Source: Geothrix paludis (GTDB lineage: Bacteria > Acidobacteriota > Holophagae > Holophagales > Holophagaceae). Taken from it: DNA of 64,000 bases. Position numbers and translations under genes: made by a program. Position 1 is the first letter of the stretch. Each line of letters opens with the position of its first letter. The stretch covers positions 310,001 through 374,000 of the forward strand of contig NZ_JAKZLC010000002.1 in the NCBI RefSeq assembly GCF_022808815.1, written 5' to 3'. Below are positions 1-64,000 of this stretch, in pieces. The notes beneath the pieces are model-generated. The model did not search any database. It was not told the DNA's origin and saw nothing but the letters and a program-made list of their open reading frames with translations.

Positions 1-365
1 GCCTGGAGGGCCTGGATGCGGCGGTGGTGGGCCTCAACCGTGGCCAGGCCAGTCTCCGCGGCCTTCAGCTGGCCCTGGAGGTCCTCGTCGCCGAGGGAGA
101 TCAGCAGGGTGCCCGCGGACACCCGCTGGCCTTCCTGGACCAGCACGCGCTTCACCTGGGCGGCCATGCGGGTGGACATCGTGGCCGTGCGGCTGGACTG
201 CAGCGTGGCAGCCACCCAGGCACCGCCTTCCGGCGCGCCGCCACCCACCAGGGACACGGCGACCCGTGGCAGTTCCTTTTCCACTCGGGAATCCCGCTTG
301 CTCCCGCAAGCGAGAGTCCCGAGCAGCGCTGCCCCCAAAGTCAGAGACACAACGACGGTCTTCAT
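1..365 (-). CDS. RND efflux periplasmic adaptor (lipoprotein), partial
   Basis: N-terminal part of a membrane-fusion (HlyD/AcrA-type) protein; the rest lies left of the window. It begins MKTVVVSLTLGAALLGTLACG, a lipoprotein signal with lipobox LLGTLAC, followed by a biotinyl-lipoyl half-motif (VKRVLVQEGQRVSAGTLL) and the start of the alpha-hairpin (LKAAETGLATVEAHHRR). The family links an inner-membrane pump to a TolC channel in the periplasm. Its ATG overlaps the stop codon of the upstream tolC-like gene (ATGA), so the two are translationally coupled; an inner-membrane RND or ABC component probably follows outside the window. Family assignment is secure, substrate unknown. Confidence 0.85.
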   Translation of the reverse strand, partial: MKTVVVSLTLGAALLGTLACGSKRDSRVEKELPRVAVSLVGGGAPEGGAWVAATLQSSRTATMSTRMAAQVKRVLVQEGQRVSAGTLLISLGDEDLQGQLKAAETGLATVEAHHRRIQALQ

Positions 366-1675
366 GGCTTCACTCCTTCGATGGGGGTGCCGGTGGCGAG
401 ATCAAGGCTGGCGCGGCTCACGCGAAGATCGAACAGGCTCTGGAGGATGAGGGTGCGGGCGCCCTGCACGGCGGCTTCGGCGTCGAGCACCTCGATGAGG
501 GGGGCGAGACCTTCCTTGTGGCGGGCCTCCCGCAGGCGCTTGGATTCCTCGGCGGCGGCCAGGGATTCCTTCGCCGCGGCGTAGCGGGCCTGGGCGGCGA
601 GGACGCCTTCCCTGGCCACGCGGATCTCGTGCTCGGCCTGCTGCTGCTTGAAGTCCCGCATCTCGCGGGCGGCGCGCTCCTGGGCGCGGGCGGCCCGGGC
701 CTTGGCCTGGTCCGGCGCCGAGAACACCTTCCACTTCACGCCCACGCCGGCCCAGGTCCAGTTCCCCTTGTCGGACCAGGAATGGTGGAGGGTGCCTGCG
801 CCGAGTTCCACGCCCACCTCGGGCATCAGGTTGCCCTTGGCGGCCTTGGCGCCTTCGGCGGCGGCGCGGGCCTCCAGGTCCGCAGCCACCAGGTCGCCGC
901 GCACGCCGGCGGGGAGGCTGGCCGGGGGATCCGTGGGTTCAAGCGGCGTGGCCAGCGGCCCTTCCACAGGCCCCGTGCCCGTGAGCAGGCCCAGCCCCGA
1001 ACGGGCGGCATGCACCTGCTTGGTGACGTCGGCCTTCTGGGCGTCGATCTGGGCGTGGAAGGCCTTGAGACGCTGGAGCTCCGACTCCAGCATCAGGCCC
1101 TGCTTGACGCGGGCCCCCACGAAGTCCTCCATGCCCTGGATCCAGGTCCGGGAATCCTCCACCCACAGCAGGGCCTGCTCCGCCACCTGGGTGCCGAAGT
1201 AGGCCTCCACCACCGCCTGGGCCGCCTCCTGCTTCCGGCGCTCCTGGCTGGCCACCTCGGCCTGGGCCATGAAGTCGCCCGCCCGCCGGGCGGCGGTGAT
1301 CCGGCCGCCGGTGTAGAGGGGCTGCTGGAGCACGGCCGAGCCGCCGTAGGCGCCGATGGCATCCGGGTGGTTCAGGCTGTCGGGGTTGAAGTCCGCCGCG
1401 GTGATGCGCGCCTGGTTCAGCTTGATGCCGAAGGCCATCATGGGCTCGTTGGTACGGATCCCCTGGGCCTGGAGCGTGAGGCTCGGCAACCGGAGGTCGC
1501 GGGTGCCCTCGGCTTCCGCCTGGCGGGATTCCACCATGGCCTGGCCCGCGCGGAGGCCGGCCTGGTCGCGCCATGCCTTCCGGATGCTGTCGGCCACGGT
1601 CAAGCCCTCCTGCGCCAGGAGGCTTCCCCCCGACAGCAGCGCCAAGCTCAATCCCGTTATGGCTTTAATGTTCAT
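362..1675 (-). CDS. TolC-family outer-membrane efflux protein
   Basis: 437 aa, the usual length for an outer-membrane efflux channel. A Sec signal peptide (MNIKAITGLSLALLSGGSLLAQ) is followed by the long alpha-helical OEP repeats rich in Ala, Glu and Gln, including the typical motif LYTGGRITAARRAG near residue 120 and a second OEP repeat ending SLDLATGTPIEG. Such trimers form the exit duct of tripartite pumps. An AGGAGTATTCC-type ribosome binding site lies just upstream of the ATG. It sits between an arsR-type regulator (50 bp upstream) and the adaptor gene (4-bp overlap), which suggests one operon controlled by that regulator. Substrate not predictable. Confidence 0.88.
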   Translation of the reverse strand: MNIKAITGLSLALLSGGSLLAQEGLTVADSIRKAWRDQAGLRAGQAMVESRQAEAEGTRDLRLPSLTLQAQGIRTNEPMMAFGIKLNQARITAADFNPDSLNHPDAIGAYGGSAVLQQPLYTGGRITAARRAGDFMAQAEVASQERRKQEAAQAVVEAYFGTQVAEQALLWVEDSRTWIQGMEDFVGARVKQGLMLESELQRLKAFHAQIDAQKADVTKQVHAARSGLGLLTGTGPVEGPLATPLEPTDPPASLPAGVRGDLVAADLEARAAAEGAKAAKGNLMPEVGVELGAGTLHHSWSDKGNWTWAGVGVKWKVFSAPDQAKARAARAQERAAREMRDFKQQQAEHEIRVAREGVLAAQARYAAAKESLAAAEESKRLREARHKEGLAPLIEVLDAEAAVQGARTLILQSLFDLRVSRASLDLATGTPIEGVKP

Positions 1676-1725
1676 AAAGGAATACTCCTAAGCAAAAAAA
1701 AGCAACTGCATATAAAAGCATTCGT

Positions 1726-2055
1726 TCATTTAAGGGCCTTGTAGGTCATCTTCGCACGGTCGGTCACATGACCGCACACCAGGTCGCAGAGCTCGCCCAC
1801 CAGGGGCATCACGGGGGTGAAGTACACCGCATTGCCCTCGGGCTCGCGGGTCACGAGGCCCACGCGCACGAGGCAGGCCAGATGCTTCGACGCGTTGGCC
1901 TGGGACAGGCCCGAGGCCTCGGCCACGGCCCCCTGGCTGAGGGGCCCCTTGTTGTCGAGGAGGGAACGGAGGATCTTCAGGCGGGAGGCGTCGCCCAGGG
2001 CGCTGAACAGGCCGCTCACTTCTTCGATCATGGGATTGCTGAGCTGGTGATTCAC
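1726..2055 (-). CDS. ArsR/SmtB-family HTH repressor
   Basis: 109 aa, typical ArsR size. The winged helix is clear: LFSALGDASRLKILRSL (helix 1-2), then the recognition helix SGLSQANASKHLACLVRVGLV and wing REPEGNAVYF. The ArsR metal box ELCxCDL is not present; Cys occurs in HLACLV and near the C-terminus (GELCDLVCGH), so the inducer is unclear. The start is GTG (codons GTG-AAT-CAC) with GGAG about 9 nt upstream. As first gene before the tolC-adaptor pair it is probably the autorepressor of the efflux operon. DNA-binding family secure, ligand unknown. Confidence 0.85.
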   Translation of the reverse strand: MNHQLSNPMIEEVSGLFSALGDASRLKILRSLLDNKGPLSQGAVAEASGLSQANASKHLACLVRVGLVTREPEGNAVYFTPVMPLVGELCDLVCGHVTDRAKMTYKALK

Positions 2056-2072
2056 GACTTCAACTCCATGCG

Positions 2073-2103
2073 ACTATATTCATCCAGTTCTCAGGCTTGT
2101 CAA
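2073..2103 (-). promoter_or_regulatory. Putative sigma-70 promoter of the arsR-tolC operon
   Basis: On the minus strand TTGACA (2098-2103) and TATAGT (2073-2078) are separated by 19 nt, slightly long but with near-consensus hexamers, about 18 bp upstream of the GTG start of the arsR-type gene. The immediate surroundings are AT-rich compared with the rest of the window. Confidence 0.45.
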
Positions 2104-2304
2104 CCCGGAAATCTGGACCTCACTGAAAAACTGTATATCCATCGGAGCATCCAGCAACCGACATTCCATCCCTCTGCGGGGATTTGCGGGGATTCGTGAT
2201 GGACATCATCTCTTTACCGGGAAAATCCACCCGGAGGTCCGCCGAGCTCAGCCACCGGCCCGCCATGCCCGGCCCCCAATGCTAGGCTGGGACAGGAGGC
2301 CCCC

Positions 2305-2823
2305 GTGGAGGACCTGGACGCCCGCGCAGCTAAGATCCGCTTGCTCTGCACCGACATCGACGGGGTCCTCACCGACGGCTCCCTGCACTACGGCCCGGAG
2401 CCCGGCCACACGAAGGCCTTCCATGTGCGGGACGGGGCCGCCATCAAGCACCTGCAGCGGGCCGGCATCCCCGTGGCCTTCATCTCGGGCCTGGACGCCG
2501 GTGCCACCGTGACCCGGGCCCGGGACCTCGGCGTGGAGGACTGTTTTGCGGGGCACCTGGAGAAGCTGCCCATCCTCGACCAGCTCTGCGCCAAGTACGG
2601 CCTGGCTTACGATCAGGTCGGTCACCTGGGCGACGACCTGCCGGACCTGCCCTTGCTCCGCCGCGTGGGCCTGGCCTGCTGCCCTTCGGATGCGGCGGAG
2701 GAGGTGAAGGCCGTCTGCCATTGGACCGTGCCCGTCCCCGGCGGCCGGGGCGTGCTGCGCCAGGCGGCCGAGCGGATCCTGAAGGCCCAGGGGCGGTGGG
2801 ACGAGATCGTGGGCCGGTACTAG
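2305..2823 (+). CDS. kdsC: KdsC-like HAD phosphatase (KDO-8-phosphate phosphatase)
   Basis: 172 aa, the length of small C0-type HAD phosphatases. The nucleophile motif CTDIDGVLTDG (Asp17, Asp19) is the KdsC signature; motif II is FISGLDAG (Ser), the Lys sits near GHLEKL, and motif IV is GHLGDDLPDLP with the Asp pair. The family removes phosphate from KDO-8-P in lipopolysaccharide core synthesis in the cytoplasm; NeuNAc-9-P phosphatase-like activity is an alternative. Start is GTG with GGAGG 5 nt upstream. It is divergent from the arsR operon and has no kdsA/kdsD neighbours here, so the precise substrate rests on motif similarity only. Confidence 0.8.
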   Translation: MEDLDARAAKIRLLCTDIDGVLTDGSLHYGPEPGHTKAFHVRDGAAIKHLQRAGIPVAFISGLDAGATVTRARDLGVEDCFAGHLEKLPILDQLCAKYGLAYDQVGHLGDDLPDLPLLRRVGLACCPSDAAEEVKAVCHWTVPVPGGRGVLRQAAERILKAQGRWDEIVGRY

Positions 2824-2846
2824 CCCGTTGACCCGAGAGCCTCAAG

Positions 2847-3116
2847 GATCTCCACGAAGGGCACGAAGGAAAGCGGAACGCGAAGAGCACGAATACGCCC
2901 TTCGGGCGTGCGAAGGGCGCGAAGAGGATCCGACCCACCGCGGACATCCCTTCGCGAGCGGCGGCCATGGCAGCCCATGAAGCCGCCCGCAACCGCCGCT
3001 CGTGAAGTCAGGCGCGCGATGCACGCCCGGGGGCCGAAGGTCCGGATGTCCTGGCCAGGGCGCTGGAGGATACCTTCGTGGCCTTCACGTATTTCTTCGT
3101 GCCCTTCGTGGAGATC
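2847..3116. repeat. Intergenic element bounded by perfect 22-bp inverted repeats
   Basis: A 22-bp sequence at 2847-2868 (GATCTCCACGAAGGGCACGA plus AG) is repeated exactly in inverse orientation at 3095-3116. Inside are further copies of the CACGAAG / CTTCGTG unit and a hairpin ACGCCC-ttc-GGGCGT (2895-2909). The stretch fills almost the whole gap between kdsC and the M3 peptidase gene and I see no convincing gene in it. It resembles non-autonomous repeats of the CTTCGTG type, but no copy number can be judged from one window. Confidence 0.6.
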
Positions 3117-3137
3117 AGTTGAAGCTCGAGCGGGCCT

Positions 3138-5231
3138 CTACTTCAGGCCGCGCTTCTCCAGCAGGGGCTCCACCTTGGGATCGCGGCCGCGGAAGTTCCG
3201 GTAGAGCTGCGCGGGATCCATCGTGCCGCCCTTGGAGAGCACCTCGGCGCGGAACTTGGCGGCGGTGGCGGGATCGAAGAGGTTGCCCTTCTCCTTGAAG
3301 GCCTGGAAGGCGTCGCTGTCGAGCACGGCGCTCCAGATGTAGCTGTAGTAGCCCGCCGCGTAGCCGCCCATGATGTGGTTGAAGTAGGGGCTGCGGTAGC
3401 GGGGCGGGATCTCGGCGATGAGGCCCCACTTGGCGAGCGAGGCCTTCTCGAAGGCGGCGGTGTCCTGGGGCTTGGTGGTGGTCAGCGTGTGCCAGTCCAT
3501 GTCCAGCAGCGAGGCGGCCATGTACTCGGTGGTGGCGAAACCCTGGCCGAAGGTGGCGGCCTTCTTCATCTTGGCCACCAGGGCGTCGGGGATGACCTCG
3601 CCGGTCTTGTAGTGCTTGGCGTAGAGCTTCAGCATCTCCGGCTCCATGGACCAGTTCTCCATGACCTGGCTGGGCAGCTCCACGAAGTCCCGCGGCGTGC
3701 CGGCGGTGCCGCGGTAGCGGCCCTTGTAGAAGAGGCCGTGCAGGCCGTGGCCGAACTCGTGGAAGAGGGTCCGCACTTCATCTGAGGTCAGCAGCGCGGG
3801 ACGGTCGCCCGCCGGCGCGGTGAAGTTGCAGACGTTCACCACCACGGGATCCACCTGCTTCCCGTCCTTCACCCAGGCGGGACGGTAGCTGCTCATCCAG
3901 GCGCCGCCACGCTTGCCGGGGCGCGGGTGGTAGTCCACGTAGATCAGGCCCAGGTGCCGGCCGTCCTGTTCCTTCACCTCGAAGCAGCGCACATCCTTCT
4001 GGTAGACGGGCATGTCCTTCAGTTCCGTGAAGGTGATGCCGTAGAGCCGGCCCGCCAGCGTGAACGCCCCCTGGCGCACGGCGTCGATGGCGAAGTAGGG
4101 CTTCACCGATTCCTCGTCGAAGTCGTACTTGGCCTGCTTCACCTTCTCGGCGTAGTAGCGCCAGTCCCAGGCCTCCAGCTTCTGGCCGGGCAGGTCCTTG
4201 GCCATCATGGCCTGCAACTCGGCGCGCTCCTTCTTGGCGACCTCCAGTGCGGGCTTCCAGATCTGGTCCAGCAGGCCGTAGACACCCTTGGGATCCTTCG
4301 CCATGTTCTCTTCGAGCACATAGTCGGCCCAGGTCTTGTAGCCCAGCAGCTGGGCCTTCTCCACGCGCAGGGCCGCCACCTGGGCCACGATGGCGTTGGT
4401 GTCCGTGTCGCCGCCCTGGTTGCAGCGCTCCAGGTAGCCCGTGAGGATCCGCTTCCGCAGCTCGCGGTTCTGCGCGTACTCCAGGAAGGGCCAGATGCTC
4501 GGGCCGTCCAGGGTGAAGAGCCACTTCCCGTCCTGGCCCGCCTTCTTCGCCGCGGCGGCCGCGGCCAGACGCGTGCCCTCGGGCAGGCCCGCCAGGTCCG
4601 CCGGATCCGTCACCACCATCTGGAAGGCCTTGGTGGCCTTGAGGAGGCGGTCGCCGAAGTCCACGCCCAGCTTGGACAGCTCGGCGTTGATGGCCCGCAT
4701 GCGAACCTGCTGCGCAGGTGTGAGCGCGGCGCCCGCGCGGACGAAGCCCTTGTAGGTGCGCTCCAGCAGCCGGGCCTGGTCGGGTTCCAGCTTCAGCGCG
4801 GCGCGGCCGTCCCACACGGCCTTCACGCGCCCGAAGAGCTTCGCATCCAGGTTGATGTCGTCGCGGTGGGCCGCCAGGAGGGGCATGACCTCGCGGTTCA
4901 CGGCCTGGAGCTTCGGGTTCGTCTCGGCGCCGGTGAGGTTGAAGAAGACCGATCCGATGCGATCCATGAACTGGCCGGACAGGTCCAGGGCCACGATGGT
5001 GTTGGCGAAGGTAGGAGCCTCCTTGGCATCGGCGATGGCAGCCACCTCCGTCTTCTGGCGAGCCATGCCCTCCCGGAAGGCCGGGAGGTAGTGCGCCTCC
5101 TGGATTTCCGCGAAGGGGGGCACGCCGAAGGGTGTCTTCCATTCGCCAAAGAAGGGATTGGTGGCGGTGGCGGGGTCGGCGGCCAGGGCGGGCAGGGTCA
5201 CGAGGGCGGCCAAGACGGAAGCGGGACGCAT
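3138..5231 (-). CDS. dcp: M3-family zinc metallopeptidase, peptidyl-dipeptidase Dcp-like
   Basis: About 697 aa with an export signal (MRPASVLAALVTLPALA). The zinc site HEFGHGLHG lies in the C-terminal half, followed by the Dcp-type stretch TPRDFVELPSQVMENW and the distal Glu region; this order matches Dcp rather than oligopeptidase A. Dcp removes C-terminal dipeptides from peptides. I chose the second ATG as start because AGGAG lies 6 nt before it; the upstream ATG at 5252 would place the ribosome site inside the gene and add seven residues before the signal peptide. Monocistronic, possibly part of peptide catabolism together with the S9 peptidase at 10.5 kb. Confidence 0.9.
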   Translation of the reverse strand: MRPASVLAALVTLPALAADPATATNPFFGEWKTPFGVPPFAEIQEAHYLPAFREGMARQKTEVAAIADAKEAPTFANTIVALDLSGQFMDRIGSVFFNLTGAETNPKLQAVNREVMPLLAAHRDDINLDAKLFGRVKAVWDGRAALKLEPDQARLLERTYKGFVRAGAALTPAQQVRMRAINAELSKLGVDFGDRLLKATKAFQMVVTDPADLAGLPEGTRLAAAAAAKKAGQDGKWLFTLDGPSIWPFLEYAQNRELRKRILTGYLERCNQGGDTDTNAIVAQVAALRVEKAQLLGYKTWADYVLEENMAKDPKGVYGLLDQIWKPALEVAKKERAELQAMMAKDLPGQKLEAWDWRYYAEKVKQAKYDFDEESVKPYFAIDAVRQGAFTLAGRLYGITFTELKDMPVYQKDVRCFEVKEQDGRHLGLIYVDYHPRPGKRGGAWMSSYRPAWVKDGKQVDPVVVNVCNFTAPAGDRPALLTSDEVRTLFHEFGHGLHGLFYKGRYRGTAGTPRDFVELPSQVMENWSMEPEMLKLYAKHYKTGEVIPDALVAKMKKAATFGQGFATTEYMAASLLDMDWHTLTTTKPQDTAAFEKASLAKWGLIAEIPPRYRSPYFNHIMGGYAAGYYSYIWSAVLDSDAFQAFKEKGNLFDPATAAKFRAEVLSKGGTMDPAQLYRNFRGRDPKVEPLLEKRGLK

Positions 5232-5314
5232 GGAAGTCTCCTGGGGGGTCATATTTCACTCTAGCATCATCTTACGAGGGATCACCCCCCAGACGGGTCG
5301 GGTATCCTCGGGGC

Positions 5315-6289
5315 ATGACCAGCCTCATCTCCTCGCGCATCGCCCGGGCCGGGGCCCTGCTGGGTCTCGCCCTGCTCCTGGCCTGCCAGCCCCAGGCCCC
5401 CGTGGTGGTGCCTCAGGCGCCGCCACCCCAGGTCCAGCCTCCGGCCCCGCCCAAGCCCCAGGGCCCCCCGCCCAAACCGAAGATCGCCCTGGTGCTGGGT
5501 GGCGGCGCTGCCCGCGGGTTCGCGCACATCGGCGTCATCCGAGCCCTGGAACAAGAGAAGATCCCGGTGGACCTGGTGGTGGGCACCAGCGTGGGCAGCC
5601 TCATCGGTGCCATCTACGCGGCGGACCGCAACAGCTTCGAGCTGGAGTGGACCGCCTTCCAGTTGCAGAAGGACGACCTCTTCGACTTCGGCGTGATCTC
5701 CACCGTGGCGGGCATGGGCTTCGCCAAGGGCGACAAGCTCGAGACCTGGGTCAAGGGCCACATCAAGCCGGCCAACATCGAGCAGCTGAAGATCCCCTTT
5801 GCCGCCGTGGCCACGGACCTCAACTGGGGCCAGAAGGTGGTGCTGGACCGCGGCTCCGTGGCCCGTGCCGTGCGCGCCAGCTCGGCGATTCCCGGCGTGT
5901 TCCAGCCCGTGCAGCACATGGGCAAGATCCTGGTGGACGGCGGCGTGGTGGACAACATCCCCATCTCCGTGGCCCGGGCCAAGGGCGCCGACCTCGTCAT
6001 CGCCGTGGACATCAGCGCCAACGTGGGGAACACGGACATCACCAACCTGCTGGGCGTGAGCCTCCAGGCCGCCAACATCATGTTCGCCCTCAATGTGGAG
6101 CACTCGAAGAAGGACGCGGACGTGCTGATCTCGCCGGCCATCGGCGACGTGGGCACCCTGGACTTCACCCAGAAGAAGCGCTGCATGGAGGCGGGCATCG
6201 TGGCCGCCCAGCAGGCCATGCCCGCCATCCGCCAGGCCATCGACAAGTGGGTGGCCGCCCGGATGGCGGCGGCCACCCCGCAGCCCTGA
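5315..6289 (+). CDS. Patatin-like phospholipase lipoprotein (RssA/NTE type)
   Basis: 324 aa. N-terminal lipoprotein signal with lipobox LLLAC, a Pro-rich spacer, then the patatin catalytic set: oxyanion loop GGGAARGFAHIG, nucleophile motif GTSVGSL (Ser of GxSxG) and the catalytic Asp in DGGVVDN. This is the Ser-Asp dyad of bacterial patatins, which hydrolyse phospholipids or other acyl esters; here it would act on the periplasmic face of a membrane. The start was placed at the ATG that precedes the signal peptide; upstream in-frame codons overlap the divergent M3 gene. It ends 1 bp from the convergent gene at 6291. Physiological substrate unknown. Confidence 0.85.
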   Translation: MTSLISSRIARAGALLGLALLLACQPQAPVVVPQAPPPQVQPPAPPKPQGPPPKPKIALVLGGGAARGFAHIGVIRALEQEKIPVDLVVGTSVGSLIGAIYAADRNSFELEWTAFQLQKDDLFDFGVISTVAGMGFAKGDKLETWVKGHIKPANIEQLKIPFAAVATDLNWGQKVVLDRGSVARAVRASSAIPGVFQPVQHMGKILVDGGVVDNIPISVARAKGADLVIAVDISANVGNTDITNLLGVSLQAANIMFALNVEHSKKDADVLISPAIGDVGTLDFTQKKRCMEAGIVAAQQAMPAIRQAIDKWVAARMAAATPQP

Positions 6290-6290
6290 T

Positions 6291-6872
6291 CTACTTCACG
6301 AACACCATGTCGCCCATGGGGTTGAGGTAGAAGCGTTCGCCTCGGGCGTTCTCCTGGATGACGCGGCCCTGGGCGTCCACGCCCGCCACGGACACCCGCT
6401 GCTCGCCCTTGATGCCGTCGAACTTGAGGTAGCCGGCTCGACCCGGCGCCATGGCTTGACCCGGCGCCATGGCCCGGCCGGGGGCCGGTGCGAGCTTGAT
6501 GTAGCCCAGGGACTCGGCGCTGTGGAACTGCAGGTCGCCGGTGTTCGGCTCCACCTGGAAGTACTCGCCCTGAGGCGTCTTGAAGACGGGCCGTCCGTTC
6601 AGCATGCCCGCCACGGACAGGCTGCCCCGCCACTTCATGAAGGTGCCGGCGAACTTGATGGTATAGGCCGCGGCCTCGCGACCGGCGGCGGGGCTCTGGA
6701 CCGCGGGCAGCGCCCGGGGGGCTGCCTGGCCGAGGGGCTGGGATGCGGGGGACTGAGGTTTGGGAGGCTGGGGCCGGGTGGCCTGGGCCGAGGCGCCGGA
6801 GGTGAGGAACACGCTGGCGGAGAGCATCGCGACCGCCGGAGACTGCGACTTGCTGCTGGGTTTCCGCTTCAT
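6291..6872 (-). CDS. Secreted protein of unknown function
   Basis: 193 aa, not recognised. An N-terminal signal-like segment (AVAMLSASVFLTSGASAQA) is followed by a Pro/Gln/Ala-rich linker and a C-terminal part containing two similar units: GRPVFKTPQGEYFQVEPNTG and GRVIQENARGERFYLNPMGD, both shaped like short beta-repeat strands ending in a turn. A tandem MAPGQAMAPGRA stretch separates them. Start chosen at the ATG with GGAGGAGGATCC before it; an earlier ATG-ATG pair upstream would overlap the SET-domain gene. It lies 26 bp downstream of the SET-domain gene on the same strand, so co-transcription is likely. No function proposed. Confidence 0.6.
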   Translation of the reverse strand: MKRKPSSKSQSPAVAMLSASVFLTSGASAQATRPQPPKPQSPASQPLGQAAPRALPAVQSPAAGREAAAYTIKFAGTFMKWRGSLSVAGMLNGRPVFKTPQGEYFQVEPNTGDLQFHSAESLGYIKLAPAPGRAMAPGQAMAPGRAGYLKFDGIKGEQRVSVAGVDAQGRVIQENARGERFYLNPMGDMVFVK

Positions 6873-6898
6873 GGATCCTCCTCCTGGGTGGTGCCGCA

Positions 6899-7429
6899 TC
6901 AACCCTGCGGCGGGGCGGCCTGTGCGGGGGTGGCGCGCCCGGCCTTCGCGCGCCGCTTCGGGAGGGCCACCAGGGTGCCCCGGCAGGTCGGGGCCCCGCA
7001 GTGGCAGGGGAACAGCTCGCGACTCAGGGCGCGAGAGAGGCGCGCCGAGCCGACAGACTGCAGCTGGTAGTCGAAGGTCAGCTCGGCCCCGGCCGGAATC
7101 TCCTGCATGGCGTAAACGTAGGGCGTCCCATCGAAGATGTAGATCTCGCAGTTGGGCTCGCAGCTGTGGTTGACGAAGCGGGCGTCGTTGCCCCCCTCCG
7201 CGCCGTCGATGGCCGTGTCCTCGTCCAGGTTCAGGACGTACGTCAGCGTCCGCTCACCCCGCCCGGCCGCGGCCAGCAACTCGGCCTTGGCCACGCGCCG
7301 CCCGGCATATTCGAAGACCCGCGTCCCCCTCGGGATCGGACGCTTGGCGAAGACCCCGGTGCCGTGGATGGCCGAGGCCTGGACCCGGATGAAGTCCCTG
7401 TCCGGTCCTGGGGCTTTGGGACTCGGCAT
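6899..7429 (-). CDS. SET-domain protein (putative lysine methyltransferase)
   Basis: 176 aa. The SET core is recognisable: an N-terminal GTGVFAKRPIPRGTRVFEYAG, the pseudoknot motif ARFVNHSCEPNC (SAM-binding NHS), a second motif ELTFDYQ and a post-SET-like Cys cluster CHCGAPTCRG. Eukaryotic-type SET proteins of this size occur sporadically in bacteria; targets may include small basic or ribosomal proteins, but none can be named here. Start selected at the ATG with AGGAGG 5 nt upstream; the longer reading frame to 7522 lacks such a site. C-terminal tail is Ala/Pro/Lys rich. Divergent from the lipoprotein gene at 7668. Confidence 0.85.
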   Translation of the reverse strand: MPSPKAPGPDRDFIRVQASAIHGTGVFAKRPIPRGTRVFEYAGRRVAKAELLAAAGRGERTLTYVLNLDEDTAIDGAEGGNDARFVNHSCEPNCEIYIFDGTPYVYAMQEIPAGAELTFDYQLQSVGSARLSRALSRELFPCHCGAPTCRGTLVALPKRRAKAGRATPAQAAPPQG

Positions 7430-7667
7430 GCCACCTCCTGGAGGCGCGTGGCGGAGTGGATGGAAGCGGCCGTCAGAACGGCGTGGGGTTGATCGGCCGG
7501 AGGAGACCCCCATCATGATCACCCCCTGTCTGTGTGAACAGGAAATTCAGGTGGTCCCGGTCGATCTCACGGGGCTGGCCCGCCGGCGATCCACGGACGT
7601 AGAATCCGGTCATCCGAAGTACGACAGAAGCCCCCTTCCCTTCAGAGCATTCCACGCCGAGGATGCC

Positions 7668-9011
7668 ATGCCCGCGCCCCAGCCCCGACTGACGCCCTCA
7701 CGGATCCTGTGGCCCGCCGCGCTCGCGGGGCTCCTGGCGGCCTGCTCCAGCCGCCCGCCGGTGGTGCAGCCGGCCCCGGCGCCAACCCCGACGCCCGCTC
7801 CGGTGCCCACTCCGGCGCCCCCGCCACCTCCTCCTCCGCCTGCGCCCTCCGCCCACCCCCCCAGGCCCGAGCCCTTGGCGGAGGCCGAAGCATCCCGGCC
7901 ACCCGAGGACCGCCGCATGGCGGAAAGGGCCGAGATGCCCCGGCGAGCGGCTTCGTCCCGCCCGTCCCTGCCCCCTCCCCGCCCCACGCCCGTGGATGCC
8001 AACCCCAACGTGGACCGGGACCAGGCCTATGCCCGCGTATCGGTGATGTTCGGCACGGACCGGAAGCTTGACCCCCGCACCGGCAGCTTCGGCGGAGGCC
8101 GCGGCGCCGGGATTGCCTACGGCGAGGTCACCGTCAGCGTCCCGCATGGGCACAAGACCGGCGAGATCGAGGCCCCGTCCCTCTGGAAGCTGGAGTTCCG
8201 CGAGGACCCCCGGAAGCACATGGCCATCCTGGACTGGACCCCCCACTCCCGGATGGGCTTCCTGAACCGGGTGAAGGCGCGGGTTCAGGCGAAGGGGGCC
8301 TCGGGATCGAGCTTCGTGTTTGTCCACGGCTACAACGTGGCCTTCGACGACGCCGCCCGGCGCACGGCCCAGATCACCTACGACCTGGACTACCGCGGCG
8401 TGCCCGTGTTCTACAGCTGGCCCTCCCAGGGCACCCTCCAGGGCTACACCACGGATGAGAACAACGCCCAGTGGAGCGAGGCGAACCTCAAGAAGTTCCT
8501 GGTGGATTTCGCCCAGAAGAGCGGCGTGACGGACATCTACCTCATCGCCCACTCCATGGGCAACCGCGTCCTCACGGGCGCCCTGCGCCAGGCCTTCGCG
8601 GAACAGCCGAAGCTCAAGGGCCGCTTCAAGGAGATCATCCTCACCGCCCCGGACATCGACGCGGAGATCTTCAAGCGGGACATCGCCCCTGCCCTTGCGG
8701 CGGGATGCAACCGCATCACCCTCTATGCCTCGGATGGCGACAACGCCCTCCTGGCCTCCAAGAAGGTCCACGGCTACCCGCGGGCCGGCGACACCGCCGA
8801 AGGCATCGTGGTGGTGCCGGGCATCGAGACCATCGACGCCTCGGGCCTGGACACCAGCTTCCTGGAGCACTCCTACTTCGCCACGGCCCCGCCGGTGATC
8901 AGCGACATCCGCCGCGTCCTGCTGGACGGCCTCCGCGCCGCCCGCCGCGGCCTGGAGCTGCGCACGGCAGGCGGGGGGAACTACTGGAAGCTGAAGGCCG
9001 CGAAGCCGTGA
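7668..9011 (+). CDS. Alpha/beta-hydrolase lipoprotein (DUF900-like)
   Basis: 447 aa. Lipoprotein signal with LLAACSS, a very Pro/Ala-rich spacer (about residues 30-110), then an alpha/beta-hydrolase of the DUF900 type: VMFGTDRK start, SFVFVHGYNVAF (oxyanion region), nucleophile elbow LIAHSMGNRVL (Ser), an Asp in the APDIDAEIF segment and a His near the end (EHSYF). Members are membrane-tethered hydrolases of unknown substrate, sometimes near envelope-stress genes. The 238-bp gap to the divergent SET gene holds no clear gene. Start is the ATG directly before the signal; no strong Shine-Dalgarno sequence is seen. Confidence 0.82.
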   Translation: MPAPQPRLTPSRILWPAALAGLLAACSSRPPVVQPAPAPTPTPAPVPTPAPPPPPPPPAPSAHPPRPEPLAEAEASRPPEDRRMAERAEMPRRAASSRPSLPPPRPTPVDANPNVDRDQAYARVSVMFGTDRKLDPRTGSFGGGRGAGIAYGEVTVSVPHGHKTGEIEAPSLWKLEFREDPRKHMAILDWTPHSRMGFLNRVKARVQAKGASGSSFVFVHGYNVAFDDAARRTAQITYDLDYRGVPVFYSWPSQGTLQGYTTDENNAQWSEANLKKFLVDFAQKSGVTDIYLIAHSMGNRVLTGALRQAFAEQPKLKGRFKEIILTAPDIDAEIFKRDIAPALAAGCNRITLYASDGDNALLASKKVHGYPRAGDTAEGIVVVPGIETIDASGLDTSFLEHSYFATAPPVISDIRRVLLDGLRAARRGLELRTAGGGNYWKLKAAKP

Positions 9012-9030
9012 GGGGCCGCCCAGCCCACCA

Positions 9031-9672
9031 TCAATGGGATTTGAGGGCCGTCGCGCGGTCGAACATGAACAGCTTGCGATCAAAGTCCCGGTTGGTGCTG
9101 TTCATGTCCCGCAGGGGCTCCTCCTCGTAGTCGGCCAGGGCCTTCATCCGGTCATCGGGATCATAGGCGAACCGCGTGGTGAAGTAGGCCCGCGTCAGCT
9201 TGGCCTTCGCCTTCGCCAGGAGCTTGGCCTTCCACGTGGCGTAGGGCACGGGCCGGTCGAAGAGCGAGGGATCGAGGACCTGGACCGTCGGGGTCTTGCC
9301 CTCCCTGACGAACACGATGGGTGCGACGTGGTAGGTCAGGCCCACCTCGCCGAAGCGCGAGCTGTCCACGAAGAGCTCACCCTCCACCCAGGCCTTGGCC
9401 GCCGTCACGCCCCGGTCATCGAGGATGCGCACCATCTTGTGGGCCCGGGCGTAGTTGCCGTCCAGCAGGAACCCGTGGGGGATGTCCGACCGCGCGGCCA
9501 GCTCGGCGAAGAGATCCCGCGCCTCCTGCGGCTCGATCACGGAGACGGTCACATGCTGGCCGTTGTCCGGGGAATCCAGGATCTGCGTGGGTCCCGGGTA
9601 GGAGCGTGACCCTTGGGCCACGGCGACAAGCCCGATCTGGAGGGCCAGGACGAGGGAAAGGCGCAGGATCAC
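9031..9672 (-). CDS. Protein-glutaminase-like secreted protein with Asn at the catalytic Cys position
   Basis: 213 aa with a signal peptide (LSLVLALQIGLVAVAQ). The core matches the Chryseobacterium protein-glutaminase family: LDGNYARAHKMVRIL corresponds to the enzyme motif DGCYARAHKM, GLTYHVAPIVFV carries the conserved His (about residue 115) and VLDPSLFDRPV the conserved Asp (about residue 134). The catalytic Cys is replaced by Asn73 (codon AAC), so hydrolysis by the usual Cys-His-Asp mechanism is not expected. It may be an inactive homologue that binds protein, or use another chemistry. Start is GTG with GGAG upstream; a longer frame to 9822 has no signal peptide. It follows the trihaem lipoprotein gene on the same strand. 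Confidence 0.7.
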   Translation of the reverse strand: MILRLSLVLALQIGLVAVAQGSRSYPGPTQILDSPDNGQHVTVSVIEPQEARDLFAELAARSDIPHGFLLDGNYARAHKMVRILDDRGVTAAKAWVEGELFVDSSRFGEVGLTYHVAPIVFVREGKTPTVQVLDPSLFDRPVPYATWKAKLLAKAKAKLTRAYFTTRFAYDPDDRMKALADYEEEPLRDMNSTNRDFDRKLFMFDRATALKSH

Positions 9673-9761
9673 GGCGGGCTCCGAATCAGGATGGACGAGG
9701 AAATGGAAAGACCCGTCCCGCCCCCTGAACCCGGGGTGGGATCGAAGGTGGCGTCCCCGCG

Positions 9762-10427
9762 TCAGCTCTTGTGGGCGTGGACCCGGGCGAAGAGCCCCGC
9801 GTCGGCCTTCGCGCCGTGGCACTTCCGGCAGAAGTCGAGGGTGGGCAGGACCAGCCCCGCGGCCTTGGCCGCCGCCAGGTTCTTCATGACGCCCATGGCC
9901 TTGTAGTCGGCGCCGTTACCATGGCAGGCCTCGCAATCGAGGCCTTTCTTCGCGTGGGCCGAGGCGGACCAGGAGTCGTGCTGGACGCGATGGCACATCT
10001 TGCAGGCGCTGGCCCCCACCGCCGCGTGGCCGTTGTTGGCCATGGAGGGCATGGGGCTCGCGACGGCGGGGGCGGGCGCCGGCTTGGCGGCAGGCGCCGG
10101 GGCCGCGGCGGGCGCCGGAGCAGGCACGGGGGCCGGCGCGACCGCAGGCGCGGGAGCCGGTGCTGGCGCAGGAGTGGGCGTGACCGCTGGAGCTTGCGCG
10201 GGAGCTGGCGCGTTCGCGGCGGTCTTCGGGGCCGTCTCGGCGGCCTTGGGAGCCGGGGCCGCTGGCTCCGCCTTCGCCCCGGCGGTGGCCGGCTGGGAGG
10301 AGGGCTGGGCCGCGGGCGCGCCAGTGGCCGGAGTTGTGGCCGGCGTCGTGGCCGGAGCCGGCGCCTCCTTCTCCGCGCAGGCCAGCAGGCAGGCAAGCAT
10401 CAGGGCAGGCAGGGCCAATCGACGCAT
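9762..10427 (-). CDS. Trihaem c-type cytochrome lipoprotein with Ala/Pro-rich linker
   Basis: 221 aa. Lipoprotein signal (LMLACLLACAEKE), a linker of roughly 110 residues made almost only of Ala, Pro, Thr and Val, then a compact haem domain with three CxxCH motifs: CKMCH, CEACH and CRKCH. The layout suggests a tethered haem head that can swing between redox partners in the periplasm or at the cell surface. Located 25 bp downstream of the S9 peptidase gene and upstream of the glutaminase-like gene on the same strand; functional linkage not evident. No close named family; cytochrome assignment secure from the motifs. Confidence 0.85.
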   Translation of the reverse strand: MRRLALPALMLACLLACAEKEAPAPATTPATTPATGAPAAQPSSQPATAGAKAEPAAPAPKAAETAPKTAANAPAPAQAPAVTPTPAPAPAPAPAVAPAPVPAPAPAAAPAPAAKPAPAPAVASPMPSMANNGHAAVGASACKMCHRVQHDSWSASAHAKKGLDCEACHGNGADYKAMGVMKNLAAAKAAGLVLPTLDFCRKCHGAKADAGLFARVHAHKS

Positions 10428-10452
10428 GGTTTCTCCGGGGACTGACCCGATG

Positions 10453-12531
10453 CTACTTCCCGGCGTTCCCGAATGCCAGGTTCCGCACCAGGTCCTCGGT
10501 CTTCCAGGGGGCGGCGCCGCCGCCCAGGTACTTCTGGAACCACTCGAGGTGGGCGTTGTAGTAGACGGGCATGGACTTCAGGTTGTCCGGCCAGTGGCCG
10601 TCGTTCTTGAAGACGATGAGGCGGCTGGGCACGCCCATCTCCTGCAGGTCCGTGAAGAACTGGAGGCTCTGGGTGTAGGGCACGCGATAGTCGCGCTCGC
10701 CGGTGATGACCAGGCAGGGCGTCTTGAAGGCCTTTACGTGGCTGCTGGGGTTCATGCGCTCGTAGGCCACGGCCCTGTCCCAGGGCGTGCCCGTGAGGTC
10801 GTGCTCGGGGAACCACAGCTCTTCCGTGGCGCCGTGCATGGAGCGCAGGTCGTACACGCCCATCATGGCCGCGATGGCCTTGAAGCGCGTGGTGTGGCCC
10901 TCGAGCCACATCATGGCGTAGCCGCCCCAGCTCCAGCCCATGGCGCCCATGCGGTCCTTGTCCACGTAGGGCAGCACCGCGAGGTGGTCGGCCACCTTCT
11001 GGATGTCCGTCTGCACCTTGCCGTCCCAGTCGCCGCTGATGGCGTCCGTGAAGGCCTGGCCGTAGCCGGTGGAGCCATGCGGGTTCGGGAAGGCCACGAT
11101 GTAGCCCGCGCCGGGATACACCTGCCAGTCACCTCGCAGCGTGTCCGACCACATCATCTGCGGGCCACCGTGCACGTTGAGGATGAGCGGGTACTTCTTC
11201 GTGGGGTCGAAGTCATGGGGCTTCACCAGGAACACCTGGATGTCCTTGCCGTCCGCGCCCTTCACCCACTGCTCCTCCGCGGGCCGGATGTCGACCTCCT
11301 CGGCCACGGCCTGGTTGAAGGCCGTGAGGCGCTTCAGGTCCTTCGCCTCGAAGGTGTAGCGCCAGACCTCTACGGGCTCGCCCACGCGGGTCTTGCTCAG
11401 GAAGACGGCCTTCTGGTCCGGGCTCACCTGGAACTCGCGGATGCTCTGGCCCTCCAGCATGCGCGCAGTCTTCCCAGTGGCCACCTCCACGCGGAACAGC
11501 GGCCAGCGGCCCTTCTCCTGCACGGTGAACCAGATCGCCTTGCCGTCCGCGGACCACTGGAAGGTGTCCACCCAGTTGTCGATGGCTTCCGTCAGCACCT
11601 TGCGTGTCTTGGTCTGCCGGTCGTAGACGGCCAGGCGGAAGCGGTCGGATTCATGTCCGGGCTTCGTCTGGAAGCGGTAGGCGATGAAGCGGCCATCCGG
11701 CGAGTACTTGGGATCCTGGTCGGCGGCGGGGTTGTCCCCCGTGATGCGCTTGGGGGCGCGGTCGCCCTCGAGGGAGATCAGGAACAGGTCCTGGTTGGTG
11801 CTGCGGGCCGGCACGGGATCGGTGTTGGTGGTGACGCAGACCTCCTTGCCGTCGGGGCTCAGGTCCCAGGTCTGCCAGAAGGCGGGGAAATCCTGGGCGC
11901 CGCCGGTGAGGGCCTCGACCTTGCCTTCGAAGGTGGCCTTGAAGAGGTGGCTCACCTGGAAGTCCCGCCACTCGGTCCAGTGGCGGTAGAGCAGCGAGTC
12001 CGCCAGGTGGGCCTGCACGGGGCCCTTCTCCAGCTTGTCGGCCAGCTCCTTCTGCTTGGCGCCATCCGCCATGGCCTCGGGGAAGACCGAGGCCTCGAAC
12101 ACCACCTGGTTCCCGCCGGGCACCACCTTCGGGGCGCCCACGCCCGCCTCGAAGCCGGTCACCTTGCGGGCCTCGCCCCCCGCCAGATCCAGGGCCCAGA
12201 GCTGGCTCCCCCCGGTGCGGCTGGAGAGGAAGTAGAGGGTCTTCCCGTCCCTCGACCATTGGGGCGCCGTGTCGGACTTGCCCGAGAAGGTGAGCTGCCG
12301 CGTGGCGCCCGTGGCCGTGTCGAGCACCCAGATCTGCGTGTTCCGCGCGGAGGCCTTCAGATCCTGAGTGGACACCTCGAAGGCCAGCTTCGACCCATCC
12401 GGGCTCAGGGCCAGGTGCTGCACGCCCTTGAGGCGGTAGAGGTCCTCGATCGTGAAGGCGCGCTTCGCCGCGGCGGCCGCGGGGAGGGCCAGGATCAGGG
12501 ACGCGATCGGGACGAGGCAGAAACGGCGCAT
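10453..12531 (-). CDS. S9-family peptidase (prolyl oligopeptidase/acylaminoacyl-peptidase type)
   Basis: About 692 aa with a signal peptide (PIASLILALPAAAAA). The N-terminal half holds WD/propeller-like repeats of the TolB/DPP type (LALSPDGSKLAFE, APQWSRDGKTLYF, KYSPDGRFIAYR); the C-terminal half is the alpha/beta hydrolase with nucleophile GWSWGGYAM, Asp in TGERDYRVPY and His in FKNDGHWPDN. Such exported enzymes cleave short peptides. Start taken at the ATG preceded by GGAGGGTCC; the in-frame ATG nine codons earlier lacks a site. Lies 53 bp downstream of surE on the same strand. Family secure; cleavage specificity unknown. Confidence 0.9.
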   Translation of the reverse strand: MRRFCLVPIASLILALPAAAAAKRAFTIEDLYRLKGVQHLALSPDGSKLAFEVSTQDLKASARNTQIWVLDTATGATRQLTFSGKSDTAPQWSRDGKTLYFLSSRTGGSQLWALDLAGGEARKVTGFEAGVGAPKVVPGGNQVVFEASVFPEAMADGAKQKELADKLEKGPVQAHLADSLLYRHWTEWRDFQVSHLFKATFEGKVEALTGGAQDFPAFWQTWDLSPDGKEVCVTTNTDPVPARSTNQDLFLISLEGDRAPKRITGDNPAADQDPKYSPDGRFIAYRFQTKPGHESDRFRLAVYDRQTKTRKVLTEAIDNWVDTFQWSADGKAIWFTVQEKGRWPLFRVEVATGKTARMLEGQSIREFQVSPDQKAVFLSKTRVGEPVEVWRYTFEAKDLKRLTAFNQAVAEEVDIRPAEEQWVKGADGKDIQVFLVKPHDFDPTKKYPLILNVHGGPQMMWSDTLRGDWQVYPGAGYIVAFPNPHGSTGYGQAFTDAISGDWDGKVQTDIQKVADHLAVLPYVDKDRMGAMGWSWGGYAMMWLEGHTTRFKAIAAMMGVYDLRSMHGATEELWFPEHDLTGTPWDRAVAYERMNPSSHVKAFKTPCLVITGERDYRVPYTQSLQFFTDLQEMGVPSRLIVFKNDGHWPDNLKSMPVYYNAHLEWFQKYLGGGAAPWKTEDLVRNLAFGNAGK

Positions 12532-12584
12532 GGACCCTCCGGGACAGCCTCCCAGCATCGCACGACCGCTCCTCCCTGGTGAGC

Positions 12585-13391
12585 TCAGCCCTCCAGGGCT
12601 CGGTGGATATCCGCGAAATCGGCGCGGGAGGTGGCATCCAGGCTCAGGGGCGTGACGGCCACCACGCGCTCGCGGACGAGGGCATGGACATCGGAATCCG
12701 GCTCCAGGGCGTCATGGTCCACCTGCACGGTGACGCGCCCGTCCTTCAGGCGGCTGTGCAGCCCCGGGTCCTCGAAGGCGAGCTCGAAGTAGCGCTGCCG
12801 CGAGAGCCGGCTCAGCCGCCAGGGCGTCTCCGGCGTGGCGTCTTCGGGCACATCCAGCTTCAGCAGGTCCACGTCCTGCGGCAGCCGGGCGCGCACGAGC
12901 TTCCGGGCGAACAGGCGCAGGAAGTGCTCCGCGGCGCCCCAGTCGCGGGACTCGTGGCGCATGAAGTGGTCGGGGTGCATCTGCTGCGAGGCCGCCAGGG
13001 CCGGAATGCCTCGGGCGGCGGCCTCCATGGCGGCTCCCACGGTGCCCGAGGCGCCGATGCTGATGCCCACGTTCTCGCCGTAGTTGATGCCGGAGACCAG
13101 CAGGTCCGGGCGGCGGTCCCGGCACAGGAGGTGGAGGCCGTGGCGCACCACCGAGGCCGGCGAGCCCTCGCAGGCGTAGGCCCGGACCGCCGCGCCGTCC
13201 ACCTCGAAGGGCACCGCCTCCAGCGCCGCCTCGGGCCGGCCCGTGAAGCTGCGACCCATGGCCGTCTGCTGCGTGGCCGGCGCCACCACCAGCACCTCGC
13301 CCAGGTCGCGCACGGCCCGGACCGCCGCCCGGAGGCCCGGGGATCCGATGCCGTCGTCGTTGGTGAGGAAGAACAGGGGGCGGTGGGTCAT
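12585..13391 (-). CDS. surE: 5'/3'-nucleotidase SurE
   Basis: 268 aa. The N-terminus FFLTNDDGIGSPGL contains the metal-binding Asp-Asp pair, and SGINYGENVG, a second signature, follows around residue 95. SurE is a cytoplasmic metal-dependent nucleoside monophosphatase connected with stationary-phase survival. The ATG preceded by CGGAG is used; the longer frame to 13499 runs into the divergent nucleotidase gene. The 71-bp gap to that divergent gene must hold both promoters. Confidence 0.92.
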   Translation of the reverse strand: MTHRPLFFLTNDDGIGSPGLRAAVRAVRDLGEVLVVAPATQQTAMGRSFTGRPEAALEAVPFEVDGAAVRAYACEGSPASVVRHGLHLLCRDRRPDLLVSGINYGENVGISIGASGTVGAAMEAAARGIPALAASQQMHPDHFMRHESRDWGAAEHFLRLFARKLVRARLPQDVDLLKLDVPEDATPETPWRLSRLSRQRYFELAFEDPGLHSRLKDGRVTVQVDHDALEPDSDVHALVRERVVAVTPLSLDATSRADFADIHRALEG

Positions 13392-13462
13392 GCGTGGGCT
13401 CCGCCTCCAGACTGGCCTCCGGGAGAGCCTGCGTCCACCATCCGCCCTTGGTATCCTGCCCC

Positions 13463-14917
13463 ATGGCCGAATCCGCTTCCTCCGCGCCCCTCGTCCCACC
13501 CCGCGGCCGTGGCATCTTCTGCAACCGGACGCTGAACCTGCGGTCCGTGCGGGCCATCGGCTACGACATGGACTACACCCTGGTGGACTACCGGGTGGCC
13601 GCCTTCGAGCGGATGGTCTACGACCAGGCGGTGGCGCGGCTCGGCTCCGAGGGCTGGCCAGTGGACACGCTCCAGTTCGACCCGCGCATGGTCACCCGCG
13701 GCCTCATCGTGGACACGGAGCTGGGCAACCTGGTGAAGGCCAACCGCTTCGGCTTCGTGAAGCGGGCCATGCACGGCACGCGCATGCTGGAGTTCGCCGA
13801 GCAGCGGGACGCCTACACCGGCACGCTGGTGGACCTCTCGGATCCCCGCTGGGTCTTCCTCAACACCCTGTTCTCCCTCTCGGAGGGCTGCCTCTTCGCC
13901 CAGGCCGTGGACCTGATGGACCAGGGCGCCCTGCCCCGTCCCTTCGAGTACGCCAGCCTCTACCGGCATGTGCGCTCCCGGGTGGACGCGCAGCATCTCG
14001 AAGGCCACCTGAAGGCGGAGATCGCCGCGGCGCCCGAGCGCTACGTGGTGCAGGACCCCGAGGCGGCCCTGGCCCTGCTGGACCAGAAGGCCGCGGGCAA
14101 GAAACTGATGCTCATCACGAACTCCGAGTGGAGCTTCACCGCGAAGATGATGGCCCACGCCTACGACCGGCACCTGCCGGAGGGCATGACCTGGCGCCAG
14201 CTCTTCGACCTGGTGATCGTGGCCGCCCGCAAGCCGGCCTTCTTCACCGAGCGCGGCCCCTTCTTCGAGGTGGTAGACGAGTCCGGCCTGCTGCGCCCCC
14301 TGGTGGGCTCCCTGCGGCCCGGCGGCCTCTATTTGGGCGGGAGCGCGTCCCAGGTGGAGCGGGACCTGGGCATCTCCGGCGACGAGATCCTCTACGTGGG
14401 CGACCACATGTTCGGCGACGTCCACGTGAGCAAGCGCTCCCTCAGCTGGCGCACGGCCCTGGTGCTGCGGGAGCTGGAGCACGAGGTGGAGGCCCTGGAG
14501 GCCTTCGGGGAGACGGAACGGAAGCTCATGGCCCTGATGCGCGAAAAGGAGGTCCTGGAGACCAGACTCTCCCAGACGCGCCTGGCCCTCCAGCGCCTCC
14601 ACGCGGGCTACGGCCCCGCGCCCGCCACCGACGCCGCCGCGCTGGAGGCCCGGATCCACGACCTCCGGGGCCAGCTCGTGGCCCTCGACGCCGAGATCGG
14701 ACCGCTCGCCAAGGCCGGCACCGAGCTGGTGAACGCCCGCTGGGGCCTGCTCACCCGCGCAGGCAACGACAAGAGCCACCTCACCCGCCAGATCGAGCGC
14801 TACGCCGACATCTACACCAGCCGCGTGTCGAACTTCCTCCACGCCACGCCCTTCGCCTACTTCCGCTCACCCCGGGGCAGCCTGCCCCACGATCCCGTGG
14901 ATCACCGGCCCGCATAG
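13463..14917 (+). CDS. HAD-type purine 5'-nucleotidase (NT5C2-like)
   Basis: 484 aa, the size of the IMP-GMP-specific 5'-nucleotidase family. The nucleophile motif GYDMDYTLVDY (DxDxT) lies near the N-terminus, motif II is around LMLITNSEW, and the last HAD motif is YVGDHMFGDVHVSKR. A long coiled-coil-like C-terminal segment follows. Cytoplasmic nucleotide dephosphorylation is the expected role, which fits its position divergent from surE, another nucleotidase. Its last 16 bp overlap the convergent gene at 14902. The specific nucleotide preference cannot be read from the sequence. Confidence 0.85.
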   Translation: MAESASSAPLVPPRGRGIFCNRTLNLRSVRAIGYDMDYTLVDYRVAAFERMVYDQAVARLGSEGWPVDTLQFDPRMVTRGLIVDTELGNLVKANRFGFVKRAMHGTRMLEFAEQRDAYTGTLVDLSDPRWVFLNTLFSLSEGCLFAQAVDLMDQGALPRPFEYASLYRHVRSRVDAQHLEGHLKAEIAAAPERYVVQDPEAALALLDQKAAGKKLMLITNSEWSFTAKMMAHAYDRHLPEGMTWRQLFDLVIVAARKPAFFTERGPFFEVVDESGLLRPLVGSLRPGGLYLGGSASQVERDLGISGDEILYVGDHMFGDVHVSKRSLSWRTALVLRELEHEVEALEAFGETERKLMALMREKEVLETRLSQTRLALQRLHAGYGPAPATDAAALEARIHDLRGQLVALDAEIGPLAKAGTELVNARWGLLTRAGNDKSHLTRQIERYADIYTSRVSNFLHATPFAYFRSPRGSLPHDPVDHRPA

Positions 14918-16308
14918 ACCGTGATGCCGTAGTGCTCCGGATCCCAGGGCGGGTCGCTGTTCCAGTGGCCGTAGGCATGGCTGTCGTCCGTGCGGAAGCG
15001 CAGGGTGTAGGTCCCCTTGGCCAGGTGGACCACCTCGTCGGCCAGACGGTTCTTCGTGGCTCCGCCGGCGTGCCGCGTGTGATCGTACGCCATGGTCCAG
15101 ACGCGCTTCCCCGCGGCGTCCTCGATCCAGGCCTCATCGGCCATCCCGTCGCCGCTGCCTTCGGCGATGGCATAGATCCGTACGTCGCGGGCCGCCCCGA
15201 AGGTGAAGGCCGCGCTGCGGTCCTGACCGTTCCCCACCCGCACCAGCTCCGCCAGCGCGGTCCAGTCCAGGGGCTTCGTCAGGGAGATGGCGGCCAGGTC
15301 CGCCTCCGAGGGCGCCGACAGCGTCAGGCCGTACATTCCCGGATCGCAGGGGGGCGCGGCGTTCCAATCCGCGGGGGAATGGGAGTCGTCGGTGACGAAG
15401 GCTGCTTCGTAGTCGCCGGGCGGCAGTGTGACCATCTCCACCTGGCGGCGGTTCTTCCGCGCCCCGCCGGCGAACTGGGCCTTGTCCATGCTCATCTCCC
15501 ACACCCGGGCGCGGGTGCGGGCGTCGAGGATCCAGCCGTAATCGTGCATGCGCCGGCCGCTTCCTTCGCCCTCGGCGTAGACGTGGAGTGTCACGGGCTT
15601 CCGGACATGGAAAGCCTGGGACCACTGGCCCTCATCCGTGGTGGCAGCCAGGGACACGAGGATGTTCTTCCAGCGCAGCGGGGCCTCGAAGGTGGCCACC
15701 TCGGCGGGGTTGCCGCTGGGCAGGTAGAGTTCCAGTCCGTAGTTCCCCACCTGCTCCTTCCAGTGGCGGAGGAGGCTGGTGCGGTCCGCTCCGAAGGCCG
15801 CCAGGAAGCCCCGGGGGCGCTCCGCCTGCTCTGAGGCCAGGCTGCGCCGGTCGATGTTGCGGGTCCACTGGGCGAGCAGCAGGCTCTGGCCGAAGCCGTG
15901 GTTGGCGAAGTAGGTCTCGTAGCTTCCGGCGGGCAGGTCCAGATACTGATCCGCCACGCGGTAATCCCAGTCCCGCTTCGTGTTCGCACCGTCCATCTGC
16001 CACACCACCTCGCGGGTGGTGGCGTTGAGGATCCAGCCATAGGCGAAGAGGGGCTCCTCAGGCCGGGCATGGACCAGGCGCCGGAGGCCTCCGCCCTTGG
16101 CGTAGACGTGGATCTTCATGGGCCGCGGCAGGGTGAATCCCTGGCTCTTCACCTCGACGGCCTCGAAGCCCTTCAAGGAGACGATGCGGGGTTCCGGTTC
16201 GGCGGCGCGCAGGGAGACCACCCCGAACACCAGGGCCAGGATGAACGCCGTGATGGCCTGCACCGTTCGGACCAGGGCGGCGGCTTCGGACATGAGGAAG
16301 GACGACAT
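14902..16308 (-). CDS. Exported protein with three copies of an unrecognised beta-rich domain
   Basis: 468 aa. An N-terminal hydrophobic segment (ITAFILALVFGVVSLRAA) is a signal or anchor. Three related units follow. Each has an HVYAxGxG-type strand, a WIxDAxTRxxVWxM strand and a Leu-Pro/Ala-x-Gly-x-Tyr turn; units 2 and 3 also share a striking signature TDDSH-x(4-5)-WN-x2-PPxDPxxYGxT. The repeat order is seen at about residues 35-150, 230-340 and 360-468. I do not recognise the family; the units look like beta-sandwich domains of secreted proteins. Start chosen at the ATG after GGGGGTTCC; earlier start at 16383 would add 25 residues. Its end overlaps the convergent nucleotidase gene by 16 bp. 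Confidence 0.65.
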   Translation of the reverse strand: MSSFLMSEAAALVRTVQAITAFILALVFGVVSLRAAEPEPRIVSLKGFEAVEVKSQGFTLPRPMKIHVYAKGGGLRRLVHARPEEPLFAYGWILNATTREVVWQMDGANTKRDWDYRVADQYLDLPAGSYETYFANHGFGQSLLLAQWTRNIDRRSLASEQAERPRGFLAAFGADRTSLLRHWKEQVGNYGLELYLPSGNPAEVATFEAPLRWKNILVSLAATTDEGQWSQAFHVRKPVTLHVYAEGEGSGRRMHDYGWILDARTRARVWEMSMDKAQFAGGARKNRRQVEMVTLPPGDYEAAFVTDDSHSPADWNAAPPCDPGMYGLTLSAPSEADLAAISLTKPLDWTALAELVRVGNGQDRSAAFTFGAARDVRIYAIAEGSGDGMADEAWIEDAAGKRVWTMAYDHTRHAGGATKNRLADEVVHLAKGTYTLRFRTDDSHAYGHWNSDPPWDPEHYGITVYAGR

Positions 16309-16489
16309 GGAACCCCCGACGGGACGCCTCCAAGGTAGGCCTGATCGTCCTGGCCATGGCCGCGGATCGGCGAACGGTGGCACCGGACCGGCCGGCGGTC
16401 CGGGGCTGGGGGCTCAAGGACCCGCGGGCGCCCATGGCATGGACCCCCGGAAGGATGGGCGGGGATTCGGCCGCATTCTTTCAAAAAAA

Positions 16490-16545
16490 GCAACCAATGG
16501 GTTGCATCGTTCTCCGACCTGCCTAACATGCAACCAGGAGGTTAC
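16490..16545 (+). promoter_or_regulatory. Two operator-like inverted repeats GCAACC-N4-GGTTGC
   Basis: GCAACC-aatg-GGTTGC (16490-16505) and GCAACC-agga-GGTTAC (16530-16545) are two copies of the same dyad, 40 bp apart centre to centre (about four helical turns). The second overlaps the ribosome binding site of the SRPBCC gene, which starts at 16548. A related CAACC-c-GGTTG sequence lies at 17341-17351 just after the arsR gene. The likely ligand is the ArsR-type protein encoded 0.45 kb downstream, which would then autoregulate the operon. Confidence 0.55.
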
Positions 16546-16547
16546 AC

Positions 16548-17006
16548 ATGACGACATCGACCACCGACTGCATCAGGAAGGAGATCCATCTCCGTGCGCC
16601 CAGGACTCGGGTCTGGAAGGCGCTGTCGGACGCCGAGGAGTTCGGCACGTGGTTCGGGATGAAGCTGGAGGGGCGCTTCGTGCCCGGCCAGCCGGTCTTC
16701 GGACGCATCACCCACCCCGACTACTCGCACATCCACCTGGAAATGAGGATCGAACGCATGGAAGCCGAGCGCCTCTTTTCCTACCGCTGGCATCCCTACC
16801 CCATGGATGTGAAGCGGGACTACTCGATCGAACCCATGACCCTCGTGGAGTTCCACCTCGAAGCGGCCGAGGGCGGCACCCTGCTCAAGGTGGTGGAATC
16901 CGGCTTCGACCAGCTGCCTCCGGACCGGCGCGACGAGGCCTTCCGCATGAACGATGGGGGCTGGACGAGCCAGCTGGTCAGGATCGAACGCCATGTCACG
17001 AGCTGA
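16548..17006 (+). CDS. SRPBCC/AHSA1-domain protein
   Basis: 152 aa. Typical START-like AHSA1 features: the opening IRKEIHLRAPRTRVWKALSD, then EFGTWFGMKLEG and a C-terminal amphipathic helix (DGGWTSQLVRIERHV). Such proteins bind small hydrophobic ligands and are very often encoded with an ArsR regulator, as here. The ATG has AGGAGG 5 nt upstream, embedded in the second operator-like palindrome. The gene overlaps the following arsR gene by 14 bp, indicating translational coupling. Ligand unknown. Confidence 0.85.
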   Translation: MTTSTTDCIRKEIHLRAPRTRVWKALSDAEEFGTWFGMKLEGRFVPGQPVFGRITHPDYSHIHLEMRIERMEAERLFSYRWHPYPMDVKRDYSIEPMTLVEFHLEAAEGGTLLKVVESGFDQLPPDRRDEAFRMNDGGWTSQLVRIERHVTS

Positions 17007-17337
17007 GGCCCTCTCCCCTACGCGGCTGAAGGATGCGGCCCCGCTCTTCGCCGCCCTGGGGGATGCGACGCGCCTGGGCCTGCTCGTGAGCCTCTGCTCT
17101 GGCGGACCGCTCACGGTCACGCGTCTCAGCGGCCAGTTCGACGTCTCCCGGCAGGCCATCACCAAGCACCTCGACGTGTTGGCCGAAGCGGGGCTCGTGA
17201 AGAGCAGCCGCCAGGGAAGAGAGCGCATCTGGACCTTCGAGCCCAAGCGCCTCGAGGATGCCCACCAGTACCTGGAGCGCCTGTCCAGGGAGTGGGACGT
17301 CGCCCTGGGGCGGCTCAAGGCCTTCGTCGAAACCTGA
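16993..17337 (+). CDS. ArsR-family HTH regulator
   Basis: 114 aa winged helix: LFAALGDATRLGLLVSL, recognition helix SGQFDVSRQAITKHLDVLAEAG and wing SSRQGRERIWTF. This is the subgroup that accompanies SRPBCC proteins rather than the metal-sensing one (no Cys metal site). The ATG lies inside the end of the upstream gene. Probably represses its own operon through the GCAACC palindromes upstream; that link is inferred from position. Confidence 0.87.
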   Translation: MSRAEALSPTRLKDAAPLFAALGDATRLGLLVSLCSGGPLTVTRLSGQFDVSRQAITKHLDVLAEAGLVKSSRQGRERIWTFEPKRLEDAHQYLERLSREWDVALGRLKAFVET

Positions 17338-17464
17338 AACCAACCCGGTTGCCGGGAACAAACTGCCCGTCCCCGATGCCTCCGTCTCCTGCTCCAAGCG
17401 GGCGGATCCCCGTCTGCCTCGCACGACCAAACCGCGCCACCGGCGCCCTTCCCAAGGAGGACCC

Positions 17465-17920
17465 ATGTCCCAGCCCTGGACCACGCTCTTCTCCCTCAAC
17501 CGTCAGGTCCTGATGGCCAGGAACCTGGCCGATGTCACCCAGGACCAGGCGGACCAGCCGCCGGCGCCCCACGTGAACAGCGTCACGTGGATCCTCACCC
17601 ACCTCGTGGAGAACCGCCGCTGGCTCCTGGGAACCCTGCTTGAGTCCGGCGACCGGCCGGCGGCGACCGGGCCTCGGTCCCTGGCGCAGCTTGAAGCCGC
17701 GATGGACGAGACGCAGGCGGCCCTGGCCGAGGCCTTCGACTCTGTCGCCGACTGGCGCGAGCCGCGGATCCATCCCGCCATGCAGGTTGCCCTCCCTCTG
17801 GAGCAGATCGTGGGCACCTTCCTCATGGAGGAGGCCTACCACCTGGGCCAGATCGGCACCGCCCGGAAGCTCATGGGGATGCCCGGCGCGATGAAGGCTC
17901 CCGAGACCGCCAAGGTCTAG
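17465..17920 (+). CDS. DinB-family four-helix-bundle protein
   Basis: 151 aa. DinB/YfiT-like pattern: WTTLFSLNRQVLMARNLAD as helix 1, a His in LTHLVENRRW and a second His in EEAYHLGQIGTARKLMG near the C-terminus, which usually form a divalent metal site. Members include thiol transferases and many uncharacterised proteins. AAGGAGG lies 4-5 nt before the ATG. It follows the SRPBCC-arsR pair by 127 bp and probably belongs to the same unit; the gap contains a CAACCCGGTTGCCGGG hairpin-like sequence. Function unknown. Confidence 0.8.
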   Translation: MSQPWTTLFSLNRQVLMARNLADVTQDQADQPPAPHVNSVTWILTHLVENRRWLLGTLLESGDRPAATGPRSLAQLEAAMDETQAALAEAFDSVADWREPRIHPAMQVALPLEQIVGTFLMEEAYHLGQIGTARKLMGMPGAMKAPETAKV

Positions 17921-18034
17921 CCGGAGGTCCCCGACACCGGCGTGGAGACATCCCCGCCGGTGCGGGCCACCCACCCTTTCGTCGGGACAAGGTGAGAAGA
18001 AATGACCCATCCCACGATCGGAATCATCGGCGCT

Positions 18035-21000
18035 TCATCCCACCATTCCCGCCCACTCCGCCAGCACGCGCTGGGCCTGGATCACTGGGCCGCCCTCGCT
18101 GGGCGGCATGGGCAGGAGCACGGCACCGTCGGGATTGAGCTGGGCGTCCTTCCGGGCGCGGACCCAGACCAGGAGCTTGGCGGCGTCCACGGGCGTCTGG
18201 GGGCTGAGGCGCAGCTTGAGGCGGCCGGACTGCACCGTGACCTCGCTGACCGCCAGGTGCTGGGCCCGCAGCTTCACCTTCAGCACCTCGAAGAAGCGCT
18301 GGGTGTCGGTATCGTCCTCGGGCACATGGCCGAAGCGGTCCTCCAGGTCCAGACGGTAGAGGTCCAGGTCCTTCTCCTCGCGAAGGCGCGAGATGCGCTT
18401 GTAGGCCACCAGGCGCTCGGCGGCCTGGTCGATCCAGCGGCGGCTGAGCTGGGCGCCCGGCGCCAGGCCGTCCACCTTCACTTCGAAGGCGGTGCAGGGC
18501 TGGCCCTGCAGCTCCTGGAGCGTCTCCTCCAGCAGCTTCACGTAAAGCTCGAAGCCGATGTCGTGGATGTGGCCGGACTGCTCGCCGCCCAGCAGGTTGC
18601 CCGCGCCGCGCAGCTCCAGGTCCATGGCGGCGACCCGGAAACCGGATCCCAGCTCCGAGAAGTCCTCGAGCGCCTGGAGGCGCTTGCGGGCGTCCTCGCT
18701 GATCTCGTGCTTGGGCGGGATCATGAGGTAGGCGTAGGCCGGCACGTCACTGCGACCCACACGGCCCCGCAACTGGTAGAGCTGGCTCAACCCGAAAGCA
18801 TCCGCCCGATGGACGATGAGCGTGTTGGCGTTGGGCACGTCCAGGCCGTTCTCCACGATGGTGGTCGCCACCAGTACATCGATGCGGCCTTCCATGAAGC
18901 CGAGCATCACCTGCTCCAGGCCCTCGTCGCTCATCTGGCCGTGGCCCACGGCTACGCGGGCGTCGGGCACCAGCTCACGCACGCGCGCGGCGATGCTGAT
19001 GATGGACTCCACGCGGTTATGCACGAGGTAGACCTGCCCGCCGCGGCGCAGCTCGAACTGGACGGCGGTCTGGACCAGCTCGTCGCTCCAGGGTGCCACC
19101 ACGGTCTCGATGGCCAGTCGGTCCTTGGGTGGCGTCTCGATGAGGCTGATCTCGCGGAGGCCCGTGAGGCTCATGTGCAGAGTTCGGGGGATGGGCGTGG
19201 CTGACAGCGCCAGCTGGTCCACGTTGAGGCGGAGCTTCTTCAACTTCTCCTTGTGGCCCACGCCGAAGCGCTGTTCCTCGTCCACCACCACTAGGCCCAG
19301 GTCCGCGAACGTCACCCGGGCGCCCAGCAGCTGGTGCGTGCCGATGACGATCTCCACCTTGCCGTCGGCCACCTCCTGGAGGATGCGCTTCTGCTCGGCG
19401 GGATCGACGAAGCGGTTGAGCATCTCGATGCGGATGGGGAAGCCCGCGAAGCGCTCCTTGAAGGTGCGGAAGTGCTGGAAGCAGAGCACGGTCGTGGGGC
19501 ACAACACGGCCACCTGGCGGCCTTCGAGGGCCACCTTGGCGGCGGCGCGCATGGCCACCTCCGTCTTGCCGAAGCCCACGTCGCCCACCAGGAGGCGGTC
19601 CATGGGACGTGGCGATTCCAGGTCGGCCTTCACGGCCTCGATGGCCTCCACCTGGTCCGGCGTGGGCGTGAAGGGGAAGCTGGCGTCGAAGGCCGCCATG
19701 TCCGGCCCATCCGGCGGGTAGGCATGGCCCTTCTCCAGTTTCCGCTGGGCGTAGAGCTTCAGCAGCTCGTCAGCCATGTCGCGGATGGCCTTCTTGGCCT
19801 TGCGCTTGACCTTCGCCCAGGAGGCGCCGCCCAGCTTGTCCAGCGGCGGCAAGTGGCCTTCGGCGCCGGTGTAGCGCTGGACGAGATCCGCCCGCTCGAG
19901 GCTCACGTTGAGCTGGCCGCCGTCGGCGTAGCGGAGCTGGAGCACCTCCAGTTCCTCGCCGCCCACGGTGAGGGTGGCGAAGCCCATGAACTCGCCAATG
20001 CCGTGATCGAGATGCACCACGCGATCGCCGGGCTTGAGGTCGCGCAGATCCGACAGGAAGGCCGCGCTGCGGGACTTCTTGGGCGCGGCCTGGATGGCCT
20101 TGCGGCCGAAGACCTCGCGCTCGGTGAAGAGGGCGAGGCGGCACTCCTTGATGAGCACGCCGGCGCTGAGGTTCAAGCGAAGGGCTCGGCAGCCGGTCTC
20201 GGTGCCGTAGGCCTGGGGCAGGTCGTAGTCGCGGAGGAACTCGGCGAAGCGGTCCCGCATACCGGGCGTGCTGCCCGCCAGCACCACCCGGAAGCCCGTG
20301 AGGGCCAGCTCCTGCACCTGCTCCGCCAGGTCCGGCAGACGCCCCTGGAATTCCCGCAGGGGCTGGACCGTGACGGGCACCGTGGCCTCGCTCTGCCACT
20401 CGGTGAGGGCCACCGTGGGCCGGCTGGGGTCCGAGGGGAGGAAGCGGTCCTCGAAGTCGGGGCACACCACGCCGCCCCGGCGCAGGGTGGCCAGGCCCTC
20501 CTCGATGCGGGCCCGCTCGGCTTCGCGCAGGGCATCTTCCCAGGCGGGGTCGAGGCGCACCCGCAGGCAGGGTGGCATCCAGTGGACCAGCTGGCCCTTG
20601 GGCTGGGCCAACAGCGGATGGAACAGCTCCTCGCCGGGGAAGTGGCCGTGGGTGGCCAGCCGCGCCTTGCGGAAGGCCAGATCGTCCTCGGGTTCGGCCG
20701 TGCGGTCCGCCCGGAAAGCGACGGCCGCCAGCAGGGCCTGGCCGTCGCCGCGCTCCCCTTCGAAGCGGGGATAGAGCGTCAGCGATTCCAGGGATTCGCC
20801 CGTGCGGCGCTGAGTGTCGGGGTCGAAGGGGCTGAGCCGCTCCAGCTCGTCGCCGAAGGTCTCCAGGCGCAGGGGCTGGTCCAGGTGGTCCGGCCAGAGG
20901 TCCACCACCATGCCGCGGGAGCTGAACTCGCCCGGTGCGGCGGCCATCTCCGTGCGGCGGTAGCCCAGGGCCACCAGGGTTTCGAGCAGCAGATCCCGGG

Positions 21001-21448
21001 GCACCTCGGCGCCGACGCGCAGCTCCAGCTTCTGCTTCTGGAACCAGGTGGGATGGGGCAGCCGCTCGCAGGCCGTGAGGGGCCCCGTGACCAGCACCTG
21101 CACCCGGCGCTCCAGCAGGCCCACCAGGGTGGAGAGGCGGTCCCGCAGCACCATGCCCGGCGGGCTGCTTTCGCCGCCGGCGTAGGCCGCGAAGCCAGGG
21201 AAGTGGGCCACACCGGCCTCTGGCAGCAGGGCCTGGAGGTCCTGGGCCAGCGTGCGGGCCTCGGCTTCGCTGGGGGCGTCCACCCACAGGGACTGGACCC
21301 GCCCGCCCTTGGCGATCCAGGCTGCCAGCACCAGGGCCAGGGCCGGCGGCGACGCCCAGCGCAGCCGGGCCCCGGAGACCGCAAGGGCCTCCGCGGGAGC
21401 CTCGGCCAGGCGGAGCAGGTCCCTCAGATCAGCGCCGGCAGCAGTCAT
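18035..21448 (-). CDS. mfd: Transcription-repair coupling factor Mfd
   Basis: 1137 aa, full length. Order of domains: UvrB-like N-terminal region (about 1-330), RNA-polymerase-interacting CarD-like domain (LKPGDRVVHLDHGIGEFMG, about residue 470), SF2 helicase with Walker A LLVGDVGFGKTEVAMRAA, DEEQ box VVVDEEQRFGVGHKEKL, SATPIPRTL (motif III) and motif VI QLRGRVGRS, and the C-terminal TRCF domain. It removes stalled RNA polymerase at DNA lesions and recruits UvrA. A GC-rich hairpin lies 26 bp upstream of its start. Confidence 0.97.
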   Translation of the reverse strand: MTAAGADLRDLLRLAEAPAEALAVSGARLRWASPPALALVLAAWIAKGGRVQSLWVDAPSEAEARTLAQDLQALLPEAGVAHFPGFAAYAGGESSPPGMVLRDRLSTLVGLLERRVQVLVTGPLTACERLPHPTWFQKQKLELRVGAEVPRDLLLETLVALGYRRTEMAAAPGEFSSRGMVVDLWPDHLDQPLRLETFGDELERLSPFDPDTQRRTGESLESLTLYPRFEGERGDGQALLAAVAFRADRTAEPEDDLAFRKARLATHGHFPGEELFHPLLAQPKGQLVHWMPPCLRVRLDPAWEDALREAERARIEEGLATLRRGGVVCPDFEDRFLPSDPSRPTVALTEWQSEATVPVTVQPLREFQGRLPDLAEQVQELALTGFRVVLAGSTPGMRDRFAEFLRDYDLPQAYGTETGCRALRLNLSAGVLIKECRLALFTEREVFGRKAIQAAPKKSRSAAFLSDLRDLKPGDRVVHLDHGIGEFMGFATLTVGGEELEVLQLRYADGGQLNVSLERADLVQRYTGAEGHLPPLDKLGGASWAKVKRKAKKAIRDMADELLKLYAQRKLEKGHAYPPDGPDMAAFDASFPFTPTPDQVEAIEAVKADLESPRPMDRLLVGDVGFGKTEVAMRAAAKVALEGRQVAVLCPTTVLCFQHFRTFKERFAGFPIRIEMLNRFVDPAEQKRILQEVADGKVEIVIGTHQLLGARVTFADLGLVVVDEEQRFGVGHKEKLKKLRLNVDQLALSATPIPRTLHMSLTGLREISLIETPPKDRLAIETVVAPWSDELVQTAVQFELRRGGQVYLVHNRVESIISIAARVRELVPDARVAVGHGQMSDEGLEQVMLGFMEGRIDVLVATTIVENGLDVPNANTLIVHRADAFGLSQLYQLRGRVGRSDVPAYAYLMIPPKHEISEDARKRLQALEDFSELGSGFRVAAMDLELRGAGNLLGGEQSGHIHDIGFELYVKLLEETLQELQGQPCTAFEVKVDGLAPGAQLSRRWIDQAAERLVAYKRISRLREEKDLDLYRLDLEDRFGHVPEDDTDTQRFFEVLKVKLRAQHLAVSEVTVQSGRLKLRLSPQTPVDAAKLLVWVRARKDAQLNPDGAVLLPMPPSEGGPVIQAQRVLAEWAGMVG

Positions 21449-21473
21449 GGCACCTTCCAGAATGCCTCAAGAA

Positions 21474-21505
21474 GGCCCCGGGGACGAGCACTCATCCCCG
21501 GGGCC
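21474..21505 (-). terminator. Hairpin after the RND efflux operon
   Basis: Perfect 11-bp stem GGCCCCGGGGA (21474-21484) / TCCCCGGGGCC (21495-21505) with a 10-nt loop, 16 bp after the stop codon of the RND gene in its direction of transcription and followed by TTCTT. A strong but short-tailed intrinsic terminator; it also separates the operon from mfd on the same strand. Confidence 0.6.
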
Positions 21506-21521
21506 GTTCCTTTACGGCAGC

Positions 21522-24500
21522 TCAGGCGTCCGGCGCCTCCGCCAGGGGACGGACAGGCTGCAGTTCCTCCTCCCCGCGGCCCACACGCCGCCGGATCCAG
21601 GCCCAGACCTTGGCCAGGGTGAAGTCCTCGATGATCTCGAAGAAGACCGGCACCACGATCAGGGTGAGTAGGGTGGAGGTGATGAGCCCGCCCACCACGG
21701 CGCGGGCCATGGGGGCGCGCATCTCGGCGCCGGCGCCCAGCGCCAGGAAGAGCGGCAGCATGCCACCGATCATGGCGAAGCTGGTCATGAGGATGGGCCG
21801 CAACCGCACGGTGCCCGCGCGGATGATGGCTTGGCGCCGGGAGATGCCCTCCTCCCGCTCCAGGTGCAGCGCGTGATCCACCAGCAGGATGGCGTTCTTG
21901 GTCACCAGGCCCATCAGCAGGATCATGCCGATGCTCGTCATCATGGACATGGAGTCGCCGGTCACCAGCAGCATCAGCACCATACCCACCATGGAGAGCG
22001 GCAGGCTGGCCATGATGGCCACGGGAAGCTTGAAGCTCTCGAACTGGCTGGCCAGCACGAAGTAGATGAAGAAGACCGCCAGCAGGAGCGAGGTGCCCAT
22101 GTAGCCGGCCGTCTCCTTGCTGTCCCGGGTCTGGCCCAGGAACTCCACGCGGACCCCTTCGGGCAGCTGGCCGCCGGCCTTGAGCTGGGCCACCTTGGCG
22201 GCGGCGGCGGCGGAAACCTCGCCCAGGGTGGAGCCGTCGAAGTTGGCGTCCACTTCCACTTCCTCCATCAGGTCGTGGCGCTGGAGCTTGGCGGGGGCGA
22301 TGCCCTCCTCGAAGCGCACCACCTGGTTGAGGCGCACCAGCGGGTGCTTGCCCCCGCCCAGGTCCTTGGTGCTCTGCACGGTCATGTTGGCCAGCTGCGC
22401 CGTGAAGCGGCGCTCCTGGTCGGCGAGGCGGACGCGCACATCGCGCTGCTCGCCCTTCTCGTCCTCGTACTTGGCCACCTTCTCGCCGTCCACCAGGGGA
22501 CGGACCATCTGAGACACCAGGGCCGGGCTCACGCCCAGGTCCGAAGCGGCCTTGCGGTCCACCACGAGCCGCAGCTCGGGCTTGCCGCTGTCCAGGCTGG
22601 TGGTGACGTCCACCGCGCCAGGCACGCTGCGAAGGGCCTCCTTCACCAGGGGCACGGCCTGGATGACCGCGTCCCGCTCCGGGGCCTGCACGGCCACCAT
22701 GATGGGGAAGGTGGTGCCCCAGTCATTGGCCGTGCCGATGGCCGCGTCCACGCCGGGCACCGAGCGGAAGGCCTCCCGGATCTGACGGCGGATCACCACA
22801 TGGTTCGGCCGGTGGCCGTTCTTCAGCTTCACGTAGATGCCGCCGGAATCCACGGTGCCGTTCAGGCCCGTGCCGATGGTCGTGTAGGCGAAGTCCACGC
22901 CGGGCACGGACTGGATGGCCTTCTCCAGGGCCAGGGCCTTCTCGCGAGTGGCCGCGAGACTGGAGCCGGGCTCCGCCTTGAAGGTGGCCTGGAGGTCGCC
23001 GCGGTCGTAGTCGGGCATGAAGTTGTTGCCCAGAAGGCCCGAGAGCATCATGGCCAGCACGAAACTGCCCACCCCCGCGAGCATCACCGTCCAGCGGTGG
23101 CCCATGGCCCATTCGATGGCCGATTTGTAGAGAAGCTCCCATCGGTCCAGCATGCGTCCGAAGGCCTCCACGGCCCGCATGATGGGGTTCCGACCCTGGT
23201 AGTGCACATGGCCGTCGGAGCTCTTCTCGTGCTCGGGATCCGGCCAGACGGCGCTGAGCATGGGATCCAGCGTGAAGCTCACGAACAGCGACACGGCCAC
23301 GGCGAAGGCCACGACGATGCCGAAGGGGAAGAAGAACTTGCCCACGATGCCGCCCATGAAGGCCACGGGCACGAACACGGCGAGGATGGACAGGGTGGTG
23401 GCGATGACGGCGGGTCCGATCTCCGCCGTGCCCTCGCGGGCGGCCGTGATGTGGTCCTTGCCCATCTCCGCGTGCCGCGTGATGTTCTCTCGGACCACGA
23501 TGGCGTCGTCGATGAGGATGCCGATGGCCAGGCTGAGGCCCATGAGGGTCATGGTGTTCAGCGTGAAGTCCAGGGCCCGCATGATGATGAAGGTGGAGAT
23601 CACGGACACCGGAAGCGTGAGGCTGGTGATGAGCGTGGAGCGCCAGCTCTTCAGGAAGAAGAACACGATGATCACCGTGAGCAGTCCGCCCACGTAGATG
23701 GAGACATTCACGTCGTCCACATTGTCGATGATGAAGCGGGCATTGTCCTTGGCCGTCACCACCTCGACGCCCTGCTGGGCCAGCTCGGGCTTCAGCTCTT
23801 CCAGGGCCTTCTCCACCGCGGTCACCATGGCCACGGTGTTGCCCCCGGTCTGCCGCTGGATCTCCAGGGCCACCACGTCCTTGCCGCCCAGGCGGGCGAG
23901 GCTGCGCTTCTCCTTGATGCCGTCCACTACCGTGGCGACTTCCTTCAATTCGATAGGCCGGCCTTCCTTGTTGCCCACGACCACGTGCTCGAAATCCCCC
24001 ACGGCCCGGGCCTTGGCATCGACCTTCACGGACATCTCGCGGCTGCCCTGGAGCAGGTTGCCACTGGGGATGGCCATGGTGTCGCCGCCCAGGGCGTTCT
24101 TCACGGCCTGGAGGGAGAGCCCCTGGGACTCCAGCTTCTGGGGATCCACCTGGATGAGGATTTCGCGGGTGCTGCCGCCCACGGGATCCACCTTGCCCAC
24201 GCCGGGGATGTTCTCGATGCGGCGCTTGAGGAAGTCCTCGGCGATGCGGGTCAGCTCCCGGTCATTCATGTCCGGATGCTTCGCGTCCGGCTTCACCACC
24301 AGGGAGAGCACCGGAAGCTGGGCCGGATCGAACTTGGAGATGACGGGCTCCTCGATGTTGCTGGGGAGGTCGCGCCGGATCTGGCCGATCTTGGTACGCA
24401 CGTCGTTGAGGGCGTTGTCCACGTTGCGGCCCAGGTGGAACTGGATCACGAGCGTGCCCAGGCCCTCCTGGCTGGTGGAGCTGATCTCCTTGATCTTCTC

Positions 24501-24722
24501 GATGGGATTGACGGCCTCCTCGATCTTCCGGACCACGTCCTGCTTGACGGACTCGGGGCTGGCGCCGGGGTAGACGACGGAGACGGTGACGGTGGGGATG
24601 TCGGTGTTGGGATACTGGTCGATGCCAAGGGTCTTCACGGAGAAGAGGCCCAGCACCACCAGCGCCAGCATGATGCAGACCGTGAAGACGGGCCGGCGGA
24701 TGGAGAAATCGGACAGGAACAT
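21522..24722 (-). CDS. RND multidrug efflux pump, HAE1 family (AcrB-like)
   Basis: 1066 aa, usual length for HAE1 pumps. TM1 after ITDF-like start (MFLSDFSIRRPVFTVCIMLALVVLG), a periplasmic porter domain, the TM4 proton-relay motif SLAIGILIDDAIVVRENI (Asp-Asp pair), the matching TM10 Lys in LLMGLVTKNAILLVDHAL, and large periplasmic loops in both halves. It exports hydrophobic compounds driven by proton flow, with the adaptor and TolC homologues encoded immediately upstream (4-bp gap). Operon order tetR-tolC-MFP-RND; substrate not predictable. Confidence 0.95.
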   Translation of the reverse strand: MFLSDFSIRRPVFTVCIMLALVVLGLFSVKTLGIDQYPNTDIPTVTVSVVYPGASPESVKQDVVRKIEEAVNPIEKIKEISSTSQEGLGTLVIQFHLGRNVDNALNDVRTKIGQIRRDLPSNIEEPVISKFDPAQLPVLSLVVKPDAKHPDMNDRELTRIAEDFLKRRIENIPGVGKVDPVGGSTREILIQVDPQKLESQGLSLQAVKNALGGDTMAIPSGNLLQGSREMSVKVDAKARAVGDFEHVVVGNKEGRPIELKEVATVVDGIKEKRSLARLGGKDVVALEIQRQTGGNTVAMVTAVEKALEELKPELAQQGVEVVTAKDNARFIIDNVDDVNVSIYVGGLLTVIIVFFFLKSWRSTLITSLTLPVSVISTFIIMRALDFTLNTMTLMGLSLAIGILIDDAIVVRENITRHAEMGKDHITAAREGTAEIGPAVIATTLSILAVFVPVAFMGGIVGKFFFPFGIVVAFAVAVSLFVSFTLDPMLSAVWPDPEHEKSSDGHVHYQGRNPIMRAVEAFGRMLDRWELLYKSAIEWAMGHRWTVMLAGVGSFVLAMMLSGLLGNNFMPDYDRGDLQATFKAEPGSSLAATREKALALEKAIQSVPGVDFAYTTIGTGLNGTVDSGGIYVKLKNGHRPNHVVIRRQIREAFRSVPGVDAAIGTANDWGTTFPIMVAVQAPERDAVIQAVPLVKEALRSVPGAVDVTTSLDSGKPELRLVVDRKAASDLGVSPALVSQMVRPLVDGEKVAKYEDEKGEQRDVRVRLADQERRFTAQLANMTVQSTKDLGGGKHPLVRLNQVVRFEEGIAPAKLQRHDLMEEVEVDANFDGSTLGEVSAAAAAKVAQLKAGGQLPEGVRVEFLGQTRDSKETAGYMGTSLLLAVFFIYFVLASQFESFKLPVAIMASLPLSMVGMVLMLLVTGDSMSMMTSIGMILLMGLVTKNAILLVDHALHLEREEGISRRQAIIRAGTVRLRPILMTSFAMIGGMLPLFLALGAGAEMRAPMARAVVGGLITSTLLTLIVVPVFFEIIEDFTLAKVWAWIRRRVGRGEEELQPVRPLAEAPDA

Positions 24723-24725
24723 GGG

Positions 24726-25898
24726 TCACTTCCCTCTCGCGGCGGAGCCGCCATTCGCGTTGCTCGGCGCAGAGCCGCCATCCGCATTGGCCGGAGCGGC
24801 GCCGCTGATCACCCGCAGGCGGCTGCCTTCGCCCACCAGGTCCTTGCCGTTGTCCACCACCTGGGCGCCGAGGCCCAGGCCGCTCACGGGACGGAAGCCA
24901 TCCTGCTCGGGGCCCAGCACCACCTTGTGGCGGCGGGCCACGTCCTGCTCGGCCACGTAGACTTCAGCATCGCGGTCCTGCGCCTTCACCAGCGTGGCCG
25001 GCAGGGCCGGCGCCTTGGTCTCGCCCTCGCCGAGGATGACACCCTCCACGAAGAGGCCGCCCTTCAGCGTGCCGTCCGCGTTGGGCACTTCGACGCGGAC
25101 GCGCAGGGTGCGGCCGTCCTGGGAGAGGCTCGGGCTCACCTGGGCCACGCGGCCTTCCACGAGGCGGTCCACGCCGATGCTGCGGAAGGTGGCCCGCTGG
25201 CCCACCTTCACCTGGGCCATGGCCTCGGCGGGCAGGTCCGCGCGGATCTCCAGCTTGCGGTTGTCCACGATCTCGAAGGCGGTCTGGCCGGGATTCAGCA
25301 TCTCGCCGGGCTGCACGGCGCGGCGCGCCACCTGCCCTGCGAAGGGCGCCACGAGGCGGGCCTTCTTGAGGCGCAGGCGGGCCAGGCCCAGGTTGCTGTC
25401 GGCGGCCTGGGCGGCGGCCTGGGTGGCGTGGAAGGCGGTCTCCGCCTGCTGGGCCGCCTGGCGGGTGATGCTGCGCTTTTCCAGCAGGGCCACGGAGCGG
25501 TCGTTGTCGCGCTGGGCCTGGAGGGCCTGGGCCTTGGCCTGCGCGGCCTGGGCCTCCGCGGCCTGGACGCCCAGCTGGTAGTCGTCCTCGTCCTGGGCGC
25601 CCAGGAGCGCGCCGGCGGCGACGCTGTCGCCCTCCTGCACCAGCACGCGGGTCACGCGGCCGGTCACTTCAGCCTTCAGCTCCGCGCGGTTCACGGCCAG
25701 CAGCGTGCCGGTGAAGGCCACGGCGGGCCGGAAGCTGCGCTCCTGGACCGGCACCAGGGTGACGGCCACGGAGCCTTCGGCCTTCACGGCGGCCTGGTGG
25801 TCCAGCTCGGCGTTGCGCTTGCCGCGGTGGAAGGTGGCGGCCCCGGCGATGATGGCGGCGGCGAGTCCGGTGGTGAGGATGAGGGTTTTGCGGTTCAT
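24726..25898 (-). CDS. RND efflux periplasmic adaptor (membrane fusion protein)
   Basis: 390 aa. N-terminal membrane anchor LILTTGLAAAIIAGAATF, barrel-sandwich half motif GRVTRVLVQEGDSVAAGALL, a long alpha-hairpin rich in Ala/Gln, the second lipoyl half ARLVAPFAGQVARRAVQPGEML, and a beta-barrel and membrane-proximal part. The C-terminus ends in a low-complexity tail of imperfect repeats (NADGGSAPSNANGGSA). It bridges the RND pump and TolC homologue. 3 bp separate it from the pump gene; 27 bp from the upstream tolC gene. Confidence 0.92.
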   Translation of the reverse strand: MNRKTLILTTGLAAAIIAGAATFHRGKRNAELDHQAAVKAEGSVAVTLVPVQERSFRPAVAFTGTLLAVNRAELKAEVTGRVTRVLVQEGDSVAAGALLGAQDEDDYQLGVQAAEAQAAQAKAQALQAQRDNDRSVALLEKRSITRQAAQQAETAFHATQAAAQAADSNLGLARLRLKKARLVAPFAGQVARRAVQPGEMLNPGQTAFEIVDNRKLEIRADLPAEAMAQVKVGQRATFRSIGVDRLVEGRVAQVSPSLSQDGRTLRVRVEVPNADGTLKGGLFVEGVILGEGETKAPALPATLVKAQDRDAEVYVAEQDVARRHKVVLGPEQDGFRPVSGLGLGAQVVDNGKDLVGEGSRLRVISGAAPANADGGSAPSNANGGSAARGK

Positions 25899-25925
25899 GG
25901 TCGACTCCAGGAATCGTCAGGTTCG

Positions 25926-27275
25926 TTACAAAGGAGGGAGGCCCAGGGCGCGGCGCTGGTCGAAGCGGGCGGACCAGAGGCCCAGTTCCGCGCGGCGGCG
26001 CTGGCTCTCGGCCTGGCGTTCGGACCGCTCCGCCTGGAGAAGATCGAGGGAGGTGATGAGGCCCTGGTCGAAGGACTCGCGGCTCATGCGCAGGGCCTCC
26101 ACGGTGGCGTCGTGGGCCTTGCGGGCGGCCTCGTCCAGGGCCGCGGCCTTCTCCAGCTCGCGGTCCGCCGTGCTCTGCTCAATGGCGATGGACCGCTCGC
26201 GGTCGATGCGCGCCTGCTTCACCTGCTCGAGCTGGGCCGTGTTCTGGGCGCGCTTGCCGGAGCTGCGCAGCCCGTCGAAGATGGGAAACTTCATGGTGAC
26301 GCTCACCTTCCAGGTGTCGTACGGCTCCTTGAAGAGGTTGTCGCTCTTGCCCGCCTGGTAGCCGTAGCTGGCGCTGAGGTCGAACTTGGGGCGCAGGTCC
26401 GAGGTGATGATCTTCTCGTTGGCCCGGTACATGGCCTCCTGCTGCTTCAGCTGGGCCAGCTCGCTGCGCTCGGTGCCCGCGGGCCGGGCCGAGAGCTCGG
26501 GATGGCCCAGGTCCGCCAGCGTCAGCGGCGTCTTGGGATCCAGGCCCAGCTGCCCGTTCAGCACCTCCAGGGCCCGCTTCACGTTGGCGTCGGCCTGGAG
26601 CGCCTCGGGGATCACGGCCAGCAGCTCACTCTCGGCCCGCAGGCGGTCGAGCTCCGTGGCGGTCTGGGCCTCCAGCTTGGCCTTCACGTCCGACACGAAC
26701 TGCTCGGCGGTCTTGCGGCGGGTCTCCACGACCTCCTGCTCCGCCTGGGCCTCCAGCACCGCCAGGTAGGCCTTGGCCACGCCGTGGAGGGTATCCAGCT
26801 CGGCGGTGGTGAAGCCGTAGCCGGCCTCCTTCTCGCCCATCCTGGCGATGTCGATGGCCGTGCCCAGCTTGCCCCAGTAGAAGAGCGGCTGGGTGAGGTT
26901 GGCCTGGCTGGTGTAGATGCTGCGGGCGCCCACCAGGGATGACGGCGACAGTCCGAACTGGGCGGCGCTGTCCGCGAAGCCGCTGTTGAGGATGGAGACA
27001 TCCCGCGCCCGGGTGAAGTCGCCGATGAGGGTGAGCTGCGGCAGGGCATCGGCGCGGGTGCTGGTGATGAGGCCGCGGCGCTCCTCCACGCGGGCCTTGG
27101 CCGCGCGGAGCATGGGGTTCTCGTTCCGGGCCCGGGCCAAGGCGCCGGCCAGATCCAGGCTCAGGGGAGCGCGGGCCGCGGATTCTGTGGCCGCCGTCGA
27201 AGCCTGGGCTGGAGTCTGAACCGGAGCCGGAGTCGGGGCCGGCGCCTGGAGGGCGGGAGGGGCGAACAAAAGCAT
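25926..27275 (-). CDS. TolC-family outer-membrane efflux protein
   Basis: 449 aa. After a short hydrophobic start and a Pro/Ala/Thr-rich stretch come the two OEP repeats, with typical helix motifs (ARARNENPMLRAAKARVEE, QANLTQPLFYWGKLGTAID, FPIFDGLRSSGKRAQ). It is the exit channel for the adjacent RND pump. I place the start at the ATG 2 bp after the TetR stop codon, with GAGGAACTGATC in front; the reading frame is open much further upstream inside tetR but without a ribosome site. The signal peptide is weak, MLLFAPPALQAP, so the exact N-terminus is less certain than the family. Confidence 0.87.
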   Translation of the reverse strand: MLLFAPPALQAPAPTPAPVQTPAQASTAATESAARAPLSLDLAGALARARNENPMLRAAKARVEERRGLITSTRADALPQLTLIGDFTRARDVSILNSGFADSAAQFGLSPSSLVGARSIYTSQANLTQPLFYWGKLGTAIDIARMGEKEAGYGFTTAELDTLHGVAKAYLAVLEAQAEQEVVETRRKTAEQFVSDVKAKLEAQTATELDRLRAESELLAVIPEALQADANVKRALEVLNGQLGLDPKTPLTLADLGHPELSARPAGTERSELAQLKQQEAMYRANEKIITSDLRPKFDLSASYGYQAGKSDNLFKEPYDTWKVSVTMKFPIFDGLRSSGKRAQNTAQLEQVKQARIDRERSIAIEQSTADRELEKAAALDEAARKAHDATVEALRMSRESFDQGLITSLDLLQAERSERQAESQRRRAELGLWSARFDQRRALGLPPL

Positions 27276-27277
27276 GA

Positions 27278-27967
27278 TCAGTTCCTCGGCTGGGGGAAGG
27301 CTTCGGGGATGCCGAGCCCACGCAGGCTGAAGTCGGTGAAGTGCCGGATGACCTCCTCGAGATCCTCCGGAAAGTTCGGGTCCCCGCGGATGAGCCGGGA
27401 AATGCCCAGGGAGTTGCGGAAATAGAGCATCTGGCCCTGGATGCTCATGCCCATGTTCAGGAGCTCGCCCCAGGAGAGGTCCGGCCGCAGCACCTGGAGG
27501 CACTGCATCAGGTGGTCCACGTGGGGCCGGATCTGCTCCATGAGCAGGGCCGAGGAGGTCGCCCGCGGCGCCTGCATCTCGCGGGCCATGAGCGCCATGG
27601 CCGCCTCGCCCAGGGGATCCTGGGGATCAAGGGGATCGCAGGCCATCAGGTCCTGCATGAAGGCCCGGATGTGGTCCTTGAGCCGCTGGATCGCATCCTT
27701 CCGAGCCCCCGGCCCCTCGAGGGCGGGGGCAGTGGCCAGCTCGGCCACGCGGCAGGCCTTGCGGGCGAAGATGTACCGGAGGGCCTCCAGGTACAGCCCC
27801 TCCTTGCCGCTGAAGTGGTAGGTCACGAGGGCCGAGTTGGCCTTGGCCCGCAGGGCGATCTCGCGGATGCCGGCCCCGTCGAAGCCCTTTTCGGCGAAGG
27901 TCAGGATCGCGGCCTCGATCAGGCGCAGGCGCGTATCAAGAGATGCGTCGGTCGGCTGTGCGTTCAT
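27278..27967 (-). CDS. TetR-family repressor (CecR-like C-terminus)
   Basis: 229 aa. N-terminal HTH: RLRLIEAAILTFAEKGFDGAGIREIALRAKANSALVTYHFSGKEGLY, the usual TetR pattern. The C-terminal part resembles the CecR/DUF1956 group that often controls efflux genes. It heads the tolC-MFP-RND operon with a 2-bp gap. ATG chosen after ACGAGGGGTC; the first ATG upstream adds eight residues. Two TCAA-N4-TTGA dyads just upstream are probable operators. Confidence 0.9.
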   Translation of the reverse strand: MNAQPTDASLDTRLRLIEAAILTFAEKGFDGAGIREIALRAKANSALVTYHFSGKEGLYLEALRYIFARKACRVAELATAPALEGPGARKDAIQRLKDHIRAFMQDLMACDPLDPQDPLGEAAMALMAREMQAPRATSSALLMEQIRPHVDHLMQCLQVLRPDLSWGELLNMGMSIQGQMLYFRNSLGISRLIRGDPNFPEDLEEVIRHFTDFSLRGLGIPEAFPQPRN

Positions 27968-27991
27968 GACCCCTCGTTTCCAATCAACCAA

Positions 27992-28045
27992 TCAAACGGT
28001 TGAACAACAGGTTCCAAGAATTAATCAATCGTTTGAGCCAGTCAA
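27992..28045 (-). promoter_or_regulatory. Operator pair TCAA-N4-TTGA with embedded promoter for the RND operon
   Basis: Dyads TCAAACGGTTGA (27992-28003) and TCAATCGTTTGA (28025-28036) share TCAA-nCGn-TTGA and are 33 bp apart. On the minus strand the second lies exactly between TTGACT (28040-28045) and TTAATT/TAATTC (28018-28024), a 15-16 nt spacer, so a bound TetR protein would block the polymerase. Binding protein inferred from adjacency to tetR at 27278. Confidence 0.55.
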
Positions 28046-28082
28046 GGGGAAAAATCGCCCTGGAGGTGCCTTAATTGATGAC

Positions 28083-28122
28083 TTGACGGTCGTAATTAAA
28101 ATTCTAGATTCGGAATCTGGAA
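28083..28122 (+). promoter_or_regulatory. Promoter and 21-bp operator-like palindrome of the tetR-tolC-emrAB operon
   Basis: TTGACG (28083-28088) and TAGATT (28105-28110) are 16 nt apart. A palindrome, TTC-t-AGATTC-G-GAATCT-g-GAA (28102-28122, one mismatched pair), overlaps the -10 hexamer. It differs from the TCAA-N4-TTGA sites of the divergent operon, which suggests separate control by the two TetR proteins. Confidence 0.5.
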
Positions 28123-28141
28123 TGCGGATTCGGAGGCTCCG

Positions 28142-28753
28142 GTGCTGGATCGGAAGGGCCTTGAACGGCAGCAGAGACGGGATCTCCTCCTCGAGGCCGC
28201 GGGCCGGGTGTTCGGCCGGAAGCCCTTCGACGAGGCCACGATGCAGGAGATCGCCGCGGAGGCCCAGATCGGCATGCAGGGGCTCTACGAGCACTTCGCG
28301 TCCAAGCAGGACCTCTACGAGCAGGTGATGATCCACCGGGCCGAGGCCTTCTCCGCCCGGGCCGAGGAGGTCCTCCGGACCCCCCGGCCACCCCTGGAGC
28401 AGCTTCGGTCCATGTTCCAGGCCTACGCGGATCACTTCCGGGGGCGGCTCATCTGGCTGCCGATGTTCATCCTCGAGCGGGTGCACTACGACTGGGGCTT
28501 CGAGTCCCGGTTCCTGCCCCGCCTCCGGGAGATCTACGAGGCCGAGCGGGCGCGGCTGAAGGGCATCCTCCACCGGGCGGTGGAGGCCGGGGACCTCCAG
28601 GACCTGGATCCCGACTTCCTCATCCAGCTCTGCTTCGGCGTACTGGAGGCCTCCCTGCACCGGAGCCACCGGACGGGAAAGGAAGAGGACCCCGGTGCCT
28701 GCGTGGAGCGTGCCATGGCCTGCCTGCTGCGCGGCGCGGGAGTCCGGCCATGA
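28142..28753 (+). CDS. TetR-family repressor
   Basis: 203 aa. HTH region RRDLLLEAAGRVFGRKPFDEATMQEIAAEAQIGMQGLYEHFASKQDLYEQV is standard. The C-terminal ligand domain contains HYDWGFESRFLPRLREIYE. Start is GTG with CGGAGG 6 nt before it. Its stop overlaps the ATG of the tolC gene (ATGA), so it leads the tolC-emrA-emrB operon. Palindrome at 28102-28122 is its likely operator. Confidence 0.9.
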   Translation: MLDRKGLERQQRRDLLLEAAGRVFGRKPFDEATMQEIAAEAQIGMQGLYEHFASKQDLYEQVMIHRAEAFSARAEEVLRTPRPPLEQLRSMFQAYADHFRGRLIWLPMFILERVHYDWGFESRFLPRLREIYEAERARLKGILHRAVEAGDLQDLDPDFLIQLCFGVLEASLHRSHRTGKEEDPGACVERAMACLLRGAGVRP

Positions 28754-30093
28754 GACCGGCGGCCATGCTCCTGGCCTGCGTGTCACTGGCCTGCACCCTG
28801 CGGAGCGGGGAGCCGCTCAGCCTCGCCCGGGCCCTGCGCCTGGCCGGCGAGCAGTCCCAATCGGCCGAGGCGGCCCGCTCCAGCCTGGCCGGGGCCCGGG
28901 AGGAGACGGCCCAGGTGCAGGGCCTCTACTGGCCCGAGATCCAGATCCAGGGCGGCTACTGGACCACGGACCACCGGCCAGAGCTGCTGAGCCAGCCCAT
29001 GCGGATCGGCCCCCTCACGGTGCCCGCCCAGGTCTTCCCCACCTCAGACAGCCAGGCTTGGCGCTACAAGGCTTCGGTCCAGTACCTGCTGTGGGATTTC
29101 GGTCGGCGGAGCGGGGCCCTCTCGGCCTCCCGGGCCCGGGAGGAGGCCGTCGCGGGCTCCGGGGATGCCGACCTCCTCAAGGCGCAGAGCGAGGTGGCCG
29201 CCCGCTACTTCACGCTCCTGAACCTGAAGGCCCAGAAGCGCGTCCTGGTCCAGCGACGGGAGGCCCTGGAGACCCACCTGGGCCACGCCCGGGCCCTCTT
29301 CGAGCAAGGCGTCGTGGCGCGCAACGACCTCCTGCGCACGGAGGTGGCCCTGCGGGCGGTGGGGGACGCGGAGCACGCCCTCGACCAGGCCTACACCTCA
29401 GCCCTGGAGGGCCTGAACGTGGCCATGGGCCTGCCCCCCGGCGCCGCCCAGGAGTTGCCGGAGGCCCTGGCCGGCCCACCCGCCCTGCCCTGGGACGAGG
29501 CGCATTGCCGGATCATGGCGCGGGAGGCGAACCCGACCGTGCGCGCCGCCCGCGCCAAGGCCCAGGCCCTGTCGGACCAGGCGGCGTATCGGCGGAAGGA
29601 CTTCCTGCCCACGCTGGCCGCCGAGGCCAGCCACAGCTATGGCCAGAATTCCTTCCTGACCCACGAGCATGAGACGAGCCTGTTCGTGGGCCTCTCCTGG
29701 AAGCTCTTCGACGGAGGCGTCCGCGCCGCGCGGGTGCGCCAGGCGGAGGCGGAGACCGGCCGGGCCCGCCGGGACCTGCAGGAGGCGGAGCGCCAGGCCG
29801 AGACCACCGCCGCGGCGGCCCTGCGGGCCTTCCGCCAGTCCCTGCGGGAGGTGGACACCGCGCGCCTGAACGTGGTCGCCGCCGAGGAGAACCTCCGCAT
29901 GGCGGGCGATCAGTACCAGGAGGGGCTGGTGCGCAACACGGACGTGCTGGACGCGGAATCGGTGCTGGCGGAGAGCCGCAGCGCCCTGGAGGACCGGCGC
30001 TACCGGGCCTATGCCCAGCAGGCTGGCCTGCTCGCGGCGCTGGGCGAGGACCTGCCGGCCTTCTTCGAGGCGAACACGTCCCGGGAGCGATGA
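28750..30093 (+). CDS. TolC-family outer-membrane efflux protein
   Basis: 447 aa. Signal peptide MLLACVSLACTLRSG may be of lipoprotein type (Cys after LLA). OEP repeats are clear: LARALRLAGEQSQSAEAARSSLAG, YLLWDFGRRSGALSASRA and KLFDGGVRAARVRQAEAETG. It is encoded directly between tetR (4-bp overlap) and emrA (1-bp gap), so it should serve the EmrAB-type pump that follows. This full three-component arrangement in one operon is common outside Enterobacteria. Confidence 0.9.
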   Translation: MRPAAMLLACVSLACTLRSGEPLSLARALRLAGEQSQSAEAARSSLAGAREETAQVQGLYWPEIQIQGGYWTTDHRPELLSQPMRIGPLTVPAQVFPTSDSQAWRYKASVQYLLWDFGRRSGALSASRAREEAVAGSGDADLLKAQSEVAARYFTLLNLKAQKRVLVQRREALETHLGHARALFEQGVVARNDLLRTEVALRAVGDAEHALDQAYTSALEGLNVAMGLPPGAAQELPEALAGPPALPWDEAHCRIMAREANPTVRAARAKAQALSDQAAYRRKDFLPTLAAEASHSYGQNSFLTHEHETSLFVGLSWKLFDGGVRAARVRQAEAETGRARRDLQEAERQAETTAAAALRAFRQSLREVDTARLNVVAAEENLRMAGDQYQEGLVRNTDVLDAESVLAESRSALEDRRYRAYAQQAGLLAALGEDLPAFFEANTSRER

Positions 30094-30094
30094 G

Positions 30095-31093
30095 ATGGAT
30101 GCGAAGACGAAGAAGTGGGTCTCACTGGCGATCATCCTCGCCCTGGCCGCCGTGGGCACCGTCTGGGCCCTGGTGCGGTGGCGCCACGGCCAGGTGTTCG
30201 TGGCCACGGACAATGCCTACGTGAAGGGCCATGTGGTGGCGGTATCGAGCCACATCCCCGGGCCGCTGCTCCAGGTGGCGGTCCAGGAGAACCAGGTGGT
30301 CCGGATGGGGCAGACGCTAGCCACTCTGGATCCCCGGGACTACGACGCCGGCGTGGCCCGGGCCGAGGCCTCCCTCGCGGAGGCCCGGAGCGCCCTCGCC
30401 CTGAACGAGGCCCAGATCGCCCAGGCCCGGGCCCAGGTCCAGGCCGCCGAGAGCCAGCGGACCCTGGCGGGCCTCGAGAAGCGGCGCATGGATGCCCTCC
30501 TCGCCCGGCAGTCCATCCCCCGCCAGAAGCACGACCAGGCCTGCACCGCCGAGGAGGTGGCCACGGCCCAGGTGGCGGCGGCCCGGAAGCAGGTGGCCGC
30601 CGCCCAGGGCCTGCTGGGCGTGAGCCGGAGCAAGGTTCAGGTGGCCCAGGCGACCCTGGACCAGGCCCGGCTCCAGCGCTCCTACTGCGCGATCGCCGCC
30701 CCCTGCGACGGCACCGTGAGCCGCAAGCTGGCGGAGCCGGGCATGGTGGTGGCCGCGGGCCAGCCCCTGCTGGCGGTGGTGCCCCTCGGCCAGGAGGACC
30801 TCTGGGTGGAGGCCAACTTCAAGGAGACCCAGCTCCGGCGCGTGCGGCCCGGCCAGCGCGTGCGGATGAGGACGGACCTCGACGGCCGGATGTTCACGGG
30901 CACCGTGGAGAGCCTCTCGGCCGGCACCGGCGCGGCCTTCAGCCTGCTGCCGGCGGAGAACGCCACGGGTAACTGGGTGAAGGTCGTCCAGCGCCTCCCC
31001 GTGAAGATCGCCCTCGACCCCGGCGCCGACCCCGAGCGCAGGCTGCGCCTGGGGTTGAGCGTGGAGGCCGAGATCGACACCCGGAGCCGCTGA
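30095..31093 (+). CDS. emrA: EmrA-type HlyD-family adaptor
   Basis: 332 aa. A single N-terminal TM (VSLAIILALAAVGTVWALV) is followed by the EmrA/HlyD signature FVATDNAYVKGHVVAVSSHIPG, a long coiled-coil hairpin, the second half-motif IAAPCDGTVSRKLAEPGMVV and the beta-barrel LWVEANFKETQL, which is typical of EmrA. It connects the DHA2 transporter with the outer-membrane channel in the periplasm. Start is the ATG one base after the tolC stop. Confidence 0.9.
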   Translation: MDAKTKKWVSLAIILALAAVGTVWALVRWRHGQVFVATDNAYVKGHVVAVSSHIPGPLLQVAVQENQVVRMGQTLATLDPRDYDAGVARAEASLAEARSALALNEAQIAQARAQVQAAESQRTLAGLEKRRMDALLARQSIPRQKHDQACTAEEVATAQVAAARKQVAAAQGLLGVSRSKVQVAQATLDQARLQRSYCAIAAPCDGTVSRKLAEPGMVVAAGQPLLAVVPLGQEDLWVEANFKETQLRRVRPGQRVRMRTDLDGRMFTGTVESLSAGTGAAFSLLPAENATGNWVKVVQRLPVKIALDPGADPERRLRLGLSVEAEIDTRSR

Positions 31094-31100
31094 GACCGCC

Positions 31101-32651
31101 ATGGACGCGCCGCGGGAAACCGCCCACAAGTGGATCGTCGCCCTGACGACCATGCTGGGGACCTTCATGGAGGTGCTGGACACCTCCGTGGCCAACGTGG
31201 CCCTGCCGCACATGAAGGGCACCTTCGCCGCAGGCACGGACGAGATCACCTGGGTCATCACCAGCTACCTCGTGGCCAACGCCATCATCCTGCCCATCAC
31301 GGGCTGGCTGGGCGCCGCCTTCGGCCGCAAGCGCCTCTACCTGCTCTGCCTGGCGATCTTCACGCTGGCGAGCTTCGGGGCCGGCGCGGCGCCCAGCCTG
31401 ACGTGGCTGATCCTCATGCGTGTGGTCCAAGGGCTCGCGGGAGGCGCCATGGTGCCCATGTCCCAGGCCATCACGCTGGAGGCCTTCCCCCAGGAAGAGC
31501 ACGGCATGGCCTCGGCGATCTTCGGCATCGGCGTGATCTTCGGCCCCATCCTCGGGCCCCTGGTGGGCGGCTGGATCACGGACAACTGGACCTGGCCCTG
31601 GATCTTCTGGATCAACATCCCCGTGGGCGTCGTGGCGTACTACCTGGCCTTCACCTTCGTGGAGGACCCGGACTACCTCCGGCGGCCCGAAGGCGCGGTG
31701 GACTACTGGAGCCTGATCTTCGTGGCCGTGGGACTTGGCTGCCTGGAGCTCTTCCTCAGCCGCGGCGAGCGCCTGGACTGGTTCGCGTCGAACGCCATGA
31801 AGGTCTGCGCGGGCCTCGCCGCCCTGGGGATCACGCTCTTCATCTGGCGCTCCCTCACCGCGGAGAATCCGCTGGTGGACCTGCGCATGTTCCGGCTGCC
31901 GGAGTTCGCGGGCGGCATGGCCATCATCTTCATCATCAGCGTCGGCCTCTACGCGGCGTTCATCCTGCTGCCGCTGTTCGTCCAGAACCTGCTGGGGTTC
32001 ACCCCCACCTGGGCGGGCCTCATCTTGAGCCCGGGCGGCGTCGCGTCCGTGGTGGCCATGATCGCGGTGGGCCTGGCCATGGGGAAGGTGGACGTACGCC
32101 TCATCGTCGCCGCCGGGGCCGCCTCCATGGCCTACTCAGCCTGGCTCCTCACGCACGTGAACCTCCAGACGGGCATGGCCTACCTGGTCACCGCCTGGAT
32201 CTTCCATGGCCTGGGGCTGGGCTTCGTGTTCGTCCCCATCGCCACGGCCGCGGTCCAGCGCATCCCGCCCGCGCTCGTGGGCACGGCCTCGGGCATGTTC
32301 AATCTCATGCGGAACGAGGGCGGCAGCGTCGGGATCGCCCTCGCCAGCACGCTCCTGGCCCAGCGCGCCCAGTTCCACCACGCGCGGCTCGCCGAGCACA
32401 TCACCCCGTTCAACGGGACGCTCCAGGCCAGCTACGTGAGCCTCAACCAGGGGCTCTTCCCCCGGGCGGGCCTGGATCCCGTGTCCGTGCGGAGCCTCAG
32501 CCAGGGCATCATCGGCGCCGAGGTGACGCGCCAGTCCTTCCTCATGAGCTTCGTGGACGTCTTCGGCTTTCTCGTCGTGGTCTTCCTCCTGGCCCTTCCC
32601 TTCGTCCTGACCCTCCGCAATCCCCAAGGAGGCGGCCTCTCCCTGCACTGA
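31101..32651 (+). CDS. emrB: EmrB-type DHA2-family MFS drug transporter (14 TM)
   Basis: 516 aa. DHA2 motifs: VLDTSVANVALPHMKGTF at the first TM, WVITSYLVANAIILPITGWLG with the MFS motif A-like loop FGRKRLYLLC, and motif C GIGVIFGPILGPLVGGWI. About 14 hydrophobic segments are visible, and the central pair fits the DHA2 topology. Proton-driven export of hydrophobic compounds with emrA and tolC is expected. 7 bp after emrA. Substrate unknown. Confidence 0.93.
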   Translation: MDAPRETAHKWIVALTTMLGTFMEVLDTSVANVALPHMKGTFAAGTDEITWVITSYLVANAIILPITGWLGAAFGRKRLYLLCLAIFTLASFGAGAAPSLTWLILMRVVQGLAGGAMVPMSQAITLEAFPQEEHGMASAIFGIGVIFGPILGPLVGGWITDNWTWPWIFWINIPVGVVAYYLAFTFVEDPDYLRRPEGAVDYWSLIFVAVGLGCLELFLSRGERLDWFASNAMKVCAGLAALGITLFIWRSLTAENPLVDLRMFRLPEFAGGMAIIFIISVGLYAAFILLPLFVQNLLGFTPTWAGLILSPGGVASVVAMIAVGLAMGKVDVRLIVAAGAASMAYSAWLLTHVNLQTGMAYLVTAWIFHGLGLGFVFVPIATAAVQRIPPALVGTASGMFNLMRNEGGSVGIALASTLLAQRAQFHHARLAEHITPFNGTLQASYVSLNQGLFPRAGLDPVSVRSLSQGIIGAEVTRQSFLMSFVDVFGFLVVVFLLALPFVLTLRNPQGGGLSLH

Positions 32652-32688
32652 GGCCGGTCCTCCACTTCTCTTCGAAAGGAGCCCCACC

Positions 32689-33108
32689 ATGACCATCCGG
32701 AGCCGGACCGCGCGGCTGGACGATGCCTCGGGAGAACTCGCCCTCTCGCTGGCCAAACTCGAGCTCGAGGCGGCCCACGGGGCCCCCGACCCCGACGAGC
32801 AGATCGACTTCGTCCGGGATCTCTCCCGAGTCGCCGTGGAAAAGCGGATCCGCCCCTGGCGCCTGCGGGCCATCCAGGCCACGATCCTCGGCCTGGCCTG
32901 CCTGGCCGGGACCACCGGCCTTCCCACCCTCTGGCCCGAAGCGCCGAGGGGAGCCGCGCCCATCCTGCTGGGCCTGGCGGTCCTCTTCCTGCTTCTGGCC
33001 GGGATGGGGCTGACCGTCTACCTGCGGCTCTACCAGCGTGAACACCAGTGGCTGAGCCAGAAGGAGGCAGCCATCCGGGCCGGCCGGACCATCCTGGACG
33101 AAGGCTGA
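32689..33108 (+). CDS. Small two-TM membrane protein of unknown function
   Basis: 139 aa. An N-terminal charged, probably cytosolic part (about 60 residues) is followed by two hydrophobic helices (IQATILGLACLAGTTGL and ILLGLAVLFLLLAGMGLTVYL) and a short charged tail. Not recognised. GAAAGGAG lies 7 nt before the ATG. Located 37 bp downstream of emrB and possibly co-transcribed; no functional link can be shown. Confidence 0.6.
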   Translation: MTIRSRTARLDDASGELALSLAKLELEAAHGAPDPDEQIDFVRDLSRVAVEKRIRPWRLRAIQATILGLACLAGTTGLPTLWPEAPRGAAPILLGLAVLFLLLAGMGLTVYLRLYQREHQWLSQKEAAIRAGRTILDEG

Positions 33109-33203
33109 AGGCCATCGGAGCAACCCGCGCAGGTTGTGACCCATGCACCGAATTCCGCCCGGGGGCCGGGAAATCGTGATAGGAAGAAAGACGAGGTACG
33201 CCC

Positions 33204-33548
33204 ATGCTCTTCCTGGTCTTCTATTTCATCCTGTTCGCCATCCTCCTCTTCCAGGGCACCCATGTGGCCGGCGAGGTGAAGAACCCCCTCGGCACTGTGC
33301 CCGAAGAAGTGGGTCAAACCCCCGTGGCCTCCGCCCGGTGGGGCATCCTGCTCATCGGACTGGGCCTCCTGGGCACGCTGGTCGGCCTGGCGAGCTTCAG
33401 CTGGACCGGCCTGGCGGCCCTCCTCCAGCCCCTGTTCTACCTGGGCCTCGGCGTCCTGATCCTGTTCGCCTTCTGGGTGGTCTTCCTGGGCCGCAAGGCC
33501 GAGTTCATCGGCAAGCCCACGGTCATGGACGAACACGGGCACCACTGA
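33204..33548 (+). CDS. Small membrane protein of unknown function (3 TM)
   Basis: 114 aa. Hydrophobic segments at residues 1-18 (LFLVFYFILFAILLFQG), about 50-70 (ILLIGLGLLGTLVGLASF) and 75-100 (LFYLGLGVLILFAFWVVFLG), with a polar loop between. Ends in a His-rich tail (DEHGHH). No family recognised. Monocistronic-looking, followed by a hairpin shared with the convergent cold-shock gene. Confidence 0.55.
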   Translation: MLFLVFYFILFAILLFQGTHVAGEVKNPLGTVPEEVGQTPVASARWGILLIGLGLLGTLVGLASFSWTGLAALLQPLFYLGLGVLILFAFWVVFLGRKAEFIGKPTVMDEHGHH

Positions 33549-33579
33549 GCCGCGCCGCCGGCTTGGAACCTGAATGAGA

Positions 33580-33604
33580 AAAGGCGGCCCGAGGGGCCGC
33601 CTTT
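33580..33604. terminator. Bidirectional intrinsic terminator
   Basis: Perfect 11-bp stem AAAGGCGGCCC / GGGCCGCCTTT with a 3-nt loop between the convergent gene ends at 33548 and 33625. T-rich flank on the minus-strand side (TTTTCTCATT) makes it a good terminator for the cold-shock gene; the plus-strand tail is weaker. Confidence 0.8.
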
Positions 33605-33624
33605 CCTGTTGAACGGTAAAAGAA

Positions 33625-33828
33625 CTAGAGCTTCTGGACGTTGGTCGCCTGGGGGCCCTTCTGGCCCTGGGCGACTTCGAAGCTGACGCGCTGATTTTCG
33701 TCCAGCGTGCGGAAGCCGCCACCCTGGATGGCGGTGTGGTGGACGAAGAGATCAGCGCCGCCCTCATCGGGGGTGATGAAGCCGAAGCCCTTCTCGGCGT
33801 TGAACCACTTGACGGTGCCTTGAGCCAT
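33625..33828 (-). CDS. Cold-shock-domain protein (CspA family)
   Basis: 67 aa single-domain cold-shock protein: [20 protein letters not shown] with RNP1 (KGFGFI) and RNP2 (LFVHHTAI). It binds single-stranded RNA/DNA and acts as an RNA chaperone. AGGAAA lies 8 nt before the ATG. The 188-bp region up to the next gene probably contains a long 5' leader as is common for csp genes; I see no defined cold box there. Confidence 0.95.
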
Positions 33829-34016
33829 AACTGTTTCCTGCAGAACGTCTGGTGATGATGTAGCGATGACTTTCCCCAGACAAGGCCGTCATTGCGTTGA
33901 TGTGAATTCCGCCCCTGGCGGGTCACGCAAAACAGCATGACAGGATTGCCGCCGTCCACCGCTTTTTTCTGCGGCTGGTCTTTTCGGGCACCGCCCCGGG
34001 GAGCGCCCCTCGGCGC

Positions 34017-34808
34017 TCAGAAGCGGATCACCAGGCCCAGACCCGTGATCCGTCGGTCAGCCCGTAGGTCCAGGTCCCCCTCTACGGACCCGCGGGGGAT
34101 ATGAGCGCGGCCATCCTCGAAGAACACCCGCAGCCCTAACTTCGGATAGAGGTAGGCCCGGGCGTCCACGCCGTACCGGAAGGAAGTGGCCCCCCGGTAG
34201 GTGATGTACCGGGCGAAGACCCGGGACTCCAGAAGGCCGTCGACGCCTGAAGACCAGCCCGTGAGACCCACCTGGGGGACGATCCAGCTGGAGTGTTCCG
34301 ACTGGCTTCGGGGGGTCGATGTGAGGGTGAGGGCCTGGAGATCCACCCGGAAGACCTGCGCGCCGAGGTCGAAGCCCAGCCACGCATCGGGGCGCCGCAC
34401 GAACTTGTAGGTCCAGAGGCCCTCCAGGACCTCGACCTTCGCCTGCGTCTGGAGCGGGGTGCCCGCCGCGTAGTACCTCCCGTCGATGAGGATGGCGCGG
34501 GGCAGCACCCGATCGCCCCGGTAGCGCGCGGAATCATAGGTGAGTTGGAAGCCGTGGCCCTCGCCCTGGTATTCCAGGAGCGCGCCGAAGGGGGTGCCGT
34601 CCCTCCCCAGCCCGAGATCCGAATCCGTGTCCACCAGGGAGGCCTTCCCGTCGCGGATTCCATCGAGGCTCGCGGACAGCGAGGGCTGCACCCGCTGGAA
34701 TCCCAAGGTCCAGCCCGTCAGAGGCGCGCCGGCCCCGCCATCGGCGCGGCCCAGCTGGGCGAAGACCGGAACGCCCAGGAGAAAGAGCAGGATTGGAGCC
34801 AGGCGCAT
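34017..34808 (-). CDS. Putative outer-membrane beta-barrel protein
   Basis: 263 aa. Signal peptide MRLAPILLFLLGVPVFAQ, then alternating amphipathic strands with many Tyr/Phe/Leu residues and a C-terminal strand ending ITGLGLVIRF, a terminal Phe typical of barrel proteins inserted by BamA. No named family recognised. ATG chosen after GGAGGGTCC; the first in-frame ATG is five codons earlier. Stands alone between the csp gene and the E1 fusion gene. Confidence 0.6.
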   Translation of the reverse strand: MRLAPILLFLLGVPVFAQLGRADGGAGAPLTGWTLGFQRVQPSLSASLDGIRDGKASLVDTDSDLGLGRDGTPFGALLEYQGEGHGFQLTYDSARYRGDRVLPRAILIDGRYYAAGTPLQTQAKVEVLEGLWTYKFVRRPDAWLGFDLGAQVFRVDLQALTLTSTPRSQSEHSSWIVPQVGLTGWSSGVDGLLESRVFARYITYRGATSFRYGVDARAYLYPKLGLRVFFEDGRAHIPRGSVEGDLDLRADRRITGLGLVIRF

Positions 34809-34865
34809 GGACCCTCCGGTCATGGCCCATCCTACCGGTCTCTCGCGGAGATTTCCTTCCCCGAT

Positions 34866-36992
34866 TCAGACGGCGGCTAGCTTCCGGAAGGCTTCGAGGA
34901 AGTCCTTGGGCTGAGGCAGGATCTCGTCCTCCAGAGCCGGGTGGTAGGCCACCCAGGTGTCCTTGGCGGCCAGACGGCGGACCGGCGCGTCCAGGTGGAA
35001 GAACAGCTCGTCGGCGATGCGGGCGGCGATCTCCGCACCATACCCCCAGCTCAGCGTGTCCTCGTGGGCCACCAGCACGCGGTGGGTCTTCTTCACCGTC
35101 CGCTCGATGGCTGCCCAGTCATAGGGGCTGAGGGTGCGGAGGTCGATGATCTCCACGGAGAGCCCCTCCTTCTCCGCCTCCCGGGCGGCCTGGACCGCGC
35201 GGTGCACGGTGTTGCCGAAGGTGATGACGGACAGGCTCGTGCCCTCGCGCACGGTGCGGGCCTTGCCGAAGGGGATCATGAAGTCGGGGCCCGGATCGTT
35301 GCCCTTGTTGTGGGTCTGCCGGTAGAGGTGCTTGGGCTCGAGGAAGAGCACGGGATCGTCGCAGCGGATGGCCGTGCGCAGCAGGCCCGCGGCGTCCAGG
35401 GCCCGGCTGGGGCAGACCACCCGCAGGCCGGGGATGTGCGTGAAGGTGCTCTCGCCGCACTGGCTGTGGTACGTGGCACCGCCCATGAGGTAGCCGGCGA
35501 TGGGCACGCGCACCACCACGGGCGCCTTGAAGGCCCCGTTGGAGCGCCACCGGATGGTGGCCAGCTCGTCGCGCAGCTGCTGCATGGCGGGCCAGATGTA
35601 GTCGAAGAACTGGATCTCCACCACCGGCTTGAAGCCACGGGCCGCCAGGCCGATGGCGCGGCCGATGATGGTGGCCTCCGCCAGGGGCGAGTTGTACACG
35701 CGGTGGCTGCCGAACTGCTTCTGGAGGCCGTGGGTGGCCTTGAACACGCCGCCCTTGCCCTTCACCTCGCCGAGGATCTCCGTCCGGCTGGCGTCCGCCA
35801 CATCCTCGCCGAAGAGGAGGATGCGCGGGTCCCGCGCCATCTCGTGCTTCAGGGTGGCGTTGACGAGGTCGATCATCGTCTTGGTGCCTGTGGCCTGGTC
35901 GCCCGCGGCGTCCTCCGTGTCGAAGGCCGCCGAGGTGGGATCCACCTCCTCGCTGTAGAGGTGCTGGTAGAAGCTTCCGGGCTCGGGCTTCGGGGCCGCG
36001 TCCGCCTCCTCCCAGGCCGCGTCGATCTCCGCCTGGACTTCCTCCTTCAGCATCTGGAGCTGCTCGGGGCTGAGGTCCCCCCAGGCCACCAGCTGATGGG
36101 CGTAGATGGCCACGGGATCCCGCAGCGCTTCCGCCTCCCGCTGAGTCTTCGACTTGTAGAGCTGCTCGTCATCGGACAGCGAGTGGCTGTAGGGCCGGAT
36201 GACCCGGGCGCGCACCAGGGCGGGGCCCTTGCGGGCGCGCACATGGTCCGCCGCGGCCTTCATGGCCTGGTAGCTGGCGAGGGGATCGCAGCCGTCCACG
36301 TCGTCCAGGATCAGCAGGCCATGGGGCTCGTAGCCCTTGAGGAGGGCCGCCACGTTGCCGCCGGGGTACTGCACCTCGCTGGGCACGCTGATGGCGTAGC
36401 CGTTGTCCTCCACCAGGAAGACCACCGGCGCCTTCAGGTTCACGGCGTTGCTGATGCCCTCCCAGAATTCGCCTTCGCTGCAGGTGCCATCCCCGGTGGT
36501 GACCAGCACCAGCTGGTCCGGCGCCGTTCCGAGCACATCCTGGAGTCCCCCCTGCTCGGCGCGCAGCACCGCCTCCGCGGCCCCCACGGCCTGGAGGAAC
36601 TGGCTGCCCGTGGGACTGGAGGTGGTGAAGATGTTGAGCCGCTGGTTCCCCCAGTGGCTGGGCATCTGCCGGCCGCCACTGGCGGGGTCCTCCACGGAGC
36701 CCACCGAACCCAGGAACATCTCCTTGGCGGAGTAGCCCAGGCCGTAGGCCAGCGCGCGGTCCCGGTAGTAGAAGAAGAACCAGTCGTGGCCGGGCTTGAA
36801 CACCATGGAGGCGGCGGCCTGGATGGCCTCGTGGCCCACGCCGTTGATCTGGAAGAAGACCTTGTTCTGGCGCTTGCCGGTGATTTCCTTGTCGTCGATG
36901 CGGCGCGCTGCATAGATCGTGCGGAAGAGACGGACGCGCTGCTCGCGGGTCAGGGTCGTGGCGGGCGCGGACAGGTCGGAACGGGCGGCCAA
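34866..36992 (-). CDS. 2-oxoacid dehydrogenase E1, fused alpha and beta subunits
   Basis: About 708 aa. N-terminal half is E1-alpha-like: [17 protein letters not shown], the ThDP/Mg motif [17 protein letters not shown] to [13 protein letters not shown], and phosphorylation-loop-like [13 protein letters not shown]-terminal half is E1-beta-like: [23 protein letters not shown], then the beta-subunit core ([15 protein letters not shown]) and the C-terminal transketolase fold. Branched-chain 2-oxoacid or pyruvate dehydrogenase E1 is likely; no E2/E3 genes are in the window. I place the start at TTG because GAGGAG lies 5 nt before it; a GTG six bases upstream directly abuts the ribosome site. Confidence 0.88.
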
Positions 36993-37209
36993 AGGCACTC
37001 CTCACAAGGGGTTCTGAGCCATCTGGGGCCCCTCAATCTAGCACGGAGGCCAGCCGTCTACAGATCACCCGTCTACGAGGGGGATCACCGGGCCAATCTG
37101 GTGTCATTTGAGGCATCGACACAGACCAGTGCAGATCAATAAGGGATGCAATGGTCATAAACCGCGCCTCCGAGCCTTATGGATAGAATGGGCCCTTTGC
37201 GAGTGGCCC

Positions 37210-38163
37210 ATGCCCCTGTCCCCCTCCGAGATCCGCGCCATCCACGACCTGCCCGTGCCCGAGCTGCTCTACCGGGCGGCCACGGCCCACCGGGCCCACT
37301 GGAACGCCGAGGAGATCCAGTTCTGCACGCTGGATTCCATCAAGACCGGCGCCTGCCCCGAGGACTGCGCCTACTGCCCCCAGAGCGCCCGCTACCAGAC
37401 CGCGCTCAAGGTCGAGCCGCTCAAGGACGTGGAGAAGGTCCTGGCCGGCGCCGCCGAAGCGAAGGCGAACGGCTCGACGCGGTACTGCATGGGCGCCGCC
37501 TGGCGCGAGGTGAAGGACGACGCCAACTTCGACGCCGTGCTCGACATGGTGCAGGGCGTCTCCGGCATGGGCATGGAGGTCTGCGTCACCCTCGGCATGC
37601 TCAACACCGACCAGGCCAAGCGACTGAAGGCCGCCGGCTGCCAGGTCTACAACCACAACATCGACAGCAGCCGCGACTTCTACGAGACCATCATCCACAC
37701 CCGCAAATTCGACGAGCGCCTGGAGACCATCGCCGCCGTGCGCGCCGCCGGCCTGGAGGTGTGCTCCGGCGGCATCGTGGGCATGGGCGAAACGGTGGAC
37801 CAGCGCATCCACTTCCTCCAGGAGCTGACGGAGCTGGAACCCGCCCCCGAGAGCATCCCCATCAACCAGTTCGTGGCCGTGGACGGCACGCCCCTGGCGA
37901 ACGTGGACCCCCTGCCCCCGCTCGAACTCGTGCGCATGATCGCCACCGCCCGCATCCTCTTCCCGAAGAGCCGCATCCGCCTCAGCGCCGGCCGCACACA
38001 GATGAGCGACGAACTGCAGGCCCTCTGCTTCTTCGCGGGCGCCAACAGCATCTTCACGGGCGAGAAGCTCCTCACCACGCCCAACCCCGGCGGCAACCAC
38101 GACCACTGGCTCCTGAACGCCCTGGGCATGCGGGTGGAGGGCGCCGCCGTTAAGAGTGCCTAA
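37210..38163 (+). CDS. bioB: Biotin synthase BioB
   Basis: 317 aa radical-SAM enzyme. The CxxxCxxC cluster is CPEDCAYC near residue 55, followed by the further [2Fe-2S] ligand Cys residues in STRYCMGAAWR, EVCVTLGML and EVCSGGIVGMGE and the Arg in RLSAGRTQM. It inserts sulfur into dethiobiotin. The ATG at 37210 gives the normal length; the frame is open to 37108 without support. No other bio genes or BirA-like operator are visible nearby. Its final Lys-Ser-Ala-stop codons lie in or beside the terminal inverted repeat of the element at 38153, so the C-terminus may have been reshaped by insertion. Confidence 0.95.
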   Translation: MPLSPSEIRAIHDLPVPELLYRAATAHRAHWNAEEIQFCTLDSIKTGACPEDCAYCPQSARYQTALKVEPLKDVEKVLAGAAEAKANGSTRYCMGAAWREVKDDANFDAVLDMVQGVSGMGMEVCVTLGMLNTDQAKRLKAAGCQVYNHNIDSSRDFYETIIHTRKFDERLETIAAVRAAGLEVCSGGIVGMGETVDQRIHFLQELTELEPAPESIPINQFVAVDGTPLANVDPLPPLELVRMIATARILFPKSRIRLSAGRTQMSDELQALCFFAGANSIFTGEKLLTTPNPGGNHDHWLLNALGMRVEGAAVKSA

Positions 38164-38560
38164 CAAAACCCCCACGGGGCCGCGCGAGGGCCGCCGGGCG
38201 AGCGAGGCGAGGAACGCGAGGGAGGCTCCGCCTCCGCGAGCCTGCGAGCGGGAGGGCCCTGCGGGGCAGGGCCCGTCAGACGGAGGGCGATGCCGCTACG
38301 CCCTCCGTCTGACGGCACGCTTTGCGTGCCTCCCACTCGCCTGCGGCTCGTGGAGCCGGAGCCTCCCCGCCGGTCCTCGCCCGGAGGGAGAAAGCCAGGT
38401 GGGCGCCCCGCCGTGTCAGCGCCCTTGAACGATGAACCACATCGCCCTGCGGGCCCTTCCTTCTCGGTATCGCCTTCGGCGATACGCGAGACAAACTGAT
38501 ATCTGCGGTGCATCCCACCTGGCTTTCTCGCGGCCCTGTCGGGGTTTTGTTAGGCACTCT
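38153..38560. mobile_element. 408-bp structured MITE-like element with about 32-bp terminal inverted repeats
   Basis: Terminal repeats at 38153-38184 and 38529-38560 match at 30 of 32 positions in inverse orientation; the outer 20 bases are AGAGTGCCTAACAAAACCCC. Inside are strong hairpins: GTCAGACGGAGGGCG ... CGCCCTCCGTCTGAC (15-bp stem, 38275 onward), GGCACGC-ttt-GCGTGCC, GGGCCCTGC-ggg-GCAGGGCCC and TATCGCC-ttc-GGCGATA. There is no credible gene; reading frames starting MPNKTPTGPRE from both ends are the translated terminal repeats. The left end provides the bioB stop codon. The interval between bioB and the haemerythrin gene is essentially only this element. No clear target-site duplication seen. 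Confidence 0.65.
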
Positions 38561-38574
38561 ATCCTGTAGGCATC

Positions 38575-39234
38575 ATGAAGCTCATCGACGACCTCCGCGC
38601 GGAACACGACCTCATCGAGCAGGTACTGGGCTCCCTGCGGACCTTCGTAAAGGTCCGACTGGCGGGCCTGGGCGATCCGGCGGATGGCGTGCGCTTCATG
38701 GCCTTCTTCCGACGCTATGCCGGGGACTTCCACCACCACAAGGAGGAGGAGATCCTGTTCCGGGCCCTGGCGGAGCGCGCCGAGCTACCCGCCCACCGGG
38801 GCCCCATCGCGGCCCTCACCGGGGAGCACCAGCGCATGGCCAGCCTGCTGGATGGCCTGGAAGGCCTGCTGGGCTCCACCCTGGCCGCAAGCGAGGATCG
38901 CACCCAGGTGGAGGCGCTGGCCGTGGACTACAGCCGCTCCCTGTGGCGGCACATCGACGCCGAGAACTCGGTGCTCTACCCCCAGGGCGAGGAACGCCTG
39001 CGCCGCTTCCATGTGCGGGACCTGCCCTCCCGTCCCATGACCGACTCCGAGGCTGCGGCGCGGGAAGGCGCCCTCGCCTTGCTCGCGGCCTACCCGCCCA
39101 TGCACGATGCCGAGGTCCACCGTGGCGACGGCTGCGTCGCCTGCCCCTCCTTCGGCGTCACCTGCGAGGGTCTCGAGTACGAGTGGTGGACCGAGCTGGA
39201 GTGGGAGGAGGCGGAGGAGCGCCGGGACGATTGA
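38575..39234 (+). CDS. Haemerythrin HHE-domain protein
   Basis: 219 aa. HHE-type di-iron ligands in order: His11 (LRAEHDL), His near 54 and Glu near 58 (GDFHHHKEEEILF), His85 (LTGEHQRM), His126 and Glu130 (LWRHIDAENSVL), all expected positions occupied. Such proteins bind O2 or NO or act in iron handling. A C-terminal extension of about 70 residues contains CVACPSFGVTC, possibly a small metal-binding part. Beginning 15 bp after the right end of the 408-bp element; its promoter may therefore lie in the element. Confidence 0.88.
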   Translation: MKLIDDLRAEHDLIEQVLGSLRTFVKVRLAGLGDPADGVRFMAFFRRYAGDFHHHKEEEILFRALAERAELPAHRGPIAALTGEHQRMASLLDGLEGLLGSTLAASEDRTQVEALAVDYSRSLWRHIDAENSVLYPQGEERLRRFHVRDLPSRPMTDSEAAAREGALALLAAYPPMHDAEVHRGDGCVACPSFGVTCEGLEYEWWTELEWEEAEERRDD

Positions 39235-39301
39235 GGGTCCCTCCTCGACGACGGGGCTATAGTGGTCTTCCATCCACAGGCACCCCGACAGGAGGCACGC
39301 C

Positions 39302-39547
39302 ATGACGGATCCCACGCCCCACATCGCCCAGAAGGGCCCGTACCAGGTGGAGGTCGAAGCGGGCAAGACCTACCACTGGTGCGCCTGCGGCAACAGCAAG
39401 AAGCAGCCGTTCTGCGACGGCTCCCACAAGGGCGGCCCGTTCGTGCCCCTGGCCTACACCGCCGACATCACGGGCACGAAGTGGTTCTGCGGCTGCAAGC
39501 ACAGCGGCACCAAGCCCATGTGCGACGGCACCCACAAGAAGCTCTGA
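39302..39547 (+). CDS. CDGSH iron-sulfur domain protein (two motifs)
   Basis: 81 aa with two CDGSH-like motifs: CACGNSKKQPFCDGSHKG and CGCKHSGTKPMCDGTHKK. Each CxC-x2-(S/T)-x3-P-x-C-D-G-(S/T)-H set binds a labile [2Fe-2S] cluster with one His ligand. Tandem mini-CDGSH proteins (mitoNEET-like type II) act in redox or Fe-S transfer. 67 bp after the haemerythrin gene on the same strand; a shared role in O2/NO or iron response is plausible but unproven. Confidence 0.92.
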   Translation: MTDPTPHIAQKGPYQVEVEAGKTYHWCACGNSKKQPFCDGSHKGGPFVPLAYTADITGTKWFCGCKHSGTKPMCDGTHKKL

Positions 39548-39572
39548 TCCCGGGCTCCCGAAAGCAGCCGGA

Positions 39573-40292
39573 TCACTCCGGGGCCAGCACCTGAGCCTTG
39601 AGCCCCGCCCGGAAGCGCCCCTCGGGATTGGGCACCACGACCCGCACACGGACCCTCCCCGAGGCGTCCGCGCAGGGGTCGACCAGGGTGACCTCCCCCT
39701 CGGCGCTTCCGGCGGCGGGCTCGGTGAAGAGCACCTTCACTTTCCGGCCTGGCGGAAAGGCGGACAGGAGGCTAGGGCTCGCGGCGCACTGGACCACCAC
39801 GCGGCTCAGGTCCATGAGGCGGAACATGGGCTGGGCTCCGGAGACCGCCTCGCCTTCGTCGCGGTACCGCTCGACCACGATGCCGTCCATGGGGGCCACG
39901 ATGGTGCGGAGCCGCACCTGCTCGGCCGCCGTCTCGTACTGGAGCCGCGCCAGTTCCAGGTCGATGCGTGACTCCAGGGCGCGCGCCTCGGGGATGATCT
40001 TGCTGTCATAGAGGCGCTTGGCGCCCTTGGCCTCGAACTCCCGCCGCTCCAGCAGCGCCTTGGCCCGCTGCATCTCGAGCTCCTCCAGCTTCCCGTAGAG
40101 CAGGGCCAGGGGCTGGCCGGCCTTCACGGCCTCCCCCTCCTTCACGCGCATGTCCACGATCCGGCTCGAGACCGGGGCGCTGACCTCGACCTGGCGATAG
40201 GGGAGCACCTGGCCCTCCAGGGCCAACCCTCCGGCGGAAAGCGCCACCTGGCCGAACAGGAGCAGTGACAGGAAGCGGAGACTCGGGCCCAT
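39573..40292 (-). CDS. Short HlyD-type periplasmic adaptor
   Basis: 239 aa, shorter than ordinary membrane-fusion proteins (350-400). Signal peptide LRFLSLLLFGQVALSAGG, lipoyl half motif SSRIVDMRVKEGEAVKAGQPL, a short hairpin (LEELEMQRAKALLERREFEAKG), second half motif TIVAPMDGIVVERYRDEGE and a beta-barrel part VVQCAASPSLL. The hairpin is short and no membrane pump or TolC gene is adjacent. It follows the tetrahaem cytochrome gene (36-bp gap), so the two may be co-transcribed. Exact partner unknown. Confidence 0.82.
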   Translation of the reverse strand: MGPSLRFLSLLLFGQVALSAGGLALEGQVLPYRQVEVSAPVSSRIVDMRVKEGEAVKAGQPLALLYGKLEELEMQRAKALLERREFEAKGAKRLYDSKIIPEARALESRIDLELARLQYETAAEQVRLRTIVAPMDGIVVERYRDEGEAVSGAQPMFRLMDLSRVVVQCAASPSLLSAFPPGRKVKVLFTEPAAGSAEGEVTLVDPCADASGRVRVRVVVPNPEGRFRAGLKAQVLAPE

Positions 40293-40328
40293 GTTCCTAG
40301 GGTACCGGCAACCACGGGCCCCGGGGGC

Positions 40329-40688
40329 TCACTTGATCTTGAAGGTGAACTTCCCTTCGTGACACTCCAGGCACTTCACCGCAGGCGTCTTGTGCTGGCG
40401 GTGGCAATCCGTGCAGGGGTAGGGTTCGTGGGGCGAGGCCTGGGGAGGGGCGTGGGGGTTGGGCTTGGCGTCCTTCGTCAGGGCCTTCATGGCCGGGTAG
40501 TCCCCGTGGCAGACCATGCAGGCCTCGTCCGGCACCGCCGCGGTGGTGGGCTTCTCCTTCTGATGGCAGTCGTGGCAGATGAGCTTGGCCTTCACGTGGG
40601 GGGCCGGCAGGGGCCGCTCCTGGGCCAAGCCGATCCCGGCCGCCAGCAGTCCCGACAGCCCCAGGATCCCCATCCGAAGAAGACGCAT
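40329..40688 (-). CDS. Tetrahaem c-type cytochrome (cytochrome c3/NrfB-like)
   Basis: 119 aa with a Sec signal (ILGLSGLLAAGIGLAQ) and four CxxCH motifs: CHDCH, CMVCH, CTDCH, CLECH, and distal His residues between them. It resembles the small tetrahaem domains of the flavocytochrome c or small-tetrahaem-cytochrome type, which shuttle electrons in the periplasm. Encoded upstream of the short HlyD-like adaptor. The redox partner is not in the window. Confidence 0.9.
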   Translation of the reverse strand: MRLLRMGILGLSGLLAAGIGLAQERPLPAPHVKAKLICHDCHQKEKPTTAAVPDEACMVCHGDYPAMKALTKDAKPNPHAPPQASPHEPYPCTDCHRQHKTPAVKCLECHEGKFTFKIK

Positions 40689-40842
40689 GTAGCCCCCTCA
40701 TCCATGCCGCGATGCAAATGATGACCATGATATCGCATTACATTCAAGGGCCTTCCCCCTCGGCCCCCTGCCTGGAAGGCCCGTGTCCCCACGGGTAAAC
40801 TGATCCATTGGGCTGGCCGCTCCAAACGCAGTCGTTCATATC

Positions 40843-40871
40843 GATCCAAATCGACGAAGTCGATTTGGATC
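40843..40871. repeat. Perfect 13-bp palindrome with GAA loop in the valS leader
   Basis: GATCCAAATCGAC-GAA-GTCGATTTGGATC, a 13-bp perfect stem with a 3-nt loop, ends 19 bp before the valS start. It closely resembles a second palindrome inside valS (42689-42719) in sequence and architecture, which suggests a dispersed palindromic repeat rather than a terminator (no T-tract). Confidence 0.65.
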
Positions 40872-40890
40872 CGGGAAAGGCAAGGCAAAG

Positions 40891-43509
40891 ATGGCAATGC
40901 GAGAGATGGACAAGGCATTCGATTTCAGGACGGCGCAGACGCGCTGGTACGAGGTGTGGGAGGAGTCCCGCGCCTTCGAGGCGGCACCGGAGAGCGGCAA
41001 GGAGCCCTGGTCCATCGTCATCCCGCCGCCCAACATCACGGGCAACCTGCACATGGGCCATGCCTTGGTGAACACGCTCCACGACGTGCTCACGCGGTTC
41101 AAGCGGGCCCAGGGTTTCGACGCGCTGTGGGTTCCGGGCACGGACCACGCGGGCATCGCCACGCAGATGATGGTGGAGCGCCAGCTCAAGGCCGAAGGAA
41201 CGGACCGTCACAAGCTGGGTCGCGACGCCTTCGAGCAGCGCATCTGGGAGTGGAAGGAGAAGAACCAGGGCGCTATCGAGCACCAGCTCAAGCGCCTGGG
41301 CTGCTCCGTGGACTGGACCCGCAACCGCTTCACGCTGGACCCCGCCCTCAACAAGGCCGTGCGCAAGGTCTTCGTGGAGAGCTACAAGGCCGGCCGCATC
41401 TACCGCGGGCCCCGCATGATCCAGTGGGATCCCGCCCTCCAGACGGCCCTCAGCGACCTCGAAGTGAAATACGAGGAGCGGAAGGGCAAGCTCTGGTACC
41501 TACGCTATCCCCTGGCGGACGGCAGCGGCGAGGTGGTGGTGGCCACCACGCGGCCCGAGACCATGCTGGGCGATACGGCCGTGGCGGTGCATCCGGACGA
41601 CGAGCGCTACCAGGGCATGATCGGCAAGCTCATGAACCATCCCCTCACGGGCCGCCAGATCCCCGTGGTGGCCGACAGCTTCGTGGACCCGGCCTTCGGC
41701 ACCGGCTGCGTGAAAGTCACCCCGGCCCACGACCCCAACGACTTTGCCGCGGGCCAGCGCCTGAAGCTGGACTCCATCACCATCATCGGCTTCGACGCGA
41801 AGATGACCGCCGCCGCCGGAGCCTACGCGGGGCTGGACCGGTTCGAGGCCCGCAAGCGCGTGGTGGCCGACCTCGAGGAGCAGGGCTTCCTCTTGAAGGT
41901 GGAGGACTACGTCCACAAGATCAGCCTCAGCGACCGCAGCGGCGCCGTGCTGGAACCGCTGGTCAGCGAGCAGTGGTTCATGGACGTGAAGGAGGCCGCG
42001 GCCATGGCCCTGGAGGCCGTCCGCGACGGCCGCATCCAGTTCACGCCCTCGCACCACGCCGCCGTCTGGGAGCACTGGCTCACCAACATCCAGGACTGGT
42101 GCATCAGCCGCCAGCTCGTCTGGGGCCACCGCATCCCCGCCTGGACCTGCGCCAAGTGCGGGGAGCTTCACGTGGAGTTGGAGCAACCCTCCGCCTGCCG
42201 CGCATGCGGAGCAGGAGAACTGATCCAGGATCCGGACACGCTGGACACCTGGTTCAGCTCGGCGCTCTGGCCCTTCAGCGTCTTCGGGTGGCCGGAGCAG
42301 ACTGCGGAGCTGAAGCGCTACTACCCCACCAGCGTGCTCATCACGGGCTACGACATCCTGTTCTTCTGGGTGGCGCGCATGGCCATGGCGGGTCTCACCT
42401 GGATGGGCGACGTTCCCTTCCGAAAGGTCTACTTCAACAGCCTGGTGCGCGACGCCAGTGGCCAGAAGATGTCCAAGACCAAGGGCAATGTCATCGATCC
42501 GTTGGAGGTCATGGAGGAGTACGGCACCGACGCCCTCCGCTTCGCTCTGGCCATCATGGCCGCCCCGGGCACGGACATCGCCATGAGTCCCGCACGGCTG
42601 GAGGCCTCCAGGAACTTCTGCAACAAGCTCTGGAACGCGTCACGGTTCGTGCAGATGAACCTCGGGGCGGAGGTCACGCTGGCGACGGATCCAGAATTCG
42701 GCGAAGCCGAATTCTGGATGGCAGGAAGACTGCGTGAGGAGCTCACATCGGTCACCGAGTCCATCGAGGCCTTCCGCTTCCACGATGCCGCCGAGCGCCT
42801 CTACCACCTGGTCTACGACGACTTCTGCGCCACCTACATCGAGCTGGCCAAGGTGCAGCTCCAGAGCGGCACGAAGGCCCAGAAGGCGGCCATCCTCCAC
42901 TTCCTCGACATCCTGCTGCGGGCCCTGCACCCCTTCGTGCCCTTCCTGACGGAGGAGATCCACGAGGCGGTGATGGTGGAGCGCCTGTCCACCGGGGAGC
43001 CGAAGCTGCTGGCCCAGCGGTCCTGGCCCATCGGTGAGACGCTCCTCCAGACGAAGGGTGGGGACGTCACCCTCATCCCCCGCCTCCAGGAGGTGCTCTC
43101 CGCCTTCCTGCGCCTCAAGGCCGAGCAGGGCGTGGATCCCGCGAAGCGGGTGGCGGCTTTCTGCTCGCTCTCCGAGCTGGCGCCCTTCACCGAGGCCCTG
43201 AAGTCCATCGCCCGGCTGGAGTCCGTCACCTTCACGCAGGGCGACCTCGCCTCTCCCACCCGGGCCGTGGCCGTGGTGGCCGGCGGCGCCGTGGCCCTGG
43301 AGCTGGCGGGCCTCAAGGATCCCGCCGCCGAGAAGGCCAAGCTGGAGAAGGAACTGGCCAAGCTGGAGAAGGAGTTGGAACCCCTGCGGGCGCGCCTCGC
43401 CGACGAGAGCTTCGTCACCAAGGCCCCCGAGGCCGCCGTGGCCAAGCTGCGCGGCCAGGCCGAGGAGAGGGAGCAGCGCCTGGCCCAGGTGAAGGCGCTG
43501 CTGGGCTGA
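40891..43509 (+). CDS. valS: Valyl-tRNA synthetase
   Basis: 872 aa class I synthetase. The HIGH-type motif PPPNITGNLHMGHAL is near residue 50, the CP1 editing domain follows, with DWCISRQLVWGHRIPAW typical of ValS/IleS, KMSKTKGNVIDPLEV is the KMSKS loop, and a C-terminal coiled coil (KAKLEKELAKLEKELEPLRARL) is characteristic of ValS. Charges tRNA-Val. A perfect palindrome codes for DPEFGEAEFWM between the catalytic core and anticodon domain, where others have a DRW-type helix start. A second ATG two codons in is an equally possible start. Confidence 0.96.
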   Translation: MAMREMDKAFDFRTAQTRWYEVWEESRAFEAAPESGKEPWSIVIPPPNITGNLHMGHALVNTLHDVLTRFKRAQGFDALWVPGTDHAGIATQMMVERQLKAEGTDRHKLGRDAFEQRIWEWKEKNQGAIEHQLKRLGCSVDWTRNRFTLDPALNKAVRKVFVESYKAGRIYRGPRMIQWDPALQTALSDLEVKYEERKGKLWYLRYPLADGSGEVVVATTRPETMLGDTAVAVHPDDERYQGMIGKLMNHPLTGRQIPVVADSFVDPAFGTGCVKVTPAHDPNDFAAGQRLKLDSITIIGFDAKMTAAAGAYAGLDRFEARKRVVADLEEQGFLLKVEDYVHKISLSDRSGAVLEPLVSEQWFMDVKEAAAMALEAVRDGRIQFTPSHHAAVWEHWLTNIQDWCISRQLVWGHRIPAWTCAKCGELHVELEQPSACRACGAGELIQDPDTLDTWFSSALWPFSVFGWPEQTAELKRYYPTSVLITGYDILFFWVARMAMAGLTWMGDVPFRKVYFNSLVRDASGQKMSKTKGNVIDPLEVMEEYGTDALRFALAIMAAPGTDIAMSPARLEASRNFCNKLWNASRFVQMNLGAEVTLATDPEFGEAEFWMAGRLREELTSVTESIEAFRFHDAAERLYHLVYDDFCATYIELAKVQLQSGTKAQKAAILHFLDILLRALHPFVPFLTEEIHEAVMVERLSTGEPKLLAQRSWPIGETLLQTKGGDVTLIPRLQEVLSAFLRLKAEQGVDPAKRVAAFCSLSELAPFTEALKSIARLESVTFTQGDLASPTRAVAVVAGGAVALELAGLKDPAAEKAKLEKELAKLEKELEPLRARLADESFVTKAPEAAVAKLRGQAEEREQRLAQVKALLG
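42689..42719. repeat. Perfect 14-bp palindrome with GAA loop inside valS
   Basis: ATCCAGAATTCGGC-GAA-GCCGAATTCTGGAT (14-bp perfect stem). It lies in frame within the valS coding sequence and encodes DPEFGEAEFW. It shares the GATCCA start, TCG core and GAA loop with the palindrome upstream of valS (40843-40871). Confidence 0.65.
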
Positions 43510-43528
43510 AACGATTCCTGAGGCACGG

Positions 43529-43554
43529 CACCGCCTCCCGACCGGAGGGCGGTG
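43529..43554. terminator. Possible terminator between convergent valS and cytochrome genes
   Basis: CACCGCC(T)CC ... GGAGGGCGGTG imperfect hairpin with one bulge between the stop codons of valS (43509) and the octahaem cytochrome gene (43574). Lacks a T-run, so assignment rests on its position. Confidence 0.35.
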
Positions 43555-43573
43555 ACGTACCCCAGGGACCGGC

Positions 43574-44947
43574 TCAGTTGCCGCCGCCCGAGCCCCCGCG
43601 TGCCTTCCACTGGAACTGGTGAGGCCACTTGGCCTGCTGGGTGACATCCTGGAATCCTGTGTGGCAGACGTTGCAGGCGGAAGGCTGGTTGTCGCCCGCG
43701 GCGGTGTGCTTGTGGGCGAATTCGCTGAACCCGCCCCCCTGGTTGGAGCTGTGGCAGGCGGCGCAACTGGCGATGGCCTTGGCCTTGCCCTGGTACTGGA
43801 TGGCCTGGGCGTTATCCGAAGGCTGGGAGGTGGGCACCATCGCGTGGGGGCTGCCGTGGCAGGCGGAACAGTAGAGATTGCCGTGGCCCCGCGCGTTCCG
43901 GTAGAGCGCGGAACCCGTGTCCACCTCGGCGACGCCGCTGTGGCAGGTCACGCACTTGGGCTCGCTGGCCCAGGGCACCCGGGCGCCGCTCTTGATGGTG
44001 TTCGCCACGTTGGCCATGTCCCCATGGCAGGTCGTGCAGTTCCCGTCGGCCGCGGTGTGGGCCAGGCTCCGGTTGCACTTGGTGGTGGCGCCGGGATGGC
44101 AGTCGTAGCAGGCGGCGCCGCGGGTGGCGTGGAACCCGTGCACGGCCTGCGAGAGGTACATCCCCGAGGAGCCCGGCCCTGAAGTGCCGAGGGCCGGACT
44201 GCCGTGGCAGCTGGCGCACAGGACAGGCTTGCTCGCGAAGAGTTGGGTGCCGTGAGCCGCGTCATGCTTCCGGAGCACCTCGTTCAGGGCATCGCTGCCG
44301 TGGCACTTCGAACAGCTGATCTCATCCGAGGTGGGCACCGTGGTCGTGGTCTGGGCCACCACCTTGCCGCTGGTGTCCTTCACCGTGATCTCGCCCACCT
44401 GATAGGGGTTCCACACACCCTTGTCATCGATGGGCGTCAGCGGGATGCCCGAGGCCAGGAAGTGGTCGCCCTTGGCCAGCATGGTCCCGGAAAGGCCATT
44501 GTTCACGGTCGGATCATCGAGGTTGAGGCCCTTGTCCGCGGGAAGGGACACGCCGAACAGCTTCTGCATGTTCGTCCAGAACTGCCCGAAGCTCCCCTTG
44601 GTCGAGGACTTGGTGTTGTTGAGGATCCGGTAGCTCACCGTGACGCCGGAGGTGACGGGCTGGGGCGGGTTGCCCCGCTTCACCACCTGGGCCACCACCG
44701 TGTTGTAGGGGGGCAGGATCACCGCGGCGTCATAGCTGGGGTTCAGGCAGTGCATGCCGAGGTCGTTCCAGGCCAGCACCACGTACCCGGAGGAGCCGGT
44801 CCGGTTGGGCAGGGCTCTTTGTTCCTGAGTCGGCGCGGCGGAGGTCGCCGGGGCGTCCGGCTTCGAGCCGCCGCAGGCGGCGATGAGGCCTGCGAGCGCC
44901 AGGGCCGACGCGGCGCCGGCGAGGGTCTTGAAGGCAGTCCGAGTCAT
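43574..44947 (-). CDS. Octahaem c-type cytochrome lipoprotein
   Basis: 457 aa with a lipoprotein signal (ALAGLIAACGG). A first part (about 45-220), starting GSSGYVVLAWNDLGMHCLNP, has no haem motif and looks like a beta-rich domain found in multihaem proteins of metal-reducing bacteria. The C-terminal half has eight CxxCH motifs: CSKCH, CASCH, CYDCH, CTTCH, CVTCH, CSACH, CAACH, CNVCH. Likely periplasmic or surface-exposed electron conduit, e.g. to extracellular acceptors; precise role unknown. Ends in a Gly-rich tail. AT-rich upstream region contains a CRP/FNR-like dyad. Confidence 0.88.
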   Translation of the reverse strand: MTRTAFKTLAGAASALALAGLIAACGGSKPDAPATSAAPTQEQRALPNRTGSSGYVVLAWNDLGMHCLNPSYDAAVILPPYNTVVAQVVKRGNPPQPVTSGVTVSYRILNNTKSSTKGSFGQFWTNMQKLFGVSLPADKGLNLDDPTVNNGLSGTMLAKGDHFLASGIPLTPIDDKGVWNPYQVGEITVKDTSGKVVAQTTTTVPTSDEISCSKCHGSDALNEVLRKHDAAHGTQLFASKPVLCASCHGSPALGTSGPGSSGMYLSQAVHGFHATRGAACYDCHPGATTKCNRSLAHTAADGNCTTCHGDMANVANTIKSGARVPWASEPKCVTCHSGVAEVDTGSALYRNARGHGNLYCSACHGSPHAMVPTSQPSDNAQAIQYQGKAKAIASCAACHSSNQGGGFSEFAHKHTAAGDNQPSACNVCHTGFQDVTQQAKWPHQFQWKARGGSGGGN

Positions 44948-45053
44948 GGGTCCTCCCAGGAAGAGGTGGAGCGTGATGGGGATGGACGCCCAGGAAACGA
45001 AAAGCCGCGGACGCCGGGATGACCGACGGTACGACCTGCGTCACGGCTGCGCC

Positions 45054-45080
45054 ATATGACTTAAATCACATATTATTATA
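45054..45080. promoter_or_regulatory. AT-rich divergent promoter region with CRP/FNR-type dyad
   Basis: TATGA-CTTAAA-TCACA (45055-45070) fits the TGTGA-N6-TCACA consensus at all but one position, and one more base pair extends it. A TATAAT sequence (45075-45080 on the minus strand) is adjacent, pointing to the octahaem cytochrome gene 110-130 bp away. The stretch 45050-45100 is markedly AT-rich for this window. Which of the two flanking genes it controls is undecided. Confidence 0.45.
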
Positions 45081-45172
45081 TAGTTACAACTATCGAACCG
45101 CACCTAGCACCTTGGGCCTACCGGCCCGGCCCCATTCGTTCTGTCCCGCTTCCCGGGTGCTAGTCTTGTGTC

Positions 45173-45595
45173 ATGACGAAGATCTACTACGCCGGCCAGG
45201 ATGTGGATGCCCCCTGCGGGCGCTGCGGCGGCGAGACGCGCCACCAGGTCCTGACCGTGACCAATGGCGTCCCCGACAAGCTCATCTGCGGAAACTGCCG
45301 GTCCGTGCACAAGTTCCGCGCGGCCAAGCCGGAGCCCCTGCCCCGCGCCCCCCGGATCCCCGCGGCCGCCAAGGTCGGCGGACCCCGGCCCGGCTCGCTG
45401 GTGGCCCAGTTCCAGGAGGCCGTGGCCCGCGAACAGGGCGGCGCCCTGGCCCAGCCCTACTCGGTGGCCGAACGCTGGGAGGAGGGCGCCTGGATGGACC
45501 ATCCCGCCTTCGGCCTGGGGCGCGTCCAGCGGCGCATGGGCCGCAAGGTGGACGTGCTCTTCAAGGACGGCCTGAAGACGCTGGTCAGCGCATGA
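45173..45595 (+). CDS. Zinc-ribbon protein of unknown function with DUF3553-like tail
   Basis: 140 aa. A four-Cys zinc ribbon at the N-terminus (CGRCGGETRHQVL ... LICGNCRSVH), a Pro/Ala-rich linker and a C-terminal segment MDHPAFGLGRVQRRMGRKVDVLFKDGLKTL, which resembles the small beta domain (CarD/DUF3553-like) found in UvrD-type and RNA-polymerase-binding proteins. A nucleic-acid or polymerase interaction is a guess. Coupled by ATGA overlap to the exonuclease gene. Upstream ribosome site is weak. Confidence 0.65.
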   Translation: MTKIYYAGQDVDAPCGRCGGETRHQVLTVTNGVPDKLICGNCRSVHKFRAAKPEPLPRAPRIPAAAKVGGPRPGSLVAQFQEAVAREQGGALAQPYSVAERWEEGAWMDHPAFGLGRVQRRMGRKVDVLFKDGLKTLVSA

Positions 45596-46230
45596 CCCAG
45601 GAGGCCCTCCTCGAGACCAGCTCGCCCGCGCTGCGGGAGCTGCGCTTCGCGGTGCTGGACCTGGAGACCACGGGCGGAAGCCCCAAGGCTCGCTGGGGTA
45701 AGGACGGGCGGTTCATCCAGCCCTCGGAGATCACCGAGGTGGGCATGGTGCGTCTCTCGGGCCCGGTGGTGGAGGACCGCTTCTCCAGCCTGGCCGCCAT
45801 CCAGGGCTTCCTGCCGGAGGAGATCCAGCGCCTCACGGGCATCAGCCTGCCCATGCTGGCGGGCGCGCCCCCCTGGGAGCAGGTGGCCCTGAAGCTGGCG
45901 CCGAGGCTGGAAGGCCGCGTCTGGGTGGCCCACCACGCGCCCTACGACGGCAGCTTCCTCAAGGCCTGGCTGCCCGAGGGCATCTGGCGGCGCCACCGCC
46001 TCGTCTGCACGCGCCTGCTGGCCAAGAAGCTCATCCCCGAGCTGCCCCGGCGGAGCCTGGCGGAGCTCTGCGAGTTCCTGGGCATCACCAACACCCGCGC
46101 CCACCGCGCCCTCCAGGACGCCGAGGCCACCGCCGAAGTCCTCCAGCACCTGCTGCAGCGCGCCGAGGACCGGGGCATGGACGGCGAGGCCTTCCTCGCA
46201 GCCGGCGAAGTGGCCTGGAACAAGGTCTGA
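45592..46230 (+). CDS. DEDDh 3'-5' exonuclease (DnaQ-like)
   Basis: 212 aa. The DEDDh residues are recognisable: AVLDLETTGGSP (motif I), VWVAHHAPYDGSFL (motif II) and TRAHRALQDAEATAEVL (motif III with His and Asp). Similar to the DNA polymerase III epsilon-type exonuclease family but without the polymerase-binding tail; a repair or RNA-processing nuclease is equally possible. An insert with KARWGKDGRFIQPSE follows motif I. Start ATG overlaps the preceding stop codon. Confidence 0.85.
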   Translation: MTQEALLETSSPALRELRFAVLDLETTGGSPKARWGKDGRFIQPSEITEVGMVRLSGPVVEDRFSSLAAIQGFLPEEIQRLTGISLPMLAGAPPWEQVALKLAPRLEGRVWVAHHAPYDGSFLKAWLPEGIWRRHRLVCTRLLAKKLIPELPRRSLAELCEFLGITNTRAHRALQDAEATAEVLQHLLQRAEDRGMDGEAFLAAGEVAWNKV

Positions 46231-46234
46231 CGCG

Positions 46235-46405
46235 CTACGGGATGATCTTCTTCGCCTTCTCGGCGGAGGCCTTGGCGTAGTAGGCGCAGACCCCCTTCTT
46301 GGCGTCGGGTGCGATGCCGGCGGCCTTGAAGGCCTCCTTGAGCTTCTTCTCGGGCACGCCCAGATCCTTGGCCCAGGCCGACGCCGTCTTCAGATCCTCC
46401 GGCAT
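46235..46405 (-). CDS. Small conserved-looking Lys/Ala-rich protein
   Basis: 56 aa: a helical, Lys/Ala-rich protein, MPEDLKTASAWAKDLGVPE at the start and a GVCAYYAKASAEKAKKII end with one Cys. It has a good ribosome binding site (GGAGGGAGGC, 5 nt before the ATG). The sequence looks like a small cytoplasmic helix-turn-helix or SAP-like fold, but I cannot name a family. Convergent with the exonuclease gene (4 bp between stops). Confidence 0.6.
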   Translation of the reverse strand: MPEDLKTASAWAKDLGVPEKKLKEAFKAAGIAPDAKKGVCAYYAKASAEKAKKIIP

Positions 46406-46462
46406 GGAAGCCTCCCTCCGGCCCCCGGGCCGGCTCCCGAAGGATAGCGGTACACTCCCCGC

Positions 46463-47032
46463 ATGGATCTCACCCGCTTCCTCGATCTCGTCCGCACCCA
46501 GGGCTGGCAGGGCTGGTCCCTGTGGGCCGTGCTGCTGGCCCAGGCCCTGCTCTGGGTGGGGCTGGTGCGCCTGCACCTCTCCCTCCACCGGGAAGAGGCG
46601 CCCTGGGAGGAATGCATCGGGAAGATCCGCAGCGCCTTCCTCCGCAAGCTGAACGGCGAGGAGGAGGTCCAGGAGCTGAAGGTCCACCGCTACGCGCCCC
46701 TGGTGGACCAGCTCCTGGCCCTGCACTTCGCCGAGGAGAAGAGCGAGCGCTTCGACCGCTGGCTGCTCCTGCGCTGGAAGGTGAAGGAGGGGCTGCGCCC
46801 CTTCTGGATCCGCTGGGGGCACCTCATCATCGCCTTCGGGGCCGTCACCTGGTTCCTCCAGGGCCTGCGCCTGGACCTGGGCACGGAGGTGCTCAAGCGC
46901 ACGCCCGTGGATCCCCGCATCCTCTGGGTCTGGCTGGGCTACGCCATGATCCTCGCCTGGAAGATCGTGCGCCTCCACGGCAACCTCGAGCGCGTCCAGC
47001 GCAGCCTGCTGCTGCCCCGTCGGGACGAGTAG
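46463..47032 (+). CDS. Membrane protein of unknown function (3 TM)
   Basis: 189 aa. A first TM at about 20-38 (SLWAVLLAQALLWVGLV), a charged central part with EEEVQELKVHRYAPLVDQLLALH, then two TMs (LIIAFGAVTWFLQGL and ILWVWLGYAMILAWKIV). No family recognised. 7 bp before the acetyltransferase gene, so co-transcription is likely. Function not proposed. Confidence 0.6.
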   Translation: MDLTRFLDLVRTQGWQGWSLWAVLLAQALLWVGLVRLHLSLHREEAPWEECIGKIRSAFLRKLNGEEEVQELKVHRYAPLVDQLLALHFAEEKSERFDRWLLLRWKVKEGLRPFWIRWGHLIIAFGAVTWFLQGLRLDLGTEVLKRTPVDPRILWVWLGYAMILAWKIVRLHGNLERVQRSLLLPRRDE

Positions 47033-47039
47033 CAGCGCC

Positions 47040-47531
47040 ATGTCCTTCCTGATCCAGCCCTTCCAGCCGGACCTCGAGGACCAGGTGCTCGACCTGATCC
47101 TCCCCATCCAGCAGATCGAGTTCGGCGTGCCCATCACCGCCCGGGACCAGCCGGACCTGGCGCGGATCCCCGAGGTCTACCAAGTGGGCCGGGGTGGATT
47201 CTGGGTGGGCCTCGCGGAGGGCCATGTGGTGGGGACGCTCGGCCTCATCGATTTCGGAAGCGGAGGCGCCCTGCGGAAGATGTTCCTCCGCAGGGACCAT
47301 CGCGGCAGCGGGCTGGCCCAGGCCCTCCTCGACACCGCGCTCGACCACGCCAGGAACCACGCCCTCCCGGGCCTCTGGCTGGGCACCCTCCCCCACATGG
47401 GCGCCGCCCACCGTTTCTACGAGCGCAACGGGTTCCGGCGCGTGGAGCCGGAGGAACTGCCCCTGGACTTCCCTCGCATGGCCGTGGATACCGTGTTCTA
47501 CACCTTGGACCTCCTCCGTGCGTCGCGGTGA
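47040..47531 (+). CDS. GNAT-family N-acetyltransferase
   Basis: 163 aa. GNAT fold with the acetyl-CoA motif RRDHRGSGLAQALLDTALDHA (R-x2-x-G-x-G/A) and a C-terminal GAAHRFYERNGFRRV strand-helix typical of the family. Substrate unknown. It overlaps the following UPF0102-like gene by 14 bp. Confidence 0.85.
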   Translation: MSFLIQPFQPDLEDQVLDLILPIQQIEFGVPITARDQPDLARIPEVYQVGRGGFWVGLAEGHVVGTLGLIDFGSGGALRKMFLRRDHRGSGLAQALLDTALDHARNHALPGLWLGTLPHMGAAHRFYERNGFRRVEPEELPLDFPRMAVDTVFYTLDLLRASR

Positions 47532-47889
47532 GGCGGCCCGGCGCCTGGGCCTGCGGGCCGAACGGCTGACGCTCTGGCTGCTCTGGGCCCGGGGCTGGGA
47601 CCTGGTGGCCTGGCGGCAGAAGCTCGGCCGCTATGAACTGGACCTGCTCCTGAGCCGCGGGCCGGAGCTGCGCCTGCTGGAGGTGAAGGCCCGGCGCCCC
47701 GGCGCCTGGGTGGGCGCCGACACGGCCCTGGAGCCCGAGCAGCGCCTCCGTCTCCAGCGGGCCTTCCGCGCCTGGCTCGACCGGGTGCCCTGGCCCGGGC
47801 GGGTCACCTTCCAGCGGGTGAGCTGGGCCGGCCTGCGGTGCCGCTTCCATCCCCCGGAACGCTGGGACGCCCTCAAGCTCCGCCCCTGA
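47518..47889 (+). CDS. YraN/UPF0102-like nuclease-fold protein
   Basis: 123 aa. UPF0102 pattern: AERLTLWLLWARGWDLVAWRQKLGRYELDLL ... LRLLEVKARRPGAWVGADTAL, in which the ELDLL and EVKxR positions match the PD-(D/E)xK nuclease core (usual GEIDL is GRYELDL here). Biochemical role in this family is unresolved. The start is GTG inside the end of the acetyltransferase gene; no clear ribosome site, consistent with coupling. Confidence 0.72.
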   Translation: MRRGEAARRLGLRAERLTLWLLWARGWDLVAWRQKLGRYELDLLLSRGPELRLLEVKARRPGAWVGADTALEPEQRLRLQRAFRAWLDRVPWPGRVTFQRVSWAGLRCRFHPPERWDALKLRP

Positions 47890-47941
47890 GGCCACCCGGA
47901 ACCCTCGTCCCCGGCCGACCGGTCCCGGAGCCGGCTCCGCG

Positions 47942-47957
47942 TGGCACAACCCTCGCC
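47942..47957 (+). promoter_or_regulatory. Weak sigma-54-like site before flhG-fliA
   Basis: TGGCAC-AACCC-TCGCC gives GG (47943-47944), ten bases, GC (47955-47956), the core spacing of -24/-12 promoters. The -12 part is TCGC rather than TTGC. 126 bp before the flhG start. Flagellar class II genes are sigma-54-dependent in several phyla, which supports it only weakly. Confidence 0.3.
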
Positions 47958-48082
47958 CCACACCCACCGGGTGTCGGTATGTTGACCTTCCAGGACTGTC
48001 TGCTTCCATCACGGGCCCGCTCGGCCCGTCGGCCGGGCTCAGCCCCCTTCGGCCTCCCGCCGAAGCAGGCCGGGGCGTCCGC

Positions 48083-48952
48083 ATGAGCGACCACCCGGTT
48101 CCCCGGCTCCGCAGCCTTCCTCTGGGCCAGGGGAATGAGGCGCCCATGTTCGCCGCCCGGGTCGTGGCCATCACCTCCGGCAAGGGCGGGGTGGGAAAAA
48201 GCAACGTCACCGCCGGCATGGCCATGACCTTGGCCCGGCAGGGCCAGCGGGTGGTGGTCATGGATGCCAATTTCGGCCTCTCCAACCTGGACATCCTCCT
48301 GGGCCTCTCACCTAAATACACGCTTGAGCATGTGTTGCGCGGCGAGAAGGTGCTGGAGGAGATCCTCGTCGAGGGACCGATGGGCGTGCAGATTCTGCCC
48401 ACAGGCAGCGGCCTCCAGGAGCTGACCCGCCTCGACACCCTGAGCGAGCTGCGCCTGGTCCAGGGCCTCCAGCGGGTGGCGGAGACGGTGGATTGGCTGC
48501 TGATCGACACGGCCGCCGGCATCCACGAATCGGTCCTCAAGCTGCTCCTGGCGGCCCAGGAGGTCATCCTCGTGGCCACGCCCGAGCCCACCAGCCTGGT
48601 GGACGCCTACGCCATGGTGAAGGTGCTGCACCTGCGCGAGCCTTCGAAACCGCTGTGGCTGCTGGTGAACAACGGCCACAGCGCCGACGAGGCCCGGGAG
48701 ACCATCGACCAGCTCCAGGAGGCCACGGAACGGTTCCTGGGCAAGCGGCTCCAGGTGCTGGGCATGATCCCCCACGATCCCCACATCCTCCAGGCGGTTC
48801 GCCAGCAGCGGGGCGTGGTGGAGCTCTTCCCGGACTGTCCCGCCGCCCGGGCCTTCGCCGTCATCGTCCGGCAACTGCTGAGCCAAACGTCCTTGCAGGT
48901 CGATGACTTTGCGGCATTCTGGAAGCTGCCCGCGCCCGGTGACGCTCCCTAG
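48083..48952 (+). CDS. flhG: FlhG/MinD-type ParA ATPase
   Basis: 289 aa. Deviant Walker A ITSGKGGVGKSNVTAGM, a switch region VVVMDANFGLSNLDILLG and LLIDTAAGIHESV with the catalytic Asp. The sequence is closer to FlhG (FleN, flagellar number control) than to MinD because no C-terminal amphipathic membrane helix is evident and fliA follows directly (8-bp gap). No flhF, flhA or other flagellar gene is in the window. A later ATG at 48146 (before FAARVVAITSG) is a possible start. Confidence 0.85.
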   Translation: MSDHPVPRLRSLPLGQGNEAPMFAARVVAITSGKGGVGKSNVTAGMAMTLARQGQRVVVMDANFGLSNLDILLGLSPKYTLEHVLRGEKVLEEILVEGPMGVQILPTGSGLQELTRLDTLSELRLVQGLQRVAETVDWLLIDTAAGIHESVLKLLLAAQEVILVATPEPTSLVDAYAMVKVLHLREPSKPLWLLVNNGHSADEARETIDQLQEATERFLGKRLQVLGMIPHDPHILQAVRQQRGVVELFPDCPAARAFAVIVRQLLSQTSLQVDDFAAFWKLPAPGDAP

Positions 48953-48960
48953 GAACCTGG

Positions 48961-49854
48961 ATGGTCGTGAGTCCTGACCATGAGCCCTTCGATTCCGGTC
49001 CATCGACTGGAGATGAACTGGCGCATGCCGTGTCGGCGGCTCCGGCCGCCCTCCGCCCCTGGGCGGCCCTGCTGGCGGCCAGCGAGCGGGCGAAGGAAGC
49101 CGAATCCGCCCCCGCCGAGGACGACGGCGAATCCGAACCCTTCGACCGGAACAACCGCGAGCAGATCATCAAGGACTACGTGCCCCTGGTGAAGTTCGTG
49201 GCCCACCGCATCGCCTCGCGCCTGCCCTCCCACGTGGAGCTGGACGACCTCATCAACAGCGGCATCCTGGGCTTGATGGATGCCATTGAGAAGTTCGAGC
49301 CCACCCGCAACATCAAGTTCAAGACCTACGCCGAGCTGCGGATCAAGGGCGCCATCCTGGACGGCCTGCGGGACCTGGACTGGGTGCCCCGCAGCCTCCG
49401 GCGGAAGAAGAAGGACATCGAGACCGCCTACCGGCTCATCGAACAGCAGAAGGGCCGGGCGGCCTCGGACGAGGAGGTGGCGCGCCACCTGGGCATCCCT
49501 CTCGACGAGTTGCACAAGAACCTGGATGAGCTCAAGGGCGTCACCCTCGGCACCTTCGTGGAGGCGGGGGAGGACGGCGAAGGCGAAAGCCTCATCAGCT
49601 TCGTGCCGGATCCGGACGCGGAGGACCCCCATCAGGTCTTCCAGACCGCGGAGATCAAGGACATCCTCCAGTCGGCCATCGAGGGGCGTCCCAAGAAGGA
49701 GAAGTTCGTGGTCCAGCTCTACTACTTCGATGAGCTGACCATGAAGGAGATCGGGATCCTCCTGAATATCACGGAATCCCGGGTCTCCCAGCTGCACACC
49801 AAGGCCATGCTGCAGCTCCGCAGCAAGCTGCTGGAGAAGCAGATCCGGGGGTGA
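48961..49854 (+). CDS. fliA: Flagellar sigma factor FliA (sigma-28 type)
   Basis: 297 aa. Regions: 2 (IIKDYVPLVKFVAHRIASRLPSHVELDDLINSGILGLMDAIEKF), 3 (RSLRRKKKDIETAYRLIE, AASDEEVARHLGI) and 4 (LYYFDELTMKEIGILLNITESRVSQLHTKAML). Sigma-70 group without region 1.1, FliA/WhiG class. An extra N-terminal part of about 60 residues is acidic and unlike common FliA. AGGAACCTGG precedes the ATG, which overlaps nothing. Controls late flagellar genes elsewhere on the chromosome. Confidence 0.92.
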   Translation: MVVSPDHEPFDSGPSTGDELAHAVSAAPAALRPWAALLAASERAKEAESAPAEDDGESEPFDRNNREQIIKDYVPLVKFVAHRIASRLPSHVELDDLINSGILGLMDAIEKFEPTRNIKFKTYAELRIKGAILDGLRDLDWVPRSLRRKKKDIETAYRLIEQQKGRAASDEEVARHLGIPLDELHKNLDELKGVTLGTFVEAGEDGEGESLISFVPDPDAEDPHQVFQTAEIKDILQSAIEGRPKKEKFVVQLYYFDELTMKEIGILLNITESRVSQLHTKAMLQLRSKLLEKQIRG

Positions 49855-49982
49855 CGGCGCCCGGCGTGGCGCCGGCGCCACAGCCTGTGGTCCCCGTCCC
49901 ACCGCAGCCCGTGGCCCTCCCACCACATTGGTCCGGGTGACCGTGCGCGCTAAGGTGAACGCGGACAAGAACGGAGGTCGGC

Positions 49983-51815
<1,833 letters not shown>

Positions 51816-51906
51816 CCGGACCCGAAGTTCCAGGAAAGTCACAGCGCCCGCCAAGGCCCGGACCCATCCTCAACTGTGGACGGGTGTCCCCTGGATGGAG
51901 GCTGCC

Positions 51907-52029
51907 ATGGCCGCCCACTTCCTCCGCCGCCACGACTTCACGCACGACCCCTCGATCGATTGGCTGCTGATCCTGATCGGGGCCCTGTTCGCTTGGCTCT
52001 TCTGGCCGGCCACCCACGTTCACCATTGA
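51907..52029 (+). CDS. Small His-rich single-TM protein 1
   Basis: 40 aa. Charged, His-containing N-terminus (MAAHFLRRHDFTHDPS), one hydrophobic helix (WLLILIGALFAWLFWP) and a His-rich end (ATHVHH). GGAGG is 5 nt before the ATG. It resembles its neighbour in layout (His-rich part plus TM). Too short for family recognition; the good ribosome site and similar layout support a real gene. Expressed perhaps with the 52115 gene, 85 bp downstream. Confidence 0.5.
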   Translation: MAAHFLRRHDFTHDPSIDWLLILIGALFAWLFWPATHVHH

Positions 52030-52114
52030 CCCTTTCCCGGGGGTTTGGATGGCGCTGGGCTGGTTCGCGACCGATGTTGGGTATGGACCGTGGTCCTCAG
52101 GATCGGAGGTTCCC

Positions 52115-52273
52115 ATGACCACCCACGCCCACCCCCATCCTCATGGCCATCCCCACTTTCACCCCCAGGTGCCCCTCGCCCGGTTCACCTTGGATCATCC
52201 CTACGCCGCCGAATGGACCCTGGTGATCCTCGGCACCCTGGCCGCCCTGCTGCTCTGGTACTGGAACAGCTGA
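52115..52273 (+). CDS. Small His-rich single-TM protein 2
   Basis: 52 aa. The N-terminus is very His-rich (THAHPHPHGHPHFHP), then DHPYAAEWTLVILGTLAALLLWYW, one membrane helix near the end. CGGAGGTTCCC is a good ribosome binding site. His-rich cytosolic or periplasmic arms suggest binding of Zn, Ni or Cu; unproven. Located between the first small gene and tRNA-Val. Confidence 0.55.
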   Translation: MTTHAHPHPHGHPHFHPQVPLARFTLDHPYAAEWTLVILGTLAALLLWYWNS

Positions 52274-52333
52274 CCCCCGCCCCGCCTGGAGGCTCGACAG
52301 CCGCCCCCGTTCCGCTAAGATAGAGCTTCGCGC

Positions 52334-52408
<75 letters not shown>

Positions 52409-52423
52409 GCTAAAACAAGAGAT

Positions 52424-52449
52424 GCCCGAACTTAAAAGTTCGGGCTTTT
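52424..52449 (+). terminator. Intrinsic terminator of tRNA-Val
   Basis: GCCCGAACT-taaa-AGTTCGGGC followed by TTTT: 9-10 bp stem with a U-run, 15 bp after the tRNA 3' end. Confidence 0.9.
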
Positions 52450-52697
52450 CGTTTCTATGACTCAATCCGCAACCATCAGCAAACCATCAGCAAAACCCGT
52501 GGTTTGAACCAGGACGGATCAAGACGCACAAATGCGTCAGGTTTGCGGCTCAACGCAGGTATTCAGAATGAACGATCCATTGCCGCCCACGAGGATCCAG
52601 ATTCCCCGCCCCAGCCGGCACCACACCTAATTGTAAGTTGCCCGATCTATCCCTGGGCTCTCACCATCCTTAGAGATGGAAGTGAGAGGGCGCCATT

Positions 52698-53381
52698 TTG
52701 AAGATCCTCATCGTGGAAGACGAATCCAGGCTAGCGGAGGTCCTCCGACGAGGGCTGCGGGAGGAGGGAATTGCTGTCGAGTGGGCCGAGAACGGCCTTC
52801 GTGGCCAGGAGATGGCCCTATCCGGCAGTTACGATGCGGTGGTTCTCGATGTCATGCTACCCGGGCGGAACGGGTTCGAACTGCTGCGACGGATAAGGGC
52901 TGAGGGATCCAAGGTGCCCGTCCTGATGCTCACAGCCAGGAGCGGGCTGGACGATCGTGTCCGGGGATTGGATTTGGGGGCAGATGACTACCTCCCGAAA
53001 CCGTTTGCCTTCAAGGAACTGATGGCGCGTCTGCGGGCGATCACCCGTCGGCCCGCAGTGGAACCTCAGAGTCGGCTTCGGATCGCGGATCTGGAAATCG
53101 ATCTGGGGACCCGGGAGGTCCGCCGTGGAGGCAAGGCAATCGACCTGTCCTCCCGGGAGTTTGCCCTGCTCGAATTCCTAGCCCGTCGGAAGGGCCTGGT
53201 GCTGACCAGGGCCATGATCTTGGATCACGTCTGGGCTTCCGATTACGATTACGACGGTGGATCCAATCTGGTCGATGTGTATGTGAACTACCTTCGCAAG
53301 AAGGTGGACCATGGTCACCCGGTCAAGCTCATCCATACCATCCGTGGGGCGGGATATGTGCTCCGGGAGCCCGCCCCGTGA
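52698..53381 (+). CDS. OmpR/PhoB-family response regulator
   Basis: 227 aa. Receiver domain: VEDESRLAEVLRRGL, phospho-Asp in VVLDVMLPGRNG, Lys in YLPKPF; C-terminal winged helix (SSREFALLEFLARRKG, then NLVDVYVNYLRKKVD, IRGAGYVL). Closest in style to CusR/CopR/QseB-type metal or envelope regulators. The start is TTG with GAGAGGG 7 nt upstream; a hairpin CTCACCATC ... GATGGaaGTGAG (52662-52688) precedes it. The 289-bp stretch from the tRNA otherwise holds only short repeats such as CCATCAGCAAA, repeated twice near 52474. Base composition is lower in GC than the flanks. Confidence 0.92.
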   Translation: MKILIVEDESRLAEVLRRGLREEGIAVEWAENGLRGQEMALSGSYDAVVLDVMLPGRNGFELLRRIRAEGSKVPVLMLTARSGLDDRVRGLDLGADDYLPKPFAFKELMARLRAITRRPAVEPQSRLRIADLEIDLGTREVRRGGKAIDLSSREFALLEFLARRKGLVLTRAMILDHVWASDYDYDGGSNLVDVYVNYLRKKVDHGHPVKLIHTIRGAGYVLREPAP

Positions 53382-54781
53382 AAATGACCGGCACACTCCG
53401 CTTTCGACTGACCGCCTGGTACAGCCTCGCTCTGGCCACGGTTTTGCTCGTGTTCGGCGCTCTGCTCTACGCCGTGGTTCATCACCACCTGCTGCACCAC
53501 CATGACGAGCCGCTTCGTGCCAGCGCATACACCATCCTGAAAATCATCGATGAGACAGACGACTGCCATGTCCTGACTGACCGCCAAATCGAACAGCTCG
53601 GAAAGGTCGGGAAGCTGGCCCTCATCCACGAGAGCCAGGGAGAGCGGCAAGTGTTTTTTGACTCGCCAGAACTCAGCGGAAGTCCACTTGAGCCGGTCCT
53701 GACCGAGCTTCCCCTCAAACACCCGACGACACTGCAGTTTGAAGCTTTGGAAAGAGACGGCGCCTTCTGGCGGGTTCTCTCCCTTCCCTATCAGGTCCGT
53801 TCTGGACGGAGGGGAGTCATCCGCGTTGTCGAAGACATGGGCGACATCAAGGAAACCCTGAAAGCCTTACGTATGGGCCTCCTGATCCTCGCACCTATCG
53901 GAGTTTTCGCGTCCAGTCTCGGAGGCTATTGGCTTGCCGGGAAGGCACTCGCGCCTGTGGAGCGGATCACGGACCTGGCCCAGGAGATTGAGGCCAGCAG
54001 CCTCCATCGGCGCCTCCCCCATCCGGGCAAGGACTCTGAGATCGGGCGCCTGGTGGAAACCCTAAACCGCATGTTTGGTCGCCTGGATGCCTCTTTCGAA
54101 TCCATGAAAAGGTTTACCGCGGATGCCTCTCATGAGCTCAGAACCCCGTTGGCGACTATGCGAAATGCCATCGACATCACTCTGAAGCGGCACCACACCC
54201 CAGAGGAGCATGAGGCCACCCTCAAGACCCTCGGGATCGAGGTCGACCGCCTGAATGGCATCGTTGAAGACCTTCTTCTTCTGGCCCGAGCAGATTCTGG
54301 GCGGCTCGTCGTAAACATGGAGCCGGTGAGACTCGACCAGATTTTGGCTGCCCAAGTCGAGGCCTTTTGGGAACAGGCGGAAGCTTCAGGTATCGATTTG
54401 CAGGTCCGATCCACCGAGGCAGTCACCATCATAGGGAATGAGCGATGGCTTCACTTGATGATCGGTAACCTGTTGGGAAATGCCCTGAAGTTCACCCCGT
54501 CTCGCGGAGAAATCATTGCACGGGTTGGTATCGCTGATGGAGAAGCCAACCTGACCATTTCAGACTCCGGTCCTGGGATCCCCCCAGGGGATCTGGAGAA
54601 AGTCTTCGATCGATTCTTCAGATCCGACCCAGCCCGATCCAACGCCAGGTTACCTGGGACAGGACTGGGATTGGCGATCGCGGCCTGGATCTCAAGTATT
54701 CATGGTGCTGAGATCCTTGCGGCAAACCGACCGGAGGGAGGCGCCGTGTTCACTGTTCGATTCGGCCACCGTCCAAGTTGA
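53378..54781 (+). CDS. Sensor histidine kinase (CusS/QseC-like)
   Basis: 467 aa. TM1 at 13-33 (LALATVLLVFGALLYAVV), a periplasmic domain of about 130 residues, TM2 (LLILAPIGVFASSLGGYWLAG), HAMP, HisKA with RFTADASHELRTPLATM (phospho-His), and HATPase boxes NALKFTP, DSGPGIPPGDL and GTGLGLAI. Pairs with the response regulator through a 4-bp overlap (GTGA start). Periplasmic part carries no metal motif I recognise; a heavy-metal (Cu) role is possible because Met-rich genes lie 2 kb downstream. Confidence 0.93.
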   Translation: MKMTGTLRFRLTAWYSLALATVLLVFGALLYAVVHHHLLHHHDEPLRASAYTILKIIDETDDCHVLTDRQIEQLGKVGKLALIHESQGERQVFFDSPELSGSPLEPVLTELPLKHPTTLQFEALERDGAFWRVLSLPYQVRSGRRGVIRVVEDMGDIKETLKALRMGLLILAPIGVFASSLGGYWLAGKALAPVERITDLAQEIEASSLHRRLPHPGKDSEIGRLVETLNRMFGRLDASFESMKRFTADASHELRTPLATMRNAIDITLKRHHTPEEHEATLKTLGIEVDRLNGIVEDLLLLARADSGRLVVNMEPVRLDQILAAQVEAFWEQAEASGIDLQVRSTEAVTIIGNERWLHLMIGNLLGNALKFTPSRGEIIARVGIADGEANLTISDSGPGIPPGDLEKVFDRFFRSDPARSNARLPGTGLGLAIAAWISSIHGAEILAANRPEGGAVFTVRFGHRPS

Positions 54782-54840
54782 CGGACCCTCTCTACAACAC
54801 CGATTAGATAGCAAAGTCCACAGGTCGAAAGAGGTCATTC

Positions 54841-56109
54841 ATGGAACTCGTCAATGCCGAGACAGCCTCCGCCCTAGAAGAAGTTGTTGGCAGGTACCGC
54901 GCTGATCCAGAGTCTGTCTACCACACATGGTTTCTGGGCGAGGATCGTTTGAAAGCCTTCCGGATCATTCGGCGGGGCATTCAAACAGTGGTTGAGGACA
55001 TCTTCAGGGGAGTGTTTCCTTGCGACTACCGCGGGTCCAGCCTGGAATTCGTGATGGCCGCCGTGACGGAGCAGAAACAGGTCTTTCAGGGGGCGGCCCA
55101 TGCTTTCTACTGGAAGCCGAAGCTCCGGATCCCGGACATCTACGAGCACCGGGAGAACCAGCTCGGTTTCGCCAGATTCCTGGATGAGGCCTTCAAAGCT
55201 GGCCGGGAAGATCAAATCCTGGACGCCATCCATCGACTGGATGGGCTGAAGATCAAGGGCATGGGGCCGGCTGCTGCCAACCTCCTCTACTTTCTCCACC
55301 CCACGCTGATGCCTCCCTTCAATACGGCCATCCTGAACGGTTTCAATGCCCTCACTGGAAGCACCTTGAAACTTGGCTCATGGCGAGACTACCTGGTCAT
55401 GCGGGAAGGCATTCAGGCTCTCAACAGGCGATTTGCTGATCGGTTCTCCAAAGACCTGGGTGCCGTATCAGGATTTCTGTTCGACCTCGGCATCGGCAAG
55501 ATCTCCATGGATTCCAATGTAGAGACGGCCCTTGCCTTCGAAGAGAAGAAACTGCGAAAGACTCTGGAGAAACGGCACCAGGAAGTCCTGGATGACGCCA
55601 AGGAGTCCTCCCTCCACGCCCGGATGCAGGCTCATCTCATGAAAGTTGGCCAGGCTCTGGGATACCAGGTATGGATCGCACGTAATGACCGCCAGGCTCC
55701 GAATTGCCATGACGGCGGCAGACTCGGAGAAGGTGCTTTGACGACCCTTCCACCTCTGGGGCTGAGTTCGGAGGTGCTCAACACTGTGGAGCTGATCGAC
55801 GTGCTCTGGCTCCATGAGAGCCGCGTGGTTTCGGCGTTCGAAGTGGAGAAGAGCACATCCATCTACTCCGGCATCCTCCGTTTGCAGGACTTGAGCCAAT
55901 CGCTCTCAGACCTCGGACCTAGCTTGTTTCTCATCGCGCCAGATGGGCGGGAGGGCGAGGTCAGGGCCCAACTGCTGCGCCCCGCTTTCCGTCAGTTGGC
56001 CAATAGACCGGCGCTCATCACGTTCACCGATCTTGAGGCCCATTGTGACGCTCTGTGCAGGTTCGGAAGCGACCAAACAGTGCTCGATCGCATTGCTCGC
56101 CGCTTCTGA
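54841..56109 (+). CDS. Orphan protein with HhH-like and PD-(D/E)xK nuclease-like regions
   Basis: 422 aa, not matched to a named family. In the first half KGMGPAAANLLYFLHP looks like a helix-hairpin-helix DNA-backbone element. The C-terminal half contains VELIDVLWLHESRVVSAFEVEKSTSIYSGILR: a D-x(10-14)-(E)-x-E-K arrangement that fits the PD-(D/E)xK core (D, then E-V-E-K). This is the pattern of several type II-like restriction or repair nucleases. It stands alone after the two-component system (60-bp gap) and shares its lower GC content, which favours horizontal transfer. No methyltransferase gene is adjacent. A defence or DNA-repair role is inference. Confidence 0.6.
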   Translation: MELVNAETASALEEVVGRYRADPESVYHTWFLGEDRLKAFRIIRRGIQTVVEDIFRGVFPCDYRGSSLEFVMAAVTEQKQVFQGAAHAFYWKPKLRIPDIYEHRENQLGFARFLDEAFKAGREDQILDAIHRLDGLKIKGMGPAAANLLYFLHPTLMPPFNTAILNGFNALTGSTLKLGSWRDYLVMREGIQALNRRFADRFSKDLGAVSGFLFDLGIGKISMDSNVETALAFEEKKLRKTLEKRHQEVLDDAKESSLHARMQAHLMKVGQALGYQVWIARNDRQAPNCHDGGRLGEGALTTLPPLGLSSEVLNTVELIDVLWLHESRVVSAFEVEKSTSIYSGILRLQDLSQSLSDLGPSLFLIAPDGREGEVRAQLLRPAFRQLANRPALITFTDLEAHCDALCRFGSDQTVLDRIARRF

Positions 56110-56206
56110 AACCATTCGGTGGGAAGCTGCTTCTTTCTGGTGATTGTGTCGTCCGCCTCCTTGACCTTCCACGCAATCATTCTGAGAACTCTCCCTGTTT
56201 CGCACG

Positions 56207-56965
56207 CTATTTGGGCCAGTACACGATGCCGACTCCAACGCTCGTTCTGGGGCCTCCATCGTTGAGGCCCGCGATGAACGACCCTCGGATGGCCAAGCGA
56301 TCCGTGACCATTCGGAATATGCCCAGGGAGACCTCCCGGGGGGCCGGGACCCCGGCGTACTGGGTCCCGCGGGCCTCGTAGGCCACGGAGTAACGTCCCC
56401 GCGCCGCCAGGTAGGTGAGGCCGAAGCCGGCCGTGTAGACCCCGTTGGCGGTCGCGGCGTTCGACAGGGCACTGCCCGGCTGGCCTTGGATCCAGCCGCC
56501 AATTAAGGTGGCCTGGATCTGGTCCCACCGCTGGTGGAGGCCAAGGAATCCGCCCACGTCGAGCTGGCCGGTCCCGAGGCCTTTAGCTTGGTCGGCGGTG
56601 GGGAACTTGACGGCAAGGGCGCCATCTAGGGAGAAACCTGATTCCGTCTCAGGAACGAGGCGTCGGATCCCCCGGACAAGGACATCCCCCAGCCCATTGG
56701 CCGTGGCATCCTGACCCCCGCCGCTTGTCTGGAGCCGGAGGTAGGGCACACTGAGGTTCACATCGAACCGGTCACTGGCGTAGCCGATGGTCCCGTAGGC
56801 GAGTCCTAGACGGCTGAGTGTTGGGGAACCGAAGTCGCCTTGCTTAGCTCCCAGGCCTCCCTCAAGGTATAGAGCGGGATCGCCGGCGTGGGCCATCGAC
56901 GGCAGAGCGGCCAGCCCTATCGCCAGTAGAAGCCGATAGAACGAACGGCTTGGATGGGAGATCAC
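56207..56965 (-). CDS. Putative outer-membrane transporter/barrel protein (Phenol_MetA_deg-like)
   Basis: 252 aa. Signal peptide (LLLAIGLAALPSMAHAG), then amphipathic strand pattern with GxGD/xxGxG turns (GLGDVLVRGIRRLVPE, GTGQLDVGGFLGLHQRW) resembling MetA-pathway or DUF3187-type transporters; the terminal SVGVGIVYWPK is a probable barrel strand. Its ATG overlaps the stop codon of the Met-rich gene (ATGA), so they form one operon. Substrate unknown. Confidence 0.7.
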   Translation of the reverse strand: MISHPSRSFYRLLLAIGLAALPSMAHAGDPALYLEGGLGAKQGDFGSPTLSRLGLAYGTIGYASDRFDVNLSVPYLRLQTSGGGQDATANGLGDVLVRGIRRLVPETESGFSLDGALAVKFPTADQAKGLGTGQLDVGGFLGLHQRWDQIQATLIGGWIQGQPGSALSNAATANGVYTAGFGLTYLAARGRYSVAYEARGTQYAGVPAPREVSLGIFRMVTDRLAIRGSFIAGLNDGGPRTSVGVGIVYWPK

Positions 56966-57396
56966 TTCGAGGCTCCCTTGGGCCGGAAGCCCTCCGCGGT
57001 CTTGGCCATGTCGGCCATGCGAGTGTTCATGCGCTTCAGCATGGCCTCGTCCATCTGCCCGGCGCGCATGCGGGCGGCCATGTCCTTCATCATCGCGGCC
57101 ATGTCATCCATCACAGTGGACATCCCCGACATCGTCTTCATGTCCATGGCCGGGCCCATGGCACCGGCCATCGTCTCCATGATCTGGTGCATCTGGGTCA
57201 TGGTGCCGGCCATGCCGTGCATCATTTCAGCGGTCATCATCTGGCTGCCCATCATCTGGGCACCCATCTGGCCGGTCATCATGCTGCCGGATGAGGTGCC
57301 ACCGTTCATGCCTCCACCAGCCATCTGGGCCATGGCGGCCCCGGTGGTGAAGGCCAGGAAGGCGGAGGTGCTCAGGAATCGGGTGGTGCGGGACAT
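56962..57396 (-). CDS. Exported extremely Met-rich protein
   Basis: 144 aa of which 34 are Met (24 percent). Signal peptide (LSTSAFLAFTTGAAMAQ), then MMTGQMGAQMMGSQMMTAEMM and many MxxM/MM pairs, with helix-forming spacing (MDDMAAMMKDMAARMRAGQM). The pattern suggests Cu(I)/Ag(I) binding in the periplasm or a Met-based oxidation sink; that is inference. Coupled by ATGA to the outer-membrane-type gene. Located in the same stretch as other Met-rich envelope genes. Confidence 0.75.
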   Translation of the reverse strand: MSRTTRFLSTSAFLAFTTGAAMAQMAGGGMNGGTSSGSMMTGQMGAQMMGSQMMTAEMMHGMAGTMTQMHQIMETMAGAMGPAMDMKTMSGMSTVMDDMAAMMKDMAARMRAGQMDEAMLKRMNTRMADMAKTAEGFRPKGASK

Positions 57397-57588
57397 GGAG
57401 ATCCTCCTGGATTAGGTGTGTGGTGGTTGAGAAGGGATGATGGTTGGGAGGGAAAATACCTGGGCAGCCCCTGAGGTGGGTCCAGTGTGGGGCGCGCCTT
57501 GACGGAGGAAAGGGGAAACCCGGAGGTCAGCGCGGCCCCATCCGAAGGGGCGGGGCCGCGCCGGTCTGGATCCATGGGAACGTTGGGG

Positions 57589-59022
57589 TTAGTGGGCCGC
57601 CAGCCAGCCCACCACCAACTTGTAGGTGCCGGCATCGTAGAAGAGGAGCCCGCGGGCCTGGACGTCGGCGCCATTGGCGACCGCGGTCGTTCCCATCGCC
57701 TGCGTGCCTGCCTGTTGGTAGACCTGCACCGTGGTGACACCCGTCAGGGTGGTGAAGGCGGAATCCGAAGGAAGGTTCAGCGTGAAGGTCGTCAGGGAGC
57801 CGCCGGCGGTGTAGGCGGACACGGTGCCATGGAGAGCCTGAGGCTCCAACTGCACCTGGCTGGCGGTGAGCGTGCCGAGGGTGCCCGTCATGCCGCCGCC
57901 CATGCCACCGCTGCCACTCATCATGCCGGTGGCGCTCACCACATTCACCCGCTGGCCCTTGACCAGGCTCCCGGCGTCGAACGAGGGCGCGAAGGGCAGC
58001 CCAGTGAGGTTCACACCATCCGTGTCGATGCTGTAGGGCACGGTGGCTGGCAGGGAGATGATGAGATTGCCGGCGATGGAGGAGGCCATCATTCCGCCAC
58101 CCTGGCCCGCATTGGCGGCCAGAGTGAGCTGGGTGGGCGGATTACCCGTGATGGAGGTGATCAGGCCCCCGCCCATGCCCCCGGTGGATCCCACGCCCAT
58201 GTACTCGACCCGCTGGGCGAGGTAGGTTCCGTCGGCCTGCAGGCTGGCGTCCACGGCCACCATCATCCCGGAGGTCATCATGTTCATGCCCGGAAGGCCA
58301 GTGGCGGGGAACTGGGTGTTGCCGTTCGTGGTGAACGTGGCGGACGGCAATCCCATCATGGAGCCCATGGTGAAGGTGGATCCGGAGATGCTGGAGACGC
58401 TGCCCACCTGGTGCTGCATGCCACCCTGCCAGGGGTTCGCGGAGGTTCCGGACACCGTGGCCATCGCGGCGGTCATGGCGGGGCTGAAGGTGACATTCCC
58501 CGAGCCGTCGATGGTGACGGAGGAGGCCATGTTCATGTCGAAGTTCAGCGCCGCAGGCGCGGTCCCCACGGTCATGGACGGGCTGAAGGGCACGGTGGCG
58601 GTGAAGGGGCCGGCCATGGTCTTCTGGGTGTAGGCGTGGGACACGGGATCCATGTAGCCCATGGAAACGGAAGAGACCGTCACCTTCGCCTGGGTATAGG
58701 TCCCCTGGGGCACGCTGAGGGTCGAGACCGGCTGGACCGTGGCCATCAACTGCATCATCTCCGTGGCCGCGGAGGCTGGCATCACGTTCACGGTGGCGCC
58801 GGCCGAATTGGTGAGGGTGATGGAATTCACCGTCATGCCGAAGGCCATGATCCAGTCCGCCGGCGCATCGCCAAGGCTCACCTGCATGGGGGTCGCCGAG
58901 GGGGTGGGCGCGGAGGCGGTGGAGCCCCCGGCGTTGCTGCCGCCACCACAGGCGACGAACCCCAGCGCGCCCGCCAGGACCAGTCCGCCCGCGGCCACTT
59001 TGTTCAGATTTCGGAAAGCCAT
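57589..59022 (-). CDS. Met/Gly-rich lipoprotein, DUF4382/DUF5666-like
   Basis: 477 aa. Lipoprotein signal (LAGALGFVACGGG). The N-terminal segment VSLGDAPADWIMAFGMTVNSI resembles DUF4382; later segments such as GSVSSISGSTFTMGS resemble DUF5666 repeats. It is rich in Met/Gly clusters (GLPGMNMMTSGMM, GMMSGSGGMGGGM). Preceded by a sigma-54-like promoter and two palindromes (59071-59186), and encoded downstream of the FecR-NtrC-kinase genes, so it is a candidate regulated target. A GC hairpin (57530-57561) follows its stop codon. Function unknown. Confidence 0.72.
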   Translation of the reverse strand: MAFRNLNKVAAGGLVLAGALGFVACGGGSNAGGSTASAPTPSATPMQVSLGDAPADWIMAFGMTVNSITLTNSAGATVNVMPASAATEMMQLMATVQPVSTLSVPQGTYTQAKVTVSSVSMGYMDPVSHAYTQKTMAGPFTATVPFSPSMTVGTAPAALNFDMNMASSVTIDGSGNVTFSPAMTAAMATVSGTSANPWQGGMQHQVGSVSSISGSTFTMGSMMGLPSATFTTNGNTQFPATGLPGMNMMTSGMMVAVDASLQADGTYLAQRVEYMGVGSTGGMGGGLITSITGNPPTQLTLAANAGQGGGMMASSIAGNLIISLPATVPYSIDTDGVNLTGLPFAPSFDAGSLVKGQRVNVVSATGMMSGSGGMGGGMTGTLGTLTASQVQLEPQALHGTVSAYTAGGSLTTFTLNLPSDSAFTTLTGVTTVQVYQQAGTQAMGTTAVANGADVQARGLLFYDAGTYKLVVGWLAAH

Positions 59023-59070
59023 TTCATCCTCCAGGGGTTCGCAGCGATCGCGCCACTCGGAGAAGGACAG

Positions 59071-59186
59071 CTCAAGGACCGTGCCAACGGTTTTCCTATG
59101 GATTTCCATGCCTTCCGGGTCGTCTTGACCCGATTCTCGCTGGTAGGGTCGGGCCGTTCTGGTCCAGGGCGGGTCGGGGTGACCCG
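59071..59186 (-). promoter_or_regulatory. Sigma-54-like promoter with two identical upstream palindromes
   Basis: TGGCACG-GTCC-TTGAG (59071-59086, minus) matches the TGGCACG-N4-TTGC consensus except the final C of the -12 element. Two 17-bp palindromes CGGGTC-N5-GACCCG lie at 59116-59132 and 59170-59186, 54 bp apart and at the usual distance of activator sites upstream of -24. The nearest enhancer-binding regulator is encoded at 59875-61263. Confidence 0.6.
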
Positions 59187-59194
59187 GATCGGAT

Positions 59195-59878
59195 TCAGTG
59201 CATGGGTCCGGGCATGGCGCCCGGGCGCATGCCGCCGGCGGGCATGGTGCCCGTGCCCATGAGCCCATCCATGCCCATGCCATGGTCCCATCCCCGCTCG
59301 TCGAATCCGCGTTCGGGCATCGGCGCCACCTTGGGCAGCAGCCCCGGTCCGAAGGTGGACCACTCACCCGCCTTCACGAAGACACTCGCCGCCTGCGGGG
59401 TTCGGGGCATCACCTCCACCACGCCCTTGAAGACCGCCAGGACCGTCTTCCCGGCCTTGTCCACCTCCACGCCGTAGCGTGTGCCACGGACCGCCAGCAG
59501 GGCCCCGGGAACGGCCACCTGCCGCTCCACCGGCGGCCCGGCCAGCGCGTCGAAGACGGCCTTGAGTCGGCCCTGGTCCAAGACGATGAGGACGCCCGGC
59601 TCGCCACTGGCCAGTCGGACCTGGGTGCTGCCGGAGACCTCGAACCGGGAGGCCCGCTCGGGCACAGCGATCACGGCGCGGCCCCACCAGCCCGTCTTCA
59701 CCATATCCCCCGCGTCGGCCGGATCTCCGGCCGCGGCCTTCACCTCGCGGTGGGAGTCGCCCCCGGGCCATCGCAGCACCGTGTGTTGGACCGACTCGAA
59801 CCGGTAGGTGAAAGCTGCGGGCGCCGGGGCGGGAACCTGGAGCAGGAGGAAGGTCAGGGGGGCCAGCAGGAGTTTCAT
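59195..59878 (-). CDS. FecR-domain secreted protein with Met-rich tail
   Basis: 227 aa. Signal peptide (LLLAPLTFLLLQVPAPAPA), a FecR-type domain (GDMVKTGWWGRAVIAVPERA, GSTQVRLASG, VPGALLAVRGTRYGVEV, VEVMPR, VKAGEWSTFGPG) and a 40-residue C-terminal tail with eight Met in a Gly/Met/Pro context. FecR-domain proteins sense or bind periplasmic signals, here perhaps alongside the CHASE2 kinase. ATGA overlap with the regulator gene upstream; it is third of the kinase-regulator-FecR operon. Confidence 0.8.
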   Translation of the reverse strand: MKLLLAPLTFLLLQVPAPAPAAFTYRFESVQHTVLRWPGGDSHREVKAAAGDPADAGDMVKTGWWGRAVIAVPERASRFEVSGSTQVRLASGEPGVLIVLDQGRLKAVFDALAGPPVERQVAVPGALLAVRGTRYGVEVDKAGKTVLAVFKGVVEVMPRTPQAASVFVKAGEWSTFGPGLLPKVAPMPERGFDERGWDHGMGMDGLMGTGTMPAGGMRPGAMPGPMH

Positions 59879-61263
59879 GGTTCGTCGCCTTCAGGATCTT
59901 CAACTTCGGGAGCATCGGGCCGTTTCAACTTCCGTGCCAGAGTCTTCCGTTCGATGCCCAGGATCCGCGCCGCCTCGGTCTTGTTCCCGCCACAGCGCGT
60001 GAGCACGGTCAGGAGGTACAGCCGCTCCAGCTCGTCGAGGGGGAGGAAGGGCTCGGGAAAACGCAGGGGCGTGCCGGGGACCGGAGACGCCAGCGCCGGG
60101 AAAACCTCGGGAAGCGAGGACCCCAGGATCCGTCGCACGGGGGCTGGATCCCCCAGGGTGCCGGCCTCGATGAGGACCCGGCGCACCACGTGGCCCAGTT
60201 CCCGCACGTTGCCCGGCCAGGGGTGGGCGGCCAGGACCTCCAGCACGGTCGGCGAGGGAACTCCCGGATCCGGCAGGCCCAGGTCCCTGCGGAACCGGTC
60301 TTGGAAGTGAGCCACCAGGGCAGGCAGGTCCTCGATCCGCTCACGCAAGGGTGGGATGCGGATCTCGTAGCCTGCAAGCCGGTAGAAGAGATCCTCCCGG
60401 AAGGCGCCGGCCTCCACCATGGCCCTCAGGTCGCGGTGGGTGGCGGCCACCACCCGCACCTGCACGGGCTCCCCCTTCTCTGCTCCAAGGGGTTGGACGA
60501 TGCCGTCCTCCAGGAAGCGCAGCAGCTTCACCTGGAAGACCGGCGAGATTTCTCCGATCTCGTCGAGGAACACCGTGCCGCCGTGGGCCTGGGCCAGGAC
60601 CCCCTTCCGATCCCGGTGAGCGTCCGTGAAGGCCCCGCGCCGGTGGCCGAACAACTCGCTCTCGATGAGCGTGTCGGGGATCGCCCCGCAATGCACGGGA
60701 ATGAAGGGACCCGCCGGGTGCGATCCAAAGCGGTGCAGCGCCTGGGCCACCAGTTCCTTGCCCGTTCCGGTCTCGCCGAGGACGAGGACGGGAACCCGCA
60801 TGGGCGCGACCTTCCCGATGGCCTTGTAGACCGCGACAAGGGCAGGGGCGGATCCCACGATCATGCTGGCGGGATCCTCCTCGATTCGCACTGGGATCGC
60901 TGGCCGCCCGGCGAGGGCGGCCTCCACCCGTGCCAGCATCACCTCCAGGTCGAAGGGCTTGGCCAGGTAGTCGAAGGCGCCTTCCTTCAGGGCCTGCGCC
61001 GTGGTCTCGATGGTACCTTTGGCGGTCATCAGGATCAGGGGCGGGGGATCGTCGAAGGCCTGGAGCGCCTTCAGGAGATCCAGCCCGGTGCCCCCGGGCA
61101 TGTAGATGTCGCTCACGACGAGGTCCGGCCGTCGGTCCCGAAGAGCGGCCACAGCCGGCGTCAGTCCCTCAGCCCGCATTACGCGGTATCCCCTCTTCTC
61201 CAACGCCATCGCCACCATCTCGCGGATGGCCAGGTCGTCGTCCACTACCAGAATCTCCGCCAT
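59875..61263 (-). CDS. NtrC-family sigma-54-dependent response regulator
   Basis: 462 aa. Receiver (VVDDDLAIREMVAMALEK, VVSDIYMPGGTG with phospho-Asp), AAA+ sigma-54 activator domain (Walker A GETGTGKELVAQAL, GAFTDA loop where GAFTGA is usual, Walker B GTVFLDEIGEIS), and Fis-type HTH (NKTEAARILGIERKTLARKL). Activates sigma-54 promoters. The GAFTDA variant in the sigma-54-contacting loop is an oddity worth noting. ATG after AAGGGGGAC selected instead of the ATG six codons earlier. Seven bp separate it from the kinase gene upstream. Confidence 0.93.
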   Translation of the reverse strand: MAEILVVDDDLAIREMVAMALEKRGYRVMRAEGLTPAVAALRDRRPDLVVSDIYMPGGTGLDLLKALQAFDDPPPLILMTAKGTIETTAQALKEGAFDYLAKPFDLEVMLARVEAALAGRPAIPVRIEEDPASMIVGSAPALVAVYKAIGKVAPMRVPVLVLGETGTGKELVAQALHRFGSHPAGPFIPVHCGAIPDTLIESELFGHRRGAFTDAHRDRKGVLAQAHGGTVFLDEIGEISPVFQVKLLRFLEDGIVQPLGAEKGEPVQVRVVAATHRDLRAMVEAGAFREDLFYRLAGYEIRIPPLRERIEDLPALVAHFQDRFRRDLGLPDPGVPSPTVLEVLAAHPWPGNVRELGHVVRRVLIEAGTLGDPAPVRRILGSSLPEVFPALASPVPGTPLRFPEPFLPLDELERLYLLTVLTRCGGNKTEAARILGIERKTLARKLKRPDAPEVEDPEGDEP

Positions 61264-61270
61264 GTCCCCC

Positions 61271-63208
61271 TTAATCGGCACTTGCTAGGGGAAGCCTGAC
61301 CTCGAACCGGCTGCCCCCCTGACGTCCCGCTACCACGACCACGGTGCCACGGTGCCATGCCACCACCTCGGCTACCAGAGCTAATCCAAGGCCCAGACCA
61401 GGTGCCAGTCCCTGGGTGCTCCCACGGGCGAAGCGCCCGAAGATCCGCTCCCGTTCAGTCTCAGGAATGCCGGGACCCTGATCCTCCACTTCAAGAAGAG
61501 CCTGTCCCCTCTCGGCCGTGAGGCCAACCCTCACGGGCGCGCCCTCTGGGGAGAACTTGAGCGCGTTGGACACGAGGTTCTCCAACACCCGCGCCAGCAG
61601 ACCCTCGTCCCCCAGGACCTGCAATCCTGGAGCAGTGTGCGCCTCGAAGGGCCTGTCTGTTCCCGCCTTCAAATAGGCGACCCGCGCTTCACATAGGGAT
61701 GAAAGATCCAGACGGTGAGCATCACCGCGGTAGTCACGAAGCCGGAGGCGTTCCAGATCCAGCAGAGCGTCCACCATCTGCGCGAGGCGTGAGGCCTCAG
61801 ACACCACCATGCCAGCCACCCGCGCCCGTTCGGCCTCGGAGAGGTCGAACTGGGCCAAGAGCTGCGCCAGTCCCCGGACGGAGGTGAGGGGGGTCTTCAG
61901 TTCGTGGGCCACCACCCTTCGGGCCTCCGCCTCCTGCTTCTGAGTTTCTGCGAGATGGCTCTGCAGGGCCTCCAGTTCGGTGATTCGGTGACGCGCCTCG
62001 GCCGCAGACAGGCGGCTTTTTCGGAAGTGGTCCCAGACCGTGGCACCACCCGTAATCCCAAGGGCCACCGCCATGGCCAGAGGCGCTAGTTCCAGATGAA
62101 GCGCATGGAGCGAGCCTGCGGATAAGGGCAAGGGAGCCAGGATGAAAACCAGCGCCAGAGCCGGAAGGGCCCTTCTGGCTACCGAAGCGAGGAGAGCGCC
62201 TAACCAGGCAAGGCTGAAGGCCAGGGCTGCATTGAGAAGCGGAGATGCGGGACGAAGCAGGTCTTTCGAAAGGATGGCTTCCGTCGCCTGGGCCTCCACG
62301 AGCACACCAGGTTCAGTGGCCCCCCGACGCGTGACAGGCGTGATGACTCGGTCACCCAGACCCGCAGCACTGACGCCAACGAAGACGATGCGCCCTCGAA
62401 GCAGGGGCGAGGGATTCTTGGCCATCAGGGCGCCGGCATAGACTGTAGGAACGGTGCGAGCCTTGAACGCCGGGAACAGGGTGAGGCCCACGGGGACCAG
62501 GAGGCCCGGATCGCCGAGTCGGGCGGCGGCTAGGGGGAAGGCGAGAAGGGCATGCCCATCCACCTCTCGGGTGGCTGCGAAGTGCCGGACCACGCCATCC
62601 TGGTCCAGGTCGAATCCGACATGGCCCGTCTCCGTCTGCCGAAGAAGCGGGGCTGGCCAGAGTCCGTGCCCCGAATCATCCACCCCCGCAGCGAGCACAG
62701 AGGGTCCCTCGGCGAGCGCCTGCGCCAGGGCCTCATCGCCCGCCCGGCCTTCGGGCAGGAGCAGATCCACGGCCACACCCTTGGCACCGGCGGCGTAGAT
62801 CCCTGAAACCAATCGAGAGAGCTTCGTCCGGTCCCAGGGCCATGGGCCCTCTGACCTCAGCGCGGTTTCGTCGATAAGAACCAGCGCGACCCCAGAAGCT
62901 GGGCGCTCGGGGGAAAGGCGGAGAAGGGTGTCACGAAGCAGCCATTCCCAGGGCGTGAGCAAGCCCGAGAGTTCTAGTGCGAGAGTCAGCACGGCAGCCA
63001 ATGTGGGCCAGAGCAACCTCAGGGGACCCCCTCCTGAAAATCCGCCAAGAACCCAAGTGGGTCGGAGGCAGTCTGGATTCTGGCGCATCGGACCGACTGG
63101 CCCCAAATCAATCCACGGAACAAAACCCCCTGCCTCCGTGGACAAGAAAAGTTCCGGGGGGTGCGGATGGTGCAACCTGCCGTTCAACAAGGATCTTATC
63201 GGGTCCAC
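61271..63208 (-). CDS. CHASE2-domain sensor histidine kinase
   Basis: Up to 645 aa. Hydrophobic segment (LLWPTLAAVLTLALELSGLL), a CHASE2-type extracellular domain (VALVLIDETALRSEGPWPWDR, then AKGVAVDLLLPEGRAG), a group of TM helices (ALAFSLAWLGALLASVARRALPALALVFILAPL), then HisKA (VVAHELKTPLTSVRGLAQL) and HATPase boxes (NALKFSPEG, DQGPGIPETER, GLGLGLAL). Pairs with the NtrC-type regulator downstream. The start is uncertain: GTG at 63208, ATG at 63088 or a start close to AGGAGGGGG nearer the first TM are all possible. Confidence 0.9.
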   Translation of the reverse strand: MDPIRSLLNGRLHHPHPPELFLSTEAGGFVPWIDLGPVGPMRQNPDCLRPTWVLGGFSGGGPLRLLWPTLAAVLTLALELSGLLTPWEWLLRDTLLRLSPERPASGVALVLIDETALRSEGPWPWDRTKLSRLVSGIYAAGAKGVAVDLLLPEGRAGDEALAQALAEGPSVLAAGVDDSGHGLWPAPLLRQTETGHVGFDLDQDGVVRHFAATREVDGHALLAFPLAAARLGDPGLLVPVGLTLFPAFKARTVPTVYAGALMAKNPSPLLRGRIVFVGVSAAGLGDRVITPVTRRGATEPGVLVEAQATEAILSKDLLRPASPLLNAALAFSLAWLGALLASVARRALPALALVFILAPLPLSAGSLHALHLELAPLAMAVALGITGGATVWDHFRKSRLSAAEARHRITELEALQSHLAETQKQEAEARRVVAHELKTPLTSVRGLAQLLAQFDLSEAERARVAGMVVSEASRLAQMVDALLDLERLRLRDYRGDAHRLDLSSLCEARVAYLKAGTDRPFEAHTAPGLQVLGDEGLLARVLENLVSNALKFSPEGAPVRVGLTAERGQALLEVEDQGPGIPETERERIFGRFARGSTQGLAPGLGLGLALVAEVVAWHRGTVVVVAGRQGGSRFEVRLPLASAD

Positions 63209-63364
63209 TACCTCCAGGATTTCCCCAGTCTCCGGGTGGCTCTTCAGCCCAAGTTTCAGTCCAACTCTAATCTTCCCCTAATCCTTCGGGACGATACTGT
63301 CCTCCAATCAGAATTCTGGAGGCGTCCACGCCTTCGTCGGAGGATCTCGTCCTTGGTTTTCGCG

Positions 63365-64000
63365 ATGAATCGTTTGACCACCTTTCTGCGTCGACACTCA
63401 TTTGCCCTGGGTGCCCTGGTGCTGCTCGTGGCCCTTGGGGCGTGCTGCCTCTCATGGATCGTCGTTCACGGGATCAGTGCTCGCGACCAACCGACCGCGG
63501 CAGAATCGATTTTGGCCAGGGCCCTTCGGCATGCGGCTACGCCAAGAGCGGCCCGTAATCTCGCGAATCCCGTTCCCCTTAGCGCGGTGGCGCTGGAAGA
63601 AGGACGAATGCACTGGGCGGACCACTGTGCCCTATGCCATGGCAATGATGGAAAGGGCATGACCGAGATCGGTCGGAACCTTTACCCCAAGGCCCCGGAC
63701 ATGACCGCCGCGGCCACCCAGGGTTTAAACGACGGGGAACTGTTCTCCATCATCAAGAACGGGGTCCGCCTGACGGGCATGCCCGCCTGGGGCGACAACT
63801 CCAGTGCCGGGGACGAGCAGTCCTGGAAACTTGTCCTCTTCATTCGGCACCTGCCCATGGCCACGCAGGAAGAGCTCGACCAGATGCGGACCATGAATCC
63901 GATCTCACCCATGGAGCGTCAAGAGGCCAAGGCTGAAGACGATTTCCTCAATGGGACGGAGGCTCCCACTGTCGGGGGCACCCCCACACCCACCGCTCGA
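63365..64000 (+). CDS. Membrane-anchored monohaem cytochrome c, partial
   Basis: At least 212 aa, cut by the window end. N-terminal TM (LGALVLLVALGACCLSWIVVHG), then haem motif CALCH followed by GNDGKGMTEIGRNLYPKAPDM and axial Met in RLTGMPAWGD. Class I-type cytochrome c domain with Met ligand, similar to cytochrome domains feeding terminal oxidases or dehydrogenases. Ribosome site weak; GGAGG is 25 bp upstream, so the start could be elsewhere. Divergent from the CHASE2 kinase, with a 156-bp gap containing the palindrome CAGAATTCTG (63309-63318) flanked by CCTCCA / TGGAGG. Confidence 0.85.
   Translation, partial: MNRLTTFLRRHSFALGALVLLVALGACCLSWIVVHGISARDQPTAAESILARALRHAATPRAARNLANPVPLSAVALEEGRMHWADHCALCHGNDGKGMTEIGRNLYPKAPDMTAAATQGLNDGELFSIIKNGVRLTGMPAWGDNSSAGDEQSWKLVLFIRHLPMATQEELDQMRTMNPISPMERQEAKAEDDFLNGTEAPTVGGTPTPTAR

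What the first reader, a model, noticed from the sequence alone, without database searches (positions are those of the whole stretch)
9031..9672. Protein-glutaminase homologue with Asn in place of the catalytic Cys
The secreted protein contains LDGNYARAHKM where protein-glutaminase has DGCYARAHKM, and keeps the His (GLTYHVA) and Asp (VLDPSLF) at about the same spacing as the known Cys-His-Asp triad. The codon is AAC; changing TGC or TGT to AAC needs at least two base changes, so a single read error is unlikely. It may be a pseudoenzyme, for example a substrate-binding or inhibitor protein, or an unrecognised variant chemistry. Its gene follows a trihaem lipoprotein gene.
Basis: partly seen in the sequence, partly recalled or inferred. 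Interest (0 to 1): 0.72.

Follow-up and report, generated by a model that had tools for sequence, protein, structure and literature searches.

The report
Secreted protein-glutaminase lacking its catalytic cysteine
A small lineage of soil and sediment bacteria (Geothrix and a relative) keeps a secreted copy of a protein-deamidating enzyme in which the essential active-site cysteine, and a tryptophan close to the catalytic histidine, have been replaced; it is most likely a maintained non-enzymatic binding protein.

Summary
Confirmed. ORF 9031-9672 (-), GTG start, 213 aa, signal-peptide-like N-terminus, belongs to PF18626 Gln_deamidase_2 (E 6e-20, 71.8 bits, cut-off 25). Asn73 (AAC) falls in the column of the nucleophile of protein-glutaminase (Cys156 in the pro-enzyme); His115 and Asp134 keep the triad's places. 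The mature protein has no Cys at all. It is not a sequencing error: all five Geothrix genomes that carry the gene have Asn, and the only other Holophagaceae member has Ser, a one-base intermediate between Cys and Asn. All 15 other members compared (Acidobacteriota, one Sinorhizobium and two Streptomyces plasmids, two PDB proteins) have Cys. New here: a Trp three residues before the His, invariant in those 15, is lost in the same lineage (Leu with Asn, Phe with Ser), while the other columns conserved in over 80% of Cys members are kept. dN/dS is about 0.1-0.4, so the gene is maintained. It is accessory: a clean 755-bp presence/absence segment, and its cytochrome neighbour is not conserved. Most likely a secreted pseudo-deamidase that binds protein through the old pocket; its ligand is unknown. 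Altered chemistry is not excluded. Structure prediction failed (pLDDT 41), so pocket geometry is inferred from sequence alone.

The parts
9031..9672 (-). secreted PF18626 (Gln_deamidase_2) protein with Asn in the catalytic Cys column, 213 aa, GTG start
   Evidence: GTG start and an upstream GGAG present in all six relatives
9613..9672 (-). signal-peptide-like N-terminus (VILRLSLVLALQIGLVAVAQ)
   Evidence: sequence itself; similar hydrophobic N-termini in all six relatives; no signal-peptide predictor was available
9223..9519 (-). Gln_deamidase_2 domain (residues 52-150)
9454..9456 (-). codon AAC, Asn73, in the column of the catalytic Cys
9337..9339 (-). Leu112, in the column of the Trp that is invariant in 15 of 15 Cys-bearing members
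9328..9330 (-). His115, triad His column (retained)
9271..9273 (-). Asp134, triad Asp column (retained)
9013..9767 (.). presence/absence segment of about 755 bp holding only this gene; absent at the same site in several other Geothrix
9762..10427 (-). upstream neighbour: trihaem (3 x CXXCH) lipoprotein-like cytochrome; not a conserved partner
7590..9011 (+). convergent downstream neighbour: DUF900 alpha/beta hydrolase, flank of the indel (start codon approximate)

Best explanation
It is a maintained, secreted pseudoenzyme derived from a protein-glutaminase. Step 1 (shown): the domain is homologous to protein-glutaminase, and the nucleophile Cys has become Asn; a sister genus shows the Ser state that lies between them. 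Step 2 (shown): a Trp three residues before the His, otherwise invariant, changed in the same lineage, while His, Asp and nearly all other strongly conserved columns were kept. Step 3 (follows from the known Cys-His-Asp mechanism): without a thiol no gamma-glutamyl thioester can form, so ordinary Gln deamidation should be lost. Step 4 (inferred): the kept cleft and the lineage-specific tail bind Gln-bearing protein or peptide segments outside the cytoplasm, the protein acting as a binder, scaffold or shield rather than a catalyst. Step 5 (inferred): the benefit is conditional, because few species carry the gene and it is lost or gained as one cassette.
For: PF18626 at 71.8 bits; the Holophagaceae profile matches the Cys-bearing profile at hhalign probability 99.7%; a profile including this clade finds protein-glutaminase structures at E 1e-37 to 4e-33. 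Cys in 15/15 other members, but Asn in Geothrix and Ser in G053; Trp in 15/15 others, but Leu/Phe here. No Cys in the four Asn proteins counted. Triad His and Asp and all other columns kept by over 80% of Cys members are retained. dN and dS (NG86) of 0.031/0.134, 0.072/0.278 and 0.328/0.879, i.e. dN/dS about 0.1-0.4. The clade is monophyletic at 100/100 with the Ser member outside the Asn members. No pro-region of about 110 aa of the kind that keeps protein-glutaminase inactive (pro-region lengths from PMC9396377). No other PF18626 gene in the genome.
Against: No activity or binding data. The strict retention of His and Asp is more than a pure binder needs. The AF2 model had pLDDT 41, so the pocket was not seen. 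Lack of a pro-region is not diagnostic: Cys-bearing G138 and G762 also lack one.
Confidence: 0.72

Rival explanations
1. An active enzyme with altered chemistry: the remodelled site (Asn or Ser with His-Asp) catalyses another reaction, for example Ser-His-Asp hydrolysis in G053 and a general-base hydrolysis or lyase reaction with Asn as a polar or oxyanion residue in Geothrix.
For: His115, Asp134 and the ARAH motif are strictly kept, and Cys and Trp changed in the same lineage, which looks like remodelling rather than decay. Ser in G053 could itself act as a nucleophile. Purifying selection.
Against: Asn is not a usual nucleophile (general knowledge); no new candidate nucleophile was seen near the site; no precedent in PF18626 was found in the held literature.
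Confidence: 0.13
2. A decoy or immunity protein: it binds and shields the targets of Gln-deamidating effectors of competitors, or binds the effectors themselves. (A specific form of the binding-protein reading.)
For: PF18626 domains occur in likely delivered effectors: a PAAR fusion in G762 and a very large Streptomyces plasmid protein. Accessory single-gene distribution.
Against: No effector or secretion gene was recognised beside it in the neighbourhoods seen, and the genome has no other PF18626 gene.
Confidence: 0.1
3. A decaying remnant (early pseudogene) or a sequence error.
For: Nucleophile lost and patchy distribution.
Against: Intact, with start codon and Asn conserved in five Geothrix genomes, and dN/dS well below 1.
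Confidence: 0.03

Closest known systems
Protein-glutaminase of Chryseobacterium proteolyticum (EC 3.5.1.44; PDB 2zk9, 3a54)
   Same: same Pfam domain, secreted, ARAHKM / YHVA / DPSLF motifs, His and Asp of the triad
   Different: Asn instead of the catalytic Cys, Leu instead of the Trp before His, no pro-region of about 110 aa, no cysteines, different C-terminal tail
PDB 8z3i (protein glutaminase domain-containing protein)
   Same: best sequence match with a solved structure
   Different: has Cys (DGCYARAHMM) and Trp (IAWRYHVAP)
PAAR-PF18626 fusion in acidobacterial genome G762 (L024), a probable T6SS effector
   Same: same domain
   Different: keeps Cys and Trp, has a PAAR domain and no evident signal peptide
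Catalytically dead papain-like/transglutaminase-like proteins (human menin, EPB42, FBXO21; PMC10318531)
   Same: precedent in the same superfamily for proteins without catalytic activity that serve as scaffolds or binders
   Different: other families, eukaryotic, with known roles

Membership tests
PF18626 Gln_deamidase_2 (domain family) | score above the curated cut-off over the whole model | tested here: met
   71.8 bits against 25, model 2-105 of 106; G. oryzisoli and G053 relatives also far above
Protein-glutaminase EC 3.5.1.44 | catalytic Cys of the Cys-His-Asp triad | tested here: not met
   Asn in all Geothrix members, Ser in G053
Protein-glutaminase EC 3.5.1.44 | triad His and Asp | tested here: met
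   H115 and D134
Protein-glutaminase EC 3.5.1.44 | NCBIfam equivalog NF040782 cut-off | tested here: not met
   52.4 bits against 250
Protein-glutaminase EC 3.5.1.44 | N-terminal pro-region of about 110 aa | tested here: not met
   about 30 aa between the signal-like segment and the domain
Protein-glutaminase EC 3.5.1.44 | deamidation of protein-bound Gln | not testable with these tools
   needs an assay
Papain/transglutaminase-like fold | three-dimensional fold and superposed site | tested here: inconclusive
   AF2 model pLDDT 41.4; fold inferred from sequence homology to 2zk9 and 8z3i only
Pseudoenzyme | nucleophile lost while the protein is maintained by selection | tested here: met
Pseudoenzyme | no catalytic activity | not testable with these tools
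   needs an assay

The most novel reading that the evidence does not exclude
A lineage of secreted PF18626 proteins has exchanged the thiol nucleophile (Cys to Ser to Asn) and the nearby Trp together while keeping His-Asp, giving a new non-thiol chemistry on the protein-glutaminase fold.
Probability: 0.12. Interest if true: 0.75.

Novelty: new variant of a known kind. Interest (0 to 1): 0.48.

Why it matters
Protein-glutaminase is an industrial food enzyme, and its domain recurs in probable bacterial effectors; no Cys-less branch was found in the held literature. The Cys (other families and phyla), Ser (sister genus), Asn (Geothrix) series, paired with Trp, Phe and Leu, is a natural mutational path. 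It makes the conversion of enzyme to pseudoenzyme, and the part the Trp plays in catalysis, directly testable by swapping two residues.

Tried and rejected
Link to the cytochrome gene: rejected, since the neighbours differ in G. oryzisoli (after a pntAB-like pair, by sequence reading) and G053 (after a class V aminotransferase-like gene, by sequence reading), and many Geothrix have the cytochrome without this gene. Phage origin or defence: no PHROGs, PADLOC, phage or viral-contig relatives. Structure prediction with the only sequences allowed (four close relatives) failed, so no fold search was run; relatives from the genome search were not handed to the predictor because its stated rule does not list them. 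Weak hits were not counted: L014 (G224) is below the cut-off, and L071 (G340) is an unrelated long ORF with a chance YARAHKT. A regulator of an active paralogue in the same genome: none there. A wider scan of other phyla was not possible beyond plasmids, phages, viral contigs and the PDB.

Full report
Observation. The minus-strand ORF 9031-9672 encodes 213 residues from a GTG codon. The GTG start and an upstream GGAG are present in all six relatives. The N-terminus looks like a Sec signal peptide (sequence reading; no predictor available). Pfam gives one domain, PF18626 Gln_deamidase_2, E 6.1e-20; NCBIfam's protein-glutaminase equivalog is hit but far below its cut-off. Among solved structures the best matches are 8z3i, 2ksv/2zk9 and 3a54-3a56; a family profile reaches 1e-37 for 8z3i and 3e-33 for 2zk9. 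In these alignments Asn73 sits on the catalytic Cys (DGCYARAHKM against DGNYARAHKM), His115 on the triad His and Asp134 on the triad Asp. The triad of protein-glutaminase is Cys156-His197-Asp217 (PMC4214742).

Real and lineage-specific. The window lies in a Geothrix-like genome; relatives found by name are Geothrix sp. BP11, G. terrae SG184 and G. oryzisoli SG189. Of 77 Holophagaceae genomes six carry the domain: five of the same genus, all with Asn (AAC), and one of another genus, with Ser (AGT). Cys TGY to Ser AGY to Asn AAY is two single-base steps, and the middle state exists. Elsewhere in Acidobacteriota, on a Sinorhizobium plasmid and on Streptomyces plasmids, all clear members read have Cys. 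With the two PDB proteins that is 15 of 15.

Second change. The same comparison shows that a Trp three residues before the catalytic His is also 15/15 in Cys members, and is Leu in the four Geothrix rows compared and Phe in G053. Apart from position 66 (Phe in 12 of 15, His/Tyr here), the other columns with 75% or more conservation keep the family residue: Gly72, Arg76, Ala77, His78, Lys93, Leu100, His115, Val116, Ala117, Pro118, Asp134, Pro135, Pro141, Trp147 and others. The two fully invariant columns that changed are thus the nucleophile and a residue close in sequence to the His. The Asn proteins counted contain no Cys at all, so no displaced thiol can substitute.

Maintained, accessory gene. 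NG86 values within the clade run from dN 0.031/dS 0.134 to dN 0.328/dS 0.879 for the window protein, so the protein is under purifying selection. A tree puts the five Holophagaceae rows together at 100/100 with the Asn members forming a group that excludes the Ser member (98/95); deeper joins in that tree are unsure because of long branches. In the four closest Geothrix the gene sits between the 3' ends of a convergent DUF900 hydrolase gene and a trihaem lipoprotein gene. In close relatives such as G004 the two flanks abut, so a 755-bp segment (9013-9767) is present or absent. The tree of the neighbouring S9 peptidase gene shows carriers in two separate groups, each with a non-carrier beside it, which fits loss from a common carrier or transfer at one site; which of the two is not settled. 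In G. oryzisoli and G053 the gene lies elsewhere. The cytochrome is therefore most likely a chance neighbour.

Interpretation. The Cys-His-Asp mechanism of protein-glutaminase needs the thiol (established knowledge). With Asn there, Gln deamidation by that route should be lost. The pattern of intact fold motifs, kept His/Asp, pocket changes in one lineage, a secretion signal and selection fits a secreted pseudo-deamidase that binds protein through the old cleft. Shown: homology, residue changes, conservation, selection, accessory distribution. Inferred: loss of activity, binding role, location. Altered chemistry is a real minority possibility because His and Asp are strictly kept. A decoy against PF18626 effectors is a possible specific role, suggested by a PAAR-fused member and a very large Streptomyces plasmid protein, but no neighbourhood evidence supports it.

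Limits. The AF2 model from four close sequences had pLDDT 41 and was not used. The survey covers sampled Acidobacteriota genomes, plasmids, phages, viral contigs and the PDB; other phyla could not be searched, so 'only in Holophagaceae' holds for what was searched. Catalytically dead papain-like and transglutaminase-like proteins are known in other families (PMC10318531), so this is a new branch of a known kind of event.

Noticed in passing
L024 (acidobacterial genome G762), ORF at about 1123-1983 +: PAAR motif fused to a Cys-bearing PF18626 domain: a probable type VI secretion effector with a protein-glutaminase domain.
   Followed up: partly
L060, L061 (Streptomyces plasmids): PF18626-like domains inside very large proteins; one is annotated over 26 kb as 'protein-glutamine glutaminase family protein', the other is not annotated.
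   Followed up: partly
window 6899-7522 (-): Bacterial SET-domain protein (PF00856, E 8e-22) with a Cys-rich post-SET-like end.
   Followed up: no
window 9559-9573 (-): SPDNG motif (residues 34-38), N-terminal to the domain and identical in all six Holophagaceae relatives; it contains an Asn-Gly pair, a sequence prone to spontaneous deamidation.
   Followed up: no
window 9762-10427 (-): The cytochrome lipoprotein has a long Ala/Pro-rich linker between its N-terminal Cys and the three CXXCH motifs; a relative is present in 19 of 47 genomes of the genus.
   Followed up: no
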